DNA of 64,000 nucleotides from Blastomonas fulva. Lineage in GTDB: Bacteria; Pseudomonadota; Alphaproteobacteria; Sphingomonadales; Sphingomonadaceae. The stretch spans positions 3,386,501-3,450,500 of the forward strand of contig NZ_CP020083.1 of the NCBI RefSeq assembly GCF_003431825.1, read 5' to 3'. Under the pieces are notes generated by a model. It saw nothing but the letters and a program-made list of their open reading frames with translations, did no database searches and was not told where the DNA came from. The translations under genes and the position numbers were made by a program. This document shows positions 1 to 64,000 of the stretch, piece by piece (positions within the stretch are counted from its first letter, which is position 1; each line of letters begins with the position of its first letter).

Positions 1-2
1 GG

Positions 3-698
3 GTGTTGCCTGCCGAGGCGGGCGACATGATCGCCGGGGTCAAGACCGGGTTGCACCGCTTCGATCCTGTCACCGGCAGCTTCGCGCTGCTGCACGATCC
101 CGAGCCGGATTATCCCGGCAACCGGCTGAACGATGCCGCCACCGACCGCACCGGGCGGCTGTGGTTCGGAAGCATGGATGATGGCGAGGCGGCGATGACC
201 GGGCGGCTGTATCGCTGCGACGGCGGCGCGTGCCGCGACACGCGCCTGCCCCCGGTTGCGATCACCAACGGCCCAGCGATCAGCGCCGATGGCCGCACGC
301 TGTATCACACCGACACGCTGGGCAAGACCATCTGGCGCGTCGCAATTGCGGACGATGGCGCGCTGGGCGCACCCGAACGCCATATCGTGGTCGGCAAAGC
401 TGAGGGCTATCCCGATGGATCGGTGATCGATGCCGAGGGCTGTCTGTGGGTTGCGTTCTACGGCGGATGGGGCGTGCGGCGGTACGATCCTTCGGGCCGG
501 ATGATGCGTTTTGTGCGCTTTCCGGTGGCCAATGTCACCAAGATCGCGTTTGGCGGAGCGAACCTGACAACGGCTTATGCAACGAGCGCGCGCAAGGGGT
601 TGGATAATGCCGCGCTCGAGGCGCAGCCGCTGGCAGGTCATCTGTTCACGTTCGATCCCGGCGTTGCCGGACTGCCGGTAACCCCGGCCAAGATATAA
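3..698 (+). CDS. SMP-30/gluconolactonase-family sugar lactonase (5' end missing)
   Basis: Beta-propeller lactonase of the SMP-30/gluconolactonase/LRE family. The visible 231 residues contain the family metal-site motifs NRLNDAATDRTGRLWFGSM (about residues 40-58) and PDGSVIDAEGCLWVA (about 135-150). Family members are usually near 290 residues and the reading frame is open to the window edge, so the true start lies upstream and this is the C-terminal part. A sugar-porter gene follows 26 bp later on the same strand, so the two are probably co-transcribed. Given the xylan locus downstream and a ketoglutarate-semialdehyde dehydrogenase at 19-20.6 kb, a role as xylono- or arabinono-lactonase in oxidative pentose breakdown is the best inference. 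Gluconolactonase activity cannot be excluded. Confidence 0.85.
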   Translation: MLPAEAGDMIAGVKTGLHRFDPVTGSFALLHDPEPDYPGNRLNDAATDRTGRLWFGSMDDGEAAMTGRLYRCDGGACRDTRLPPVAITNGPAISADGRTLYHTDTLGKTIWRVAIADDGALGAPERHIVVGKAEGYPDGSVIDAEGCLWVAFYGGWGVRRYDPSGRMMRFVRFPVANVTKIAFGGANLTTAYATSARKGLDNAALEAQPLAGHLFTFDPGVAGLPVTPAKI

Positions 699-724
699 TG
701 AGACCATAAAAAGGAGCAGGAGAG

Positions 725-2146
725 ATGGCGACGGTGGCAGGGACGGCCGAAGAGCGCGTCAACATGGGGTTTATCGTCGCGATCGTTGCGGTGGCGACGA
801 TCGGCGGGTTCATGTTCGGCTATGATTCGGGGGTGATCAATGGCACCCAGAAGGGGCTGGAAAGCGCGTTCGACCTAGGCAAATTCGGCATAGGCGTCAA
901 TGTCGGCGCGATCCTGGTCGGCTCTGCCATCGGCGCCTTTGGCGCAGGACGGATGGCCGACAGCATCGGCAGGCGCGGTGTCATGCTGCTCTCGGCCGCG
1001 CTGTTCCTCGCGAGCGCGCTAATGGCCGGCGCGGCCTCGTCCTCGGTCGTCTTCATCATCGCGCGCATCGTCGGCGGGCTGGGCGTGGGCGCGGCAAGCG
1101 TGATCTCGCCGGTCTATATCTCCGAGGTCACCCCCGCCAATATTCGCGGGCGGCTCTCGAGCATCCAGCAGGTGATGATCATCACCGGGCTGACCGGCGC
1201 GTTCGTCGCCAACTTCGCGCTGGCACGGCTGGCGGGAGGGTCGACCGCCGAATTCTGGATGGGCTATCCCGCCTGGCGCTGGATGTTCTGGCTGCAGGCC
1301 ATCCCCGCCGCAATCTATGGCCTGGCGCTTCTGGTGATCCCCGAAAGCCCGCGTTATCTGGTAGCGCGCGGGCGCGAAGCCGATGCGCACAAGGTGCTGA
1401 CCCGGCTGTTCGGACCGGCAGAGGCCGACCGCAAGGTGGTGGAAATCCGCAACAGCCTGGCCACCGACCAACACCGCGCGCGCCTGTCCGATCTGATCGA
1501 CAAGGCATCGGGCAAGATCCGCCCGATCGTGTGGACCGGCATCGGCCTTGCGGTGTTCCAGCAGGCCGTGGGAATCAACGTGGTGTTCTATTACGGTGCC
1601 GCTTTGTGGGAGGCGGTCGGCTTCTCGGAGGATTATGCGCTGCAGACCAACATCCTGTCGGGCGTGCTTTCGATCGGGGCGTGCCTCGCGACGATGCTGC
1701 TGGTCGACCGGATCGGGCGCAAGCCGCTGCTGCTGTTCGGCTCGGCGGGCATGGCGGTCACGCTCGCAATCGTCGCTTATGCGTTCTCGACTGCGGTCAC
1801 CGCTGCCGACGGTGCGGTCTCGCTGCCCGGCAGCAACGGCCTGATCGCCCTGATCGCCGCCAACCTCTATGTCATCTTCTTCAACCTGAGTTGGGGCCCG
1901 GTGATGTGGGTGATGCTGGGCGAGATGTTTCCGAACCAGATTCGCGGATCTGGCCTCGCGGTGGCCGGCTTTGCACAGTGGATGGCCAATGCCGCGATAT
2001 CGGTGAGCTTCCCCGCGCTCGCCGCATCGCCGGGACTGGCGGTGACCTATCTGGGCTATGCGCTGTTTGCGGCGATATCCTATCTGTTCGTCCACAAGAT
2101 GGTGGTCGAAACACGCGGGCGCGAGCTGGAGGACATGGAGGGTTGA
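725..2146 (+). CDS. MFS sugar porter (XylE/GalP-like sugar:H+ symporter)
   Basis: Inner-membrane sugar transporter of the major facilitator superfamily, 473 residues with about 12 hydrophobic segments. Sugar-porter signatures are visible: GGFMFGYDSGVI in the first helix, GRMADSIGRRG in loop 2-3, PESPRYLVARGR at the end of the first half, QQAVGINVVFYYG in helix 7 and DRIGRKPLLL in loop 8-9. The start ATG follows an AGGAGAG ribosome site. It lies just after a sugar lactonase and ends 7 bp from the convergent LacI gene, so it probably brings a xylan-derived monosaccharide (D-xylose or L-arabinose) into the cytoplasm. The exact sugar is inferred from context. Confidence 0.9.
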   Translation: MATVAGTAEERVNMGFIVAIVAVATIGGFMFGYDSGVINGTQKGLESAFDLGKFGIGVNVGAILVGSAIGAFGAGRMADSIGRRGVMLLSAALFLASALMAGAASSSVVFIIARIVGGLGVGAASVISPVYISEVTPANIRGRLSSIQQVMIITGLTGAFVANFALARLAGGSTAEFWMGYPAWRWMFWLQAIPAAIYGLALLVIPESPRYLVARGREADAHKVLTRLFGPAEADRKVVEIRNSLATDQHRARLSDLIDKASGKIRPIVWTGIGLAVFQQAVGINVVFYYGAALWEAVGFSEDYALQTNILSGVLSIGACLATMLLVDRIGRKPLLLFGSAGMAVTLAIVAYAFSTAVTAADGAVSLPGSNGLIALIAANLYVIFFNLSWGPVMWVMLGEMFPNQIRGSGLAVAGFAQWMANAAISVSFPALAASPGLAVTYLGYALFAAISYLFVHKMVVETRGRELEDMEG

Positions 2147-2153
2147 AGGCCCC

Positions 2154-3230
2154 TCAGCCGGGCTTCCGCGCCGCCGGGCGGCGGCGCGGAGCCGCATCGG
2201 ATTGCCTGCGGATCAGCTCGTAGTCGGCAAGGACATGCGCTGGCTGGTCCGCAGCAGACGCCTTGCCGTTGCGGATGGTGCGCACCAGCAGTTCGACCGC
2301 GCGGCGCGACATTTCGATCACCGGTTGGCGGATTGTGGTGAGCTCGGGCCAGATGGTGGTGGCAAGCGCGGTGTCGTCAAACCCGCACACAGTCAGGTCG
2401 CCCGGAACGTCGAGCCCCTTGCGGTGCGCGATGGCGACCGTCGCCGCCGCCATGTCGTCGTTCGCAGCAAAGATCGCGGTGGGCGGGTCGGCGCTGTCGA
2501 GCAGCAGATCGGCGGCATCCAGCCCCGAGCGGTACGTGAACATGCCCTCTGCCACCAGCTCCGACCCCGTGGTCAGCCCTGCATCCTTGAGCGCGGCCCT
2601 ATAGCCCTCCAGACGCTCGGCGCTGGCGGTCTGGTTGGGGTTTCCGGTGATGAAGCCGATACGCACATGGCCCAGCTGGATCAGATGCCGGGTCATGTCA
2701 TAGGCGGCCTGGCGGTCGTCGATGCTTACCGACAGCGCCCAGTCGGGGGCGCGGCCCGTGGCAACCGCAACGACTGGAATCCCGCGCGCTTCCAGCGCCG
2801 ACAGGATCGGCAGCGAGTCGCTGAGCGGCGGCGGCAGCACAACGCCATCAATGCGGCCGCGCAGCAGATGATCGACCGCAGCCGCCTCGCCGCCATCGTC
2901 GTCGCATTTCTCGACCACCAGATGCACGTTGCTGCGGCTGGCCTGATCGAGGCTGCCCACCAGAAACTCGCTCAGATAGGCAAAGGACGGGTTGGAATGC
3001 AGCAGACCGATGCGGATGTCGTCGCCCCCGGCGAGCGTTCGCGCCGCGACATTGGGCGCATAATTCAACGCGGCAATCGCCTCTTCCACCCGGAGACGGG
3101 TGTCATCGCGGACGTTGCTTTCGCCGTTGATCACGCGGCTCACGGTCATCGGGGAAACCCCCGCTTGGGCCGCCACGTCGCTGATCGTGGGAACGTTGCG
3201 CTGACGCCTTGGGCCTCGAGGTTCCTTCAT
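2154..3230 (-). CDS. LacI-family transcriptional regulator (probable xylan-locus repressor)
   Basis: DNA-binding regulator of 358 residues. The N-terminal helix-turn-helix reads TISDVAAQAGVSPMTVSRVI (about residues 13-32), the usual LacI/GalR signature, followed by the hinge and a periplasmic-binding-protein-like sugar domain. The start chosen is the ATG giving MKEPRGPRR; an upstream in-frame ATG at 3299 would add 23 residues not typical of the family. It lies 96 bp downstream of the GH67 gene on the same strand and is probably co-transcribed with it. It is the natural candidate to bind the four 14-bp palindromes at 5498, 16803, 17005 and 21840. Binding itself is inference. Confidence 0.9.
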   Translation of the reverse strand: MKEPRGPRRQRNVPTISDVAAQAGVSPMTVSRVINGESNVRDDTRLRVEEAIAALNYAPNVAARTLAGGDDIRIGLLHSNPSFAYLSEFLVGSLDQASRSNVHLVVEKCDDDGGEAAAVDHLLRGRIDGVVLPPPLSDSLPILSALEARGIPVVAVATGRAPDWALSVSIDDRQAAYDMTRHLIQLGHVRIGFITGNPNQTASAERLEGYRAALKDAGLTTGSELVAEGMFTYRSGLDAADLLLDSADPPTAIFAANDDMAAATVAIAHRKGLDVPGDLTVCGFDDTALATTIWPELTTIRQPVIEMSRRAVELLVRTIRNGKASAADQPAHVLADYELIRRQSDAAPRRRPAARKPG

Positions 3231-3326
3231 GCACGGTCTTTCAGGCGAATATCCATAACCGCCCTTTAGCCGCGCTGCCGCGGAAAGGCGAGATGGCAAG
3301 AATGACGGCCAGCCCCGGTTCTGGCG

Positions 3327-5420
3327 CTATTTGGGATTGCCCGGTGCAAACGGAAAGCTCTGCTGCCTGTACCACTCAAGATCGTGCTGCGGCGCGGCCG
3401 ATCCATTGGGCAACGGCAGGCCGTTGATCGACATCCAGTACGCCAGGCTCGCATCGCGCCACCACCGGGCCTCGCGCTGCTGCACGCCCAGAAACGCATC
3501 GGTCTTGGTCCAGCGCTCGGCATCAATCCGTGGCCTGAGCGTCGCCCATTGGCTGCGCATCGAGTCCACTTCTGCCACGCCGCGGTCATAGCGGCGCACC
3601 ATTTCCTCCCACAGCGTGTTGCCAGCGGGCATCTTGTAGTCCCAGGGCAGATGGTGGAACCACAAGAGTTCTTCGGGCGGTGTGGTCTTCGGGTCGGCAT
3701 AGCGCCTGGCAAGCACCGGCGCATATTGCGCGACCGCGTTGCTGCCGGTGCGGGTGCGATCGAATCCGATCCCCTGCCTGTCCGCGCGGTGATAATAGAC
3801 CGGGTTCCATTCGGGCCGGGCCAGATCGGACACCCACGGCCCGGGCCCGTAATGGTGACCGGTGGCGAACAGATGCGCCAGCCCCAGCGGCCCGGTATAA
3901 TCGACCACCGCCTCGCGCGAGCGCATCATCATCGCGACCACGGTGTCGATGACGACCGGATCGTTGCCGAAGGTCTGCGCCGCCCATTCGCGGGCTATGG
4001 CCTCTGACGAGAGCGAAGGGTCCCAGGCCATCCGCCCAAACACATACCAGTTGGCCTGGTTGAACGTGCCCCCGGACCAGTCCCGGTCGCGCCCGATATT
4101 GGCGACCCCCGCCATCCCGCTGAGGGAATGGCCGTCGGCCTTGCCGGTGACCACCGAGGCCACGGTTTCTCCCCGCCGCACGCCAGTCTGCGCATCGAGC
4201 ACCTCCTCGAACAGCGGGCCGAGATAGGCCAGATGCGTCGCGAAGCCGAGATACTCCTTGGTGATCTGGAACTCGGCGATCAGCGGTGTTCTGGGCATCG
4301 CGCCGAAAAGCGGGTGGAACGGTTCGCGCGGCTGGAAATCGATCGCTCCGTTCTTGACCTGGACCAGGACATTGTCGGCGAAGCTGCCATCGAGCGGCTT
4401 GAACTCGGTATAGGCCTGCTTGGCGCGATCTTCGGGGTCGGTGTCGGCATAGACGAACGCGCGCCACATCACGATGCCATTATGCGGTTTGACCGCCGCC
4501 GCCAGCATGTTGGCGCCATCGGCATGACTGGCACCATAATCACGCGGGCCGGGCTGCCCCTCGCTGTTGGCCTTGACCAGAAAACCGCCGAAATCGGGGA
4601 TCGCGCGATAGATCTCGTCCGCCTTGGCCTTCCACCACGCCGCCACCGCCGGGTCGCGCGGATCGGCTGTTTTCAACCCTCCGAGCTCGATCGGTGCGGA
4701 AAAACGCGCCGATAGATAGACCCGGATGCCATAAAGGCGAAAAACATCGGCCAACGCTGCAGCCTTGGCGATATAGGGTGCGGTCAGGCTGTCAGCCTTG
4801 GCGTTGACGTTATTGAGCACGGTGCCGTTGATGCCGATCGAGGCATTGGCGCGGGCATAATCCGCATAGCGCGGGTCCTTGAAGTCGGGCAGCACCCACC
4901 AGTCCCAAAGCGACTGGCCCGAATAGCCGCGCTCGACCACCCCATCGAGATTGTCCCAATGGTTCAGAATGCGCAGCTTCGTCTGCGGCGAAGAGGCAAG
5001 GTCGATGTTCGCGATATCGCCGCCGCTGTTGATATGCCGCAGCAGCGCAAAGGCGCCGTAGAGCACGCCGACATCGACCGAACCGGTGACCAGCAGCACC
5101 TCGCGGCCCGCCACCTGCGCCCGCCGCACAGCATAACCTTCGGAGCCCAGGCTTCGGGCATCGAGCCGCAGACCGGCGAGCGCGGCATCGTCGGCTCTGG
5201 CGACCACGACCGGAACCGACAGCGCGGGTAGGTTGCGCCGGAGTTCGTCAGCGGCCAGCCGCAGCGTTTCCGATTCGCCCCTTACCTCGACCCCGGAGCG
5301 CGCCTGCGTCGTCGCCCCCTCGCCCAGCCACAGCCGATAGCCGTCATCGGCAACGGCGGGACTGGCCAGCACAAGCGCGGCGCAGGCCCAGAGCGGGTTC
5401 TGCAGAGTGAACAGTTTCAT
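3327..5420 (-). CDS. aguA: GH67 alpha-glucuronidase
   Basis: Releases 4-O-methyl-glucuronic acid or glucuronic acid from the non-reducing end of xylo-oligosaccharides. The protein has 697 residues, the normal size for GH67. The expected catalytic residues are all present: the proton donor Glu287 in KANSEGQPGP, and the base pair Asp361 (GAIDFQPREP) and Glu383 (AEFQITKEY). The N-terminus MKLFTLQNPL... with a cut after AVA looks like a Sec signal peptide, so a periplasmic location is likely. The start at 5420 has a clear GGGAGAGG ribosome site; longer in-frame versions lack one. It is divergent from the GH3 operon and shares with it an operator at 5498-5511. Confidence 0.95.
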   Translation of the reverse strand: MKLFTLQNPLWACAALVLASPAVADDGYRLWLGEGATTQARSGVEVRGESETLRLAADELRRNLPALSVPVVVARADDAALAGLRLDARSLGSEGYAVRRAQVAGREVLLVTGSVDVGVLYGAFALLRHINSGGDIANIDLASSPQTKLRILNHWDNLDGVVERGYSGQSLWDWWVLPDFKDPRYADYARANASIGINGTVLNNVNAKADSLTAPYIAKAAALADVFRLYGIRVYLSARFSAPIELGGLKTADPRDPAVAAWWKAKADEIYRAIPDFGGFLVKANSEGQPGPRDYGASHADGANMLAAAVKPHNGIVMWRAFVYADTDPEDRAKQAYTEFKPLDGSFADNVLVQVKNGAIDFQPREPFHPLFGAMPRTPLIAEFQITKEYLGFATHLAYLGPLFEEVLDAQTGVRRGETVASVVTGKADGHSLSGMAGVANIGRDRDWSGGTFNQANWYVFGRMAWDPSLSSEAIAREWAAQTFGNDPVVIDTVVAMMMRSREAVVDYTGPLGLAHLFATGHHYGPGPWVSDLARPEWNPVYYHRADRQGIGFDRTRTGSNAVAQYAPVLARRYADPKTTPPEELLWFHHLPWDYKMPAGNTLWEEMVRRYDRGVAEVDSMRSQWATLRPRIDAERWTKTDAFLGVQQREARWWRDASLAYWMSINGLPLPNGSAAPQHDLEWYRQQSFPFAPGNPK

Positions 5421-5497
5421 CGATCCTCTCCCGTGTCGCCATGCATCTTGCACTGACGTTGGCCAACAGCATTGACAAGCCGTTGTTGTGCCGTGCA

Positions 5498-5511
5498 TGT
5501 TAGCGGTATCA
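5498..5511. promoter_or_regulatory. LacI-type operator between aguA and the GH3 operon
   Basis: Imperfect palindrome TGTTAGCGGTATCA (reverse complement TGATACCGCTAACA). It is one of four related 14-mers in this locus and lies 78 bp upstream of the aguA start and 51 bp upstream of the GH3 start, so it could control both directions. It resembles the xyl-box (TGGTAGCGCTAACA) described for xylan genes of Xanthomonas. Confidence 0.7.
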
Positions 5512-5561
5512 TGGCGACAACATCAATATAAATGTTGCGCGGTTCGGGTAGGGAGAGAGCG

Positions 5562-7970
5562 TTGACCCAGGGTAGAGTCACGAGCGGCACACTGAGCCGC
5601 CGCGAGATGTTTTGCTGGAGCGCATCGGCTTCCCTGCTGGCGATGATGCCCCTGGCCGCGCGCGCGGCAACCCCGATCTACCGCGACCCTGCCGCCCCTA
5701 TCGACCTCAGGGTCGACGATCTGCTCTCGCGGATGACGCTGGACGAAAAGGTCGCGCAGCTGATCACGCTGTCGCGCACCAAGCGCGACGTGATGGACGA
5801 TGCACTGGCGTTCGATCCGGCAAAGGCATCCGCCGCCTATCCCCACGGATTCGGCCAGGTCGCCCGCCCCTCCGACCGGGGTGGCGCGGCCACTGCCAAC
5901 AACAATCCGGCGGGTCCGGCAATCGCCGCCCCGACCGGGCGTTGGCGCGCGCCCGCAGACACGATCGCCTTCATCAATGCTGCGCAAAAATGGGCGCGGT
6001 CGACTAGGCTGGGCATCCCAATCCTATTTCACGAGGAGTGCCTGCACGGCTACATGGCACCGACCGCGACCAGCTTCCCGCAGGCGATTGCGCTCGCAGG
6101 AACCTTCGACCGCAACCTGATGGAAAAGGTCAGCTCGGTCATCGGCCGCGAGGTGCGCGCGCATGGCGGAATTCTGGCATTGTCGCCGGTGGTGGACATC
6201 GCCCGCGACCCGCGCTGGGGCCGGATCGAGGAAACCTTTGGCGAGGACCCGTATTTGTGCGGCGAGATGGGCATCGCCGCCGTCCTGGGGCTGCAGGGGC
6301 GCAGCAAAATCCTCGCCCCGGGCAAGGTGTTCGCGACGCTCAAGCACATGACCGGGCACGGTCAGCCCGAAAGCGGCGAGAATGTCGCCCCTGCCCCGCT
6401 CGCTGAACGCGAATTGCGCGAGCGCTTCTTCCCGCCCTTCCGCAAGATCGTGAAGCAGACCGGGATCGCCGCCGTGATGCCATCGTACAACGAGATCGAC
6501 GGCGTGCCGAGCCACGCCAACCGCTGGCTGCTGGGCGACGTGCTGCGCGGCGAATGGGGTTTCGACGGCCTGATCGTCAGCGACTATGCCGCGATCGGCG
6601 AGCTTGCCTCGCTGCACCATGTCGCGCCCGATATGGCAGCAGCTGCACGGCTGGCATTGATCGCCGGAGTGGACAGCGATCTGCCCGATGGCGAGGCCTT
6701 CCGCACGCTGGGCGACCAGGTGCGTGCTGGCAAGGTTCCGCTGGCTTTGGTCGATCAGGCCTGCCGCCGGATGCTGACGCTCAAGTTCCGCGCCGGGCTG
6801 TTCGAGGCCGCACCGGTCGATGCTCGCGCTGCCGCCAAGCTCACCGCCAATGCCGAAGCTCTGGCGCTCGCTCGGACATCTGCCGAAAAGGCGATCACGC
6901 TGCTGACCAACGACGGCACGTTGCCGCTCAAGCCCGGCGCGCACGAGCGCGTTGCGGTGATCGGGCCGAATGCTGCGGTCGCACGGCTGGGCGGCTATTC
7001 CTCGCTGCCCACCAACCCCGTCTCATTGCTCGACGGCGTCAAGGCGCGGTTGAAGAACCAGGCCGAGGTCATTTTCGCGCAGGGCGTGTTCATCACGCAG
7101 AGCGAGGACCGCTCGGCCAACGAGATCCTGCTCGCCGACCCGGCAAGGAACCGCCAGCTGATCGCCGAGGCTGTCGAGGTCGCGAAGACATGCGATGTCA
7201 TCCTGCTGGCGATAGGCGATACCGAGCAGACCAGCCGCGAGGGCTTTGCCAAGAACCATCTGGGCGACCGCACCAGCCTTGATCTAGTGGGCGAGCAGAA
7301 CGAGCTGTTCGAGGCGATAAAGGCGACCGGCAAGCCCGTGGTCGTGATCGCGATCAACGGTCGCCCGCCCTCCTGGCCAACGGTGGCGGAACAGGCCAAT
7401 GCGCTTCTCGAGTGCTGGTACATGGGCCAGCAGGGCGGCCATGCGATGGCAGCGTCCTTGTTCGGCGATGTGAACCCCGGCGGCAAGCTGCCGGTGACGG
7501 TCGCGCGGCATGTCGGTCAGGTGCCGGTGTTCTACGACGCCAAGCCCTCGGCACGCCGCGGCTATCTTTTCGACACCACCGACCCGCTGTTCCCGTTCGG
7601 CCACGGCCTCAGTTACACCCGCTTCGAGCTGAGCGCGCCGCGTCTCTCCACCTCACGCATCGGACCGGGTGCCGGCGTTACCGTATCGGTCGATGTCGCC
7701 AACGTCGGCGATCGCGAAGGCGACGAGGTCGTGCAACTCTATATCCGCGATCAGGTCGCTTCGGTCACCCAGCCGATCAAGGTGCTCAAAGGCTTCCAGC
7801 GAGTCACGCTCAAGCCGGGCGAGCGCAGGACCGTTGCCATTGTGCTCGAACCCGATGCTTTTGCCATCTGGAACGACCAGATGCGCGAGGTCGTCGAGCC
7901 CGGGCTGTTCGACATCATGACCGGCCCCGACAGCCGCAACCTTCAAACCGTTACCCTCGAAATCGCCTAA
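5562..7970 (+). CDS. GH3 glycoside hydrolase (beta-xylosidase/beta-glucosidase), TTG start, Tat-like signal
   Basis: Exo-acting glycosidase that removes terminal beta-linked xylose or glucose from oligosaccharides. The domains are a GH3 N-terminal TIM barrel, a second alpha/beta domain and a C-terminal fibronectin-III-like domain (about residues 680-800). The nucleophile is the Asp in [10 protein letters not shown] (about residue 341). The start is taken as TTG at 5562 because GGGAGAG ends 4 bp before it; an in-frame ATG at 5532 has no ribosome site. The N-terminus then contains [15 protein letters not shown], resembling a twin-arginine export signal, cut after ARA. It is the first gene of a five-gene unit continuing into manD. 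Context favours beta-xylosidase, but family membership does not settle the substrate. Confidence 0.92.
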
Positions 7971-7978
7971 GGATCACC

Positions 7979-9190
7979 ATGCCCAAAATCGTCGATGCCC
8001 GCGTCATCATCACCTGCCCGGGCCGCAACTTCGTCACGCTCAAGATCATCTGCGACGACGGCACCACCGGCGTCGGCGATGCGACGCTCAACGGACGCGA
8101 ACTTTCGGTCGCGAGCTATCTGACCGACCATGTCATCCCCTGCCTGATCGGCCGCGATGCGCATCGGATCGAGGATATCTGGCAGTATCTCTACAAGGGT
8201 GCGTACTGGCGGCGCGGGCCGGTGACGATGAGCGCGATCGCCGCGGTCGACACCGCTTTGTGGGACATCAAGGGCAAGATCGCTGGGCTCCCCGTCTACC
8301 AGCTGCTCGGCGGGGCGAGCCGCGAGAACGTCATGGTCTACGGCCATGCCAATGGCACCACAATCGAGGACACGATCGCGGTCGCGCTCGACTACCAGCG
8401 CCAGGGCTACAAGGCGATCCGCCTGCAGTGCGGCGTCCCCGGAATGGCATCGACCTATGGCGTCAGCAAGGACCGCTATTTCTACGAACCCGCCGATGCC
8501 GACCTGCCCACCGAGAACGTTTGGAACACCAGCAAATATCTGCGCGTGGTGCCCGAACTGTTCAAGGCGGCGCGCGAGGCTCTGGGCTGGGACGTGCACC
8601 TGCTGCACGACATCCACCACCGGCTGACCCCGATCGAGGCGGGGCGGCTGGGCAAGGACCTTGAGCCCTATCGCCCGTTCTGGCTGGAGGATGCGACCCC
8701 TGCCGAGAACCAGGAAGCCTTCAAGCTGATCCGTCAGCACACAACCGCGCCGCTGGCTGTCGGCGAGATTTTCAATTCGATCCACGACTGCCGCGAGCTG
8801 ATCCAGAACCAGTTGATCGACTATATCCGCGCCACCGTAGTACACGCAGGCGGCATCACTCATTTGCGCCGCATTGCGTCGCTCGCCGATCTGTATCAGA
8901 TCCGCACCGGCTGCCACGGCGCGACCGACCTCTCTCCGGTGTGCATGGCCGCAGCTTTGCACTTCGACCTGTCGGTGCCCAATTTCGGGGTGCAGGAATA
9001 TATGCGCCACACGCCCGAAACCGACGCGGTCTTCCCGCACGCCTACACCTTTGCCGACGGCGCGATGCATCCCGGTGACGAGCCCGGCCTTGGCGTCGAT
9101 ATCGACGAGGAACTCGCCGCCGGTTACGAATACAGCCGCGCCTTCCTGCCGGTGAACCGGCTGGAAGATGGCACGATGTATAACTGGTGA
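7979..9190 (+). CDS. manD: D-mannonate dehydratase, enolase superfamily (ManD/RspA-like)
   Basis: Cytoplasmic enolase-superfamily dehydratase of 403 residues, the standard ManD length. The Mg2+ ligands are in place: Asp211 in LLHDIHH, Glu237 in FWLEDATP and Glu263 in AVGEIFNS. His213 next to the first ligand and Tyr160 match the acid/base pair of characterised ManD proteins. It would convert D-mannonate to 2-keto-3-deoxy-D-gluconate, the step that channels glucuronate released by the alpha-glucuronidase into central metabolism. Some relatives prefer D-gluconate or are nearly inactive, so substrate is not certain. It begins 8 bp after the GH3 stop, and its stop overlaps the next start (GTGA). 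Confidence 0.92.
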
Positions 9191-10488
9191 CACAGGTGCC
9201 GCCCACCCCCGAAGCCACGGTTGTCAAACCGCGCGGCCGTATCCGCTGGGTCATCTGCGCGCTGCTGTTTGCTGCGGTGGTGCTGTCCTATATCGACCGG
9301 CTGGTGCTCGGCGTGCTCAAGCCACAGCTCGAGACGCTCTATGGCTGGACCAATTCGGGCTATGGCGACATCTCAGGCTATTTCCAGGTCTGCTATGGCA
9401 TCGGCTTTCTGGCGTTCGGATGGTTGATTGACCGCATCGGCCCGCGCGCGGGCTATCTGCTGGCGATGGGGCTGTGGACGATCGGCCATTTTGCGCAGGT
9501 GCTGGTGACATCGACGACAGGCTTCGTCATCGCGCGAATCCCGCTCGCGCTGGGCGAGGCGGGCACCTTCCCCTCGGCACTCGCCGCCGCCTCGCAATGG
9601 TTCCCCAAGAAGGAACGCGCGCTCGCGATCGGCATCTTCAACGCGGGGGCCAATGTCGGTGCGATCATCACCCCGCTGCTGGTCTCATTCATCGTCGTTG
9701 GCCTCGCGTTCGACTGGCGCTGGGCGTTCATCGTTACCGGGCTGTTCAACCTGGTCTGGCTGTTCGTCTGGTGGCGCTTCTACCGCAACCCCGCGCAGCA
9801 CCCCAAGGTCACGCCCGAAGAGCGCGCCTGGATCGAGGCGGAGCCCGCGGACGATGCCGGCCGCACCGGCTTTCTCAACGTGCTGCGCCACCGCGAAGCG
9901 TGGGCGTACATGGCCGGTCGCTTCCTGATCGATCCGGTGTGGTGGACCTTCCTGTTCTGGTTGCCCGATTTCTTCAACAAGCAATATGGCTATGACCTCA
10001 AGAACTTCGGTCCGCCTTTGGTGGCGATCTATATCCTGGCCGACGTCGGCGCGATCGCGGGCGGCTGGTACAGCTCCCACCTGCTCAAGAAAGGCATCGC
10101 CACCGGACGCGCCCGCAAGCAGGCTATGTTCGTCTGCGCATTGTTCGCGCTGCCGGTGATGTTCGCGATCGAGGCGGACAATATCTGGATCGCGGTGGGC
10201 TGCATCGGCCTCGCCTGCGCCGCGCATCAGGGCTTTTCGACCAACCTGTTCGCGCTTCCGGGCGACCAGTTTCCAAGGTTCGCGCAAGGCACGCTGATCG
10301 GGCTGGGCGGGTTTGCAGGCGCATGCGGCGGGTTCATCGCCTCCAAGTCGCTCGGCGTGCTGCTCGACCGGGTCGGCAGCTACGAACCGTTCTTTATCGC
10401 GTGCGGCATGGCCTATCTGGTCGCCCTGGTCGTGTTCCACTTCCTCAACCCGCGTTACGCGCCCGTGCAGGTTGCCAGCAGCCGATGA
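9187..10488 (+). CDS. MFS hexuronate transporter (ExuT/anion:cation symporter family)
   Basis: Inner-membrane transporter of 433 residues with about 12 hydrophobic helices. The early motif [19 protein letters not shown], the loop [13 protein letters not shown] and [34 protein letters not shown] are characteristic of the anion:cation symporter branch that includes hexuronate (ExuT), glucarate and galactonate permeases. The GTG start overlaps the manD stop by four bases, indicating translational coupling. Its position in an operon with mannonate dehydratase and across from an alpha-glucuronidase suggests uptake of (methyl-)glucuronate from the periplasm. Confidence 0.9.
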
Positions 10489-10561
10489 CCCGCCTGCTCA
10501 GCATCTTGCGCTCGGCCGATGGTGCCTGCGCCACGTTTCAGTCCCCTGAAAGGATGACCCC

Positions 10562-12205
10562 ATGATCCGCAAGCTCGCGCTGTGTTCGGCAGCCTTGTCC
10601 ATTGCCGCCCTGCCCTTCCCGGGCCTTGCCAATCCGCCCGAGCTGCGCCGCCAGGGCAGCGCCACGCAGCTGATCGTCAACGGGCAGCCGCACCTGATCA
10701 TCGGTGGCGAGCTCAGCAATTCGGCGGCATCGAGCGCGGACTATATGGCGCCGCACTGGGCGCGGCTGAAGGCGATGCATGTCGATACCGTGCTGGCGCC
10801 GGTGGCATGGGAGCTGATCGAACCGGTCGAAGGCCGCTATGACTGGTCGTCGTTCGACGCAATGCTCAAGGCGGCGCGCGCGAACGATCTCAAGCTGGTC
10901 ATCCTGTGGTTCGGCGCGTGGAAGAACAGCATGTCGACTTATGTGCCGTCGTGGGTGAAACGCGATCAGGCGCGCTTCCCCCGCGCGCAAACGCCTGGCG
11001 GGCAGGGCATCGAGATCCTGTCGACCTTTGGCGCGGAAACGCTCAAGGCCGACAGCCGCGCCTTTGCCGCGCTGATGGCGCATATCAAGGCGGTCGATGA
11101 CGCACAGAACACCGTCGTGATGACTCAGGTCGAAAACGAGATCGGCATGCTCCCGGTGGCGCGCGATTACAGCCCTGCTGCCAATGCGGCCTTTCGCGAG
11201 CCGGTCCCCGCCCAGCTGACCGAGTATCTGGCGCGCAACCGCGACAGCCTGGTGCCTGAGATGAAGGCGATGTGGCTGGAGCGCGGCGCCAAGATGCAGG
11301 GCAGCTGGGAAGAGCTGTTCGGCCCGGGCGATGCCGCCGCCGAGGTGTTCACCGCATGGCATTATGCGCACTTTGCCGACGAACTCACCCGCGCGGGCAA
11401 GGCAGGCTATGCCATGCCAATGTACGTCAACGTCGCGCTAAACCGTCCCGGACGGGCACCGGGCGAGTACCCCAGCGGCGGGCCCCTGCCCCATCTGTTC
11501 GATGTGTGGAAGGCAGGCGCGCCGTCGATCGACTTCCTGGCTCCGGATATCTATTTCCCCAATTTCACGCGGATCATTGCGCGCTACGACCGCAGCGACA
11601 ATCCGCTGTTCGTCCCAGAGGCGCACAATGCGGACAATCCCGCGGTCCCGGCCAATGCGTTCTATGCCCTCGCCGAGCACGACGCGATCGGCTTCAGCCC
11701 GTTCTCGATCGACTCGATCGACGCGGAACCGGGCGCGCTCAAACAGGCCTATGGCGTGCTGCAGCAGCTCAAGCCCTTCATCCTGCAGCATCAGGGCACC
11801 GACCGGATCGCAGGGTTCAAGCCGCATCAGGCCTATGACGAGACCGTCGACTTTGCGCCGCAGGAGCGCGTGATCGGCGACTATCGCTTTACCGTCTCGT
11901 TCACCATGGACATCCAGCGCCCGGCGCTCACTCCGCAAACCGCAGGCTTTGGCGGCATGATCATCCAGATCGGTCCGGAGGAATATCTGATCGCGGGGCA
12001 AGGCATCACCGTCACCTTCAAGCCGGTGGGCGGCGACCAGCCGCTGGCGGGGATCGACGTTGCGCACGAAGGCGTGTTCGATGCTGCGGGCGGCTGGAAA
12101 CCGGGGCGGCTGCTCAACGGCGACCAGACCCATCAGGGGCGGCACATCCGCCTGTTCCCTGGCGACTGGCAGATCCAGCGCGTGAAGCTCTACCGGTACC
12201 GCTAA
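10562..12205 (+). CDS. GH35 glycoside hydrolase with C-terminal DUF5597 domain
   Basis: Exported beta-galactosidase-type enzyme of 547 residues. The signal peptide MIRKLALCSAALSIAALP...GLA is followed by a GH35 TIM barrel. The acid/base is Glu193 in QVENEIG and the nucleophile Glu353 in FVPEAHNAD. The last about 150 residues form a beta-rich domain matching the DUF5597 arrangement of bacterial GH35 proteins in plant cell-wall loci. Ribosome site AAGGA precedes the ATG. Located in the alpha-glucuronidase/xylosidase gene set, it may remove terminal galactose, or arabinopyranose, from hemicellulose side chains; the substrate is inferred. Confidence 0.9.
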   Translation: MIRKLALCSAALSIAALPFPGLANPPELRRQGSATQLIVNGQPHLIIGGELSNSAASSADYMAPHWARLKAMHVDTVLAPVAWELIEPVEGRYDWSSFDAMLKAARANDLKLVILWFGAWKNSMSTYVPSWVKRDQARFPRAQTPGGQGIEILSTFGAETLKADSRAFAALMAHIKAVDDAQNTVVMTQVENEIGMLPVARDYSPAANAAFREPVPAQLTEYLARNRDSLVPEMKAMWLERGAKMQGSWEELFGPGDAAAEVFTAWHYAHFADELTRAGKAGYAMPMYVNVALNRPGRAPGEYPSGGPLPHLFDVWKAGAPSIDFLAPDIYFPNFTRIIARYDRSDNPLFVPEAHNADNPAVPANAFYALAEHDAIGFSPFSIDSIDAEPGALKQAYGVLQQLKPFILQHQGTDRIAGFKPHQAYDETVDFAPQERVIGDYRFTVSFTMDIQRPALTPQTAGFGGMIIQIGPEEYLIAGQGITVTFKPVGGDQPLAGIDVAHEGVFDAAGGWKPGRLLNGDQTHQGRHIRLFPGDWQIQRVKLYRYR

Positions 12206-12236
12206 GCCTGACGGGCCGCAATTCAGGGATGATGTG

Positions 12237-13469
12237 ATGCGAACGGCAATATCTCTCCTCGCACTGGCGCTGGCCATGCCCCCTGCGGCCGCTGCTGCCA
12301 AGTCGCCCGATCCGCAAGGCGCAACCTGCCCGTGGAAGGCCGCCTGGGCCTCGTCGCAGATGCTGCCCGATGTGGCCAATGCGTTGCCCGCTGGCGCGCT
12401 CGACAACGCCACGCTGCGCCAGATAGTGCGGCCGAGCATCGCGGGGTCGTATCTGCGGGTGCGGCTGTCCAATGTCTTCGGCACGACACCGCTGCGCATC
12501 GGCGGGGCCACGCTGGCGCGTTCGACGAACAACGCCAGCGGGGATATCGACGCGGCGACGCTGCGCACGCTCAGCTTTGGCGGCGCGGCGGGTGCGATCA
12601 TTCCGCCGGGCGGCGAATGGCTGAGCGATCCCGTCGCATGGTCGGGCGGCGCGTTCCAGGACCTGGCGATCAGCGTGCATGTCCTGGCCGAACCCGGCGG
12701 CCAGACCTCGCACCCCGGATCGCGCGCGACCTCCTATGTCGTGCGCGGTGATGCGGCGCGGGCACCGATGCTCGCCGGAGCCACCGCAGTCGATCACTGG
12801 TATCTGCTCTCGGGGATCGAGGTCACCAGCTGCAAAGCGCGCGATGGCGTGGTGGTGCTCGGCGATTCGATTACCGACGGGCGCGGATCCACCACCAACG
12901 GCAACGACCGCTGGACCGATTTCCTCGCCCGGCGGCTCGATGGCCGCGCCGCGGTAATCAACCAGGGGATCGGCGGCAACCGCGTGCTGCTCGATGGGCT
13001 GGGGCCGAACGCGCTGGCGCGGCTCGACCGCGACGTGCTCGCGCAGCCGGGCATCCGCCACCTGATCGTGCTCGAAGGGATCAACGATATCGGCACGCTG
13101 GCGCGGCAGAAGACCGCAACCGCAGCCGATCATGCTTCGCTAGTCGACCAGATCACCGGTGCCTATGCGCAGATCATCGCACGCGCGCATGCCAGGGGGA
13201 TCAAGGTGCACGGCGCCACCATCCTGCCTTTCATGGGCAACACGTTTTACGACCCCGATGCCGCCAGCGAAGCCGATCGGCAGGCGATCAATGCCTGGAT
13301 CCGCAGTTCGGGCGCATTCGACAGCGTCATCGAACTCGACGCGGTGATGCGCGATCCGGCAAGGCCTGCGCATCTCAATCCCGCCTTCGATATCGGCGAC
13401 GGGCTGCACCCCAACCCGGCGGGCTTCCGTGCGATGGCCGACGCGGTCCCGCTCTCGCTTTTCGACTGA
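12237..13469 (+). CDS. Exported SGNH/GDSL hydrolase (probable carbohydrate esterase)
   Basis: Secreted esterase of 410 residues. The signal peptide MRTAISLLALALAMPPAAAAA is followed by an N-terminal beta-sandwich-like region (about residues 30-195) and then an SGNH domain. Block I is VVLGDSITDG with nucleophile Ser211, block II NQGIGGNRV, block III EGINDIG and block V DGLHPNPAG, which carries the catalytic Asp and His. The start at 12237 is preferred to a GTG three bases earlier because of its spacing from AGGGA. It closes the operon that starts with the GH3 gene, which suggests removal of acetyl or other ester groups from xylan; this is inferred. Confidence 0.88.
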   Translation: MRTAISLLALALAMPPAAAAAKSPDPQGATCPWKAAWASSQMLPDVANALPAGALDNATLRQIVRPSIAGSYLRVRLSNVFGTTPLRIGGATLARSTNNASGDIDAATLRTLSFGGAAGAIIPPGGEWLSDPVAWSGGAFQDLAISVHVLAEPGGQTSHPGSRATSYVVRGDAARAPMLAGATAVDHWYLLSGIEVTSCKARDGVVVLGDSITDGRGSTTNGNDRWTDFLARRLDGRAAVINQGIGGNRVLLDGLGPNALARLDRDVLAQPGIRHLIVLEGINDIGTLARQKTATAADHASLVDQITGAYAQIIARAHARGIKVHGATILPFMGNTFYDPDAASEADRQAINAWIRSSGAFDSVIELDAVMRDPARPAHLNPAFDIGDGLHPNPAGFRAMADAVPLSLFD

Positions 13470-13556
13470 CGCGGCATCCGGCAAGCCCGTCTGCACTTGT
13501 CGGCCTCAAGCCGGCGGGTTGCTTCAGCGTGCCTGAAACACTCGCGGCCATACGCC

Positions 13557-13590
13557 AAAAAAAAGGACCGGTCGATCGCTCGACCGGTCC
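13557..13590 (-). terminator. Rho-independent terminator of the TonB receptor gene
   Basis: Perfect 11-bp stem GGACCGGTCGA / TCGACCGGTCC with loop TCGC (13565-13590), followed on the minus strand by eight T residues (A-tract 13557-13564). It lies 30 bp beyond the stop of the TonB-dependent receptor. Confidence 0.95.
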
Positions 13591-13620
13591 AATGGGAGGG
13601 GAAGTTCCGGTGGGGGGCGG

Positions 13621-16600
13621 TCAGAAGCGGCCGCGGATCCCCACCAGAATGGTGCGACCCGGATTGTATTCGTTGAACGTGGCGTTGGGGAACTGGAAGA
13701 AGCTGCTCTGCGCTTCCTTGGTGATGTTGATCGCGTTGATCACCAGGGTCGGCAGATAATCGTTTCCGAAAACCTGCGCCAGATCGACATTGCCCGAGAA
13801 ATCGAGCTGGCTGTAACTGCGACCGAAGATCGCCGCCTGCGGGATGCCGTTCTGGTTGGGGTTCGAATTCTGCGAGCCTTCGTTGTAGACATAAGTGAGA
13901 CGCGCCGAGATGCCGTTCTTGTCGTAATATCCGGTCGCCGTGTAGGTGGTCGGCGCCACGCCGATCGCCACCGCCGGTGCGCCGGTGCCCTCGCCCTTCT
14001 GATCGATCAGCGTCAGGTTGCCCTGGAAGCCGAAGCCGGTGACGCCGATGTACTTGGTGATGAAGTCCAACGGCTGCGTGATCTGGAACTCCAGACCGTT
14101 GACCTTGAGCTTGCCATCGGCATTGACCTGCTGCTGCACCACCACGCCGACATCGCGCAGCGCCTGGCCCGGCTGGGCGCGTGCGGCCAGTGCCTCGCGC
14201 TGCGCCTGGGTCAGCGAGTCCACGTTGATGCCGAACTGCTCGAAGAACGAGAAGGGCACGTTGGTGAGGCCGTTGACGGTGAAGCCGGTGATCGACTTGC
14301 GGAACGCCGCAAAGGCGATCACGCCTTCCCCGCCGGTGTAGAGTTCGAAGCCCAGGTCGATATTGTCCGAGATGAACGGATCGAGCGCATTGTTGCCGAC
14401 ATTGCCGATATCGGCAGAAGGCTGGATGAAGCTCGCTCCGGGAAGCAGCGCATTGGGATCGGGCCGGGTCAGCGTCCGCGAAACCGAGGCACGCGCCACC
14501 GCCTTGCCGCCGAAGTCGAACGCGGCACTCAGCGAGGGCAGGAAGTTCGAATAGCGGGTGTTGGTGGTCGGAAACAGGATAGTGTTGGGGAAGCGCCCGC
14601 CATCTGCGACCGGCGGCGCGCCCGCGGGGTTGTTGCGCGGATCGGGGATCGAGACGCGGCCACCGACGATCTGCTCAGTGCGGACATAACGCACGCCGCC
14701 GTTCAATCGCAGCGTGTTGTCACCCATCTCGAAGATGCCGTTGCCCTCGACAAAGGCGCCGGTCACCTTTTCGCGGATAAGGCCGCCATTGGCGCCGCTG
14801 CTGCCCGATCCGGTCTCGGTGGCACCGGCGAGCAGCGCGTCGTAATTGGTGTCGCGCCGCACCTTGTCCCAATCGACGGTGATATAGCCATTGTCACCGG
14901 GGAGCAGGTAGCTGGGCACCGCAGCGGTGGGGATGAGCGATCCGGCATAGCGGATCGGCACGCCGCCTGCGGTGAAGTTGGTACCATAGCCCGGAAAGGT
15001 CGGGAAGCCGGCGGGCGTCGCGGTGCCCGGCTGGTTGAGGCCGGTGCACGGCGTCGTTGCGCTGTTGGGCGCCAGCAGGGTGATGTTGGGTCCGTTGCCG
15101 CAGATCGCGTTCTGCCACAATGCAGTGTTGTCGAACGGCGTGATACGCCGCTTGGTATCGTCGAACGCACCTCCGACGCGGACGCTGAACCGGGTTTCGT
15201 CGCCGAACAGCAGGCTGCCGCGCACGCCTTTGGTTTCGGTGGCGCGCTCCTCGCCGTTCAGATTGACTCGGCCGCCGCCATCCCAGCCGAAATTGGCGGG
15301 GTTGTTGAGATCGATGCTAGACTGGATGGTCGGGATGCCGCCATCGTTCTGGAAGTTCACGGTCAGTCCGCTGTTGGGCGGCGTAATCACCAGGAAGGTC
15401 GGGCTTTCGCGGCGGAAATTGCTCTTGGTGTAGTTCGCCTGCAGGTCACCCTTGATCCAGTCGTTCAATTTGAACTCGATGCCCGGATTGATGCCGTAAT
15501 AGTCCTGCGTGTCCTTGTAGGGACGGTATTCGAGGAAGAACTGCGCGTTGGCATAAGTACCGCCGGTCACGGTGCAGCCCGCAGCGCAATCCGCCTTGTC
15601 ATAATTGGTGTTGATCGGGATGACCGCCCCGTTGCGGCCGACCCAGTTCATCGCGGTGCGGGTGAACTCGGTATCGCGTTGGGCATACATGCCATCAACA
15701 TAGAAATTGAAGTTGTCGCTAGGGCGCCATTCGATAGAGACCAGACCGTTATAGCGCTGTCGGAAGCCGTTTTCGCTGCGCGGGCGGCCGAGGCGGGGAA
15801 GAAGTCCGTTGTCGATCTGGTCGATCGTCGCACCCGGATTGTTGCGCAGCAAAAACGCCTCGTCGATCACCGCGCCGGGGGTCAGCCCGTTGCCCGCGCG
15901 CGAAGGCACGGTGGCGGGGATGGTGAAGTTGCCGCCGCCAGTGGCGTTGCGTGTTCCCGTGGTGCGCTGGGCTGCAGTCAGGTTGGGGTTTGTGAAGCCG
16001 ATGGTCTCATAGCCCTCGACATTGAAGTTGTTGCGCACCGCTGCGCCGCCAACGAGGATGCCGAAGTCGCCAAACGTCGCGCTCGCCACCAGATGGCCGC
16101 GATAGCCCCATTTGTCGGCGCCGCTCACCTTCGATCCCTGCAGGCCATAGCTGATATAGGGCTTGGGGTTGTCGAACGGACGCGCAGCACGCAGGTTGAC
16201 CGTACCTGCCGCACCGCCTTCGAGCAGGCTCGCGGTAGGCGACTTGGCGACGGTCAGCTGGGTGAACAGTTCTGTCGGGATGAGGTCCAGATCGACTTCG
16301 CGGTTGGTGCTCTGCGCATCGAAACGCACCGAGGCGATCGCCACCGGGGTGCCGTTGAGCAGCACGCGGGTGAAGTTGGTACCAAGACCGCGAATGGCGA
16401 CCGACGAGCCTTCGCCGGTGACTTCGCGGCCGATGGTGATGCCCGGGATGCGGTTCAGCGATTCTGCGATGTTGGTGTCGGGGAACTTGCCGATGTCTTC
16501 GGCAAAGATCGAGTCGGTAAAGCCGATCGAATTCCGCTTGGCGGCGGTCTGGCTTTCCAGCGAGGCACGAAAGCCGGTGACCACGATCTCGCCAGCAGTG

Positions 16601-16752
16601 TCGTCCGCAGCGGCGGGGTCGATTTCTTCTTCTGCCGTGGCGTCCGGCGGATTGGGCACGGCCTGCGCAAACGCATTACCGGGCGTCATCAATCCGGAAA
16701 CTGCAGCAGCTCCCAAGAGCGCAAGGCGCACTGAATCGATTCGAGAAACCAT
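13621..16752 (-). CDS. TonB-dependent receptor, probable xylo-oligosaccharide importer
   Basis: Outer-membrane active transporter of 1043 residues. The signal peptide MVSRIDSVRLALLGAAAV... ends at AFA. A TonB-box-like GEIVVTGFRASLE (about residues 52-64) precedes the plug domain (SIFAEDIGKFPDTNIAESL, then RGLGTNFTRVLLNG). The remainder is a 22-strand-type barrel ending in PGRTILVGIRGRF with the terminal Phe used for outer-membrane assembly. Size and plug sequence match the carbohydrate-type receptors common in sphingomonads, caulobacters and xanthomonads. Ribosome site GGGGAGGA precedes the ATG. A 14-bp operator lies 50 bp upstream, so it should be induced together with the xylan enzymes. No SusD-like partner is seen. 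Confidence 0.95.
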   Translation of the reverse strand: MVSRIDSVRLALLGAAAVSGLMTPGNAFAQAVPNPPDATAEEEIDPAAADDTAGEIVVTGFRASLESQTAAKRNSIGFTDSIFAEDIGKFPDTNIAESLNRIPGITIGREVTGEGSSVAIRGLGTNFTRVLLNGTPVAIASVRFDAQSTNREVDLDLIPTELFTQLTVAKSPTASLLEGGAAGTVNLRAARPFDNPKPYISYGLQGSKVSGADKWGYRGHLVASATFGDFGILVGGAAVRNNFNVEGYETIGFTNPNLTAAQRTTGTRNATGGGNFTIPATVPSRAGNGLTPGAVIDEAFLLRNNPGATIDQIDNGLLPRLGRPRSENGFRQRYNGLVSIEWRPSDNFNFYVDGMYAQRDTEFTRTAMNWVGRNGAVIPINTNYDKADCAAGCTVTGGTYANAQFFLEYRPYKDTQDYYGINPGIEFKLNDWIKGDLQANYTKSNFRRESPTFLVITPPNSGLTVNFQNDGGIPTIQSSIDLNNPANFGWDGGGRVNLNGEERATETKGVRGSLLFGDETRFSVRVGGAFDDTKRRITPFDNTALWQNAICGNGPNITLLAPNSATTPCTGLNQPGTATPAGFPTFPGYGTNFTAGGVPIRYAGSLIPTAAVPSYLLPGDNGYITVDWDKVRRDTNYDALLAGATETGSGSSGANGGLIREKVTGAFVEGNGIFEMGDNTLRLNGGVRYVRTEQIVGGRVSIPDPRNNPAGAPPVADGGRFPNTILFPTTNTRYSNFLPSLSAAFDFGGKAVARASVSRTLTRPDPNALLPGASFIQPSADIGNVGNNALDPFISDNIDLGFELYTGGEGVIAFAAFRKSITGFTVNGLTNVPFSFFEQFGINVDSLTQAQREALAARAQPGQALRDVGVVVQQQVNADGKLKVNGLEFQITQPLDFITKYIGVTGFGFQGNLTLIDQKGEGTGAPAVAIGVAPTTYTATGYYDKNGISARLTYVYNEGSQNSNPNQNGIPQAAIFGRSYSQLDFSGNVDLAQVFGNDYLPTLVINAINITKEAQSSFFQFPNATFNEYNPGRTILVGIRGRF

Positions 16753-16802
16753 GTTATCCTCCCCTTGTTCGGCCCAGGCTTTTTGCCAGAGGTCCACGTT
16801 GA

Positions 16803-16816
16803 TGGTAGCGCTATCA
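16803..16816. promoter_or_regulatory. LacI-type operator upstream of the TonB receptor
   Basis: TGGTAGCGCTATCA, an almost perfect palindrome and the best match among the four sites. It is centred about 57 bp upstream of the TonB receptor start codon. Confidence 0.8.
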
Positions 16817-17004
16817 ATCCAATGGGTAATACTCCGAGTTATTTCTGTCAAGTGGATGTTGTCAAGCTCAGGCCTGCAGCCACATGCCGGCCAAGGATGA
16901 CGACAAGAATCCTTGATTTCACGCCGTTTTATCTGCCTCCGGTCGATAGACCATCCCCGCCCCGCCGCCCGCACGGCGCTCTTGTGCCGAAAAAACTGTC
17001 TGAG

Positions 17005-17018
17005 TATATCCGCTACCA
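17005..17018. promoter_or_regulatory. LacI-type operator (weaker) upstream of galM
   Basis: TATATCCGCTACCA shares its right half (CGCTACCA) with the other sites; the left half is degenerate. It is 37 bp upstream of the galM start. Confidence 0.5.
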
Positions 17019-17054
17019 TAACAGTTTTTGAAAGCATGGCGTGATGGAGGATGC

Positions 17055-18191
17055 ATGGCACGATTTTTCGAGGCAGGGCTGCTGCTGATGGCCCTGCTCC
17101 CGCCCTCCGAAGTATTTGCCGCGACGGCCCAGCGCGCGCCTGCCGGAACCCTCTCCGATGGGACACCGCTGGAGGCAGTGGTGCTGACGGGCGCCAACCA
17201 GGTTTCCGCGCGCATCCTGAATTTCGGTGCGACTCTGCAGTCGCTCACCGCACCCGATCGCGACGGCGTGTCCGCCGATGTGCTGCTCGGCTATGACGAT
17301 GCCGCCGATTATGCTGCCAAGGGCGGCTATTTCGGCGTGACCATCGGTCGCTATGCCAACCGCATCGCAGGCGGCCGATTTGCGATCGACGGCAAGACCT
17401 ATGAGGTTGCACGCAACAGCGACTCCAACGCGCTGCACAGCGGTCCGCTGGGGTTCGATGCCCGGGCCTGGCGGATCGTCGAGATGACGCAGGGTGCCGA
17501 AGCCTCGGTCACGCTGGCGCTGACCAGCGAGCATGGCGACCAGGGCTATCCGGGCAGGGTCGAGGCGAAAGTCACCTATACGCTGGACGACAAGGGCGCG
17601 CTCACCATCGCGTTCGAGGCCAGTACCGACCGCCCGACGGTCATCAACATGACCAACCACGCGTTTTTCAACCTCGCGGGTCAGGGCTCGCCCGAGGGCG
17701 CGCTGGGCCACCTGTTGACGATCCCCGCATCGGCGATCACTCCGGTTGACGCGCAGCTCATTCCTACAGGGGTGCTGCGTCCGGTCGAGGGTACGCCGTT
17801 CGATTTCCGTACCCCGCGCCAGCCCGGATCCGGCGTGCGCGACGGGCGCGACGAGCAGATCCTGTTCGGCCGGGGCTATGACCACAATTTCGCGCTAGAC
17901 AAGGGGCTGACCGCGCAACCTCAACTCGCCGCTCGGCTGGAGCATCCTGCATCCGGGCGGGTGCTCGAGGTGCTGACCACCGAGCCGGGGATACAGTTCT
18001 ACACCGGCAATTTCCTCGATGGCACGGTGGCGGGCAAGAACGGGCAGCTTTACCGGATGGGCGACGGCATCGCGCTTGAGCCGCAGAAATTCCCCGATGC
18101 GCCTAACAAGCCGCAGTTCGCGTCGGCGCGGGTCGATCCGGGAATGCCTTATCGCCACGTCATGGTCTACCGCCTGTCGGTCGCGCGCTGA
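17055..18191 (+). CDS. galM: Aldose 1-epimerase, exported
   Basis: Mutarotase interconverting alpha and beta anomers of hexoses or pentoses, 378 residues. Family motifs are visible: NFGATLQSL near the N-terminus, GVTIGRYANRIAGGRF, NALHSGPLGFDARAW (with the conserved His), NMTNHAFFNL (catalytic His) and EPGIQFYTGNFLDG (catalytic Glu). A signal peptide MARFFEAGLLLMALLPPSEVFA is predicted, so it probably acts in the periplasm on sugars freed there. The start ATG follows GGAGG by four bases. It is divergent from the TonB receptor and has its own operator copy, which places it in the xylan regulon. Confidence 0.92.
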   Translation: MARFFEAGLLLMALLPPSEVFAATAQRAPAGTLSDGTPLEAVVLTGANQVSARILNFGATLQSLTAPDRDGVSADVLLGYDDAADYAAKGGYFGVTIGRYANRIAGGRFAIDGKTYEVARNSDSNALHSGPLGFDARAWRIVEMTQGAEASVTLALTSEHGDQGYPGRVEAKVTYTLDDKGALTIAFEASTDRPTVINMTNHAFFNLAGQGSPEGALGHLLTIPASAITPVDAQLIPTGVLRPVEGTPFDFRTPRQPGSGVRDGRDEQILFGRGYDHNFALDKGLTAQPQLAARLEHPASGRVLEVLTTEPGIQFYTGNFLDGTVAGKNGQLYRMGDGIALEPQKFPDAPNKPQFASARVDPGMPYRHVMVYRLSVAR

Positions 18192-18204
18192 CCTGGCTGC
18201 GGGA

Positions 18205-18915
18205 TCACTCGCGCAGCGGCAGTTCCATATCGGCCAGCGCCAGATGCAGCAGTTCGGCCATCGCGGCATGCGCGGCAACGGGGTCCTTGTCGACGATCGC
18301 CTGATGCACCCGCACGTGATCGGGCAAGGGATCGCGCGGCAGCGCGCGGTTGCGCTGCTTGTAGGTCGTGGTCCAGCTGACGGCCGCGCCCACTGAGCTT
18401 GCCAGCGCCGCGAGCGCATCGTTGCCGGCCGCGGTCAGGATCGCACGGTGGAAACGCTGGTCGGCGGCCCTGCCCTCGGGATCGGCCAGTCCCAGCCTTC
18501 CCATCTCGTCCAGCGCTCCTGCCATGTCATCGAGGTGCGCCTGGCTACGCCGCCGCGCGGCAAAGCCGGCTGCGGCAGGCTCGATCACGCCGCGCAGTTC
18601 GAACAGGTCGAGGATGAACTCGGTGTCGGGCTCACCCTCGAAGGTCCAGGCCAGCACATCGGGATCGAGCAAATTCCAGCGGTCGCGCGCAGTGACCCGG
18701 GTCCCGGCCTTGGGGCGGCTTTCCACCAGCCCCTTGGCCGCCAGGATGCGGATCGCCTCGCGATAGGCCGTACGCGAGACGCCAAGCGCCTCGCTTGCCT
18801 CGATCTCGCCGCCGAAGACATCGCCGGGCTTGCGGATCCCGCCGACGATCTCCACGCCGATGTCATGGGCGATGGCCCCGTGAATGCGCGGCGATACGCT
18901 GCTCGCTCGTTGCAT
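18205..18915 (-). CDS. GntR-family regulator, FadR/FCD subfamily
   Basis: Regulator of 236 residues. A winged helix-turn-helix of the GntR type (ASEALGVSRTAYREAIRILAAKGLVESRPKAGT split over about residues 40-72) is followed by an all-helical FCD effector domain, where Asp and His residues (for example RFHRAIL and HVRVHQAI) bind metal or carboxylate ligands. FCD regulators usually sense sugar acids such as gluconate, galactonate or hexuronate. It lies between galM and the dehydrogenase gene but has its own upstream region with an inverted repeat, so it likely controls sugar-acid steps in parallel with the LacI protein. Confidence 0.9.
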   Translation of the reverse strand: MQRASSVSPRIHGAIAHDIGVEIVGGIRKPGDVFGGEIEASEALGVSRTAYREAIRILAAKGLVESRPKAGTRVTARDRWNLLDPDVLAWTFEGEPDTEFILDLFELRGVIEPAAAGFAARRRSQAHLDDMAGALDEMGRLGLADPEGRAADQRFHRAILTAAGNDALAALASSVGAAVSWTTTYKQRNRALPRDPLPDHVRVHQAIVDKDPVAAHAAMAELLHLALADMELPLRE

Positions 18916-18942
18916 GGACCCGGTTGCCTCCCCTTGATGGTT

Positions 18943-18956
18943 CTACGCGTGCGTAG
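18943..18956. promoter_or_regulatory. Inverted repeat upstream of the GntR gene
   Basis: CTACGCGTGCGTAG, two 6-bp arms separated by GT, located 28 bp before the GntR start codon. Candidate autoregulatory operator for the FCD regulator. Confidence 0.5.
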
Positions 18957-18985
18957 CCCAATGACGACCGGTTAGAAAGATGTCC

Positions 18986-19019
18986 GCATCCCCCGGCCAG
19001 CGTATCGGCCGGGGGATGC
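18986..19019 (-). terminator. Hairpin terminator after the semialdehyde dehydrogenase
   Basis: Perfect 13-bp stem GCATCCCCCGGCC / GGCCGGGGGATGC with an 8-nt loop, 10 bp beyond the dehydrogenase stop. On the minus strand it is followed by GGACATCTTTCT, so the U-tract is poor, but the stem is very strong. Confidence 0.7.
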
Positions 19020-19028
19020 AGCCCGCGC

Positions 19029-20609
19029 CTAGCGCGGCGATCCCTCGCGGATGCCATCGATGCGGCGGGCGAGACCCCAGGGATTGGTCTCGGCGATCGC
19101 ATTCGGAAGAAGCTCGGGCGGCAGGTTCTGGAACGCCACGGGCCGCAGGAAGCGGTGGATCGCAAGCGTGCCCACCGATGTCGTGCGGCCGTCGCTGGTC
19201 GCGGGGAACGGCCCGCCATGCACCATGGCATGGGCCACCTCGACGCCGGTCGGCCAGCCATTGGCAAGCACACGGCCGACCCGGTCCGCCAGCACAGGCA
19301 ACAGGCGCCGCGCATCGGCAATGTCGGCCTGGTCGAGCTGCAGCGTTGCGGTCAACTGACCTTCCAGGCTGGCTACGACCCGGACGACGTCTGCCAAATC
19401 GGCGCAGCGGACAATCACCGAGGACGATCCGAAAACTTCATGCCCCAGCGCCGCATCGGCGAGGAACTGCGCCGCGCTGGTCTGGAAAAGCGCGCCGACG
19501 GCCTGGTTCTCGCCGGTGCAGGGCAGACCGCGCGCCACGGTTTCGACCGAATCATGCTGCGCAAGCAGAGCCACGCCCTGTTCGAAGCTGGCGTGGATGC
19601 CGGGGCTGAGCATGGTGGCAGGCGCGCTGCGCGCCAGCGCCTCGCCTGCCGCGGCGACGAAGCCGTCGAGTGCCTCGCCGCCGACCGCGATTACCAGGCC
19701 GGGGTTGGTGCAGAACTGCCCTGCCCCCATGGTCAGCGACTGGACGAACCCCTCGGCAAGTGCGGTGCCGCGTGCAGCGAGCGCGGCGGGCATCAGGATC
19801 ACCGGGTTGATGCTCGACATCTCGGCATAGACGGGGATCGGTTCGGCACGCTCGGCGGCGATGCGCACCAGCGCCAGCCCGCCTCCGCGCGATCCGGTGA
19901 AGCCCACAGCCTTGATGCGCGGGTCGCCGACCAGGGCGGCGCCCAGTGCATTGGTCTCTCCCGGCAGATAGGAAAAGGTGCCCGCAGGCATCCCGCATTG
20001 CGTCACCGCGCTCTGGATCGCGCGCGCGACGAGCTCGCCGGTGCCGGGGTGAGCGGGGTGGCCCTTGACCACCACCGGGCAGCCTGCAGCGAGCGCGGAC
20101 GCGGTGTCACCGCCCGCCACTGAAAAGGCGAGCGGGAAGTTGGACGCGCCGAACACCGCGACCGGGCCGACGGGAAGGTTCATCCGGCGCAGATCGGGCC
20201 GTGGCAGCGGAGCCCGGTCGGGCATCGCCGGGTCGATCGTCGCATCAAGCCAGTCCCCCTGCCGCACGACGCTGGCGAAAAGCCGCAGTTGCCCTGTGGT
20301 GCGTCCGCGCTCGCCTTCGAGCCGCGCGCGCGGCAAGCCGCTTTCTTGCATTGCGCGCAAGATCAGATCATCGCCCACTGCCTCGATCGCGCTCGCGATC
20401 GCCTCGAGAAACACTGCACGGCTCTCGGGATCGCTTGCGGCATAGCCAGGTGCAGCGGCGGCTGCCAATGCGCACGCTTCGGCGACATCCTCTGCCGTGG
20501 CGCTGGAAAATCCAGGTTCGAGCGCAGCACCGGTGGCAGGGTCGTGGCTCTGGAAGCGCGAGGCCGCCTGGCGCTCGGTGTCGCCGATCAGCATGGCACC
20601 GTTGATCAT
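19029..20609 (-). CDS. Alpha-ketoglutarate semialdehyde dehydrogenase (2,5-dioxopentanoate dehydrogenase)
   Basis: NAD(P)-dependent aldehyde dehydrogenase of 526 residues. The catalytic Cys300 is in [10 protein letters not shown], the general base Glu263 in [11 protein letters not shown], with Asn157 (GASNFP) and Lys182 in the cofactor site. The form of these motifs and the length match the family that oxidises 2,5-dioxopentanoate to 2-oxoglutarate, the last step of Weimberg-type pentose and sugar-acid catabolism. The start ATG has GGAGA upstream. It lies 57 bp after the GH43 gene on the same strand and is probably co-transcribed from the operator-controlled promoter at 21.85 kb. The preceding dehydratases and xylose dehydrogenase are not in the window. 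Confidence 0.88.
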
Positions 20610-20666
20610 GTGTTCTATCTCCAGATTGGATTCTTCAGGTTTTGAGGTCGGCGCGGGGTCCAGCGG

Positions 20667-21782
20667 CTATTTGAGCATCGGGTTGATCGTCCTGATCGTG
20701 CCGTCCTTGTTGTAGAAAAGCTCGGTCACCTTGACGTTGCGCAGCCGGGTGGTGCCGGAAAGCTGGGTGTCGGCATAGAACAGCCACCAGCGGCCGTCCC
20801 ATTCGACGATCGAATGATGCGATGTCCAACCCTCGACCGGCTCGAGGATACGTCCCTGATAGGTGAACGGCCCATAAGGCGAGGTGCCAGTGGCATAGAC
20901 GAGATAATGCGTGTCGCCGGTGGAATAGCTCAGATAGTATCTGCCCTGATATTTGTGCATCCAGGCCGCTTCGAAAAATCGACGGTCGGTATCGCCGCCC
21001 AGGATCGGCTTGCCCGACGCATCGAGGACCAGGACGTCGCGCGGCTTTTCGGCGAACTCCATCATATCATCTGCCATCGCCGCAATCTTGGGCGCAAGCG
21101 CGGGCTTGTCGGGCGCTTCCAGATCGGTCTTCGATCCGTCGGGATCATAGCTGCCGGTGACATTGCGCTGGAGCTGCCCGCCCCAGATGCCGCCGAAGAT
21201 CATATAGGATTTGCCGTCCTCATCGGTGAACACCGCAGGATCAATCGAGAAGCTGCCCTTGATCGGCTGCGGATTGGCCTGGAACGGTCCGGTGGGCGAC
21301 TTCGATGTCGCAACGCCGATGCGGAATGCGCCCTGTTTGTCCTTGGCGGGGAAATAGAGGAAATAGGTTCCGTTCTTGCGTGCCGCATCGGGGGCCCACA
21401 TCTGCTTGTCCGCCCAGGGCACGTCCTTGACGTCCAGCGCCACCGGATGCGTCGTCACCTTGCCGCCGATGCTGTCCATGCTGAGCACGCGGTAGTCGCG
21501 CATCTCGAAATGCGCGCCCAGATCGTCTTCGGGGGTCGGCCCGTCGATGTCATGGCTCGGATAGACATAGATCTTGCCGTCCCAGACATGCGCCGAGGGG
21601 TCTGCGGTGTAGATTTCCGTGACCAAAGGCTGCGAAAGATAACGCGAGGGGTCGGCCTTGGCCCGGTCGGTCGCAGGACTTGCCGCGTCGCCCGCAGGGG
21701 CAGCGTGCTCGCCTGAACATCCCGCCGTCGTGGCCAGCGCCACCAGTGCGGCGCCCAGCGCCAGCCCGGTCAGTCGTTTCAT
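20667..21782 (-). CDS. GH43 glycoside hydrolase, probable lipoprotein (beta-xylosidase/arabinofuranosidase)
   Basis: Five-bladed propeller hydrolase of 371 residues that removes terminal xylose or arabinofuranose. The three GH43 carboxylates can be placed: base Asp in EIYTADPSAHVW (about residue 61), the Asp in GSFSIDPAVF (about 181) and acid Glu in RRFFEAAWMHK (about 272). The N-terminus MKRLTGLALGAALVALATTAGC ends in a lipobox-like TAGC (Thr instead of Leu at -3), so membrane anchoring is likely. Ribosome site GAGGAGA precedes the ATG, and the 14-bp operator lies 58 bp upstream. Followed by the semialdehyde dehydrogenase in one unit. Confidence 0.9.
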   Translation of the reverse strand: MKRLTGLALGAALVALATTAGCSGEHAAPAGDAASPATDRAKADPSRYLSQPLVTEIYTADPSAHVWDGKIYVYPSHDIDGPTPEDDLGAHFEMRDYRVLSMDSIGGKVTTHPVALDVKDVPWADKQMWAPDAARKNGTYFLYFPAKDKQGAFRIGVATSKSPTGPFQANPQPIKGSFSIDPAVFTDEDGKSYMIFGGIWGGQLQRNVTGSYDPDGSKTDLEAPDKPALAPKIAAMADDMMEFAEKPRDVLVLDASGKPILGGDTDRRFFEAAWMHKYQGRYYLSYSTGDTHYLVYATGTSPYGPFTYQGRILEPVEGWTSHHSIVEWDGRWWLFYADTQLSGTTRLRNVKVTELFYNKDGTIRTINPMLK

Positions 21783-21839
21783 CGCAATGTCTCCTCTTCC
21801 TCATGCCTTGCCGGATCCTGGCTATCGGCCCGCGCGTTA

Positions 21840-21853
21840 CGTTAGCGCTACCA
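21840..21853. promoter_or_regulatory. LacI-type operator upstream of GH43
   Basis: CGTTAGCGCTACCA, with core TTAGCGCTA. It is 58 bp upstream of the GH43 start codon, nearly the same distance as in front of the TonB receptor and the GH3 gene. Confidence 0.75.
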
Positions 21854-21942
21854 TTTCTGGCGCAGGATGCAAGCCGTGCCGGGCACGGCCGCTGGTCATC
21901 GGACCAGAAAATCAGTTGAGCGGGTGCCCTGCCGCCCAAATA

Positions 21943-22953
21943 TCAGGGCTTGGCGCTGCTCTTGGCGGGGTTGCGCATCGGGCCAAACGGGCCGAAGCGG
22001 TGCTGCTCGCTGGAGAAATCGTCGGCATAGGGGCCATAAGGCGCGTCCACCGGCTTTTCCTCGAGCCGGGGATAATCCCGCTCGAGCCCGGCGCGCTGTG
22101 GGCGCGGCTGGCTGTTGATATAGGCGGCGACGTCGAAGGCCTGCTCCTCGGATAGCACCGGCGCCTGCCAGCCGGTGCCAAGCGGCATGTTGCTGCGGAT
22201 GAAACCGGCAGCGGTGGTGACCCTGCCCATGCCTGCGCCATTGTTGTAGCTGTCCGCACCCCACAGCGGCGGATAGGTATAGCCCTTCGCATCCCCGGCC
22301 TTGCCCGCACGCTGCCCTGCGCCATCGCTGCCATGGCAGACCGCGCAATGCTGGGCATAGACCGCCTTGCCGCGCACCGGATCCGCCGCGCGGGCAAGGT
22401 CGGCCAGCTTGACCGACCCGCGCCCCTCGGTCGGCGCGCCCACCGGCCGACCGCTGCTCAGGAATTTGAGATAGGCGACGATCGCCACCATATCCTTGCC
22501 GCCTTCAGGTAACGCCTTGCCGTTCATGCTGCGCGTCATGCAGCCGTTGACCCGGTCCTCGATGGTGTTCACGCGGCCCGACCGGCCCCTGTATTGCGGA
22601 AAGTCGGCGAACACGCCGACCAGCGGCAGGCCAAACTGCTGGGTGCCCGCCTGCAGATGGCAGCTCTGGCAATTGAGGTTGTTGCCCGACAGCCGCCTTG
22701 CAGGGTCCGCCACCTCTGGCCCGATCGCCGCGGCTGTCTGGGCGATCAGATCGCGCCCGTGGCGAACGGTGCGACCCCAGGGATCATCGGGCAGCGCATC
22801 GATATCGGGAACGGACCAGGCTGCAGGGGTGGCGGCAGGCTGCCCTGTGTCCGCATCCTTGCTGACCTGAGCATCGGGGCGCAGCGCCATCGCCACAGCG
22901 ACGCCGGCGGCAAAAACCGCAACCCCAGTCATCGCTTTTGCTGCTGTGCCCAT
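21943..22953 (-). CDS. Diheme c-type cytochrome (TsdA-like)
   Basis: Periplasmic or membrane-anchored electron carrier of 336 residues. An N-terminal hydrophobic segment (about residues 8-24) precedes two heme-binding motifs, CQSCH (95-99) and CAVCH (203-207). Between them lies NGCMTRSMNGKALP, the form seen in thiosulfate-dehydrogenase/SoxA-type diheme cytochromes, where the Cys (here 138) can ligate a heme. That suggests a TsdA-like thiosulfate dehydrogenase or a related electron-transfer protein, but no sulfur-oxidation gene is nearby. It stands alone: the GH43 operon starts after it and the next gene is divergent. Confidence 0.8.
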   Translation of the reverse strand: MGTAAKAMTGVAVFAAGVAVAMALRPDAQVSKDADTGQPAATPAAWSVPDIDALPDDPWGRTVRHGRDLIAQTAAAIGPEVADPARRLSGNNLNCQSCHLQAGTQQFGLPLVGVFADFPQYRGRSGRVNTIEDRVNGCMTRSMNGKALPEGGKDMVAIVAYLKFLSSGRPVGAPTEGRGSVKLADLARAADPVRGKAVYAQHCAVCHGSDGAGQRAGKAGDAKGYTYPPLWGADSYNNGAGMGRVTTAAGFIRSNMPLGTGWQAPVLSEEQAFDVAAYINSQPRPQRAGLERDYPRLEEKPVDAPYGPYADDFSSEQHRFGPFGPMRNPAKSSAKP

Positions 22954-23269
22954 TGCCGATCCCTGCCCCCGATCGCCCGACTCGAAGCCGACTCGGCGGC
23001 ACCTATTGTCGCAACGACTGTCGACTCGTCACCGCGCATGGTCAAGCGTACGCGGGGTGTTACCCGAGTTGACGTTTGCGTAATCCATTGCGCATGCCCA
23101 AAGGTAAATATCTGTCCCATTTTTGGACCCATAGTGGTGCAAAATACCTCGAAAACACCGGGAAACACTAAGCTGAACGAAGCTGGCTAACGCGATCTTA
23201 AAACATTGGGACGATCTAGGGCTCCGAGTTTGCCTCACAACTCAAACTACCTATGTCGGAGCACTTACG
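22954..23269. other. 316-bp intergenic region before the fibre-subunit genes
   Basis: No gene with convincing coding character seen on either strand. It is clearly more AT-rich (especially 23040-23270) than the flanking genes and must contain the divergent promoters of the cytochrome gene and of the first fibre-subunit gene. No confident -35/-10 pair could be picked by eye. Confidence 0.5.
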
Positions 23270-23896
23270 TTGAAAAAAGAAACGCTATCCCGGGTCGTTT
23301 TCTGCCTCGCCGGTCTCACCATGCTGCCTACCACCGCGTACGCAGAATCCCGCTTTGTCACCGGTACGAGCAGCCCGCTCACGGCGACGGCCAACCTCGA
23401 TTTCACCATCACTATTCCCAAGTTTGTCTACCTTCGCGTCGGCACCGGGACTTCGATGGCCACCAGCACGACCGTGGACAATCTGGTCTACACCGTGCCT
23501 GCCGCCAATGTGGGTGATGGAACCGCGATCTCCGGCACCGGGGGCGACCTCACTGGTGGCCAGGTGACCGCTCGTGTCATGGGCAACAACGGAACGATCG
23601 CGTTCAGCTCATCGACCCTGGGTGCGATGAGCAACGGCGCGGGCGACACGATTTCGTGGTCGCAGATGAACGTCGGCGTGACCACCAACACATCCGCAAC
23701 CGCGCTCAGCCATCCCAGCCTGGTCGATGGCAGCACGACAAGCATCAACCTGCCAACCACCAGCGGCACAAAGGTTACCAACCTCGATGCGCGCTGGACC
23801 TTCACCTATCGCAACGACAATGTCGTGGCGGCAGGCACCTATGGTGGCGTCAACGCCAACAATGGTCGCGTGACCTACGGCGTTTCGATGCCGTAA
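23270..23896 (+). CDS. Small exported pilin-like protein (putative main fibre subunit), TTG start
   Basis: Unrecognised exported protein of 208 residues. The signal peptide MKKETLSRVVFCLAGLTMLPTTAYA is followed by a beta-rich, Thr/Ser/Gly/Asn-rich, cysteine-free body and a C-terminus ending NGRVTYGVSMP. The start is TTG at 23270, with GGAG eight bases upstream. The mature N-terminus (RFVTGTSSPLTATANLDFTI, then TIPKFVYLRV) is closely echoed in the protein at 24086. The composition and the chaperone and outer-membrane genes downstream suggest a fibre subunit. The strong terminator that follows would let it be made in excess of the downstream genes. Function is inferred from context only. Confidence 0.7.
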   Translation: MKKETLSRVVFCLAGLTMLPTTAYAESRFVTGTSSPLTATANLDFTITIPKFVYLRVGTGTSMATSTTVDNLVYTVPAANVGDGTAISGTGGDLTGGQVTARVMGNNGTIAFSSSTLGAMSNGAGDTISWSQMNVGVTTNTSATALSHPSLVDGSTTSINLPTTSGTKVTNLDARWTFTYRNDNVVAAGTYGGVNANNGRVTYGVSMP

Positions 23897-23955
23897 TCAC
23901 GCGCTTGAGGGCGCGCTGCCGCACAGCGGCCGTTTACCAGATTTCTACAGGTCTT

Positions 23956-23987
23956 AAGCCGTCGCAACCAGTGTTGCGGCGGCTTTT
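23956..23987 (+). terminator. Rho-independent terminator after the first subunit gene
   Basis: 13-bp stem AAGCCGTCGCAAC / GTTGCGGCGGCTT (one T-G wobble), loop CAGT, then TTTT. It lies 60 bp after the stop of the 208-aa subunit and separates it from the downstream operon. Confidence 0.88.
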
Positions 23988-24085
23988 ACCATTTCGCGCA
24001 ACCAAAATGCTGAACCCGGCGTTGACGTAAATCGTCGATCACGACAAAGTGAATTTTCACGCAAATCGGGACAGTTAGCTGACAC

Positions 24086-24565
24086 ATGCAAAAGGGCACA
24101 ACATTCGCGATCAGCCTCGTGCTTGCCGCCAGTGCCCTGGCCGAATCCGCATATGCCGCCTCGCACTTCGAGACGGGCAAGGAAGCCCCGCTGGCCGCAT
24201 CGGTGCGGTTGAATTTCACGATCCTGATCCCGGAAATCCTGACCTTGCGGATCGACCCGCGCAACGCCGCTACAGATGCACTTCAATCGCCATGGGCATT
24301 GCGTGTTCCCGCCATGGCGGTGCGCGCCGATGGCCTGGAGCCCGATCCCACGACGCTTCCGCGTGCAGTTGCCTCGAGCAATGCCGGAACCCTGGCGACC
24401 GGCACCGGCGCCGCTCAATCCACGCATCCGGGCGAAGGCGCGCAGGCCAGTCCGCCCGTGCAAGTGTCGCTAGCGCAGCCCGACGATAGGCCGCTTTTGC
24501 GCAGCATCGAGCCCACTGTATCTTTAGACACACACTCTGCCGCATTTCTGGTTGCGCTGCCCTGA
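24086..24565 (+). CDS. Short paralogue of the fibre-subunit protein
   Basis: Exported protein of 159 residues with signal peptide MQKGTTFAISLVLAASALAESAYA. Its mature start, SHFETGKEAPLAASVRLNFT followed by ILIPEILTLRI, lines up with that of the 208-aa protein at 23270 (shared pattern F-TG---PL-A---L-FTI-IP----LR). The remainder is shorter, lacks the AGTY...GRVTY ending of the larger subunits, and instead ends AAFLVALP. It may be a specialised subunit (tip, adaptor or terminator) or a copy that is decaying. No strong ribosome site is visible before the ATG. Confidence 0.6.
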   Translation: MQKGTTFAISLVLAASALAESAYAASHFETGKEAPLAASVRLNFTILIPEILTLRIDPRNAATDALQSPWALRVPAMAVRADGLEPDPTTLPRAVASSNAGTLATGTGAAQSTHPGEGAQASPPVQVSLAQPDDRPLLRSIEPTVSLDTHSAAFLVALP

Positions 24566-24635
24566 TTTTACTTTGGCGCACAATGTGATGTGATTATATC
24601 CCCCCAAATCGACGTTTCCCCGGGGGGGGAGTATA

Positions 24636-25319
24636 ATGAATTCAAGGCACGTTCCTGCCTTCGCGCATGTCCTGCGCGAAACGGCGCAGCGCAATCCGAA
24701 ACTCCGTATCGGGGCCGGCATCCTCGCGCTGTCTGCTGCGCTGGTTCCGGCGGCGCCGGCTCATGCCTATACCATCACCATCTCCTCTGGCTCGCGCGCG
24801 ATCTATCTCCAGGTCGGTCAAGGCGGCTATTCAGGCACGCACTCCAATGGCGGCACCCCCGGCAACAATGGCACGGTGAACACCGTTTCGGTCTCGGTCC
24901 CGGCGGGCGTCGTCGCATCGGGAACGGCGCAGCAGATGACCTCCAACAGCACGGTATCGCAAAGCCCGATTGACGGCTTCGTCTTCTGCACCCCTCCCTC
25001 GCAGGTCTATATCGGCGCATGGTCGCGACCCGGCGGCACGAGCTCTGGCGTCGCGACGCTCACCGTGACCACGCCTGCCAACCTCACCAGCGGTTCGGAC
25101 ACCATCCCCTTCAGCCAGATCAGCTGGACCATGTCCGGTATCGGCGACACCGTCTTCCAGTTCCCCAATGGCAGCTTCACCGGCGGAACCCAGACATTGG
25201 CGACCTTCCCGGCGAACACCTGGAAGGAGCAGTGCATGACCTTCCAGTACGCCAACTCGGTGCTTCCGGCGGCGGGAACCTATACCGGCCGCGCGGTCTA
25301 CACCCTGTCGCTGCCATGA
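24636..25319 (+). CDS. Exported pilin-like protein with two cysteines
   Basis: Exported protein of 227 residues. A long N-terminal region with hydrophobic core (GAGILALSAALVPAAPAHA) forms the signal peptide. The mature part is Gly/Thr/Ser-rich and beta-rich, with two Cys residues (in FVFCTPPSQ and KEQCMTFQY) that could form a disulfide. It ends SVLPAAGTYTGRAVYTLSLP, the same kind of ending as the 208-aa subunit. A GGGGGGGGA ribosome site lies just before the ATG. Its stop overlaps the next start (ATGA), so it is translationally coupled to the 164-aa protein, the chaperone and the outer-membrane protein. Probably a second fibre subunit. Confidence 0.7.
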   Translation: MNSRHVPAFAHVLRETAQRNPKLRIGAGILALSAALVPAAPAHAYTITISSGSRAIYLQVGQGGYSGTHSNGGTPGNNGTVNTVSVSVPAGVVASGTAQQMTSNSTVSQSPIDGFVFCTPPSQVYIGAWSRPGGTSSGVATLTVTTPANLTSGSDTIPFSQISWTMSGIGDTVFQFPNGSFTGGTQTLATFPANTWKEQCMTFQYANSVLPAAGTYTGRAVYTLSLP

Positions 25320-25810
25320 TGCGCCTGTTCGCCCTTGCCCTCGCGTGCTGCCTGAGCGCCGCGCTGACCGCCCCTGCCCTAGCGCAGACGGTAGCCGCGC
25401 CGGACCCCGGCGTGCGCACCTTCCGCGTCGACGACAGCGGGACGGTGGTGCTCGATCCGTTTCTGGAAATGCAATGGCAGCCAAGCGGGCCTGCCGGCGC
25501 ATCCAACATCGTGTCGGCGAGCACGCGGGTCAGCGTCCAGCTTAATCTTGCGACCTGGGTCGGCCAGGTGGGCCGCATCTACATGACCCTGCCGCGCTCC
25601 AGCGGCCCGACCGTGCGCGCCAGCTGGCGCACCGGTGGCGGCCTGCTGGCGGGATCGCTGATCTCGGGCGAGCGTGCGTTGGTCTATTCCGGCCCGATCG
25701 GTTCGCCGATCTTGCGCGATATCATCGACCTCAGGCTCGAGGTGGACAGCGCACGGCTTGCGGGCCCCGAATCCCTGTCGTTCGGCTTTGAGATAGAGTT
25801 GGCCCCATGA
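25316..25810 (+). CDS. Small exported protein of the fibre operon
   Basis: Unrecognised exported protein of 164 residues. The signal peptide MMRLFALALACCLSAALTAPALA is clear; the mature part is cysteine-free and beta-rich, ending SLSFGFEIELAP. It overlaps the preceding subunit gene and the following chaperone gene by four bases each (ATGA both times), so all are made from one message in linked amounts. It could be a minor subunit or a tip protein. ATG at 25316 or 25319 could be used; the first is adopted. Confidence 0.7.
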   Translation: MMRLFALALACCLSAALTAPALAQTVAAPDPGVRTFRVDDSGTVVLDPFLEMQWQPSGPAGASNIVSASTRVSVQLNLATWVGQVGRIYMTLPRSSGPTVRASWRTGGGLLAGSLISGERALVYSGPIGSPILRDIIDLRLEVDSARLAGPESLSFGFEIELAP

Positions 25811-26667
25811 CATCCAGCATCGTGACCGCACCTGCGCGCCGTCTTGTTTTCCTTGCTTTCGCAATCGTTTGTTGGCTGGCGCCGCTGCCTGCCCAGGCGG
25901 GGGACTTTGCGCTGTCGCTCGCCCCGCCCAGATTTGAACTGGCCGCCAATCCCGGGCAGACCGTGCGCGGCGTCGCCGAACTGGCCAATGCCGCCGACAC
26001 CGCCGCCGACCTCCGCTTCGAAACCGCCGAATGGGATCTGACCCCCGATGGCGGCGTGGTGCTGGGTAACTCGCTCAAGCCCGATTCCTGCCGCCCATGG
26101 GTGTCGATCGAGCGCCGCCAGACCGTACTGCAGGCCAAGGGCCAGCTGCGCTATCGCTTCGAGGTAACCCCACCTGCCGATACGCCGCCGATGGAGTGTC
26201 GCTTTGCCATCGTGATCTCGAGCAACGAACAGCGCCTGTCGCCGGCGGATGGTGTGAGCGTGCCGGTGGTCGCCCAGCTGGCGCTGATCGTTTATGTGAC
26301 GGTGGGCGACATCAAGCCCAATCTGCGCATCGTGAAGGTGGACGTCGCCGACATCAACGGCACGCCGACACCGGTGCTGATGGTCGAGAACACCGGACTT
26401 GCGCATGGCCGCCTGTCCGCGTTTCTGCGCGGCAAGGATGCCAAGGGCGTCCTGCGCGAGTTCGCCCCCGCCACGCTGCCGATCCTGCCCGGAGAAACCC
26501 GGCGTATCGCACTCAACGTCGACAAGGGCGGCGACGCGATCGAGGCGCGCGAGCGGCCAGAACAGCCGGGTCGAGAGGCCGATCCGATCGCGTTCCCCCT
26601 GACGATAAGCGGCACGATCAATGATTCCGTGAGCTCGTTCCAGTTCGACGGTGTGTTCGAACCCTGA
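25807..26667 (+). CDS. PapD-like periplasmic fimbrial chaperone
   Basis: Periplasmic chaperone of 286 residues. After the signal peptide (ending LPAQA) come two immunoglobulin-like domains. The first strand reads FALSLAPPRFELAANPGQTV, with an Arg where pilus chaperones carry the subunit-anchoring Arg. Typical chaperone pieces follow: DLRFETAEWDLTPDG, CRPWVSIERRQ, and the second domain beginning VAQLALIVYVTVGD...LRIVKVDV. In chaperone-usher systems such proteins cap subunits until the outer-membrane usher assembles them. It is somewhat longer than classical chaperones (about 230-250) because of an Arg/Glu-rich insertion near residues 240-260. Confidence 0.85.
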   Translation: MTSSIVTAPARRLVFLAFAIVCWLAPLPAQAGDFALSLAPPRFELAANPGQTVRGVAELANAADTAADLRFETAEWDLTPDGGVVLGNSLKPDSCRPWVSIERRQTVLQAKGQLRYRFEVTPPADTPPMECRFAIVISSNEQRLSPADGVSVPVVAQLALIVYVTVGDIKPNLRIVKVDVADINGTPTPVLMVENTGLAHGRLSAFLRGKDAKGVLREFAPATLPILPGETRRIALNVDKGGDAIEARERPEQPGREADPIAFPLTISGTINDSVSSFQFDGVFEP

Positions 26668-26676
26668 TGCCACACG

Positions 26677-28980
26677 ATGCGCGGTGACCGATCGGCATAT
26701 CCTGCACGCGGGCGGCTGCTGCGACCGGCGCTGACGCTGATCGCAAGCGTCGCAGCGTCGAGTCCGCCGCTGCTCGCCCAGACGGCACAGGAAAGCGCGC
26801 CCGACGAAGGCGCCGCGGACCAAGCCTATGTCGACCGGCTGATCGATGGCGGCTCCCTGCCTGAACAGACCAAGGCGGGCGAGGACAGCAACATCAATCG
26901 CAAGGGCAACCTGCGCTCGCTGGTGGTCGAACTGGGCGGTTCGCGCATCGTGCCCAAGGCCCGGATCGAGGGGCTCGATGTCTCCGCATTCGATCAGGTG
27001 CAGGAAGAGCTCGGGCTCACGGTTTCGGGCCGCTACCAGACGATCAACTACGGCATGCTGGGCATCGACGCGCAGCTGCGCACCGGCACCGCGGCGCGCG
27101 CCTTCACCGCCTCGCAGGGCAGCGGCTTCAACGGCGCACTCACCCTGTCCAGCACTGGCCTGCCTCTTGGCAATGGCTGGGTGGTCGACAGCAGCGTCGG
27201 CAATGTCGCCACCCAATCGATCGACCTGCTGCGCCGCCAGCAGCGGTTCTTCATCCCGACATCCCCGTTGCTCGGCGGATCGGTGCAGTTCAACAGCTTT
27301 GCCCCGCTCTCGGTGCTCACCGCAGGGCTCGATCCCGAGCCTGTTGCCAGCTTCAATCTGGCGGTGGGTGAGCCCGGGCTGCTGGGCGGCATCCGACTGG
27401 GCAATTTTTCCAGCCTGTCGGGCCTCAGCATGACTGCAGGCGGCCAGGCCGATGTGGGTCCGGGCGTATCGCTGGGCTTTCAGGCCATCGCGGTCGATGA
27501 CAGCCGCGATCCCTTTGCGATCATTCTGGCCACCGGCCCGGCGCAAGGCCAGGACCGCCTTTCGTCGCAAGGCGCGCTGGCCAGCGTAAAGGTCGAGAGG
27601 GATGGCTTCCAGCTGCAGACCAACACCATCTGGTCGAACCTCAGCGGCAACCCGGACCCCAATTTCGTGTTCCGCGAGACCGGCAAAGCGGGCGGTTTCT
27701 GGCTGGACGCAAGCCTGCGCCGGGGCCGCGCGGCGCATAGCGGCGGCTTCTATTACTTCGATCCCGGGCTGGCCTGGGGCACAGCGGCGATCGTCAACAA
27801 CGCCTATGGCGCCTATTACCGATTTTCGGTTTCGTCGCAGCGCTGGCGCTGGACGGCGAGCGTGGATGCGGTGGAATCGGTCAACGGGCAAAGCTCCAGC
27901 GGCATCCTGGCCAATGTCGATGTCCGGCGGCAGCTGACCTTCCGCATGGCAGCGGGGCTCAACACCACGCTGCGGGTCGCCAACGGCCAGACCGCCAGCC
28001 AGCTGCTGGCATTTTTCGATCTGGCCTCCGATGTCGGAACCACCCGCATCGAGGCAGGGTGGAGCCACGATCCAGCATCGGACTTCTACCGCATCGGATG
28101 GAACCAGAACTGGACGCTCCCGGCCTGGCTTCCCTCGGGCAGCAGGCTGAGCACCCAGCTGTCGTTCGATCACCGCCGGATGCTGCAGCAAGCGATCGTG
28201 CCGGGCGATCCTGCCGGGGTCGAACGCGGCAACAGCATCGGCATCGGCATCAGCGGCGGCGCCAACCCGTTCACCGGTATCACCGTCGATGCGACGCTTG
28301 CCTATCGCAGCAACGCCAGCCGCTCGGCCCAGTCGCTGTTCGGCCCGGTCGATTCGACCGGAGGCGTGCTCGATGTGCTGGCATCGCAGCAGGACCAGGC
28401 GTTCTCGGCGACGCTGGTGGCCACCGCGCGGCTGTCGTCGAGCTGGACGCTGACCGCATCGTTCACCGATACGCGCTCGAGCCTGCTCAGTCGCAACGGG
28501 CTGATCGGCCAGGCGACCTCTCCGCTGGGCTTCACGCCCGAGGAGATCGCCCGCATCCAGCGCAGCTCGTTCCGCCTGCAGGCCGGATCGATCTCGCTGC
28601 AATATGTGTTCTCGGGCGGGCGCGCGCAGGGCGTGCTGGGGCGGCCCGAATATCCGGTGGGGGGAACAGGCTCGCTGCGAGGCCGCGTGTTCCTGGATGC
28701 CAACGCCAATGGCGTGCGCGATGCCGACGAGCGCGGCGTGCCCGATATCATCGTCATTCTGGATGGCCTGCAGGCGGTGCGCACCGATGCGATGGGGCTC
28801 TACCGGTTCGAAGGCGTCATCGACGGTCGTCACCAGGTAACGGTCAACGCGGATGCGCTGCCTTTGCCCTGGTCCATTGTCTCCGACCCCGCCACCAGCC
28901 GCAACGGCAACTATGCCGCAGCCATCGCCATGCAGGTGCGATCGGTGACCGAACTCGATATCCCGGCTATTCGCGAGTGA
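26677..28980 (+). CDS. Usher-like outer-membrane protein with C-terminal SdrD-B-like domain
   Basis: Exported protein of 767 residues. After the signal region (ending PPLLAQ) come a short linker and about 570 residues of alternating amphipathic strands typical of an outer-membrane barrel. The last about 100 residues form a separate domain opening GSLRGRVFLDANANGVRDAD, with a D-x-N-x-x-G-x-x-D-x-x-E-x-G calcium-loop pattern of SdrD-B/CnaB domains. It takes the place of the usher beside the chaperone but I cannot recognise classical FimD/PapC plug or N-terminal-domain motifs. The C-terminal beta-domain might play the role of an usher's C-terminal domain. It ends with a 14-bp tail-to-tail overlap with fdhD. 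Confidence 0.75.
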   Translation: MRGDRSAYPARGRLLRPALTLIASVAASSPPLLAQTAQESAPDEGAADQAYVDRLIDGGSLPEQTKAGEDSNINRKGNLRSLVVELGGSRIVPKARIEGLDVSAFDQVQEELGLTVSGRYQTINYGMLGIDAQLRTGTAARAFTASQGSGFNGALTLSSTGLPLGNGWVVDSSVGNVATQSIDLLRRQQRFFIPTSPLLGGSVQFNSFAPLSVLTAGLDPEPVASFNLAVGEPGLLGGIRLGNFSSLSGLSMTAGGQADVGPGVSLGFQAIAVDDSRDPFAIILATGPAQGQDRLSSQGALASVKVERDGFQLQTNTIWSNLSGNPDPNFVFRETGKAGGFWLDASLRRGRAAHSGGFYYFDPGLAWGTAAIVNNAYGAYYRFSVSSQRWRWTASVDAVESVNGQSSSGILANVDVRRQLTFRMAAGLNTTLRVANGQTASQLLAFFDLASDVGTTRIEAGWSHDPASDFYRIGWNQNWTLPAWLPSGSRLSTQLSFDHRRMLQQAIVPGDPAGVERGNSIGIGISGGANPFTGITVDATLAYRSNASRSAQSLFGPVDSTGGVLDVLASQQDQAFSATLVATARLSSSWTLTASFTDTRSSLLSRNGLIGQATSPLGFTPEEIARIQRSSFRLQAGSISLQYVFSGGRAQGVLGRPEYPVGGTGSLRGRVFLDANANGVRDADERGVPDIIVILDGLQAVRTDAMGLYRFEGVIDGRHQVTVNADALPLPWSIVSDPATSRNGNYAAAIAMQVRSVTELDIPAIRE

Positions 28981-29770
28981 GCGGCTGACCCATTTCGAGC
29001 AGGCTGTCGTGCCGCGCGAGGCTGACCAGCCTCAGCCCATGCGCCGCGGCCTGATCGGCTGCGAGCGTCGATGCAGCTGAGATCGTCACCAGCAACGGCG
29101 CCCCTGCAATCACCGCCTTTTGCACCAGCTCGAAGCTGCACCGCGCGGTGAGCAGGATGAAATGGTCGCCGACGTTCAACCCCTGGCGCGCCGCGGCACC
29201 AAGCAATTTGTCGAGCGCATTGTGCCGGCCGATATCCTCTCGCACCAGCAGGATGCTGCCATCGGCTGCGCACAACGCTGCAGCGTGCGCGGCGCGCGTT
29301 ACCTTGCCCAGGATCTGCCAATCGCCCAGTGCACCTGCCGCGCGGAACATGGCAGCGGGTTCGACGTCCAGCGTCGCTGCAACCCGGGCGAGCGGACGCA
29401 TCACCTGTTCCAGGCTTTCGATCCCGCACAGCCCGCAGCTCCCCTCGGCCAGCCGCAACCGCGCCCGCTCGATCAGCGGCGCAGCGTTGGCGACCGCGAG
29501 CTGCACGCGCAGCACCCATCCACCCGCCTCGACCGGCGCGGCAAAGGCCGAGACCATCTCGGCCGGTGATGCTATCAACTGTTCGGACAGGCAAAAGCCC
29601 ATCGCATAGTCTTCCAGATCCGATGGCGTCGCCATCATCACCGCATAGCCAAGCCCATTGATCTCGATCGCGATCGGCGCTTCCTCCACAAGAGCACGCT
29701 CAATATCGCGCGGGGGCGATCCATCCGCGAAATGCTCGCGCAGGCCAAATGGTCGCGCGCCTTCAACCAT
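28967..29770 (-). CDS. fdhD: Formate dehydrogenase accessory sulfurtransferase FdhD
   Basis: Cytoplasmic protein of 267 residues that passes sulfur from the cysteine desulfurase to the molybdenum cofactor, needed for active formate dehydrogenase. The sulfur-carrying motif is GSCGLCG (Cys112 and Cys115). Other family pieces are DLEDYAMGFCLSE, REDIGRHNALDKLLG and SFELVQKAVIAG. The ATG at 29770 is chosen because it gives the usual length and overlaps the end of fdsD by 8 bp (ATGGTTGA), a sign of coupling; a longer version would run far into fdsD. Last gene of the formate dehydrogenase operon. Confidence 0.93.
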   Translation of the reverse strand: MVEGARPFGLREHFADGSPPRDIERALVEEAPIAIEINGLGYAVMMATPSDLEDYAMGFCLSEQLIASPAEMVSAFAAPVEAGGWVLRVQLAVANAAPLIERARLRLAEGSCGLCGIESLEQVMRPLARVAATLDVEPAAMFRAAGALGDWQILGKVTRAAHAAALCAADGSILLVREDIGRHNALDKLLGAAARQGLNVGDHFILLTARCSFELVQKAVIAGAPLLVTISAASTLAADQAAAHGLRLVSLARHDSLLEMGQPLTRE

Positions 29771-29975
29771 GCGTTGGTTCGAGGCCTGCGATCGCCGCTG
29801 CTGCGACCGGCTCGAGCACAGCATCGCTCTGACGGCGCAGTCCATCGATCATCCGGGGGCTCCAATAGGCGCGGATATGCGCGGCCACCGCGCCGACCGG
29901 ATCCTCGTCTAACGCGAGATTGCGCGCGATCTGGTTGGCCATGTGGACCAGCTTGTCATCGGTATACGCACTCAC
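29763..29975 (-). CDS. fdsD: Formate dehydrogenase delta subunit
   Basis: Small cytoplasmic protein of 70 residues matching the FdsD family: DDKLVHMANQIARNLA near the N-terminus and HIRAYWSPRMID in the middle. FdsD stabilises or helps mature the molybdenum-containing alpha subunit. It overlaps the end of fdsA by four bases and the start of fdhD by eight. Confidence 0.9.
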   Translation of the reverse strand: MSAYTDDKLVHMANQIARNLALDEDPVGAVAAHIRAYWSPRMIDGLRRQSDAVLEPVAAAAIAGLEPTHG

Positions 29976-32830
29976 TCGGCGGGCTCCATCGCGCTGTCTT
30001 GGCCTGCGATGCGGCGCGAATGCGTCGCCTGCGCCTCATAGGCCTCCTGCCAGTCGCTGGGTCCGTTACTAGGCGCGACCTGCACCGCCGTCACCTTGTA
30101 TTCCGGGCAATTGGTCGCCCAGTCGGAAAAGTCGGTGGTCACCACATTGGCCTGCGTCGCGGGGTGGTGGAAGGTGGTGTAGACCACGCCCGGCGCGACA
30201 CGGTCGGTCACCACCACCCGCAGCGTCGTTTCGCCCGAACGGCTGGCGAGCCGCGCCCAGTCGCCGGTACCCAGCCCGCGGTTCTCGGCATCGACCGGGT
30301 GCATCTCCAGCAAATCCTCCCGATGCCAGACGGTGTTGGCCGTCCGCCTTGTCTGCGCGCCGACATTGTATTGGCTAAGCGTCCGCCCGGTGGTCAGCAG
30401 CAGCGGAAAGCGCGGGCCTGTGCGCTCGTCGGTGGGCACATAATCGGTGACCACGAACCGTCCCTTGCCGCGCACAAAGCCATCGACATGCATGATCGGG
30501 CTGCCATCGGGCGCAGCCTCGTTCACCGGCCATTGCAGCGAGCCTTCGGCATCCAGCCGGTCGTAGTTCACGCCGGAAAAGCTGGGAGTCAGCCGCGCGA
30601 TCTCGTCCATGATCTCGGACGGGTGAGTGTAGTTCCAGCCCAGCCCGATCGCGCGCGCGAGTTCCTGTGTCACCTGCCAGTCCTCGAGGCCATTCAACGG
30701 CTCCATCACCTTGCGCACCGGCTGAATGCGGCGTTCGGCGTTGGTGAAGGTGCCGTTCTTCTCGAGGAAGGTCGATCCGGGCAGGAAGACATGCGCGTAA
30801 TTGGCGGTCTCGTTGAGGAACAGGTCGTGGACAATCACGCAGTCCATCGCTGCCAGCCCTGCCGCGACATGATGCGTGTCCGGGTCGGACTGCAAGATGT
30901 CCTCGCCCTGGATGTAGATCGCCTTGAACGTGCCGTCGGTGGCGGCATCGAGCATGTTGGGGATGCGCAGGCCCGGCTCCGGATCGATCGCTACGCCCCA
31001 TTCGGCCTCGAACAGCGCGCGCGCCGCGGGATCGGAGACGTGCCGGTAGCCCGAAAGCTCGTGCGGGAAGCTGCCCATGTCGCACGCGCCCTGCACGTTG
31101 TTCTGCCCGCGCAACGGGTTCACGCCCACGCCGGACCGCCCGATATTGCCCGTCGCCATCGCCAGGTTGGCAATCGCCATCACGGTGGACGAGCCCTGCG
31201 AATGCTCGGTAACTCCCAGCCCGTAATAGATCGCGCCGTTGCCGCCGGTGGCAAAAAGCCGCGCCGCACCGCGCACCGTCTCGGCATCGACCCCGTTGAC
31301 GGCCGCAAGGAATTCGGGGCTATGGCGCTCCTCGGCAACGAACTCGGCCCAATGGCTGTATTCGTCCCAGTCGCAGCGCTCGCGGATGAAGGCCTCATCC
31401 GCCAGTCCTTCGGTGACGATGACGTGCGCGATCGCGGTCAGGATCGCCACATTGGTTCCCGGGCGCAGCGGCAGATGATAGTCCGCCGCGATGTGCGGCG
31501 AGCGCACCAGATCGGTGCGCCGCGGATCGATGACGATCAGCCTCGCGCCTGCGCGCAACCGCTTCTTCATCCGGCTGGCGAACACCGGATGGCCGTCGGT
31601 AGGGTTGGCGCCGATCACCAGAATGACGTCGCTGTGTTCCACACTGTCGAAATCCTGCGTCCCGGCAGAGGTTCCGAAAGTGGTCTTGAGCCCATAGCCG
31701 GTGGGCGAATGGCAGACCCGCGCGCAGGTATCAACATTGTTGGTGCCGAACCCTGCGCGGATCAGCTTCTGCACCAGAAACGTCTCTTCATTGGTACAGC
31801 GGCTGGAGGTGATTCCGCCCAGCGCGTTGCGGCCATAGGTGTCGCGGATAGCGTTGAGGCGCGCGGCGGCATAGCCCAAAGCCTCGTCCCAGCTGACCTC
31901 GCGCCAAGGCTGGTCGATGGTCTCGCGGATCATCGGTTTCAGGATGCGTTCCTGGTGCTGGGCATAACCCCAGGCGAAGCGTCCCTTGACGCAGCTGTGG
32001 CCGCGATTGGCCTTGCCATCCTTCCATGGCACCATCCGCACCAATTGCTCTCCGCGCATCTCGGCGCGGAAGGTGCAGCCGACGCCGCAATAGGCGCAGG
32101 TGGTGACGACCGAGCGCTCCGGCTTGCCGATCGCCTTGACCGTCTTTTCCTGCAGGCTGGCGGTCGGGCACGCCTGGACGCACGCGCCGCACGAGACGCA
32201 TTCGGAGGACAGGAAGCTGTCCGAGGCCAGCCCGGCGGACACCTTGCTGGCAAAGCCGCGCCCGTCGATGGTCAGCGCCAGCGTGCCCTGCACCTCGTCG
32301 CAGGCGCGCACGCAGCGCGAGCAGGTGATGCACTTGGCCGGATCGAAATCGAAATAGGGATTGGAGGTATCGACCGGCGCTTCGAGATGGTTGGCGCCTT
32401 CATAGCCATAACGCACATCGCGCAGGCCGACCGCGGCGGCCTGGTCCTGCAGTTCGCAATCGTTGTTGGCGCTGCAGGTCAGGCAGTCGAGCGGGTGGTC
32501 GGAGATATACAGCTCCATCACCCCGCGCCGCAGCTTTTCGAGCCGCGGGGTCTGGGTGTGGACGGTCATGCCCTCAGCCACCGGGGTGGTGCAGCTTGCC
32601 GGCGTCCCGCGCATCCCGTCGATCTCGACCAGGCACAGCCGGCACGATCCGAACTGCTTGAGATTGTCCGTCGCGCAGAGCTTGGGGATCGATCCGCCCG
32701 CCAGCGCGGCAGCACGCATCACAGTGGTACCCGCCGGAACGGTGACTGTGCGGCCGTCGATCAGGCAGGTGACTTGGGTGTCGCTCGCCACCAAAGGCGT
32801 GCCCAGATCGGTCTGCCGTTCATAGCCCAT
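29972..32830 (-). CDS. fdsA: NAD-dependent formate dehydrogenase alpha subunit (molybdopterin)
   Basis: Catalytic subunit of 952 residues oxidising formate to CO2 at a bis-molybdopterin centre. Reading along the chain: a [2Fe-2S] site (Cys52, 63, 66, 80), a His-Cys3 [4Fe-4S] site (His112, Cys116, 119, 125), two ferredoxin-type clusters (Cys167/170/173/177 and 211/214/217/221), and a proximal [4Fe-4S] site (Cys245, 248, 252, 280). The molybdenum ligand is Cys373 in CARVCHSPTGYG, followed by the catalytic His374. All ligands are intact. This cofactor set is that of the soluble, cytoplasmic FdsABG complex, which uses NAD+ through FdsB. Confidence 0.97.
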   Translation of the reverse strand: MGYERQTDLGTPLVASDTQVTCLIDGRTVTVPAGTTVMRAAALAGGSIPKLCATDNLKQFGSCRLCLVEIDGMRGTPASCTTPVAEGMTVHTQTPRLEKLRRGVMELYISDHPLDCLTCSANNDCELQDQAAAVGLRDVRYGYEGANHLEAPVDTSNPYFDFDPAKCITCSRCVRACDEVQGTLALTIDGRGFASKVSAGLASDSFLSSECVSCGACVQACPTASLQEKTVKAIGKPERSVVTTCAYCGVGCTFRAEMRGEQLVRMVPWKDGKANRGHSCVKGRFAWGYAQHQERILKPMIRETIDQPWREVSWDEALGYAAARLNAIRDTYGRNALGGITSSRCTNEETFLVQKLIRAGFGTNNVDTCARVCHSPTGYGLKTTFGTSAGTQDFDSVEHSDVILVIGANPTDGHPVFASRMKKRLRAGARLIVIDPRRTDLVRSPHIAADYHLPLRPGTNVAILTAIAHVIVTEGLADEAFIRERCDWDEYSHWAEFVAEERHSPEFLAAVNGVDAETVRGAARLFATGGNGAIYYGLGVTEHSQGSSTVMAIANLAMATGNIGRSGVGVNPLRGQNNVQGACDMGSFPHELSGYRHVSDPAARALFEAEWGVAIDPEPGLRIPNMLDAATDGTFKAIYIQGEDILQSDPDTHHVAAGLAAMDCVIVHDLFLNETANYAHVFLPGSTFLEKNGTFTNAERRIQPVRKVMEPLNGLEDWQVTQELARAIGLGWNYTHPSEIMDEIARLTPSFSGVNYDRLDAEGSLQWPVNEAAPDGSPIMHVDGFVRGKGRFVVTDYVPTDERTGPRFPLLLTTGRTLSQYNVGAQTRRTANTVWHREDLLEMHPVDAENRGLGTGDWARLASRSGETTLRVVVTDRVAPGVVYTTFHHPATQANVVTTDFSDWATNCPEYKVTAVQVAPSNGPSDWQEAYEAQATHSRRIAGQDSAMEPAE

Positions 32831-32851
32831 GGCTGCACTCCTGGAAGCTGG

Positions 32852-34393
32852 TCATTCCGCCGCCACCTGCTGCTGAGGCTCGGCGCCGAAATCTTCGGGA
32901 AAGTGGCGCAGCGCCGATAGCACCGGATAGGGCGTGAACCCGCCCAGCGCGCACAGCGATCCGAACTTCATCGTCTCGCACAGATCCTCGATCAGCGCGA
33001 TCTCGTCCGAAAGAGTGCGGGGAGCCTTGGCGGCATTGCGCATCTGCGGGAGGTGCTCGACCGGATCGGCAGCGCGGCCCGAGCGGCTGCGGATGCGGTC
33101 CATCACCTCGACCCCGCGCACCGCGCCGATGCGGCACGGCGTGCACTTGCCGCAGCTCTCGGCTGCGCAGAACGCGAACGCGAACCGCGCCTGCGCGCTC
33201 ATGTCGGCGGTGTCGTCGAACACGGTGATCCCGGCATGACCGATCAGCGCGTCGGCGGCGGCGAAGGATTCATAATCGAACGGCAGATGGAATTCCGATG
33301 GCGGATGATAAGCACCCAGTGGCCCGCCAACCTGCACCGCGCGCACCGGGCGCCCCGAGGCCGTGCCGCCGCCGATATCCTGGACCAGTTCGCCCAAGGT
33401 GATGCCAAAGCCGATCTCGAACAGCCCGCCATGGCGGATGTTGCCCGCGAGCTGGATCGGCATGGTGCCGCGCGAGTGACCGAAGCCGATGTCCGCATAG
33501 GCTTGCGCCCCATTCGCAAGGATAAACGGCACCGCCGCCAGCGTCAGGACATTGTTGACGACGGTGGGCTTGCCGAACAGCCCTTCGAGCGCGGGAAGCG
33601 GCGGCTTGGCTCGCACCTCGCCGCGCTTGCCCTCGAGCGAATTGAGCAACGAGGTTTCCTCGCCGCAGACATAGGCGCCTGCGCCCACCCGGACCTCGAG
33701 CACAAAGGGTGCGATCAGCTCTGCGCTCAGCGCCACCGCCGCTTCCATCTTGGCGATGGCGTGCGGATATTCGCTGCGGATGTAGACATAGCCCCTGTGC
33801 GCGCCGACCGCGTGCGCGGCGATTGCCATGCCCTCGATCAGCATGAAGGGGTCGCCCTCCATCACCATACGATCGGCAAAGGTCGCGCTGTCGCCTTCGT
33901 CGGCGTTGCAAACGATGTATTTGAGCGCGCCCGGCGCGTTGGCGACGGTCTTCCATTTGATCCCGGCGGGAAAGCCCGCACCGCCGCGTCCGCGCAGTCC
34001 CGAGCGTGTGACCGTGTCGATCGTCGCCTCCGGCCCGATCGAGCGCGCCCGCTCCAGCCCGTGCCAGCCGCCGTGCGCGGCATAGTCCTCAAGGCTCAAT
34101 GGCCGGGTCTTGCCCGCCCGCGCGAAGGTGAAACGCTGCTGCCGGGCGATGAAGGGGTGATCTTCGATTGCGCCCAAGGCCTTGGGCGAGCTGCCCGCAA
34201 GCACTGCAGCCACGTCGCCGGGCGCAAGCGGACCGAAGCCCATCCCGTCGATCTCGGCGAGCGGCTCGAACCAGTGCATCCCCCAGGACGAAACCCGCTC
34301 CACGATGCAGCCAGCCTCGGCAAAGGCCCGCGCCACGGCATCTGCCCCGCACGCGATCGCCAGCGCATCGTCGGATATCCGCACCAGCGTCAT
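32852..34393 (-). CDS. fdsB: NAD-dependent formate dehydrogenase beta subunit (FMN/NAD binding)
   Basis: Diaphorase subunit of 513 residues, homologous to NuoF. It holds the FMN site GLRGRGGAGFPAGIKW (132-147), the NADH-binding GAGAYVCGEETSLLNSLEG and the [4Fe-4S] motif ESCGKCTPCRIGA near the C-terminus. It also has an N-terminal thioredoxin-like stretch of about 100 residues, as in FdsB proteins. Electrons from FdsA reach NAD+ here. The ATG at 34393 overlaps the fdsG stop (ATGA), which fixes the start; upstream in-frame codons would extend into fdsG. Confidence 0.95.
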   Translation of the reverse strand: MTLVRISDDALAIACGADAVARAFAEAGCIVERVSSWGMHWFEPLAEIDGMGFGPLAPGDVAAVLAGSSPKALGAIEDHPFIARQQRFTFARAGKTRPLSLEDYAAHGGWHGLERARSIGPEATIDTVTRSGLRGRGGAGFPAGIKWKTVANAPGALKYIVCNADEGDSATFADRMVMEGDPFMLIEGMAIAAHAVGAHRGYVYIRSEYPHAIAKMEAAVALSAELIAPFVLEVRVGAGAYVCGEETSLLNSLEGKRGEVRAKPPLPALEGLFGKPTVVNNVLTLAAVPFILANGAQAYADIGFGHSRGTMPIQLAGNIRHGGLFEIGFGITLGELVQDIGGGTASGRPVRAVQVGGPLGAYHPPSEFHLPFDYESFAAADALIGHAGITVFDDTADMSAQARFAFAFCAAESCGKCTPCRIGAVRGVEVMDRIRSRSGRAADPVEHLPQMRNAAKAPRTLSDEIALIEDLCETMKFGSLCALGGFTPYPVLSALRHFPEDFGAEPQQQVAAE

Positions 34394-34803
34394 GCCATGT
34401 CCGCCATCAACTGGCCCAGCCGCGCCGCATCCAGCCGGGCGTGGAGCGTATCGCCCACCATCGCGTTGGGGCCGACGCTGCAAAGGCCAAGGCAATAGAC
34501 CGTCTCGACCTTCACACCCGCAACATCGGGCAGATCACGCACCAAAGCCTCGACCCCGCGCGCCTGGCAGGCTTCGGCGCGGCAGAGCTTGACCACCCTG
34601 CGCGGTTCGGGCGCGGAGTGGAAATCATGGTAGAAGCTGACCACGCCGTGCACCTCGGCGCGGCTGAGATTGAGCGCCTGCGCGATCGTGCGCACCGCCT
34701 CTTCGGGGACATGGCCCAGCGCCGCCTGCACATCGTGCAGGATCGGAAGCAACGGCCCTTCACGGCCCGCATGGGCGGCGATGATAGTCTCGATCCGTGT
34801 CAT
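34390..34803 (-). CDS. fdsG: NAD-dependent formate dehydrogenase gamma subunit ([2Fe-2S])
   Basis: NuoE-like subunit of 137 residues that carries one [2Fe-2S] cluster between FdsA and FdsB. The four ligands are Cys74 and Cys79 (CRAEAC) and Cys104 and Cys108 (CLGLC). First gene of the fds operon; the region just upstream carries a LysR-type inverted repeat that overlaps the stop codon of the preceding regulator gene. Confidence 0.95.
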   Translation of the reverse strand: MTRIETIIAAHAGREGPLLPILHDVQAALGHVPEEAVRTIAQALNLSRAEVHGVVSFYHDFHSAPEPRRVVKLCRAEACQARGVEALVRDLPDVAGVKVETVYCLGLCSVGPNAMVGDTLHARLDAARLGQLMADMA

Positions 34804-34859
34804 GACCGCGCAACGATGCGAGCGCAGCCCGATCGGGTCAAATCAATAGATCCGAACAG

Positions 34860-34878
34860 TGATAGGATATTTCTATCA
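34860..34878. promoter_or_regulatory. LysR-type inverted repeat before fdsG
   Basis: TGATAGGATATTTCTATCA, with 6-bp arms TGATAG/CTATCA around a 7-bp centre. It lies 57 bp upstream of the fdsG start and overlaps the last codons of the LysR gene. Nearly the same sequence occurs at 35801-35818. Confidence 0.75.
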
Positions 34879-35769
34879 GACTTGCTCCGAGACCAGATCA
34901 CGCGCGGCGGACAGTCCTGCCTGCACCACCGCGCTGAGCGGGCTGCGGTTCATCACCACCAAGCCGATCCGCCGGGCATCGCCCTCGTCCGCGACCGGCA
35001 GGAACCGCGCCCAGTCCAGCCCCTGCAGCAGCTCGCCATAGCTGTGCGGGATGATTGTGCTGAACCGGCCCGACCGCACCATATCCAGCAAAACGACATA
35101 GCTGTCCGCCACCGCGCGTGGCACGATCGACGTGCCCAGCGCTGCCATCCGCGCATCGAGGATGCGGCGAAACTGCATCGACTGGTGCAGCAGGCACAGC
35201 GGCGTTGAAACAATCATCTGCCAGCTCGCCTCGGTGACCGCAGCATCGATCCCATCGGCGCGGGTGACGAAGAGATAGCGCTCGGCATCGAGTGCTATCG
35301 ACAGCGTGTTGGCAGGCGGCTCGTGGTCGAGATAGGTCAGCCCCGCATCGCATTCAAACGCATGCAGCGCACGGTCGATCTCGCGCGAGGTTGCCGACCG
35401 TACCGACAGGCTCAGCCCCGGATTGCGCCGCAGCAGCGCCTCGCCGAACCGCCCGGTGAGCGATTGCGCGGCGGGGATCGCCATCAGGCTGAACTCGCCG
35501 CCCAAAGGCGCGGCACTGGCCGATAGCGTACTGGCCATGCTGCCCACCGCACCCAGGATCTGCTCGGCCCAGGGCAGGATCGCCTCGCCATGGCTGGTCA
35601 GCCCGGCAAAGCGTCGGTCGCGCTCGACCAGGCGATGGCCGAGGTCGGCTTCGAGCGCGGACAGTCCGGCCGAAAGCGTGGGTTGCGATACGCCGCACTC
35701 CTCCGCAGCCCGGGCAAAGTGCCGTTGCCGCGCTATCGCCACGAAGTAGCGCAGCTGCCTCAGATGCAT
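34876..35769 (-). CDS. LysR-family regulator of the formate dehydrogenase operon
   Basis: Transcription regulator of 297 residues. The N-terminal helix-turn-helix is MHLRQLRYFVAIARQRHFARAAEECGVSQPTLSAGLSALE (residues 1-40, cited here as the LysR signature span), followed by a two-lobed co-inducer domain. It sits directly upstream of fdsG on the same strand with 72 bp between. Matching inverted repeats in front of both genes point to control of fds and of its own gene. Formate or a related signal would be the natural effector, by inference from the neighbours. Confidence 0.9.
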   Translation of the reverse strand: MHLRQLRYFVAIARQRHFARAAEECGVSQPTLSAGLSALEADLGHRLVERDRRFAGLTSHGEAILPWAEQILGAVGSMASTLSASAAPLGGEFSLMAIPAAQSLTGRFGEALLRRNPGLSLSVRSATSREIDRALHAFECDAGLTYLDHEPPANTLSIALDAERYLFVTRADGIDAAVTEASWQMIVSTPLCLLHQSMQFRRILDARMAALGTSIVPRAVADSYVVLLDMVRSGRFSTIIPHSYGELLQGLDWARFLPVADEGDARRIGLVVMNRSPLSAVVQAGLSAARDLVSEQV

Positions 35770-35800
35770 TCCCCACTCCCCCGTTCAGCCTCGGCCCTTC

Positions 35801-35818
35801 GATAGCCATATCCTATCA
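35801..35818. promoter_or_regulatory. LysR-type inverted repeat before the LysR gene
   Basis: GATAGCCATATCCTATCA; on the minus strand TGATAGGATATGGCTATC, identical to the site before fdsG over the first 11 bases. It is 32 bp upstream of the regulator's start codon, the usual place for autoregulation. Confidence 0.75.
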
Positions 35819-35926
35819 AGCGGCCGGCCGCCAGCATCCTGCCCCTTTGCGCAGCCGGAACGAACGAATTGACGAATTCACCGCGCCCGTCCACTTTTGC
35901 TCGGGTGCAACAGAGGAATTACGTGC

Positions 35927-37507
35927 ATGCATTTTGCAGTCAGGCGTCATCGCAGCAAGTATCTGGCGGTTTTTCTCGCAACGACCGCGCTGATTACTGC
36001 CGCTCCTCTGCAATCCGCGCCAATCGATGCCTCGAAGCTTGACGACGCCGCGCTCGCGGCTGCGCTCGGCGAGGCACGCGGGCGCAGCAAGCCGCTGCTG
36101 TGCGATGAGCTCGTGCCGCTGACCGCCGAAGCGCTGAAGCGCGCCGCCGCGCCTGCCAATGCCGAGACCTTCGCGGCCGGCAATGCTGCATTGTGGTGCG
36201 CTATCGAGGAAAAGCGCTACGCCGACGCGTCCGCGGCGATCGAGCAGACCGAGGCGAAGCTCGGACGGCAGGAAGCGTTTGACCGGGTGGCGATCTCGCT
36301 CGATTCCTTCCTGTCGCGCCCCGAACAGGCCATCGCGCGGATCGATATCCTCGCCAAGACAGGTGGCGGAGAGGCGCTAACCAGCATCCCGCCCGAGGTG
36401 ATCTACGATCTCAGCAGGGCGGCCACGACGGCAAAGCGACCCGATCTCAAGCTGGCGCTGTGGTCGTCGATCTATTCGGCGCGCTCGTTCGGCCAGCTCG
36501 ATCCCGAAGTGATCGGCGGAACCGGGATCAACCTGCTGCAGGCCAAGGCCGATTCCGGGCTGCTTTCGGACAAAGACAGCGACCTTGCCGATCTGGTGAC
36601 CAATGCCGGCGCCTATGCCGCGCTGCTGTCTCAAAGGCGCTATGCCCCGCTCTGGCCACATCTGGAAGAGCGGGCGGGCGACAATCTGGCCGAGGTGCTG
36701 AAGCTGGACGTGCAGATCAACGCCGAGCGCTTCAAGGCTGCCCCCAACGACACCGAGCGGTTCGCGGGCCTCATCTATTCGCTGCTGCAGAGCGGAAATC
36801 TCAAGCCCGCGATCGACGCCACCGAGCCGTTCCGTGAGGACGGCATGGACTATTCCGAGATCAACGAACAGATTGCCTGGGCGATCAACTCCATGGCCAT
36901 CGCGCTGCGCGCCAGCGACCGTCCCGAAGAAGGTCTCAAGGCGCTCGACGCGCTGGCCTCGCTCGATCCTGAGCAGCATTCGTGGGTGGTAAACTTTGCC
37001 ATCAACCATGCGGCCGCCCTCGCCGGAGAGGCGCGTCATGCAGAGGCACTCGCCTCTTATGACCGCGCGCAGCCGATTGCCGAAAAGCAGGGGTCCCCCT
37101 TCGCCCGCGCCATCATCACTGGCCAGCGCGCCTGTTCGCTGCACACCCTCGGGCGAACGGACGAAGCCGCCGCGATGCTCAAGGCGCTCGAGGCGGTGCG
37201 TCTGGATGCTGTCCAGGGCAGCATCGGCTCAGCCATGTGCGTGGGCCGCGATGATCTGGCGATCGCCTGGGCGCTGGAGGCGCTGGCCGACGACACCCAT
37301 CGCCCCGTCGCCATCGCCGCGCTGCAGCCGCGCTATATGGAAAATACCCCGCCGGCCTGGAACGACCCCGAACCAAATCTGCTTCTCGCGAAAAGCCCCG
37401 AGCTTGCCGCGGCGTTCGAAAAGGTGGCGCGGGTGGTGCCCGAGCGGTTTGCACCGCTGGGCGGTAAGCCAAGGCTGGGGCCAAAGCCCGCCTCGAGCCA
37501 GCCGTGA
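35927..37507 (+). CDS. Exported TPR-like repeat protein of unknown function
   Basis: Protein of 526 residues with an N-terminal signal or anchor (KYLAVFLATTALITAAPLQS) and an alpha-helical body rich in Ala and Leu. Several stretches resemble tetratricopeptide repeats, for example AALAGEARHAEALASYDRAQPIAEK split over about residues 372-396, and TLGRTDEAAAMLKALEAVRL. TPR folds bind partner proteins. The start ATG at 35927 follows GAGGAA by about eight bases; an in-frame TTG 30 bases earlier is less likely. The penicillin-acylase gene follows 69 bp later on the same strand but gives no functional clue. Confidence 0.7.
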   Translation: MHFAVRRHRSKYLAVFLATTALITAAPLQSAPIDASKLDDAALAAALGEARGRSKPLLCDELVPLTAEALKRAAAPANAETFAAGNAALWCAIEEKRYADASAAIEQTEAKLGRQEAFDRVAISLDSFLSRPEQAIARIDILAKTGGGEALTSIPPEVIYDLSRAATTAKRPDLKLALWSSIYSARSFGQLDPEVIGGTGINLLQAKADSGLLSDKDSDLADLVTNAGAYAALLSQRRYAPLWPHLEERAGDNLAEVLKLDVQINAERFKAAPNDTERFAGLIYSLLQSGNLKPAIDATEPFREDGMDYSEINEQIAWAINSMAIALRASDRPEEGLKALDALASLDPEQHSWVVNFAINHAAALAGEARHAEALASYDRAQPIAEKQGSPFARAIITGQRACSLHTLGRTDEAAAMLKALEAVRLDAVQGSIGSAMCVGRDDLAIAWALEALADDTHRPVAIAALQPRYMENTPPAWNDPEPNLLLAKSPELAAAFEKVARVVPERFAPLGGKPRLGPKPASSQP

Positions 37508-37576
37508 CGAGCAAACCGTCCGCTACCTACAGCATTGTCAGTAGACGCAGATTTTTCAACTGATAAGGTGCGCGCC

Positions 37577-39724
37577 ATGCTCCGTGTCTTCAAGCGTATC
37601 GCCCTCGGCCTCGTCGCCCTGATTGTTGTCGTTGCCATCGCGCTGGCGGTGTGGGAGCCTTTGGTGGCCGAGGAGGGCAAGGCGCCCCCGGTGCGCAGCT
37701 ACGATGTCGAGATTGTCCGCGACGATTTTGGCGTGCCCCACATCTTCGGCAAGACCGATCCCGATGTCGCGTATGGCGTGGCCTTCGCGCATGCAGAGGA
37801 TGACTTTGCAACGCTGCAGGAAGTCGCCGCGATGACGCGGATGCGCAGCGGCGCGATGACCGGAGCGGACGGAGCGAAAGTCGATTTTGCCGCGCATCTG
37901 CTCGACATCCGCGGGACAGTGGATCGCAAATATGCGCAGCTTCCCGCCGATATCCGTGCGCTGCTCGATGCCTATGCCGCCGGGCTCAACCATTATGCCG
38001 ACAAGCACCCCGACGAGGTCCGGCTGACCGGGCTGTTCCCGCTCAACGGACAGGATATCGCCGCCGGGTTCGCGCTGCGCTCGCCATTCTTCTTCGGGCT
38101 CGATTCGGTGCTCGGCGCGCTGGTCGAGGGCAACGACCTGCCGATCGAGGGCGGGCCGCAACTGACCGGCAAAGAAGTCGCGCGCGTCACCCCGATCGGC
38201 CCCGAGCCCGACATGAACGGATCGAACGCCTTTGCCGTGGCCCCTGCCCGCTCGACCGACAACGTCACCCGGCTGATCTCGAACTCGCACCAGCCCTGGC
38301 GCGGCGGCGTCGCCTGGTACGAGCTGGTGGTACACTCCGAAGAAGGCTGGGATTTCGCCGGCGCGACCTTCCCCGGATCGCCCTATCCATTTCTGGGCCA
38401 CAACAAGACTCTGGGCTGGACCAACACGGTCAACCGCCCCGATCTGATCGATGTCTACAAGCTCGAACTCAACGACGACAAGACGCAGTACAAGCTCGAC
38501 GGCAAATGGCGCGATCTGGAAGCCCGGCAGGTGTGGCTCAAGGTCAAAGTGGGGCCGTTCACCCTGCCCTATCCGCAGACCGTCTATCGCTCCGCGCACG
38601 GCCCGGTGATCCTCAACGCCAAGGGCGCGTTCGCCATCCGCTATGCCGGGATCGATGATCTCAAGATGCTGGAGCAGTATTTCCGCATCAACAAGGCGCG
38701 CAATTTCGACGAGTGGAAGGCCGCGATGGCGATCCAGGGCGTGCCTGCGACCAACTTCATCTATGCCGATGCGGCAGGCAATATCGCGATGGCGTACAAT
38801 GCGCTGTTCCCCGCGCGCAAGCCCGGGGCGGACTGGCGCGGCGTGCTGCCTGGCAACCGCAGCGAGCTGATCTGGCATGGCCATCTGCCCTGGGGCAAGG
38901 TTCCGCTGCTGGTCAATCCGGCCTCGGGCTATATCATGAATGCCAACAACACGCCCTATGTCGCAGCCGGCCCGGGCGACGAGCTGGAGCCCGAGGCCTT
39001 CTCCCCGCTGATGGGGATCGAAAGCGACATGACCAACCGTGCGCGCCAGGCAATCAAGCTGTTCGAGGCGGCGGGCCAGATCGATGCCGCCACGCTCGAG
39101 CGGATCAAGTACGATGTCGGCTATGACAAGTCCGATTATGCCACCGGCTGGATCGCCGCCCTGCTGGCGGTCGAGCCCGAGGGTGACGAGCGGATCACGC
39201 AGGCGCAGGCGCTGCTCCGCGCGTGGGACTGGCAGATGGACGGCAAGGGCAAGGGCGACGCGCTCGCGCTGATGCTGATGCGTCCGGCAATGCGGCAGAG
39301 CTATCGCCGCCTGCCGCTGCCCGATGCGCGCGAGGAACTGACTGCCGCCATCGAGCACCTCACCAAGCATTTCCAGTCGCTCGACCCCAGGCTGGGCACC
39401 GTGCTGCGACTGCGTCAGGGCACGATCGATCTGCCGATGGATGGCGGATCGGACACACTGCGTGCCGCGACCTTGTGGGATGTTGACGAAAAGGATGGCC
39501 GCTTTGCCGTACGCCATGGCGACAGCTTCATCCAGTTCGTCGAATGGACCGCCGATGGCGCGGTGTCGTCGCGCTCGATCCAGCCTTTCGGCGCCGCCAC
39601 CACGCGGCCGGACAGCCCGCATTATGCCGATCAGGCCAAGCTATTCGTCGAACACAAGACCAAGCCGGTCTATTTCACCCGGCAACAGCTGATGCCGCAT
39701 GCCAAGCGGCGGTATCGCCCATGA
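37577..39724 (+). CDS. Penicillin acylase family (Ntn-hydrolase) amidase
   Basis: Amide hydrolase of 715 residues. The N-terminal hydrophobic segment (about residues 8-26) anchors or exports it. Family members are made as one chain and cut themselves between alpha and beta chains; the nucleophile here is Ser216 in PDMNGSNAFAV. Further family motifs are HPPWRGG-like NSHQPWRGGVAWYEL, GHNKTLGWTNTVNRPD and NNTPYV. Substrates range from beta-lactam side chains to acyl-homoserine lactones and cannot be told from sequence. The ATG at 37577 is chosen because the hydrophobic segment follows at once; an in-frame TTG at 37535 would add 14 polar residues. Confidence 0.88.
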   Translation: MLRVFKRIALGLVALIVVVAIALAVWEPLVAEEGKAPPVRSYDVEIVRDDFGVPHIFGKTDPDVAYGVAFAHAEDDFATLQEVAAMTRMRSGAMTGADGAKVDFAAHLLDIRGTVDRKYAQLPADIRALLDAYAAGLNHYADKHPDEVRLTGLFPLNGQDIAAGFALRSPFFFGLDSVLGALVEGNDLPIEGGPQLTGKEVARVTPIGPEPDMNGSNAFAVAPARSTDNVTRLISNSHQPWRGGVAWYELVVHSEEGWDFAGATFPGSPYPFLGHNKTLGWTNTVNRPDLIDVYKLELNDDKTQYKLDGKWRDLEARQVWLKVKVGPFTLPYPQTVYRSAHGPVILNAKGAFAIRYAGIDDLKMLEQYFRINKARNFDEWKAAMAIQGVPATNFIYADAAGNIAMAYNALFPARKPGADWRGVLPGNRSELIWHGHLPWGKVPLLVNPASGYIMNANNTPYVAAGPGDELEPEAFSPLMGIESDMTNRARQAIKLFEAAGQIDAATLERIKYDVGYDKSDYATGWIAALLAVEPEGDERITQAQALLRAWDWQMDGKGKGDALALMLMRPAMRQSYRRLPLPDAREELTAAIEHLTKHFQSLDPRLGTVLRLRQGTIDLPMDGGSDTLRAATLWDVDEKDGRFAVRHGDSFIQFVEWTADGAVSSRSIQPFGAATTRPDSPHYADQAKLFVEHKTKPVYFTRQQLMPHAKRRYRP

Positions 39725-39775
39725 TTGCCGCTTGAAACGGGGCTCGCAGAGCTTATGGTTTCAATCAGCAACGTG

Positions 39776-39805
39776 TGGCGGGACCGGTCCCTGACGGACC
39801 CGCCA
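39776..39805. other. Stem-loop in the leader of the M16 protease gene
   Basis: TGGCG...CGCCA arms enclosing GGTCC CTGAC GGACC. There is no T-tract on either strand, so it is not a standard terminator; it may be an attenuating or stabilising leader structure. Confidence 0.35.
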
Positions 39806-39856
39806 ACGCGAACGACCAAACAAGCAGATCACGCTCCCAAGAGAGGTTCCTTTCCG

Positions 39857-42781
39857 ATGTTCAAGCCCTTTCGCTCGCTTATCGCCGTCTCCGCGCTGGC
39901 GCTGACGGTCGCCATCGCGCCCGCTTATGCCCAGCAGGCCGCGCCGGTCGCCGAACTCGTCAAGACGGTCAACATCCCCTATCAGCAGTTCAAGCTGGAC
40001 AACGGCCTTACCGTGATCGTCCACGAGGACCGCAAGGCCCCGATCGTCGCGGTATCGATCTGGTATGACGTCGGCTCCAAGCACGAGCCCAAGGGCAAGA
40101 CCGGCTATGCCCATCTGTTCGAGCACATCATGTTTAACGGATCGGAAAACGCCAAGGGCGACTATTTCGAATATCTCAAGAAGCTGGGCGCGACCGATTT
40201 CAACGGCACCACCTGGTTTGATCGCACCAATTATTTCCAGACCGTTCCCAAGGCCGGGCTGGAAGGCGCGCTGTTCCTGGAAAGCGACCGCATGGGCCAT
40301 CTGCTCAACGGGATCACCCAGGACAAGCTGACCAACCAGATCGGCGTTGTGCAGAACGAAAAGCGCCAGGGTGACAACCAGCCTTACGGCCTGGTCGAAT
40401 ACAAGCAGATCGAAATGCTGATGCCGACCGAGCATCCCTATGGCCACTCGACGATCGGATCGATGGCCGACCTGCAGGCGGCGTCGCTCGATGACATGAA
40501 GAAGTGGTTCACCGACCATTACGGCCCCAACAACGCGATCCTGGTGCTGGCCGGCGACATCAACGTCGCCGAAGCGCGGCCGCTGGTCGAGAAATGGTTC
40601 GGCGATATTGCGCGTGGTCCCCAGGTGGCCAAGCTCAATCCGCCGCTTCCCACGCTCGATGCCGTCAAGGTTGCCGAGATGAAGGACAAGGTTCCGACCG
40701 CGCGGTTGTACCGCTTCTGGTCGGTGCCGGGGCTCAACGATCCCGACTTTGCCGCGCTCGATGTCGCAGCCACGGTGCTTGGCGGACTTGCCAGCTCGCG
40801 GCTCGACAACATCCTGGTACGCGAGGAGCAGACCGCGGTCGCGGTGACGGCATCCACGCTGCCGTTCGTGCACGGCAGCGTTTTCGAGGCCTATGTCGAC
40901 GTCAAGCCGGGCGCCGATATCGAGGCCGTCTCGAAGCGCTTCGACGAGATCCTGGCCGATTTCATCGCCAAGGGCCCGACCGCAGACGAGGTGCAGCGGG
41001 TCGCGACGCGCGAGGCGGCTGGCCGCATCGCGGGGCTGGAACAGGTGGGCGGCTTTACCGGCAAGGCGGTAACGCTGGCCGAAGGCGCGCTGTATTCGAA
41101 CGATCCGGCCTTCTACAAGACGCAGCTCGAACGGCTGGCGGCGATGACGCCTGAGAAGGTGACCGCAGCGACCACCAAATGGCTCACCCGCCCGGTTGCC
41201 AAGCTGCACGTGCTGCCCGGCGAGCGCGACGCCTATGCCGATGACGCAGGCGGCAGCGCGGGCCAGGCCGAAGGCGATGGTCCCGCCATGCGCGCACCGC
41301 TGCCGCGCACTGGCGTGCTCGCCGCCCCGGCCTTCTACTCCAGCCTTGCCAGCGATGCGATGGCGGCAGGCGCTGCGAGCAAGCAGCCGCTCGCCGCGGT
41401 CGATCGCACCACCTTCCCCGAAGCGGGTGCGGTGCCCGATCTCGACTTCCCCGATGTCGAGGAAGCGACGCTCTCGAATGGCATCAAGGTGCGGTTTGCG
41501 CGCCGCAGCGCGGTCCCCGTGGTGCGCGTCGCGGTCAGCTTCGATGCCGGCTATGCCAGCGACCCCAAGGATGCGCTGGGCACCAACAGCTTGATGATCG
41601 CGCTGCTCAAGGAAGGCACCCGGACGCTCAACTCGATCCAGCTGGCCGAGGCGCAGGAGCGGCTGGGCACCAACATCAACGCGACATCGGATCTGGACCG
41701 CACCATCGTTTCGATGAGCGCGATGAAGCCCAACCTGGGCGCATCGCTCGATCTGCTCGCCGATGTCATCCGCAACCCGGCCTTCGATGCCAAGGAGCTG
41801 GAGCGCGTGCGCGTGCAGCAGCTCACCCGCATCCAGGCCGAGTTCAGCGAACCGCAGGGCATCGCGCTGCGCAACCTGCCGCCTTTGCTGTATGGCGCAA
41901 GCCACCCCTATGGCGTGCCGCTCACCGGCACCGGCGATCCTGCGGTCGTCACCAAGTTGACCCGCGATCAGCTCGCCGCCTATCACAGCCAGTGGATGCG
42001 ACCCGAGCGCGCCTCGATCTTCGTCGTCGGCGACACCACGCTCAAGGACATGCTGCCGATGCTCGAGCAGCGCTTCGGCAAATGGCCGTCCAACCGCATG
42101 GCGCTGATGCAGAAGGATTTCAGCGCTGCTATCCCCGCCGGCCAGGGCCGCATCATCCTGATCGATCGGCCCAATTCGCCGCAGTCGCTGATCCTGGCGG
42201 GCCAGGTGCTCAACGCCAAGGGCACCGACAACCTGCTCGCGCTGGAAACCGCCAACGACATCATGGGCGGCGATTTCCTTTCGCGGATCAACATGGACCT
42301 GCGCGAGACCAAGGGCTGGTCCTATGGCTCGCGCTCGCTGATCCAGCGGCCCAAGAACGACGTGCCGTTCCTCATCTTCGCGCCGGTGCAGACCAACCAG
42401 ACCGGACCCTCGGTCAGCGCGATCATCGATCAGATGAACGGCTTCATCGGCGACAAGGGCGTCACGCCCGAAGAGCTCGACCGCACGGTGAAGGGCAGCA
42501 GCCTCGAGCTCGCAGGGACCTATGAGCGCTCGTCCTCGGTGCTCTCGCAGATGCAGTCGGACGCGCTGTATGGTCGCCCGACCAATTACGCCGAGAGCCT
42601 GGCGGCGCAGTATCGCTCGATGGATGCCGCAAAGCTCAATGGCGCGATGCGCGAGGCGCTGGATCCCAAGACGCTGACCTGGCTGATCGTGGGTGACGCC
42701 GCCAAGATCGAGGATCAGCTCAAGGCATTGAACATGCCGATAGAAGTTCGCCGTGCTGCCCCGGCAGCCGGAGACAAATAA
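39857..42781 (+). CDS. Exported M16 family zinc metalloprotease (two-domain, insulinase-like)
   Basis: Periplasmic protease of 974 residues. The signal peptide MFKPFRSLIAVSALALTVAIAPAYA is clear. The N-terminal half has the inverted zinc motif HLFEH (His86, Glu89, His90) within KTGYAHLFEHIMFNGSEN, with the distal Glu in QNEKRQ. The C-terminal half repeats the fold (FPDVEEATLSNGIKVRFARR onward) but lacks HxxEH, as usual for the non-catalytic half. Such proteins degrade peptides in the periplasm. The ATG at 39857 is preceded by GAGAGG. Standing between an acylase and a 99-aa orphan, it probably has its own promoter. Confidence 0.93.
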   Translation: MFKPFRSLIAVSALALTVAIAPAYAQQAAPVAELVKTVNIPYQQFKLDNGLTVIVHEDRKAPIVAVSIWYDVGSKHEPKGKTGYAHLFEHIMFNGSENAKGDYFEYLKKLGATDFNGTTWFDRTNYFQTVPKAGLEGALFLESDRMGHLLNGITQDKLTNQIGVVQNEKRQGDNQPYGLVEYKQIEMLMPTEHPYGHSTIGSMADLQAASLDDMKKWFTDHYGPNNAILVLAGDINVAEARPLVEKWFGDIARGPQVAKLNPPLPTLDAVKVAEMKDKVPTARLYRFWSVPGLNDPDFAALDVAATVLGGLASSRLDNILVREEQTAVAVTASTLPFVHGSVFEAYVDVKPGADIEAVSKRFDEILADFIAKGPTADEVQRVATREAAGRIAGLEQVGGFTGKAVTLAEGALYSNDPAFYKTQLERLAAMTPEKVTAATTKWLTRPVAKLHVLPGERDAYADDAGGSAGQAEGDGPAMRAPLPRTGVLAAPAFYSSLASDAMAAGAASKQPLAAVDRTTFPEAGAVPDLDFPDVEEATLSNGIKVRFARRSAVPVVRVAVSFDAGYASDPKDALGTNSLMIALLKEGTRTLNSIQLAEAQERLGTNINATSDLDRTIVSMSAMKPNLGASLDLLADVIRNPAFDAKELERVRVQQLTRIQAEFSEPQGIALRNLPPLLYGASHPYGVPLTGTGDPAVVTKLTRDQLAAYHSQWMRPERASIFVVGDTTLKDMLPMLEQRFGKWPSNRMALMQKDFSAAIPAGQGRIILIDRPNSPQSLILAGQVLNAKGTDNLLALETANDIMGGDFLSRINMDLRETKGWSYGSRSLIQRPKNDVPFLIFAPVQTNQTGPSVSAIIDQMNGFIGDKGVTPEELDRTVKGSSLELAGTYERSSSVLSQMQSDALYGRPTNYAESLAAQYRSMDAAKLNGAMREALDPKTLTWLIVGDAAKIEDQLKALNMPIEVRRAAPAAGDK

Positions 42782-42821
42782 GCCGTAGTTACCCTTCAAC
42801 CAACCCAAGAGAGGACTGAAC

Positions 42822-43121
42822 ATGTCAGTAGCTGGACAATATGATTGCGTCACCAAATCGCCGATGGGCGACCAGAAGTCGGTTCTGACCGTCAACGTCG
42901 ACGGCGACAGCTGGACCGGATCGAATGCCGGCCAGATGGGCGCGCTCGACATCACCGACGGCAAGGTCGACGGCAACACGCTGACCTGGACCATGGACAT
43001 GAAGGTGCCCATGCCGATGAAGCTGGAAGGCACAGCCACCGTCGATGGCGACACCATCACCGGCCAGGTCAAGGCAGGCGCCTTCGGCACCATGGCGATG
43101 ACCGGCACGCGCAAGGCATAA
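42822..43121 (+). CDS. 99-aa beta-rich protein of unknown function
   Basis: Small protein without a signal peptide, 99 residues, starting MSVAGQYDCVTKSPMGDQKS. It is rich in Gly, Thr, Asp and Met, with a recurring pattern of short strands ended by D-G turns (VDGDSWTG, TDGKVDGNTLTW, VDGDTITGQV), as in small beta-barrels or sandwiches. The segment MDMKVPMPMKLEG is unusually Met-rich. GAGAGGA lies 12 bases before the ATG, codon use is typical, and a strong terminator follows, so it is very likely a real gene. It starts 40 bp after the protease stop and may share its message. I do not recognise the family. Confidence 0.75.
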   Translation: MSVAGQYDCVTKSPMGDQKSVLTVNVDGDSWTGSNAGQMGALDITDGKVDGNTLTWTMDMKVPMPMKLEGTATVDGDTITGQVKAGAFGTMAMTGTRKA

Positions 43122-43134
43122 GCCCAAGCAAGCG

Positions 43135-43171
43135 AAAAGCCCTTCCTTCGCAGACGGGGGAAGGGCTTTTT
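43135..43171 (+). terminator. Rho-independent terminator after the 99-aa gene
   Basis: 12-bp stem AAAAGCCCTTCC / GGAAGGGCTTTT with a 12-nt loop, ending in five T. The A-run on the left makes it work in both directions. Confidence 0.9.
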
Positions 43172-43266
43172 GCATGGGCAGATGCAGCAGCCGCGGCCGC
43201 GCGCACTGGAAAACCCTGATTTCCCACCTAGATGGGGATCAGCATCATTTCACGGGGATCTTCAAC

Positions 43267-43848
43267 ATGCGCGCTTCCACCGCCTTTTCGCTCGCCGCTC
43301 TCGCCCTCACCGCCGGAACCGCAGGTCTGGTGGCCGCATCCCCGGCGATCGCAGCCGACGCGGCCAAGGTCGCGATCGGCAGCAAGGCGCCCTTGTTCAC
43401 CACCACGGGCGCCAAGGCCGGCAAGGCCTACAAGCTCAACCTGGCGAGCGAGCTCAAAAAGGGCCCGGTCGTCCTCTATTTCTTCCCCAAGGCGTTCACC
43501 AGCGGCTGCACTGCAGAGGCGCATGAATTCGCGACGCGGATGGACGACTTCAAGAAGGCCGGTGCGACCGTGATCGGCCTGTCCGCAGACGGCATCGACG
43601 AGCTCAAGAAATTCTCGACCGAGGCATGCCAGAGCAAGTTCGCCGTGGCGCAGGCCACACCGCAGATGATCCAGGCCTATGGCGTGGGTCTCGCCGGACG
43701 TCCCAACATGACCGGACGCACCAGCATGGTCGTCGCCCCCAATGGCCGGGTGACCTTCGTCCACAACGACATGGACTATCGCGATCACGTCAAGCTGACG
43801 CTGGGCGCTGTGCAGTCGATGGCCAAGGCCAAAGCCAAGAAGGGCTGA
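43267..43848 (+). CDS. Exported peroxiredoxin (AhpC/TSA-BCP type)
   Basis: Thiol peroxidase of 193 residues. The signal peptide MRASTAFSLAALALTAGTAGLVAASPAIAA directs it to the periplasm, unlike cytoplasmic BCP proteins. The peroxidatic Cys81 lies in FFPKAFTSGCTAEAHEF, with the conserved Thr three residues before it; Cys121 in STEACQSKF could be the resolving partner. It would reduce hydrogen or organic peroxides at the envelope. ATG at 43267 is chosen for the signal peptide; longer in-frame versions run into the terminator of the previous gene. Confidence 0.9.
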   Translation: MRASTAFSLAALALTAGTAGLVAASPAIAADAAKVAIGSKAPLFTTTGAKAGKAYKLNLASELKKGPVVLYFFPKAFTSGCTAEAHEFATRMDDFKKAGATVIGLSADGIDELKKFSTEACQSKFAVAQATPQMIQAYGVGLAGRPNMTGRTSMVVAPNGRVTFVHNDMDYRDHVKLTLGAVQSMAKAKAKKG

Positions 43849-43896
43849 TGCCTTTTCCCGCGTGACCCGGTGATGGTCCCGCGCTAGCGTCCCGCC

Positions 43897-45426
43897 ATGA
43901 CCTGGCAGACCGAAATCGATGAGCTGAACCGGCGGCGCGCGCTCGCCGAGGATATGGGCGGCGCAGAGAAAGTCGCGCGCCAGCATTCGCGCGGCAAGAT
44001 GGATGCGCGCGCGCGGATCGACGGGCTGCTCGACCCCGGCAGCTTCCGTGAGATCGGGAAGATCGCCGGGCGCGGCAGCTATGATGCCAATGGCGAGCTG
44101 ACAGGTTTTGCCGCTTCCAACTTCATCTTCGGGCGCGGCGATATCGACGGCCGCGCGGTGGTCGCCAGCGCCGATGATTTCACCGTCCGCGGCGGCTCCG
44201 CCGATGCAGCGCTGCACCGCAAGTTCGTCCAGTGCGAGGCGATGGCACACGAATTGCGCCTGCCCCTGGTCCGCATGATCGATGGCACCGGCGGCGGCGG
44301 ATCGGTCAAGACGCTCGAAACGATGGGTTATACCTATGTGCCGATGGTGCCCGGCTGGGACCACATCGTCACCAATCTGGAAACCGTGCCTGTCGTCGCG
44401 CTCGCGCTGGGCCCCACCGCGGGCCTGGGCGCTGCGCGAACGGTCGCCAGCCATTATTCGATCATGGTCAAGGGCCTGTCGCAGCTGTTCGCCGCGGGAC
44501 CCGCGGTCGCCGCCGCGATCGGCGAGACGGTCGACAAGGAGCAGCTGGGCGGCACCGAGATCCATTGCCGCAACGGCGTGGTCGACGAGGAGGTGGAGAG
44601 CGAAGCTCAGGCCTTTGCCACCGCGCGGCGTTTTCTGTCCTACCTTCCGTCCTCGGTCGACACGCTTACCGCGCGCGCAGCTTGCAACGACCCTGTGGAT
44701 CGCCGCGAACAGGCGCTGCTCTCCACCGTCCCGCGCAGCCCGGCGCAGGTCTATGCGATGCGCCGCGTGCTGACCCAGGTGTTCGATACCGGCAGCGTGT
44801 TCGAGATGGGCAGACGCTGGGGCCGCGCGGTAATTACCGCCTTTGCCCGGCTCGATGGCTGGCCGGTCGCGGTGCTGGCGAGCGATCCCAGCTTTCTGGG
44901 AGGATCGTGGGAGGCCAAGACCAGCGAAAAGGCCGAGCGTTTCGTCAGGCTTGCGGACCAGTTCCGGCTGCCGATCGTGCATCTGGTCGACAATCCCGGT
45001 TTCATGATCGGCGCCGATGCCGAGCGTGCGGGCACCATCCGCTACGGCGTCAACGCGATGAATGCGATCTATCGCGCCACGGTACCGCTGGCATCGGTGA
45101 TCGTGCGCCGCGCTTATGGCATAGCGGGTTCGGCGATGTCGAACGCCGAGCGGTTCCAGTATCGCTTTGCCTGGCCCAGCGGGGATTGGGGCTCGCTGCC
45201 GATCGACGGCGGGGTTGAGGTTGCATACAAGTCGGAACTCGAGGTGAGCGATGATCCGGCGGCGCATCTCGAGGCGATCCGGGACCGGCTCAACAAGGTG
45301 CGCAGCCCGTTCCGCAGCGCGGAACATTTCGCGGTGGAGGACATCATCGATCCGCGCGACACCCGGCCCCTTCTCTGCGAGTTTGCGGAGCTTGCCTGGG
45401 CGAGGCTCAACGGTGCAAGGTTGTGA
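43897..45426 (+). CDS. Acyl-CoA carboxylase carboxyltransferase (propionyl-CoA/methylcrotonyl-CoA type beta chain)
   Basis: Carboxyltransferase of 509 residues with the duplicated crotonase fold. The N-terminal half includes KMDARARIDGLLDPGSFREIG and GTGGGGSVKTLETMG. The C-terminal half has SDPSFLGGSWEAKTSEKAERF, LVDNPGFMIGADAERAG and the ending RDTRPLLCEFAELAW. These are features of the biotin-dependent propionyl-CoA/acyl-CoA carboxylase beta family. It works only with a biotin-carrying alpha chain, and none is seen nearby, so the partner must be elsewhere. Substrate among propionyl-, methylcrotonyl- or other acyl-CoA is not decided. Confidence 0.88.
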   Translation: MTWQTEIDELNRRRALAEDMGGAEKVARQHSRGKMDARARIDGLLDPGSFREIGKIAGRGSYDANGELTGFAASNFIFGRGDIDGRAVVASADDFTVRGGSADAALHRKFVQCEAMAHELRLPLVRMIDGTGGGGSVKTLETMGYTYVPMVPGWDHIVTNLETVPVVALALGPTAGLGAARTVASHYSIMVKGLSQLFAAGPAVAAAIGETVDKEQLGGTEIHCRNGVVDEEVESEAQAFATARRFLSYLPSSVDTLTARAACNDPVDRREQALLSTVPRSPAQVYAMRRVLTQVFDTGSVFEMGRRWGRAVITAFARLDGWPVAVLASDPSFLGGSWEAKTSEKAERFVRLADQFRLPIVHLVDNPGFMIGADAERAGTIRYGVNAMNAIYRATVPLASVIVRRAYGIAGSAMSNAERFQYRFAWPSGDWGSLPIDGGVEVAYKSELEVSDDPAAHLEAIRDRLNKVRSPFRSAEHFAVEDIIDPRDTRPLLCEFAELAWARLNGARL

Positions 45427-45534
45427 AACGGGGCGCAAAACATCGTTAAACCGGCGTCTGCCACGTTCGGCAATGATCGCTTAAATCCGCATCTGGCAAT
45501 CTCTAGCTGAAATTTAGCCGGAAAGCGTGTCACC

Positions 45535-45879
45535 ATGATCAACAACAGCTCAGACCCTGCCGGTTCGCCCGTCATGCGGACGGTCTACATACGCGCATCG
45601 ACCCAGACCAGCGCGATCGTGCCGCCCGCGACCGATTCGGCAAGCAGCACGTCTCCAGATGACGGCGTGATCAGCATGGTCAGTCGCCCGTCGGCTTCAA
45701 GCCCCACGGGTGCGCGGCTGATGGCGATCGATGGCGGCGATCGTTCGGATGCGTCGATGGAGGTTTTCGCCTGGCAGACAGCGCAGACGATGCTGGCCGA
45801 TCCGATGCAGGCGATGCGCAGCCAGCGAGCGCCCGGCGCGGAGAGTGTCAGTGGATTGCTGGGCAATCGGTTCGGCTGA
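45535..45879 (+). CDS. 114-aa hypothetical protein
   Basis: Protein of 114 residues rich in Ser, Ala and Met, without a signal peptide or membrane segment. It is accepted because third codon positions are mostly G/C like those of its neighbours. The opposite strand also has open frames, so there is some doubt. No family recognised. Confidence 0.45.
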   Translation: MINNSSDPAGSPVMRTVYIRASTQTSAIVPPATDSASSTSPDDGVISMVSRPSASSPTGARLMAIDGGDRSDASMEVFAWQTAQTMLADPMQAMRSQRAPGAESVSGLLGNRFG

Positions 45880-45908
45880 CGACTGGCGCAATCACACTGG
45901 TAAACATT

Positions 45909-45949
45909 GACCCCGGCCGCTCCGCTCAACATGGCGGAGCGGTCGGGTC
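45909..45949 (-). terminator. Hairpin after the 62-aa membrane protein
   Basis: Stem CCGCTCCG/CGGAGCGG extended by GACCC/GGGTC across a small internal loop; the loop is 10 nt. On the minus strand it is followed by AATGTTTA, a weak U-tract. It is 6 bp from the stop of the 62-aa gene. Confidence 0.6.
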
Positions 45950-45954
45950 GAGCA

Positions 45955-46143
45955 TCAGCCCACGGTCGCGCCGCTGAGCGAGCCCAGGATGCCGAATACC
46001 TGCAGCAGCCAGATGATCACGCCGATCACGACCACGGCGTTCAGGATACTTTTGATCTTGCCATCCATCGGGATGTAATTGTTGATCAGCCACAGGCCGA
46101 CGCCAACTGCTACGAGAACAAGAATAAGGCTGAGAATAGGCAC
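45955..46143 (-). CDS. Small two-helix membrane protein (Thivi_2564 family)
   Basis: Inner-membrane protein of 62 residues with two hydrophobic helices (about residues 3-21 and 34-51) separated by the conserved NNYIPMDGKIKSILNAVVVI. This matches the small Thivi_2564-type membrane family; its role is unknown. A single gene with its own hairpin terminator. Confidence 0.85.
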   Translation of the reverse strand: MPILSLILVLVAVGVGLWLINNYIPMDGKIKSILNAVVVIGVIIWLLQVFGILGSLSGATVG

Positions 46144-46329
46144 GTTGACGTCTCCCTTGGTGACGAAATCTGCCGTAGTTGCGGGAGTAGATCAGGTGAC
46201 CTGTCTCGCATCCGGCGCGTTTCGATTTGAACAACACCCTTACGCCGCAAACGACGAAGCGTTGCAGACGCGCGTCAAAAGAGAGTTGGCTCATCTGGTG
46301 AAGACCCCGCGCACAATGGCGCGAGTTGG

Positions 46330-47265
46330 TCAGCTGTTCTTGTCGGCGCGGCGTCTGCCGAAGCGCAGACCCCGTTCCAGCCGCGCGCGCAACTGGGTAT
46401 AATACGCGTCCAGGAATGCGCGTTCGTCACCTGAAGGCGCGCTCCAGCCGATCTTGGCGCAGATGGTGGCGGCCACCGTTTCCATCGCATCGGGATTGGC
46501 GGTGCGCAGCACCTGTTCGAGCATCTGAAGCTCGTATTCGCCATAGACAGAAAGCTCGTCATCCCCGAAGCGATAGCGATCGGGCGGCAGGCTCGGTGCG
46601 TCCGCCGCCGCAGCGCCTGGCGTCACACCGTTGGTGACCACCGCGCCCAGCGTGGACCGCGGGGCTTCCACCACCCAGGTCCCCGCGATCAGATCACCGC
46701 AGCGCAGCCGGTCCTTGTTGAGCAGCGGGAAGACCAGGAAGATGCCAACCCAGATGATCCCCGACCACGCGGCAAATTCGCTCAGCGTCCCCTGCACCCC
46801 GCCCGATGTCATGAACATCAGCGGCAGGAACATCTCTATATCGCGCAGCAGGTTACGCGCGATCACCGCCTCCGCCGTCAGCCGCCCGCCGTCGCGCGAG
46901 GCCACGCGGATTCCGACCGCGCGCTTGCCCCAGGTCGCGGCCCGCTGGCCCAGCTCGAAGAAAAGGAAATACGCGTTGCGCGCCAGAAACAGCCCGATGA
47001 TGAACAGCACCACCAGGAAATTGACGAACCCATCCGAGACGGCAGGCAGTCCGGCGGACGAATAGGCCCAGGCGAGCAACGCCAGCGTCAGCACAAAGCC
47101 CAGCACAAGACCGAAAAGCGCGGCCAGATCGATGAAAAGCGCCCCGATCCGCGCGCTGGCAGGGGCAACAGCGACCGCCAATGCGACGCCTTCGGGCGTT
47201 ACCAGCGTGCGTTTCAGCTTCGGGTCGGTGCCGTGGCTGCGGCCAGGCTGCGCAGCGCGCGCCAT
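46330..47265 (-). CDS. RDD-family membrane protein
   Basis: Inner-membrane protein of 311 residues. The RDD domain starts around residue 35 (SARIGALFIDLAALFG) and has several hydrophobic helices, with GKRAVGIRV and GDLIAGTWVV typical of the family. A C-terminal soluble tail of about 90 residues is charged. RDD proteins are thought to be transporters or membrane adaptors; here the gene is last in a MoxR/DUF58 unit. The start codon overlaps the stop of the SpoIIM-like gene (TGATG), which fixes it at 47265. Confidence 0.85.
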   Translation of the reverse strand: MARAAQPGRSHGTDPKLKRTLVTPEGVALAVAVAPASARIGALFIDLAALFGLVLGFVLTLALLAWAYSSAGLPAVSDGFVNFLVVLFIIGLFLARNAYFLFFELGQRAATWGKRAVGIRVASRDGGRLTAEAVIARNLLRDIEMFLPLMFMTSGGVQGTLSEFAAWSGIIWVGIFLVFPLLNKDRLRCGDLIAGTWVVEAPRSTLGAVVTNGVTPGAAAADAPSLPPDRYRFGDDELSVYGEYELQMLEQVLRTANPDAMETVAATICAKIGWSAPSGDERAFLDAYYTQLRARLERGLRFGRRRADKNS

Positions 47266-48296
47266 CAGCTGCGCCTCGGACGGAAAGCGAAGAAATAGGC
47301 CAGCCACAGCGCCAGGATGCCATAGCCGATGGCATAACGGACTTCGGTCGCCTGGACGAGCTGCCGGGCAAAGCCTTCGAGCAGCCCGGCGCAGATGAGC
47401 ATCACAATGACGCCGGTCATCACCTGCGCCGAGGTGCGCCCCGACTGGCTGAGCGCCGCCAGATGGCTGCGCTTTCCGGGAAAACCGAGCGCACGGCCGA
47501 TATGCAGCCCGGCTGAGCCTGCCAGCAGGATCGCCAGCAGCTCGGTGGTGCCGTGGATCGACAACCAGCCGACGAACTCCACCGTCAGCCCGCGCGAGGC
47601 GAAAACCCACAGCATCGCCCCCAGCGTTGCGGTGTTGTAGATCAGCAGCAGCACCGTCGGCACGCCAAAGGCAAACCCCAATGCAAAGGCGAGGATCGCG
47701 ACCTGGGCGTTGTTGTTGAACAGATAGGCAGCGAACACCGAAAGGCCCTCGCCGTCCTGCTTGCCGAACAGCGTGCCCGCCAGAGCCTCGCGCGAAGCAC
47801 CGGGAACGCGCACGTCGCTGAACTGCGCTGGCACCAGCCTGTAAAACCATTGCGTGTCGGCATCGACCAGCATGAAACCCAGCACCGCCCCGATCACCAT
47901 CGCTGCGAGCGCGACCACGATGTCGAACCCGATTGCGCGCACCGCGCGGCTGAGGGCGCCGCCAAAGAAGCTGCGGCACCAGCCGCCAAAGGTGGTGCGC
48001 GTGCCGTAGACGATAAAATAGGCGCGCAAGGTGAGCGATTCGAGGTAGGCGATGAGCCCGGCATCGAGCGAGCTTTCGCGCGCGATCGACAGGCTGGAGA
48101 GCAGGTTGCGATACAACACCGGCAGCGCCATCACGTCATCATCGGCGAGCCGCTTGAGCTTGCCCTTTTCCATCGCGGTGATCATGCCATCGAGCCGCAC
48201 CCAGTCGGCCTCGCGCTCCAGCCGGAAGCGGTCGCTGCGCAGCACCGCAGCGGCAACCGCCTGCTCGCCGCCGGGATTGGTCACCTGCCCGTTCAC
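47265..48296 (-). CDS. SpoIIM-like (stage II sporulation protein M/DUF95) membrane protein
   Basis: Inner-membrane protein of 343 residues: a soluble N-terminal region of about 110 residues, then about six hydrophobic helices with the family motifs FNNNAQVAILAFALGFAFG and LSIHGTTELLAILLAGSAGLHIG. In non-sporulating bacteria this family is found beside MoxR, DUF58 and RDD genes, as here, and its function is unknown. It overlaps the DUF58 gene by four bases. Confidence 0.85.
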   Translation of the reverse strand: MNGQVTNPGGEQAVAAAVLRSDRFRLEREADWVRLDGMITAMEKGKLKRLADDDVMALPVLYRNLLSSLSIARESSLDAGLIAYLESLTLRAYFIVYGTRTTFGGWCRSFFGGALSRAVRAIGFDIVVALAAMVIGAVLGFMLVDADTQWFYRLVPAQFSDVRVPGASREALAGTLFGKQDGEGLSVFAAYLFNNNAQVAILAFALGFAFGVPTVLLLIYNTATLGAMLWVFASRGLTVEFVGWLSIHGTTELLAILLAGSAGLHIGRALGFPGKRSHLAALSQSGRTSAQVMTGVIVMLICAGLLEGFARQLVQATEVRYAIGYGILALWLAYFFAFRPRRS

Positions 48297-49615
48297 AGCT
48301 GTCCCCGCCGCTTTATCTTGAGATAGGCGTTCATCAGCCGCGTGCCGATCTCGTCATGCCGCCCCTCGATCACCTCGATCCCCAGATGCCTGAGGCGTGT
48401 GATCACCATCCGACGCTGCGCGAGCAAGCCTGCCGCCGCGACGCTCTGTGCCACCTGCTCGCTGGTCTCGGGTGTCTGGTCGACAAGCGCGAGCAGTTCC
48501 TCGTCCTCCATCGCGACGAACAGCAGCAGGTGCCGGTCGATCAGCCGCCCCACCGATTCGAGCATCAGCTCGGCGCTGGTCGGGTCGGTGAAATCGGTGA
48601 AGACGACGATCAGCGAGCGGCGCTGCAATTGCGCGGCCAGCGTCGAGAGCGCAAGCGTGTAGTTGCTTTCCTCGAACCGGTAATCGATCTGCGCGGCTTC
48701 CGATTGCAGGCGAAAGAAGTTGCGGCTGCCCGACACGAACGGCGTGGTGCGCTCTGGCCGCGCGGCGAAGGAGAACAACCGCACCTGATCGCCCGCCTTC
48801 AAGGCGACATAGCTGGTCAGCAGCGCCGCAGAAACCGCGCGATCGATCCGCGGCAGGCCCGCAACCGGCTCGCACATATCGGAACCCGAATCGAGCGCGA
48901 AGACGATCTGGTTGTTGCGCTCGGTGTCATATTCGCGCGCCAGCAGCTTGGAGTGCCGCGCAGAGCTCTTCCAGTCGATCGCGCGACGGTCGAAGCCCGG
49001 CTGATATTCCACCAGCGCCTCGAATTCGCTACCCTCGCCGCGCATCTGCCGCGCGAGGATGCCGAAGATCGCTTCCTTGAGGAACACCTGCAGCGCCGGC
49101 GCACGCACCACGGCAATATCGGGCAGGATCGCGACGCTTTCGCCGCTCGCCTGGCTGGCCTGCCGCCAGCCAAGCCCCATCGGCCCTTGCCAGCGGATCC
49201 ACAGCCGCTCGATCATCAGCGAACCGCGGCGCACCGGATGCAGCGCAATGCTGCCCGACAGGTCATCGGACGGGCCCGAGGCGGTCAGCCCGCCATCGCC
49301 GCGCCCGCTCGGCACCAGCCTGGTCTCCACCGCGATGCTGGCCTCCGCCCGGCGCACCGGCGTCCGGGCCGAAAGCTCGGCCTCCACCCCGATCACCACA
49401 GCCTGCCCCAGCTCGCTGCTCGCAGGGACCACCAGCCGGATTTCGCGCGCGCGGCCCGCGACCAGCGCATCGAGCGCGGCCAGCAGCAGCATGGCCGCTG
49501 ACCAGGCCGGGCCCAGCGCCCAAAGACCCGGTGACACCGCCGCCAGCAGCACCGATATCGGCGCTCCGCCCGCAATCAGCAGCCCGGCGCGCAGACTGGG
49601 GTAGAACGCAATCAA
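48293..49615 (-). CDS. DUF58 domain protein with vWA-like fold
   Basis: Protein of 440 residues with two hydrophobic segments near the N-terminus and a cytoplasmic DUF58 region. The hallmark [20 protein letters not shown] is split here over about residues 205-224, followed by the metal-site-like [11 protein letters not shown]58 proteins are the usual partners of MoxR ATPases and probably act as adaptors for them. Four-base overlaps join it to the genes on both sides. Confidence 0.9.
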
Positions 49616-50568
49616 CGCGGCGCCTCGGTGCGCTCGACCAGCTCGGCGACGATCGCCTCGACCCGGCGGCCCTCGATCTCGGCGGCGGGCGACAGCAAGG
49701 TGCGGTGGCGCAGCACCGAGGCGGCAAGCTGCTTGACGTCATCGGGGATCACATAATCGCGGCCCTGCAGCGCTGCGCGCGCGCGCGCGGCATTGGCGAG
49801 CATGATCGCGGCGCGGGGCGATGCACCGCTTTCGAAATCCGCAGTCTCGCGCGTCGCGCGCACCAGCCGCACGATGTAGGCGACGACATCCTCGACCAGC
49901 CTCACCTCGCCCACCGCCGCGCGCGCCGCGACCAGCTCGTCGCCGCTGACCTGGGGCTGGATGGCGAACGCCGATGGCCGCTGTGCGCCGGTGCGCTTGC
50001 CGTATTCGGCGACGATCCGCGTTTCTTCCTCGGCGCTGGGATAGCCGACCAGCAGCTTGAACAGAAAGCGGTCGAGCTGCGCCTCGGGCAGCGGGTACAC
50101 ACCCTGCTGCTCGATCGGGTTCTGGGTCGCCACAACCATGAAATGCCGCGACAACGCGTGGCGGGTGCCGTCCAATGTGACGCTACGCTCCTGCATCGCC
50201 TCGAGCAGCGCGGCTTGCGTCTTGGGCGGGGTGCGGTTGATTTCATCGGCGAGCAGCAAATCGGTGAAAATCGCGCCGCGGGTCAGCGTGAACTCGCTGG
50301 TTTGGAAGTTGAACAGGTTGGAGCCGATGATGTCGCCCGGCATCAGGTCCGGCGTGAACTGGATGCGCCCGAAATCGAGCGACAGGCACGCGGCAAAGCA
50401 TTGCGCCATGAAGGTCTTGGCGGTGCCCGGGGGCCCCTCCAGCAGCACATGGCCCGACGAGAACAACGCGATCAGCATGTGGTCGATGGTGTCGTCCTGG
50501 CCGATGATCGCCTTGGCCATCTCCGCCCGGATGCGCCCGCCCAGCGCGTTGATATCGGCAATGTTCAT
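49612..50568 (-). CDS. MoxR-family AAA+ ATPase
   Basis: ATPase of 318 residues. Walker A is EGPPGTAKT (ending about residue 52), Walker [10 protein letters not shown] (about 106-114), followed by the sensor region [25 protein letters not shown]. MoxR proteins act as chaperone-like machines that mature or assemble protein complexes together with vWA-domain partners, here the DUF58 protein encoded next. ATGA overlaps on both sides indicate coupling. Confidence 0.95.
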
Positions 50569-51884
50569 CCCAAACGTTCCTTTTTCCAGGCATGAAGAGC
50601 GCGCGCCGCCGCGACTATCGAGGGGCGGTCGCGCGCGGCGCGCATGGATGCGCTCAATGTTTCATAACTGCGGCCCTCGGCATCGGGGGATACCATCGCC
50701 AGGCGTTCATCGACCTGCTCATGCGGCATGCCCGCAGGCAGACCCAGCGAGCGCGCCGCGCGTTCCCGCACCAGATCGGCATAGGCAGGCGCGGTCAGGT
50801 GATCGCGCCCCAGCCGCCGGATCAGCCCGGCGCCGCCCTTGACCAGCGCGGTCTTGCCGAAGCCGAAGGGCTGCGCCTCGGCCAGCGCCGGGCCGAAACG
50901 ACAGAATGCCATCCAGCCGAATGCGATCGCCGCCAGCGCCAGGCTCACCACCGCACCCACAAAAGGCGGACGGAAGGCGACCGAGAGCAGGTTTTCAGAT
51001 GTGCCGAGGCCATTCTGGGTAAGATCGAACACCACGTCTCGTTCGTTCCTGGCTCCCGCCGCATCCAGTATCTGCAAAGCTTGCGCCGCAGTCTCGCGAC
51101 TGGCGAGGCCCAGATTGTTCATCAGATCGGCGTCAGCAACAATCACCGTGCGGTACAACGGCCCCCCGAAACCGTTCATAGTCTGCGGTTCAGCTACGGT
51201 CTCAGGCGAACTTGGCAAGCTACCATCATCGATCACGGCGACGCGCGCCGCACCGGTTGCGGGGTCAGCCAGCACCGTGCGCAGACCTGAGCCGCTAATC
51301 GTAACCCTTGATTTGAGCGCTGCTTTCAGCACAGCTGCCTGTTCCGCAGGCTTCGCCAGGTCGATCGGTGGGAGCGAGGTGAACTCGCTGTCGAAGCCTT
51401 CCAGCCGCGTCCTCGCTTGCACAAGCTGCGACAGGACCTGCGGCGCCTGCAGTGCAACCGAGGGCGATTCCAGCCGCACCCAACCGGCCCTCAATCCCTG
51501 TTCGGGAGTCGCCTGCCATTTGGGCAGAATGATCAGAGTAGGCCCTAAGGTGCGGCGTTGGTTGACCATCGCTGCCAGCTCTTCGGGGTCGGCGCTGAGC
51601 TCTGGCGTCACGATCAGCAGGCCCTGCTGCTGCAGCGAATTCGGGCTGCGGCCATAGCTGACCTTGGTTCCGGTCTGTTCGAGCAGCCGCCCGAGCGCCG
51701 AATAGCCGATCGCACTCACCGAGGCGCCGTGCGCCGCACCGTTGTTGCCCGAACGCAATGCCCCGCCCGCCCCGATTGCGTAGAGCAGCGCAAGAAACGC
51801 GGCAAAACCGATCGCCACCATCAGCAGCACGGTGCCGCGTGCGAAGGGATTGGCGCTGCCGCCGCTTGCGTTGCCAGCTGCCAT
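50565..51884 (-). CDS. DUF4350 domain membrane protein
   Basis: Protein of 439 residues with an N-terminal transmembrane helix (about residues 16-36), a large soluble region with [19 protein letters not shown] (the DUF4350 start), and a second helix near residue 300 ([20 protein letters not shown]). Function unknown; the family occurs in MoxR/DUF58 clusters. ATG at 51884 is chosen because it follows the upstream stop by one base, and upstream in-frame sequence has non-coding character. Confidence 0.8.
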
Positions 51885-51885
51885 G

Positions 51886-52695
51886 TCAGCCCCCGTCCAG
51901 CGCAAACGCGCGATAGGCTTCGCGCGAGCTGTCCCACGCGCTGCGGTCGAGCGGACGGCGCGCAAAGAAGCTCGCCTCGACATGCCCGGCGATGATGCCG
52001 AATGCGCTGCTTGCGCGCGCCGAGAGCGCCTCGAACGCACCGATTTCGCGCGCGGTGGTCGATGGCCGCAGCAGTTCGGGGCGCTTGGCGGCGATGTCCT
52101 CGATCGAACGATACAGCAGAAGATGCGCGGCTTCGTCGAACCGGCCCTGCGCCGCGAGCGCATCGGCCTCTTCGAGCAACTGCCGCGCCACGGCCTGATC
52201 GGGTACCCAATCGGGGACCGCGGCTGCGCGCCGCTCGCGCCAGTCGGCAATGTATGGGGCAAGGATCACCCACGCCAGCGCCGCCACCCCGATCACCAGC
52301 GCGACCAGCAGCAGCTTGCTCAGCACCGGCCAGGCTGCAGCCAGCACGCGGACCACGGGCTCAAGCACTTCGCCCAGCCAGCGGGTCACATCGCCCCACC
52401 ATTCGGGCGGCGGTTCGGGCGGTTTGGCGAAGCTGGCGGAAAACTGGATATCGCTGTCCCCGCGCACCTGATCATAGGCCGCGTCAAAGCCTTCTCGGCG
52501 GGGTGCGGAAAGATCGGGGCCGGTTGTCACACCCGGTTTGATCGCAGATGCCGCCCGGCGGAGCAAGGCGATTTGCAGCGCAGGGCGGTCGCCCGCCGCA
52601 CGATCGCTGTGTCCCGCAGCACTGGACGTGATGCCCCTGAGTGTTAGGCTGCAGAAAAGAAGACTTTGAGGATTCGGGCGCGCGGGACCAGACAA
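51886..52695 (-). CDS. DUF4129 domain membrane protein (start uncertain)
   Basis: Protein of up to 269 residues with one transmembrane helix (about 124-146: LLLVALVIGVAALAWVIL) and a C-terminal cytoplasmic DUF4129 region (ARQLLEEADALAAQGRFDEAAHLLLYRSIED onward, split here for length). First gene of the six-gene MoxR unit. The ATG at 52695 leaves only 14 bp to the divergent gene and the first about 43 residues look non-coding, so a TTG near 52566 (LLRRAASAIKPG) may be the real start. Confidence 0.7.
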   Translation of the reverse strand: MSGPARPNPQSLLFCSLTLRGITSSAAGHSDRAAGDRPALQIALLRRAASAIKPGVTTGPDLSAPRREGFDAAYDQVRGDSDIQFSASFAKPPEPPPEWWGDVTRWLGEVLEPVVRVLAAAWPVLSKLLLVALVIGVAALAWVILAPYIADWRERRAAAVPDWVPDQAVARQLLEEADALAAQGRFDEAAHLLLYRSIEDIAAKRPELLRPSTTAREIGAFEALSARASSAFGIIAGHVEASFFARRPLDRSAWDSSREAYRAFALDGG

Positions 52696-52709
52696 CGGGG
52701 AGAATTTCC

Positions 52710-53453
52710 ATGGCCAGTCAACCGGCTGACTTCAGCATTTCCAACGTGTTTTCGAATACCTTCGGCGTCATCGCGCGCAATGCACCGCTGTTCCTGGGGT
52801 TGTCGCTGATCATCGTCGGCGTGCCCCAGCTGTTGATCGGCCTGGTGCTGGCACCTGAAACCGCCGATCCGCTGGCGCTGATGAGCTCGCCGGGCGCGAT
52901 CTTTTCAAGCGTGATCGGCTATATCGTGTTCCTGTTCCTCTCGATCGTGCTGCAGGCCTCGCTGATCGTCGCCTCAGCCAATGATCTGGCGGGCAAGCCG
53001 GTGAACTTCGGCGAGTGCGTCAACCGCGCGATCGCCAAGCTGTTTCCGCTGATCGGGCTGGGCATCGTCGTCGCCATCGGGGTGTCGATCGGCTTCATGT
53101 TCCTCATCATCCCCGGGATCATCCTGTACCTGATGTGGATGATCGCGGTGCCGGTGATGATGGTCGAAAACCTGGGTGTGTTCGAAGCCCTCAGCCGCAG
53201 CTCGGCGCTGACCAAGGGGTCGCGCTGGAAGCTGCTGGGGCTGATCATCGTGTTCATTGTGTTCAGCATGATCATCGCCATCCCGATCGGCGTGATCTCG
53301 CTGATCAGCGAAAGCCTCTCGCTGGTCAGCAGCGCGCTGCTCAGCACCGTCAGTGCCGCCGTGGGCGCAGCGGGTATCGCAGCGGTGTATATTGAACTGC
53401 GCGGATCGAAAGAGGGCACCAGCAGCGACCAGCTCGCCAGCGTGTTCGCTTAA
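52710..53453 (+). CDS. Multi-helix membrane protein of unknown function
   Basis: Inner-membrane protein of 247 residues with about six hydrophobic helices. It starts MASQPADFSISNVFSNTFGV and contains GECVNRAIAKLFPLIGLGI and FEALSRSSALTKGSRWKLLG. This arrangement is like the membrane domain fused to some glycerophosphodiesterases and the YciC-like proteins, where FEALSRS-x-LTKG is conserved. GGGGAGAA lies 6 bp before the ATG. It is divergent from the MoxR unit and ends in a palindromic repeat. Confidence 0.75.
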   Translation: MASQPADFSISNVFSNTFGVIARNAPLFLGLSLIIVGVPQLLIGLVLAPETADPLALMSSPGAIFSSVIGYIVFLFLSIVLQASLIVASANDLAGKPVNFGECVNRAIAKLFPLIGLGIVVAIGVSIGFMFLIIPGIILYLMWMIAVPVMMVENLGVFEALSRSSALTKGSRWKLLGLIIVFIVFSMIIAIPIGVISLISESLSLVSSALLSTVSAAVGAAGIAAVYIELRGSKEGTSSDQLASVFA

Positions 53454-53470
53454 GATCCTGCCTTTTGCCT

Positions 53471-53553
53471 CGTCATTCCTGCGCAGGCGGGAATCCCGCT
53501 TCCTGGCCAGCGCGGCTCAGGAAAGCGGGACCCCCGCGTTCGCGGGGGTGACG
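53471..53553. repeat. Intergenic palindromic repeat between convergent genes
   Basis: Imperfect palindrome starting CGTCATTCC and ending GGGGGTGACG, with inner arms TCCCGCTTCCTG / CAGGAAAGCGGGA and a terminal CCCCCGCGTTCGCGGGGG hairpin. REP-like elements of this kind are common between convergent genes in sphingomonads; here it may stop transcription from both sides. Confidence 0.75.
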
Positions 53554-53566
53554 ATAACGCGAAACG

Positions 53567-54676
53567 TCACTTCTCGCTGCGCGCCAGCAATGCCACCAGT
53601 TCGTCTTTCCAGAACTTCGCCCAGGTGTGGGTGCCGTGGCCGCGCGTGTCGTCGGTCGCCTGGATCAGCAGATACTTGCCATCGGGCAGCCGCTTGCCGA
53701 AGCCTTCCGCCACGCCATAATCCCAGGGATTGATGAAATCATCCGAGGAGTTGATCCAGGTGACCGGCATGGTCATCTGCTCGACCGTCGCCGAAGGGTC
53801 GTAATTGCGCGAGGATTCGATCTGGTAGATCGTGTCATTGGCATCGATGCCCTTGATCGAGGCTTCGATCCGCTGCGTGATATAGGCATCCGCAGCATCC
53901 CGGGTGGGAAACGCCTTTTGCAGATAGAGCGGCGCGAAGCCTGCGACCTGCAACAGGCTGGCGGCGACGCGCAGCCCCATGATCGGCGGGCTGGCATAAT
54001 TGCCGCCATTCCATGCCGGATCGGCCTTGATCCCCTCGATCGCGGCCTTGCGCCACATGCGGTTGTGCCCGGCGATCGGCATCGGCAGGCACGCCATCGG
54101 CATCATCGCCTGGATGAAGCCGGGATCGACCTGCCCCCAGGTGAAGCCGTGCATGCACCCCATCGAGGTGCCCATCACCAGCCGCAGCCGATCGACCTTG
54201 AGCCCTTCGACCAGCATCCGCCGCTGTGCCTTGACCATGTCGGTATAGTCATAGGCGGGGAAACCCATCTTCAGGCCATCGGACGGCTTTGACGATTTGC
54301 CATGGCCGATATTGTCGGGGAGGATGACGTAATACTTCGTGATGTCGAGCGGCTCGCCGGGTCCGAACAGCGCATTGGCGAACTGCGGCTGGAGGAACTG
54401 CAGCCCGGTGCCGCCGGTGCCGTGCAGCACCATCACCGCATTCGTCACCCGGCCCGAAGCGTCCCGCCTGGGCGTGCCCAATGTCGCATAATGCATCCGC
54501 AGCTCGGCCATCGTTTCGCCGCTGCCGAAGGTAAAATCCCTGAGGATGACATCGCCCTGCTGAATCTTCGCCGCATAATCGACCGCCACCTGTCCGGTGG
54601 TCGGTCCGGGCTGCGCCGCCAGAGGCACTGCCATCGCCGAGATCGCCAGTGCCACCACCAAAGCCTTCATTCGCAT
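53567..54676 (-). CDS. Exported alpha/beta hydrolase of the MetX (homoserine O-acetyltransferase) family
   Basis: Hydrolase-fold protein of 369 residues. A signal peptide MRMKALVVALAISAMAVPLAA precedes a MetX-like body: TNAVMVLHGTGGTGLQFL (oxyanion-type region), YYVILPDNIGHGKSS, and the nucleophile in VMGTSMGCMHGF (Ser near residue 170). The Asp is in WINSSDDFINP and the His in TDDTRGHGTHTW. The catalytic triad appears complete. Because it is exported, it cannot serve methionine synthesis and is more likely an esterase or amidase. Confidence 0.85.
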   Translation of the reverse strand: MRMKALVVALAISAMAVPLAAQPGPTTGQVAVDYAAKIQQGDVILRDFTFGSGETMAELRMHYATLGTPRRDASGRVTNAVMVLHGTGGTGLQFLQPQFANALFGPGEPLDITKYYVILPDNIGHGKSSKPSDGLKMGFPAYDYTDMVKAQRRMLVEGLKVDRLRLVMGTSMGCMHGFTWGQVDPGFIQAMMPMACLPMPIAGHNRMWRKAAIEGIKADPAWNGGNYASPPIMGLRVAASLLQVAGFAPLYLQKAFPTRDAADAYITQRIEASIKGIDANDTIYQIESSRNYDPSATVEQMTMPVTWINSSDDFINPWDYGVAEGFGKRLPDGKYLLIQATDDTRGHGTHTWAKFWKDELVALLARSEK

Positions 54677-54744
54677 CGCAAACCCCTGTTTTTGCTGTCA
54701 GGCCTGCAGCATTGCAGCGAGCGCGCGTGCTGGCAATCGGGATG

Positions 54745-55461
54745 TTATCCTGCGGCGCGAACCCGGTTGCGGCCGCCGCGCTTGGCGGCGTACATCGCAG
54801 CATCAGCCTGCGCCAGTGCCTGTTCGAGCGAGTCTCCCGCCTCCAGCGGCGCGACCCCGATCGAGATCGACAGGACGACCGGCGTTCCATCTGCGGTGGC
54901 GACCTCGAGGCCGGCGATGGCCGAGCGTGCCCGCTCGGCGATGACGATACCCAGTTCCTCGGGCATGGCCGCCAGCAGGACGGCGAACTCCTCGCCCCCG
55001 ACGCGGCCGAGCAGATCGTTCGGGCGCAGCGCGGCCTGCAGTGTCCTGGCCACGAGGCGCAGCGCATGATCGCCTGCGGCATGGCCGTGCAGATCGTTGA
55101 TCGCCTTGAAATGGTCGATATCCGCCAGCAGAACGCAGGCGGGCGCATCGTCGGCATAGTCGGACGCCTGGCGATAGAATGCCGCGCGGTTGAGCGTGCC
55201 GGTGAGATGGTCGATATCGGCCTGCGCGCGCAGCACCGCCTGGGTTGCCATCAACTGCTGGTTCAACCTGCGGTTCACTTCTGCCTGGCTGGCCAGGATA
55301 TAGGTGACGGGGCCGGAGATGATCGCCGGGCACACGGCGGCAAAGGCCCAGAACGGCCAGGGGATATGTTCACCGGTCAATATCGCCATTGCCAGCATGG
55401 ACACCAAAGTGACGCCCACACTGAACCCCATAGCGATCAGGACTTTGTGCCACTGGGTCAT
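54745..55461 (-). CDS. Membrane-bound diguanylate cyclase (GGDEF)
   Basis: Signalling enzyme of 238 residues that makes cyclic di-GMP. Two hydrophobic helices (about 8-28 and 36-56) are followed by a GGDEF domain: DHLTGTLNRAAF, ADIDHFKAINDLHGHAAGD and the active-site GGEEF. The inhibitory I-site RPND lies five residues before it. The active site is the GGEEF variant, which is normally functional. It lies 62 bp from another GGDEF gene on the same strand. Confidence 0.92.
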   Translation of the reverse strand: MTQWHKVLIAMGFSVGVTLVSMLAMAILTGEHIPWPFWAFAAVCPAIISGPVTYILASQAEVNRRLNQQLMATQAVLRAQADIDHLTGTLNRAAFYRQASDYADDAPACVLLADIDHFKAINDLHGHAAGDHALRLVARTLQAALRPNDLLGRVGGEEFAVLLAAMPEELGIVIAERARSAIAGLEVATADGTPVVLSISIGVAPLEAGDSLEQALAQADAAMYAAKRGGRNRVRAAG

Positions 55462-55523
55462 GTAACGCCGCGTAAAGCATAAGCGTTAACGCCGCCCAAA
55501 TATCGGGCGGAAAACGCGGTGCG

Positions 55524-56153
55524 TCAGCGGCGGGCGCCACCGCGCAGGCGTTTGGAGCGGTACATCTGGCTGTCCGCGCGCGCCAGAACCTTGTCGGCGC
55601 GGTCATCGGCATGGATGAAGGCATGGCCAAAGGTCGCCGAAAGACAGGGTTTGCCGCCTGAAAACTGCGGTCGGCACGCCTCGATTCCCGCGGTCAGTTC
55701 GGCGATCTTCTGCTCGACATCATCGTCGCCGATGGTGCCGAGCAGCAGCGCGAATTCATCGCCACCGATCCGCGCGACGACATCTGTGGAGCGGACATTG
55801 GCCACCAGAACGTCCGCGACAGTGCGCAGCGCCTCGTCGCCCCCGGCATGGCCATAGGTATCGTTGATCGCCTTGAGGTCGTCGACATCGATGAACAAAA
55901 GGGCAGAACGACTGCCATAACGCTGGCAGTGCGCGATCGCCAGCGCCACCGCCTGTTCGAAGTGCCGACGGTTGTACAAAGGGGTCAGCGTGTCGCGGCA
56001 GATTTCGTCCTCGAGCACGCGCACCCGCGCGCTGAGCCTGGCGTTCTGCTGCTTGAGATCGGCGCAGAGCAGCGCAAGCTGTTCATGGCTCATCGCCATA
56101 TCAGCCTGGGGTGCAAAGGCACCCTCGTCGCCCTGAACGTCGTTCATTCTCAT
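55524..56153 (-). CDS. Soluble diguanylate cyclase (GGDEF) with N-terminal coiled coil
   Basis: Cyclic di-GMP synthase of 209 residues, without membrane helices. Residues about 25-52 (EQLALLCADLKQQNARLSAR then VRVLEDEI) look like a coiled coil that would dimerise the enzyme. The GGDEF domain contains DTLTPLYNRRHFEQA, IDVDDLKAINDTYGHAGGDEAL, the active site GGDEF and the I-site RSTD. It probably belongs to the same unit as the membrane GGDEF gene downstream. It is divergent from purE across 225 bp. Confidence 0.9.
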   Translation of the reverse strand: MRMNDVQGDEGAFAPQADMAMSHEQLALLCADLKQQNARLSARVRVLEDEICRDTLTPLYNRRHFEQAVALAIAHCQRYGSRSALLFIDVDDLKAINDTYGHAGGDEALRTVADVLVANVRSTDVVARIGGDEFALLLGTIGDDDVEQKIAELTAGIEACRPQFSGGKPCLSATFGHAFIHADDRADKVLARADSQMYRSKRLRGGARR

Positions 56154-56378
56154 CTGATTTTACCTGGAAGCCCCCGGATGCGATCCTCACGCACGACATA
56201 GCAACTATGACGCAGCGCAGCATGATGAAAATTGAGGAAACCATGTATAATCTGTGCACAAGCGGGACAGGATGGACCGCTCGACTGGCCTGCCCAATTT
56301 CCTTTTCATGGCGATTGCGGGTGCGGGTCTTTGGCTTTAAGACCCTGATCGAACCAGCAAACCTGCGGAGAGAAATGC

Positions 56379-56894
56379 GTGGCCGAGCCATCCCACAAGC
56401 CCGACCCGGTGCCGGTTGCGCCCCCGGTCGCCATTGTCATGGGCAGCCAGTCCGACTGGGAAACCATGGCAGGGGCAGCGGCAGTTCTGGACGAGCTCGG
56501 CGTCGCGCATGATTGCCGCATCGTCTCGGCCCACCGCACCCCCGAAAGGCTGGTGGAATTCGCCAGAGGCGCTGTCGATTCAGGCTTCAAGGTGATCATC
56601 GCGGGCGCCGGCGGCGCGGCGCATCTGCCCGGCATGGTGGCCAGCATGACCCGGCTGCCGGTGCTGGGAGTGCCTGTCTCCAGCAAGGCATTGAGCGGGC
56701 TCGACAGCCTGTTGTCGATTGTCCAGATGCCCGGCGGCATTCCCGTCGGCACGCTGGCGATCGGGCCTGCCGGGGCCAAGAATGCAGGGCTGCTGGCCGC
56801 ATCGATCCTGGCGACAAGCGACGCAGCGCTGGCCGAGCGGCTCGATGCCTGGCGCAGCGCGCAGACCGAATCGGTGGGTGAACGCCCGGTATGA
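56379..56894 (+). CDS. purE: N5-carboxyaminoimidazole ribonucleotide mutase
   Basis: Purine biosynthesis enzyme of 171 residues converting N5-CAIR to CAIR. Motifs: [20 protein letters not shown] (active-site His) and [14 protein letters not shown]. The GTG start at 56379 follows GGAGAG by seven bases. It overlaps purK by four bases, so both are translated together. A candidate -10 box TATAAT lies at 56243 on the plus strand, about 130 bp upstream. Confidence 0.96.
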
Positions 56895-57985
56895 GCAGCG
56901 TCATACCTCCGGGCAGCACTATCGGCATCATGGGCGGCGGGCAGCTGGGCCGGATGCTCAGCATGGCGGCGGCGCAGCTTGGCTATCGCTGCCACATCTT
57001 CGCGCCTGAAGAGACCAGCCCGGGCGCGGAGGTTTCCGCCGCCAGCAGCTGCGCGGACTATTCCGACGATGCTGCGCTATCGGCCTTTGCCGCGGCATGC
57101 GATGTCGTGACCTATGAGTTCGAGAATGTGCCGGTCGCGCCGCTCGCCGCGATCGCAGGCACGGTGCCGCTTCGCCCCAGCCCAAGGGCTCTGGAAATCG
57201 CGCAGAGCCGCATCGACGAGAAGCGCTTCGTCACCGATCTGGGCGGTCGCGCCGCGCCTTACGGGTTTGCCGAGACCGCCGAGGATGTCGCAGCCGCAAT
57301 AGCCATCGCCGGGACGCCCGCGATCATCAAGTCCAACCGCATGGGCTATGACGGCAAGGGCCAGGCGCGCGTCATGCCCGGCGACGATCCGGTCGCGCGC
57401 TGGCATCAGGCCGGCGGCGTCCCCGCGATCATCGAAGGGTTCGTCGATTTCGATGCGGAGTTCTCCGTGATCCTCGCGCGCGGGCTTGATGGCGATATCC
57501 GCTTCTGGGACAGCGCCGAGAACGCGCATGTCGCAGGGATCCTCGATCGATCGAGCATCCCTGCCAGCGCCGCGATCACCGCGCAGGTGCCTGCGGCGCG
57601 CGCGCTCGCCGCCAAGGTGGCACAAGCGCTCGACTATGTCGGCGTGCTCACGCTGGAGTTCTTTGCGACCGGCGACGGACCGGTGTTCAACGAGATGGCG
57701 CCGCGCGTCCACAACAGCGGCCACTGGACGATCGAAGGCGCTTTCACCAGCCAGTTCGAGAACCACATCCGTGCGATCTGCGGGCTGCCACTGGGCGAAA
57801 CCGCGCTCGCGTGCCACAGCGCCGAGATGCACAATCTGATCGGCGAGGACGCAAGCCGCTGGCCCGATCTGCTCGCCGATCCCGCCAACCATCTCCATCT
57901 CTACGGCAAGCACCGCGCGGCACCCGGTCGGAAGATGGGGCACGTCACACGCATTTCGCTTGAGCCCAGGGCAAGGCAACCATGA
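56891..57985 (+). CDS. purK: N5-carboxyaminoimidazole ribonucleotide synthase
   Basis: ATP-grasp enzyme of 364 residues that makes N5-CAIR from AIR, bicarbonate and ATP, feeding PurE. The N-terminal [16 protein letters not shown] is the family signature. The ATP-grasp region includes [14 protein letters not shown] and [25 protein letters not shown] (split by length, about residues 257-281). It overlaps purE (ATGA) and folA (ATGA). Confidence 0.96.
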
Positions 57986-58479
57986 ACCATCCCGATATCT
58001 TTCTGGTGCTGGCGCGCGCGCGCAACGGCGTCATCGGCGCCAATGGCACATTGCCCTGGCATCTGCCGATGGACCTGCGCCACTTCAAGGCGCTGACCCA
58101 GAACAGGCCGATGATCATGGGCCGCAAGACCTTTGACAGCCTCCCCGGGCTGCTTCCCGGACGCCGCCACATCGTGCTGACCCGCAGCCGCGACTGGAGC
58201 GACGAGGGCGCAGAGGTCGTGCACAGCGTCGACGAAGCGATCGCCGCCGCCAACGCGCCGCATGTCGCGGTGATCGGCGGGGCGGAGATCTTCGCGCTGT
58301 TCCTGCCGCGCGCCGACCGCGTCGAACTGACCGAAGTGCATGCAGAACCCGCAGGCGATACCGTGATGCCGCCGTTCGATCCGGGCGTATGGCAGGAAAC
58401 CGCCAGAACCGACCACGCTGTCGATCCCGACCATCGCGAGCGCCCCGCGTTCAGCTTCGTGACGCTGGTCCGCAAGTGA
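57982..58479 (+). CDS. folA: Dihydrofolate reductase
   Basis: Reductase of 165 residues making tetrahydrofolate. Typical motifs: ARNGVIGANGTLPWHLPMDL near the N-terminus (substrate site), GRKTFDSL (NADPH binding) and VIGGAEIFALFLPRAD. It overlaps purK by four bases. An expected target of trimethoprim. Confidence 0.95.
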   Translation: MNHPDIFLVLARARNGVIGANGTLPWHLPMDLRHFKALTQNRPMIMGRKTFDSLPGLLPGRRHIVLTRSRDWSDEGAEVVHSVDEAIAAANAPHVAVIGGAEIFALFLPRADRVELTEVHAEPAGDTVMPPFDPGVWQETARTDHAVDPDHRERPAFSFVTLVRK

Positions 58480-58486
58480 CCCACCG

Positions 58487-59671
58487 GTGATCCGCAAGGT
58501 CCTGTTCGGGCTGCTCCTGCTGCTGGCAGCCGGGCTGATCTACGTGGTCACCGTGCTGCCGGGCCAGTTCGAGGCGCAGACCAATGTCGTGACCGACGAG
58601 CCGTTGCCCGCGGTCCGCGCCGATGCGGCCAGGCTGCACGCGACGCTGCAGATTGCCGACCTGCACGGCGACACCCTGCTGTGGAAGCGCGACCTGCTCG
58701 ACAAGGCCGCGCGCGGCCATATCGACCTGCCCCGGCTCGAGGCGGGCAATGTCGCGCTGCAGATCTTCTCGTCGGTGTCCAAGACCCCGCGCGGCCAGAA
58801 TTACGACAGCAACTCCGCCGATACCGACAACATCACCCTGCTCGCCATCGCGCAATTGCAGCCGGTGCGTACCTGGTTTTCGGTGCACGAACGCTCGATG
58901 TGGCACGGCCAGAGGCTTGAGGCGGCCGCCAAAGCCTCCGATGGCCGGCTGATGCTGGTGCGCCGCGCGGCCGATATCGACCGGCTGCTCGCGGCGCGCG
59001 CTGCAGGCAAGCCGGTCACCGGCGCGCTCTATTCGGTCGAGGGGTTGCAGAACCTTGAGGGCAAAGCGGAAAACCTCGACCGGCTCTATGGCGTCGGCAT
59101 GCGGATGGCAGGGCTGGTGCATTTCTTCGACAATGAGTTGGGCGGATCGATGCACGGGCAGGCCAAGGGCGGGCTCACCCCGTTCGGTCGCAAGATGATC
59201 CGCGCGATGGAGGCCAGGGGCATCATCGTCGATATCGCGCATTCGAGCCACAAGTCGGTCGCCGAGATCCTCGCCATGGCGCGGCGCCCGGTCGTCTCGA
59301 GCCACGGCGGAGTGCAGGCGGTGTGCGGGGTCAACCGCAACCTTTCCGACACCGAAATCCGCGGCGTGGCCGCCACTGGCGGCATCATCGGCATCGGCTA
59401 TTGGGACGGGGCCTTGTGCTCGACCGATCCGGTCAAGATCGCGCAGTCGATCAAGCATGTCCGCGACCTCGTCGGCATCGGGCACGTTGCGCTGGGCAGC
59501 GATTTCGATGGCGCGGTGACCACCAGTTTCGATGCCAGCCAGATCGTTCAGGTGACGCAGGCGCTGATCGATATCGGCTTCACCGAGGCGGAGATTCGCG
59601 CCGTGATGGGCGGCAATGCACTCAGGATCATCAAACAGGGCATTGAACCCCTGCCCGGCAAGGCCCTATAG
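58487..59671 (+). CDS. Membrane dipeptidase family (M19) zinc hydrolase
   Basis: Dipeptidase of 394 residues. The N-terminus (GLLLLLAAGLIYVVTVL) is a signal or membrane anchor. The zinc-binding DxHxD is present as ADLHGDTL, followed by DIAHSSHKSVAEIL and SSHGG, which supply further His ligands, and GSDFDGAV near the C-terminus. Family members cleave dipeptides, often with a D-residue. GTG start at 58487, 7 bp after folA and part of the same transcript. Confidence 0.9.
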   Translation: MIRKVLFGLLLLLAAGLIYVVTVLPGQFEAQTNVVTDEPLPAVRADAARLHATLQIADLHGDTLLWKRDLLDKAARGHIDLPRLEAGNVALQIFSSVSKTPRGQNYDSNSADTDNITLLAIAQLQPVRTWFSVHERSMWHGQRLEAAAKASDGRLMLVRRAADIDRLLAARAAGKPVTGALYSVEGLQNLEGKAENLDRLYGVGMRMAGLVHFFDNELGGSMHGQAKGGLTPFGRKMIRAMEARGIIVDIAHSSHKSVAEILAMARRPVVSSHGGVQAVCGVNRNLSDTEIRGVAATGGIIGIGYWDGALCSTDPVKIAQSIKHVRDLVGIGHVALGSDFDGAVTTSFDASQIVQVTQALIDIGFTEAEIRAVMGGNALRIIKQGIEPLPGKAL

Positions 59672-59680
59672 GGCAGCGCC

Positions 59681-60604
59681 ATGATCAGGGTAGAAGGTGG
59701 CGATCAGCTGCCAGAACGCTTGCGCGGGGGCATCATCGCGCTGGGGAATTTCGACGGCTTTCACGCCGGGCATCAGGCCGTGGTCGGCCGGGCGATCGCC
59801 TGGGCGAAGGCGGAAAGCCGCCCGGCGATCGTCGCCACCTTCGATCCGCACCCCGTGCGTTATTTCAAGCCCGATGTCGCCCCCTTCCGCCTGACCAGCC
59901 TAGACCAGCGCCAGCAATTGTTCGCTGAGGCCGGGGCCGATGCGATGCTGGTGTTCGCCTTTGACGAAACGCTCGCCAACACCACCGCGGGCAATTTCGT
60001 CGGCGATCTGCTGGTCACCCGTTTCGGCGCGAAGGGCGTGGTCACCGGCGAGGACTTCACCTTCGGCAAGGGCCGCGGCGGCAATATCGAGGTGCTGCGC
60101 GATCTGGGCGCATTGCTCGGCCTGCGCAGCGAGGCTGTCGGCCCGGTGTCCACTGAAGACGCGGTGATCTCCTCCAGCCGCATCCGCCAGTGCCTTGTCG
60201 AAGGCAAGCCCGACGAGGCCGAGCGGCTGATGACCCGGCCGTTCGCGGTGCAGGGCGTGGTCCAGCATGGCGACAAGAACGGACGGCTGCTGGGCTATCC
60301 CACCGCGAACGTCGACATGGGCAGCTATCTGCGTCCGATGTACGGGGTGTATGCGGTCACCGGCCACCTTGCCGATGGTCGGGTACTCAAAGGCGCCGCG
60401 AACCTTGGCATCCGTCCGCAGTTCGATCCGCCCAAGGAACTGCTCGAGCCGCATTTCTTCGATTTCGACGAAGACCTGTATGGCCAGACGATCGAGGTCG
60501 CCTTGCGCCACTTCATCCGGCCCGAGGCGAAGTTTGCCTCGATGGAGGAACTGACCGCGCAGATCGAGGCGGACTGCGTGCGCGCGCGGGAATTGCTTGC
60601 CTGA
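59681..60604 (+). CDS. ribF: Bifunctional riboflavin kinase/FAD synthetase
   Basis: Enzyme of 307 residues making FMN and FAD. The N-terminal nucleotidyltransferase half contains GNFDGFHAGHQAVVGRA and VSSSRIR-like ISSSRIRQCL. The C-terminal riboflavin kinase half contains GYPTANVDMGSYLRPMYGVYAV. It precedes ileS, an order conserved in many bacteria. Confidence 0.95.
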   Translation: MIRVEGGDQLPERLRGGIIALGNFDGFHAGHQAVVGRAIAWAKAESRPAIVATFDPHPVRYFKPDVAPFRLTSLDQRQQLFAEAGADAMLVFAFDETLANTTAGNFVGDLLVTRFGAKGVVTGEDFTFGKGRGGNIEVLRDLGALLGLRSEAVGPVSTEDAVISSSRIRQCLVEGKPDEAERLMTRPFAVQGVVQHGDKNGRLLGYPTANVDMGSYLRPMYGVYAVTGHLADGRVLKGAANLGIRPQFDPPKELLEPHFFDFDEDLYGQTIEVALRHFIRPEAKFASMEELTAQIEADCVRARELLA

Positions 60605-60634
60605 AAGCCCCGCGCGCCTTAAGCGCCAGCGTCT

Positions 60635-63600
60635 ATGACTGACCAGACTGCAAGCCCCGCCGCGGACTATAAAGACACCGTCTTTCTGCCACAGACCGAC
60701 TTCCCGATGAAGGCTGGCCTCGCCCAGAAGGAACCGGCGATTCTGGCGCGCTGGCAGGAGGCGGACCTCTACCGCCAGCTGCGCGATGCCCGCAAGGGTC
60801 GCGAAAAGTTCATCCTGCACGATGGCCCGCCCTACGCAAATGGCGACATGCACATCGGCCATGCGCTCAACCATATCCTGAAAGACATGGTCTGCCGCAC
60901 CCAGTCGCTGCTGGGCAAAGACGCGCCGTACGTTCCCGGCTGGGACTGCCACGGCCTGCCGATCGAGTGGAAGATCGAGGAGCAGTATCGCAAGAAAAAG
61001 TTCAACAAGGACGAGGTTGACCCGGTCGCCTTCCGCGCCGAGTGCCGCGCCTATGCGCAGCAATGGGTGAACACGCAGCGCGAGCAGTTGAAGCGCCTGG
61101 GCATCAACGGCGATTGGGACAATCCGTACCTGACGATGGACTTCGCTGCGGAAGCGACCATCGTGCAGGAACTGATGAAGTTTGCCGAAACCGGCCAGCT
61201 CTATCGCGGTGCCAAGCCGGTGATGTGGTCACCGGTCGAAAAGACCGCGCTCGCCGAGGCCGAGGTTGAGTACGCGGATGTGACGAGCACGCAGATCGAT
61301 GTGGCGTTCGAGATCGTCGATGCGCCGAATGCGCCCGAACTGGTCGGTGCCTATGCGGTGATCTGGACGACGACGCCTTGGACGATCCCGGTGAACCAGG
61401 CGCTCGCTTATGGGCCTGAGGTTGAGTACGCGCTTTTTGAGATCACGACACACGTCGACGCGCCATGGAATGGAAAGAGAGTAGTTGTTGCGAAGAAGCT
61501 GTATCCGGAATTCCGTGCCAGGGTTGAACGGCAGCTTCGTGCGCTGCCGTCCGCTGCTGAGTGGTCGAGCGAGAACCCTATCGTAGAATTTGACGACTTT
61601 CTGTATGATGCCGCTGAATTCGATGGCGGCTTTTACAATTTGCAAGGTTCGCAGCTCGAACGCGCCACCGCCCGCCACCCGATGCACGCACTCGGCGGGT
61701 TCTTTGCCAAGCCCCGCCCCTTCCTGCCCGGCGATTTCGTCACCACCGATGCGGGGACCGGACTCGTCCATATGTCGCCCGACCATGGCGAGGACGATTT
61801 CGACCTGTGCAAGGCGCATGGTATCGAACCCGTGTTCGCGGTCGAGGGCGACGGGCGCTATCGCGATGACTGGGCGTGGCTCGGCGGCGCGGATGAGCGG
61901 CGGATGTCGGTGATCAACCCCAAGTTCAACGCACCCGACGGCCCGATCTGCGAAGACCTGCGCGCGGCAGGAGCCTTGCTCTCCGCCGCAGCATTCCAGC
62001 ACAGCTACCCACACTCGTGGCGCTCCAAGGCGCGGGTGATCTATCGCTGCACGCCGCAATGGTTCATCCCGATGGATCAACCCATAGAGCCCCTCCCCTT
62101 CAGGGGAGGGGTTGGGGTGGGGAATGAAAATTCCATCGCTAATGACTCCCCCACCCCCAACCCCTCCCCTGAAGGGGAGGGGCTTAAGACACTCCGTGAA
62201 ACCGCGATGCAGGCGATCACCGACACCCGCTGGGTCCCCGCCAAGGGCGAGAACCGTATCCGCTCGATGGTCGAGGGTCGCCCCGACTGGGTGATCAGCC
62301 GCCAGCGCGCCTGGGGTGTGCCGATCACGCTGTTCGTCAATCGCAAGACCGGCCAGTATCTGAAAGACCCTGCGGTTAATGCGCGCATTGTCGCGGCGAT
62401 GCGCGAGGCCGGTGTCGATGCGTGGAACGACGCGGCGGCCCCTGCCCTGCTCGGTCCCGATTACGACATCGCCGATTACGAGCGCGTCACCGACATTCTC
62501 GACGTCTGGTTCGACAGCGGCTGCACGCATGCCTTCGTGCTCGAAAGCGGCAAATGGCCCGATCTGACCCGGCCCGAAGGCCATGTCGGCCCCTGGGCGG
62601 ACCTGTATCTCGAAGGATCGGACCAGCATCGCGGCTGGTTCCAGTCCTCGCTGATGGAAAGCTGCGGCACGCGCGGCCATGCGCCGTACAAGGCGGTGCT
62701 GACGCACGGCTTCACCATGGACGCCAAGGGCATGAAGATGTCCAAGTCGCTGGGTAACACCATCGATCCGCTGACGCTGATCAAGGATTCGGGCGCGGAC
62801 ATCCTGCGGCTGTGGGCGCTGTCGGTCGATTTCACCGAGGACCACCGCATCGGCAAGGAAATCCTCGCGGGGGTCTCGGACCAGTACCGCAAACTGCGCA
62901 ACACCTTCCGCTACCTGCTTGGCGCGCTTGCCGGGTTTGACGATAAGGCCGAGGGCGTGGCGGTCGAGGCCATGCCCGAGCTCGAACGCTATGTGCTGCA
63001 TCTGCTTGCCGAGCTTGATGCGAAGCTGCGCCAGGCTGTCGAGGACTTCGACTACAACACCTATGTCCGGACGCTGGCAGATTTCGCCAACAACGATCTG
63101 TCGGCGTTCTTCTTCGATATCCGCAAGGACTGCCTGTATTGCGACATCGGCCCCGCGCACCCGCACGGCACCGACAAGCGCCGCGCGTATCGGACGGTGC
63201 TCAACGTGCTGTTCGAGGCTTTGGTCCGCTATGCCGCGCCGGTGCTGGTGTTCACCGCCGAAGAGGTGTGGACGACGCGCTATCCCGATGCGGGCAGCGT
63301 GCATCTGCTGGAATGGCCTGTGCTGCCAACCCTCCCAGAGGACGGCGAACTCGTCATGCGTTGGGATCGCTTGCGCGATCTGCGTTTGAGCGTTTCCGCA
63401 GCGATCGAGCCATTCCGCAGGGACAAGATCATTCGATCAAGCCTCGAGGCCGAAGTGGCGATCAAGCTGAAGGACCCGTTTGCTGCTGCTTCAGCGTCTT
63501 CATTGGGCAAGGAAGAGTTCGAAGAACTGCTGATCGTCTCTTCTGCGCAGGTGACTGGCTTTGCAGATGACTCCGTCGCCGAAACCAAGGTTATCGAAGT

Positions 63601-63703
63601 CACCCGCACCACCAACCACAAATGCGGCCGCTGCTGGCGTCATCTTCCCGAGCTGACCGAGGACGGCAATCTGTGCGACCGTTGCACGGAGATGCTGGCG
63701 TGA
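60635..63703 (+). CDS. ileS: Isoleucyl-tRNA synthetase with an in-frame palindromic-repeat insert
   Basis: Class I aminoacyl-tRNA synthetase of 1022 residues. The HIGH motif is HIGHALNH (in GDMHIGHALNH, near residue 73), KMSKS is KMSKSLGNT (about 705) and the C-terminal zinc site is CGRCWRHLPELTEDGNLCDRC. All functional parts look intact. Between PQWFIPMDQ and TLRETAMQAI (about residues 485-517) lies a foreign stretch PLPFRGGVGVG...SPTPNPSPEGEGL, encoded by a palindromic repeat (62088-62185) that stays in frame. Two stretches (about 61430-61650 and 63400-63620) have less G/C-rich codons than the rest, a possible mosaic. It is followed by lspA. Confidence 0.95.
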   Translation: MTDQTASPAADYKDTVFLPQTDFPMKAGLAQKEPAILARWQEADLYRQLRDARKGREKFILHDGPPYANGDMHIGHALNHILKDMVCRTQSLLGKDAPYVPGWDCHGLPIEWKIEEQYRKKKFNKDEVDPVAFRAECRAYAQQWVNTQREQLKRLGINGDWDNPYLTMDFAAEATIVQELMKFAETGQLYRGAKPVMWSPVEKTALAEAEVEYADVTSTQIDVAFEIVDAPNAPELVGAYAVIWTTTPWTIPVNQALAYGPEVEYALFEITTHVDAPWNGKRVVVAKKLYPEFRARVERQLRALPSAAEWSSENPIVEFDDFLYDAAEFDGGFYNLQGSQLERATARHPMHALGGFFAKPRPFLPGDFVTTDAGTGLVHMSPDHGEDDFDLCKAHGIEPVFAVEGDGRYRDDWAWLGGADERRMSVINPKFNAPDGPICEDLRAAGALLSAAAFQHSYPHSWRSKARVIYRCTPQWFIPMDQPIEPLPFRGGVGVGNENSIANDSPTPNPSPEGEGLKTLRETAMQAITDTRWVPAKGENRIRSMVEGRPDWVISRQRAWGVPITLFVNRKTGQYLKDPAVNARIVAAMREAGVDAWNDAAAPALLGPDYDIADYERVTDILDVWFDSGCTHAFVLESGKWPDLTRPEGHVGPWADLYLEGSDQHRGWFQSSLMESCGTRGHAPYKAVLTHGFTMDAKGMKMSKSLGNTIDPLTLIKDSGADILRLWALSVDFTEDHRIGKEILAGVSDQYRKLRNTFRYLLGALAGFDDKAEGVAVEAMPELERYVLHLLAELDAKLRQAVEDFDYNTYVRTLADFANNDLSAFFFDIRKDCLYCDIGPAHPHGTDKRRAYRTVLNVLFEALVRYAAPVLVFTAEEVWTTRYPDAGSVHLLEWPVLPTLPEDGELVMRWDRLRDLRLSVSAAIEPFRRDKIIRSSLEAEVAIKLKDPFAAASASSLGKEEFEELLIVSSAQVTGFADDSVAETKVIEVTRTTNHKCGRCWRHLPELTEDGNLCDRCTEMLA
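62088..62185. repeat. Palindromic repeat element inserted within ileS
   Basis: Inverted repeat: the left arm begins AGCCCCTCCCCTTCAGGGGA and continues to 62123; the right arm (62151-62185) is its near-exact reverse complement, ending AGGGGAGGGGCTT. A central segment of about 28 bp separates them. Each arm is itself a hairpin (CCCCTCCCCT/AGGGGAGGGG). The element is translated in frame within IleRS. Confidence 0.92.
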
Positions 63704-63729
63704 GCTGGAATATGCCGACCTCCCCTCCC

Positions 63730-63820
63730 CGTCACCCTGAACTTGTTTCAGGGCCCATTTCTCCCCACGCGGCTTCGGTTGCAGTTGCAAAATGGGTGCT
63801 GAAACAAGTTCAGCATGACG
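63730..63820. repeat. Intergenic palindromic repeat between ileS and lspA
   Basis: Inverted repeat with outer arms CGTCACCCTGAACTTGTTTC and GAAACAAGTTCAGCATGACG extending inward through GGGCCCATTT / AAATGGGTGC. It fills most of the 142-bp gap between ileS and lspA. A different family from the repeats at 53471 and 62088. Confidence 0.88.
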
Positions 63821-63845
63821 ACCACGGAAACAGGGAGCGCTTCGC

Positions 63846-64000
63846 ATGAGCCTCACCCGCTATCGCACCGAAGGCGTCGCGCTCGCCATCACGATCCTCG
63901 TCATCGACCAGATCGCCAAGTTCATCGTTGCAGGGCCGCTCGCGCTCAAGAGCCGGTTGCAGATCGAGATCACCTCGTTCTTCAACCTGACCTGGGCGGA
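63846..64000 (+). CDS. lspA: Lipoprotein signal peptidase (3' end missing)
   Basis: N-terminal 51 residues of signal peptidase II, which cleaves prolipoproteins in the inner membrane. It begins MSLTRYRTEGVALAITILVI with the conserved DQIAKF that follows (an Asp-Gln-x-x-Lys motif of the first helix). It ends at the window edge in ITSFFNLTWA, the start of the conserved FNLTW...NxG block. Position right after ileS agrees with the usual order. Confidence 0.93.
   Translation, partial: MSLTRYRTEGVALAITILVIDQIAKFIVAGPLALKSRLQIEITSFFNLTWA

What the first reader, a model, noticed from the sequence alone, without database searches (positions are those of the whole stretch)
23270..28980. Atypical chaperone/usher-like surface-fibre system
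Two related small exported proteins, a third pilin-like protein with a putative disulfide, a fourth small exported protein, a PapD-like chaperone and a large barrel protein are consecutive; the last four genes overlap or nearly touch. The supposed usher has no recognisable FimD/PapC signatures and ends in an SdrD-B-like calcium-loop domain (DANANGVRDADERG). That domain could replace the C-terminal domain of a classical usher or be displayed on the surface. The subunits also do not look like standard fimbrins. This is the best candidate here for an undescribed secretion or adhesion machine.
Basis: partly seen in the sequence, partly recalled or inferred. Interest (0 to 1): 0.72.

Follow-up and report, generated by a model that had tools for sequence, protein, structure and literature searches.

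The report
Stripped-down chaperone-usher pilus operon
Six neighbouring genes look like a machine that builds thin protein hairs on the cell surface in the manner of the known chaperone-usher pili, but with an outer-membrane gate that seems to lack several parts thought to be standard.

Summary
Genes A-F (23270-28980) form a compact operon. A, B and C are one family of exported pilin-like subunits. A-type proteins carry an alternating donor-strand-like extension; C-type proteins lack it, so C is probably the tip. E is a PapD-family chaperone by profile comparison (98%; shuffled controls at most 2.1%). F is a large outer-membrane barrel whose 14 best Foldseek matches are ushers (low TM-scores); a second aligner ranks other barrels higher. 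Its 'SdrD_B' domain aligns with usher CTD1. F is too short for a folded N-terminal domain and CTD2, and its moderate model shows no plug. No scanned F (36), E (28) or subunit (45) protein matches a Pfam usher, PapD_N or pilin model. C-D-E-F order is kept in 29 of 29 usable loci (of 31), from sphingomonads to Lysobacter, yet the system is rare (3 of 397 genomes of the host's family). The genome has a separate, ordinary chaperone-usher locus. Best reading: a divergent chaperone-usher pathway with a reduced usher. Fibres are inferred, not shown; F's sequence link to ushers is weak and alignment-dependent; D's role is unknown.

The parts
23270..23896 (+). A: pilin-like subunit, 208 aa, TTG start, signal peptide, N-terminal donor-strand-like extension (about residues 26-48); probable major subunit
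24086..24565 (+). B: short divergent subunit of the same family, 159 aa, with the extension; possible terminator or minor subunit (inference)
24636..25319 (+). C: subunit of the same family, 227 aa, two conserved cysteines, no N-terminal extension; predicted tip subunit
25316..25810 (+). D: small exported protein, 164 aa, conserved with the operon, no recognised family; minor subunit or assembly factor (inference)
25807..26667 (+). E: PapD-family periplasmic chaperone, 286 aa
26677..28980 (+). F: usher-like outer-membrane barrel, 767 aa: disordered tail with conserved YVDRLI motif (about 49-61), barrel about 80-647, CTD1-like SdrD_B domain about 664-767; no folded NTD, no CTD2, no plug in the model

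Best explanation
The operon encodes a divergent chaperone-usher pathway with a reduced usher. Subunits A, B and C are exported with signal peptides (read from the sequence). Chaperone E holds each subunit by lending a beta-strand to its incomplete Ig-like fold (inferred from family membership). C has no N-terminal extension, so it can accept a donor strand but not give one, and would be the first, distal subunit. A, whose extension has the alternating hydrophobic pattern of a donor strand, would be the repeating subunit. B, a shortened relative that keeps the extension, might end or anchor the fibre (weak inference). F would recruit E-subunit complexes with its conserved disordered N-terminal tail instead of a folded NTD, hold the growing end with its periplasmic CTD1-like SdrD_B domain, and let the fibre out through its barrel. 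With no plug in the model, the pore would have to be closed by inward loops, for example around residues 231-238 (GEPGLLGG in sphingomonads; in distant members only some glycines are kept), or by the C-terminal domain (inference). D is a co-conserved exported protein of unknown role.
Confidence: 0.78

Rival explanations
1. F is a porin- or MtrB-like barrel with a C-terminal adhesive or structural domain, and E, A, B, C and D form a separate periplasmic or surface complex; no usher action takes place.
For: VIA-align ranks CymA and the Mtr-complex barrel above ushers; usher TM-scores are low; the barrel-only profile does not find ushers; no plug, NTD or CTD2 (and lengths).
Against: Foldseek's first 14 hits are ushers; the C-terminal domain aligns with usher CTD1; the order C-D-E-F is kept in 29 of 29 usable loci; E is a PapD-family protein.
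Confidence: 0.12
2. It is an ordinary archaic or alternative chaperone-usher system that has drifted beyond profile recognition, and the F model merely fails to show a plug. (This overlaps with the best reading and differs mainly in the plug and in where the system branches.)
For: By profile alignment E lacks the two classical chaperone anchor residues, as reported for archaic chaperones (PMC4654587 passages); the F model is moderate; a cluster in another alphaproteobacterium (L095) has an E-like chaperone beside a larger usher that the usher profile recognises.
Against: F leaves only about 45 mature residues before its first strand and ends after the CTD1-like domain, so NTD and CTD2 are missing by length whatever the model; no Usher, TcfC, CooC_C or PapC_C match in 36 of 36 F proteins scanned; no SCPU, CS1 or Fimbrial match in 45 of 45 subunits scanned.
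Confidence: 0.25
3. The subunits are chaperone-dependent exported proteins that are not polymerised (for example a surface coat or secreted monomers).
For: No fibre has been shown; the scanned subunits match no Pfam pilin family.
Against: Alternating donor-strand-like stretch in 24 of 24 A-type proteins and its absence from 19 of 19 C-type; pilin-dominated structure matches.
Confidence: 0.08

Closest known systems
Archaic (sigma) chaperone-usher pili, such as Csu; a separate chaperone-usher locus, archaic by my reading, lies elsewhere in this genome (G000:C1, about 3.808-3.813 Mb)
   Same: PapD-family chaperone, Ig-like subunits with an N-terminal donor strand, large outer-membrane barrel, subunit genes before the chaperone and usher genes; the resident usher has a CarboxypepD_reg-type match at the same C-terminal place
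   Different: No PF00577 match, no folded NTD, no CTD2, no plug in the model; subunits lack SCPU similarity; A-type subunits have no cysteine
Alternative (alpha) chaperone-usher pili, such as E. coli Ecp (EcpC) and CFA/I
   Same: Non-classical chaperone; C-terminal CarboxypepD_reg-like domain in the usher (EcpC); a chain of a CFA/I chaperone-tip adhesin complex is the best VIA match of the A model
   Different: No TcfC or CooC_C match; different gene set with D; predicted tip subunit C is a single domain
Classical type 1 and P pili (FimD, PapC)
   Same: Best Foldseek matches of the F model; mechanism presumed alike
   Different: Classical chaperone anchor residues not found in E; folded NTD and CTD2 missing, plug missing in the model; no subunit similarity seen in the Pfam or PDB sequence searches

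Membership tests
Chaperone-usher pathway | PapD-family periplasmic chaperone encoded with the subunits | tested here: met
   hhalign 98.3% over 220 columns, controls at most 2.1%; E directly before F in 29 of 29 usable loci (split in L020)
Chaperone-usher pathway | Subunits with pilin Ig-like fold | tested here: inconclusive
Chaperone-usher pathway | N-terminal donor strand on polymerising subunits | tested here: met
   Alternating pattern in 24 of 24 A-type proteins; sequence pattern only, function not tested
Chaperone-usher pathway | Donor-strand exchange giving a surface fibre | not testable with these tools
   Needs biochemistry and microscopy
Usher (five-domain: barrel, plug, NTD, CTD1, CTD2) | Large outer-membrane beta-barrel with usher-like fold | tested here: inconclusive
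   About 26 strands; Foldseek top hits ushers with low TM-scores, VIA ranks CymA and the Mtr-complex barrel higher
Usher (five-domain: barrel, plug, NTD, CTD1, CTD2) | Folded N-terminal domain | tested here: not met
   About 45 mature residues before the first strand; residues 23-74 have pLDDT under 50
Usher (five-domain: barrel, plug, NTD, CTD1, CTD2) | Plug domain inside the barrel | tested here: not met
   Longest stretch between barrel strands in the model is 22 residues; no TcfC match in 36 of 36. Moderate-confidence model, so less certain than NTD and CTD2
Usher (five-domain: barrel, plug, NTD, CTD1, CTD2) | CTD1 | tested here: met
   F 669-767 aligns with FimD 706-795, directly before PapC_C 799-863; the end-to-end alignment scores 93.9%, other alignments less
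Usher (five-domain: barrel, plug, NTD, CTD1, CTD2) | CTD2 (PapC_C) | tested here: not met
   F ends after the CTD1-like domain; no PapC_C match in 36 of 36
Archaic (sigma) chaperone-usher systems | Usher recognised by PF00577 and SCPU-type pilins | tested here: not met
   None at E up to 1 in 36 F and 45 subunit proteins
Alternative (alpha) chaperone-usher systems | Usher with TcfC and CooC_C domains | tested here: not met
   None in 36 of 36; EcpC control shows both
Classical chaperone-usher systems | Two basic chaperone residues that anchor the subunit C-terminus | tested here: inconclusive
   By profile alignment the FimC Arg8 position holds E44 and the Lys112 position I161 of E (that these two are the anchor residues of FimC is recalled); an invariant Arg (R42) lies two residues away

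The most novel reading that the evidence does not exclude
F is the founding member of a separate branch of ushers that works with a 26-stranded, plug-free barrel, a short linear tail in place of the NTD and a single C-terminal domain, so that assembly and gating are done without three of the five domains regarded as standard; the system is a further chaperone-usher branch shared by sphingomonads, Lysobacter and relatives.
Probability: 0.42. Interest if true: 0.76.

Novelty: new variant of a known kind. Interest (0 to 1): 0.6.

Why it matters
Chaperone-usher systems are commonly recognised by their usher, and this operon shows that a whole conserved system can escape the Pfam models for usher, chaperone and pilin alike. 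If F works without plug, NTD and CTD2, it is a natural minimal usher with which to test which usher parts recruitment, gating and fibre assembly really need. It also gives a clear, checkable prediction, a tip subunit (C) marked simply by a missing donor strand, in environmental bacteria.

Tried and rejected
Pfam, NCBIfam and PDB sequence searches gave no family for A-E and only SdrD_B/CarboxypepD_reg-type domains for F. One weak PDB hit of the subunit profile to a streptococcal pilin backbone (E=0.0024) was not followed. The third protein-database search, with the mixed F profile, added one F fragment (P0225) and seven proteins that share only a small part with F. Surface display of SdrD_B was judged less likely: an even strand number puts both F termini on the periplasmic side (inference), and the domain aligns with CTD1. 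Looking for an insertion site failed: fdhD is kept in 7 of 9 genomes of the genus, the own one included, but in the stretches taken beside it in G679 and G207 no other of the ten window proteins tested was found. The Usher and PapD_N families each gave one match in this genome, at the separate locus and not at F or E. Distance correlation of C, D, E and F over 22 loci (0.90-0.96) was not used, because shared ancestry explains it. No paper describing this operon was found in nine searches of the held library, of which only listings were seen; of three papers passages were seen.

Errors of mine, corrected: one search used stop-to-stop ORFs and drew in shadow frames (redone). One search included wrong-strand sequences in the reference profiles and gave F only 11.8% against ushers, E 97.8% against chaperones (redone). 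The cleavage rule misplaced 6 of 22 A-type sites and 1 of 18 C-type sites and placed none in 2 and 1; one search repeats the count with the ES/DS and Y/F start.

Rows dropped before counts: L019 and L024 from the order count; the second half-match L047 from the usher set; in the B-like listing rows scoring 130 or more and those of L018, L022, L028; from the correlation all loci without all four proteins and the own-genome loci L001, L032. The iterated F alignment (29 rows) holds own-genome copies L001 and L032. A4 holds 19 C-type and 24 A-type proteins, not one from every locus.
Full report
Observation. C and D overlap by 4 bp, D and E by 4 bp, and E and F are 9 bp apart. Pfam and NCBIfam recognise only the SdrD_B domain of F, with a weaker CarboxypepD_reg match. 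The operon is flanked by ORFs on the other strand: a diheme-cytochrome-like one on the left (21943-22953) and an fdhD-like one on the right (28967-29845) (names by my reading).

Conservation. F has 104 database hits with E up to 0.001, 103 of them F-like (43-99% identity) and, where a source names the organism, mostly sphingomonads such as Blastomonas, Novosphingobium, Sphingomonas and Erythrobacter. A genome-contig scan gave 27 loci, 12 from sphingomonads or records labelled only as Proteobacteria/Pseudomonadota and 15 labelled Lysobacter, Steroidobacteraceae or Gammaproteobacteria, at 27-55% identity. In 29 of the 29 with enough upstream sequence C, D, E and F stand in this order on one strand; L019 and L024 start at contig ends. 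D is in two pieces in L011, E is in two pieces in L020, F is incomplete in L027, and L025 has extra subunit-like pieces between C and D. An A-type gene stands upstream in 24 of 29 and downstream of F in L011 and L012; in L005, L025 and L027 the contig begins nearby. The system is nevertheless rare: full-length F in 2 of 298 and 3 of 397 genomes of the host's family, in 1 of 9 of the genus, and in 3 of 398 drawn from the phylum, where 17 further genomes match only by the SdrD_B part. The draws overlap.

Chaperone. E has 1497 relatives with E up to 0.001, of which 120 were listed. Against a profile of 17 chaperones from the host's family plus FimC and EcpB, hhalign gives 98.3% (E=2.3e-14) over 220 columns, while A, C, D and F profiles give at most 2.5%. 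With A5 the value is 98.1%; twenty column shuffles give at most 2.1% and the reversed profile 0.4%. The alignment brings E residues 150-163 onto FimC's 101-114, its G1 donor strand (strand name recalled), and the positions of the two classical anchor residues hold E44 and I161. This fits the report that archaic chaperones lack these anchors (PMC4654587, passages). Against a simple reading, E resembles an orphan protein without a detected pilin or barrel neighbour as strongly (98.9%; the orphan itself matches the chaperone profile at 97.3%). No Pfam chaperone-usher chaperone model matches any of 28 E proteins at E up to 1; the only PapD-named match is the flagellar PapD-like family in 2 of 28.

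The SdrD_B domain. In the global alignment F 669-767 lies on FimD 706-795, directly before FimD's PapC_C match at 799-863. An ordinary usher of the same genome and EcpC show sub-threshold CarboxypepD_reg matches (E=3.7e-4 and 1.2e-4) at the corresponding C-terminal place; FimD shows none. All 36 F proteins scanned carry SdrD_B at E up to 1. The domain is therefore best read as CTD1. An even strand number puts it in the periplasm (inference).

Relation to known systems. The genome has a separate chaperone-usher locus with a PF00577 usher and a PapD_N chaperone. Another genome of the same class (L095) has an E-like chaperone next to an 872-aa protein that the reference usher profile recognises (97.5%), although Pfam shows only CarboxypepD_reg- and prealbumin-type domains in it. 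This suggests that Pfam-invisible systems form a wider range of which the window's operon is a reduced end (inference).

Mechanism and verdict. Shown by sequence: operon, conservation, one subunit family in two forms, PapD-family chaperone, no room for NTD and CTD2. Supported: pilin fold, usher-like barrel, CTD1, absence of a plug. Inferred: donor-strand exchange, C as tip, F's tail as recruiter (in classical systems the usher's N-terminal tail supplies about 60% of the NTD's chaperone-binding surface, PMC9452303 passages; F's tail keeps Y51, D53 and L61 in 36 of 36), gating without a plug, B as terminator. Unknown: D. I file the operon as a new variant of the chaperone-usher kind, not as a member of the classical, alternative or archaic families as these are now recognised.

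Noticed in passing
L095 (G532:C27:11000-20195), minus strand 2794-8406: Separate cluster: two pilin-like genes, an E-like chaperone, a 213-aa exported protein and an 872-aa usher with CarboxypepD_reg domains that Pfam does not call an usher.
   Followed up: partly
L091-L094: PapD/WxLIP-like proteins that match E but have no pilin, D or F match detected in the 14 kb around them.
   Followed up: partly
L037 (G000:C1:3805000-3818000), about 3265-8243: A separate, ordinary chaperone-usher locus in the window's own genome.
   Followed up: partly
L013 and L015 (JACKKX010000001.1): Two copies of the operon on one Novosphingobium MAG contig.
   Followed up: no
window 28967-28980: The 3' ends of F and the fdhD-like ORF overlap tail to tail by 14 bp.
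   Followed up: no
L011, L012: The full A-type subunit gene lies downstream of F instead of at the head of the operon.
   Followed up: no
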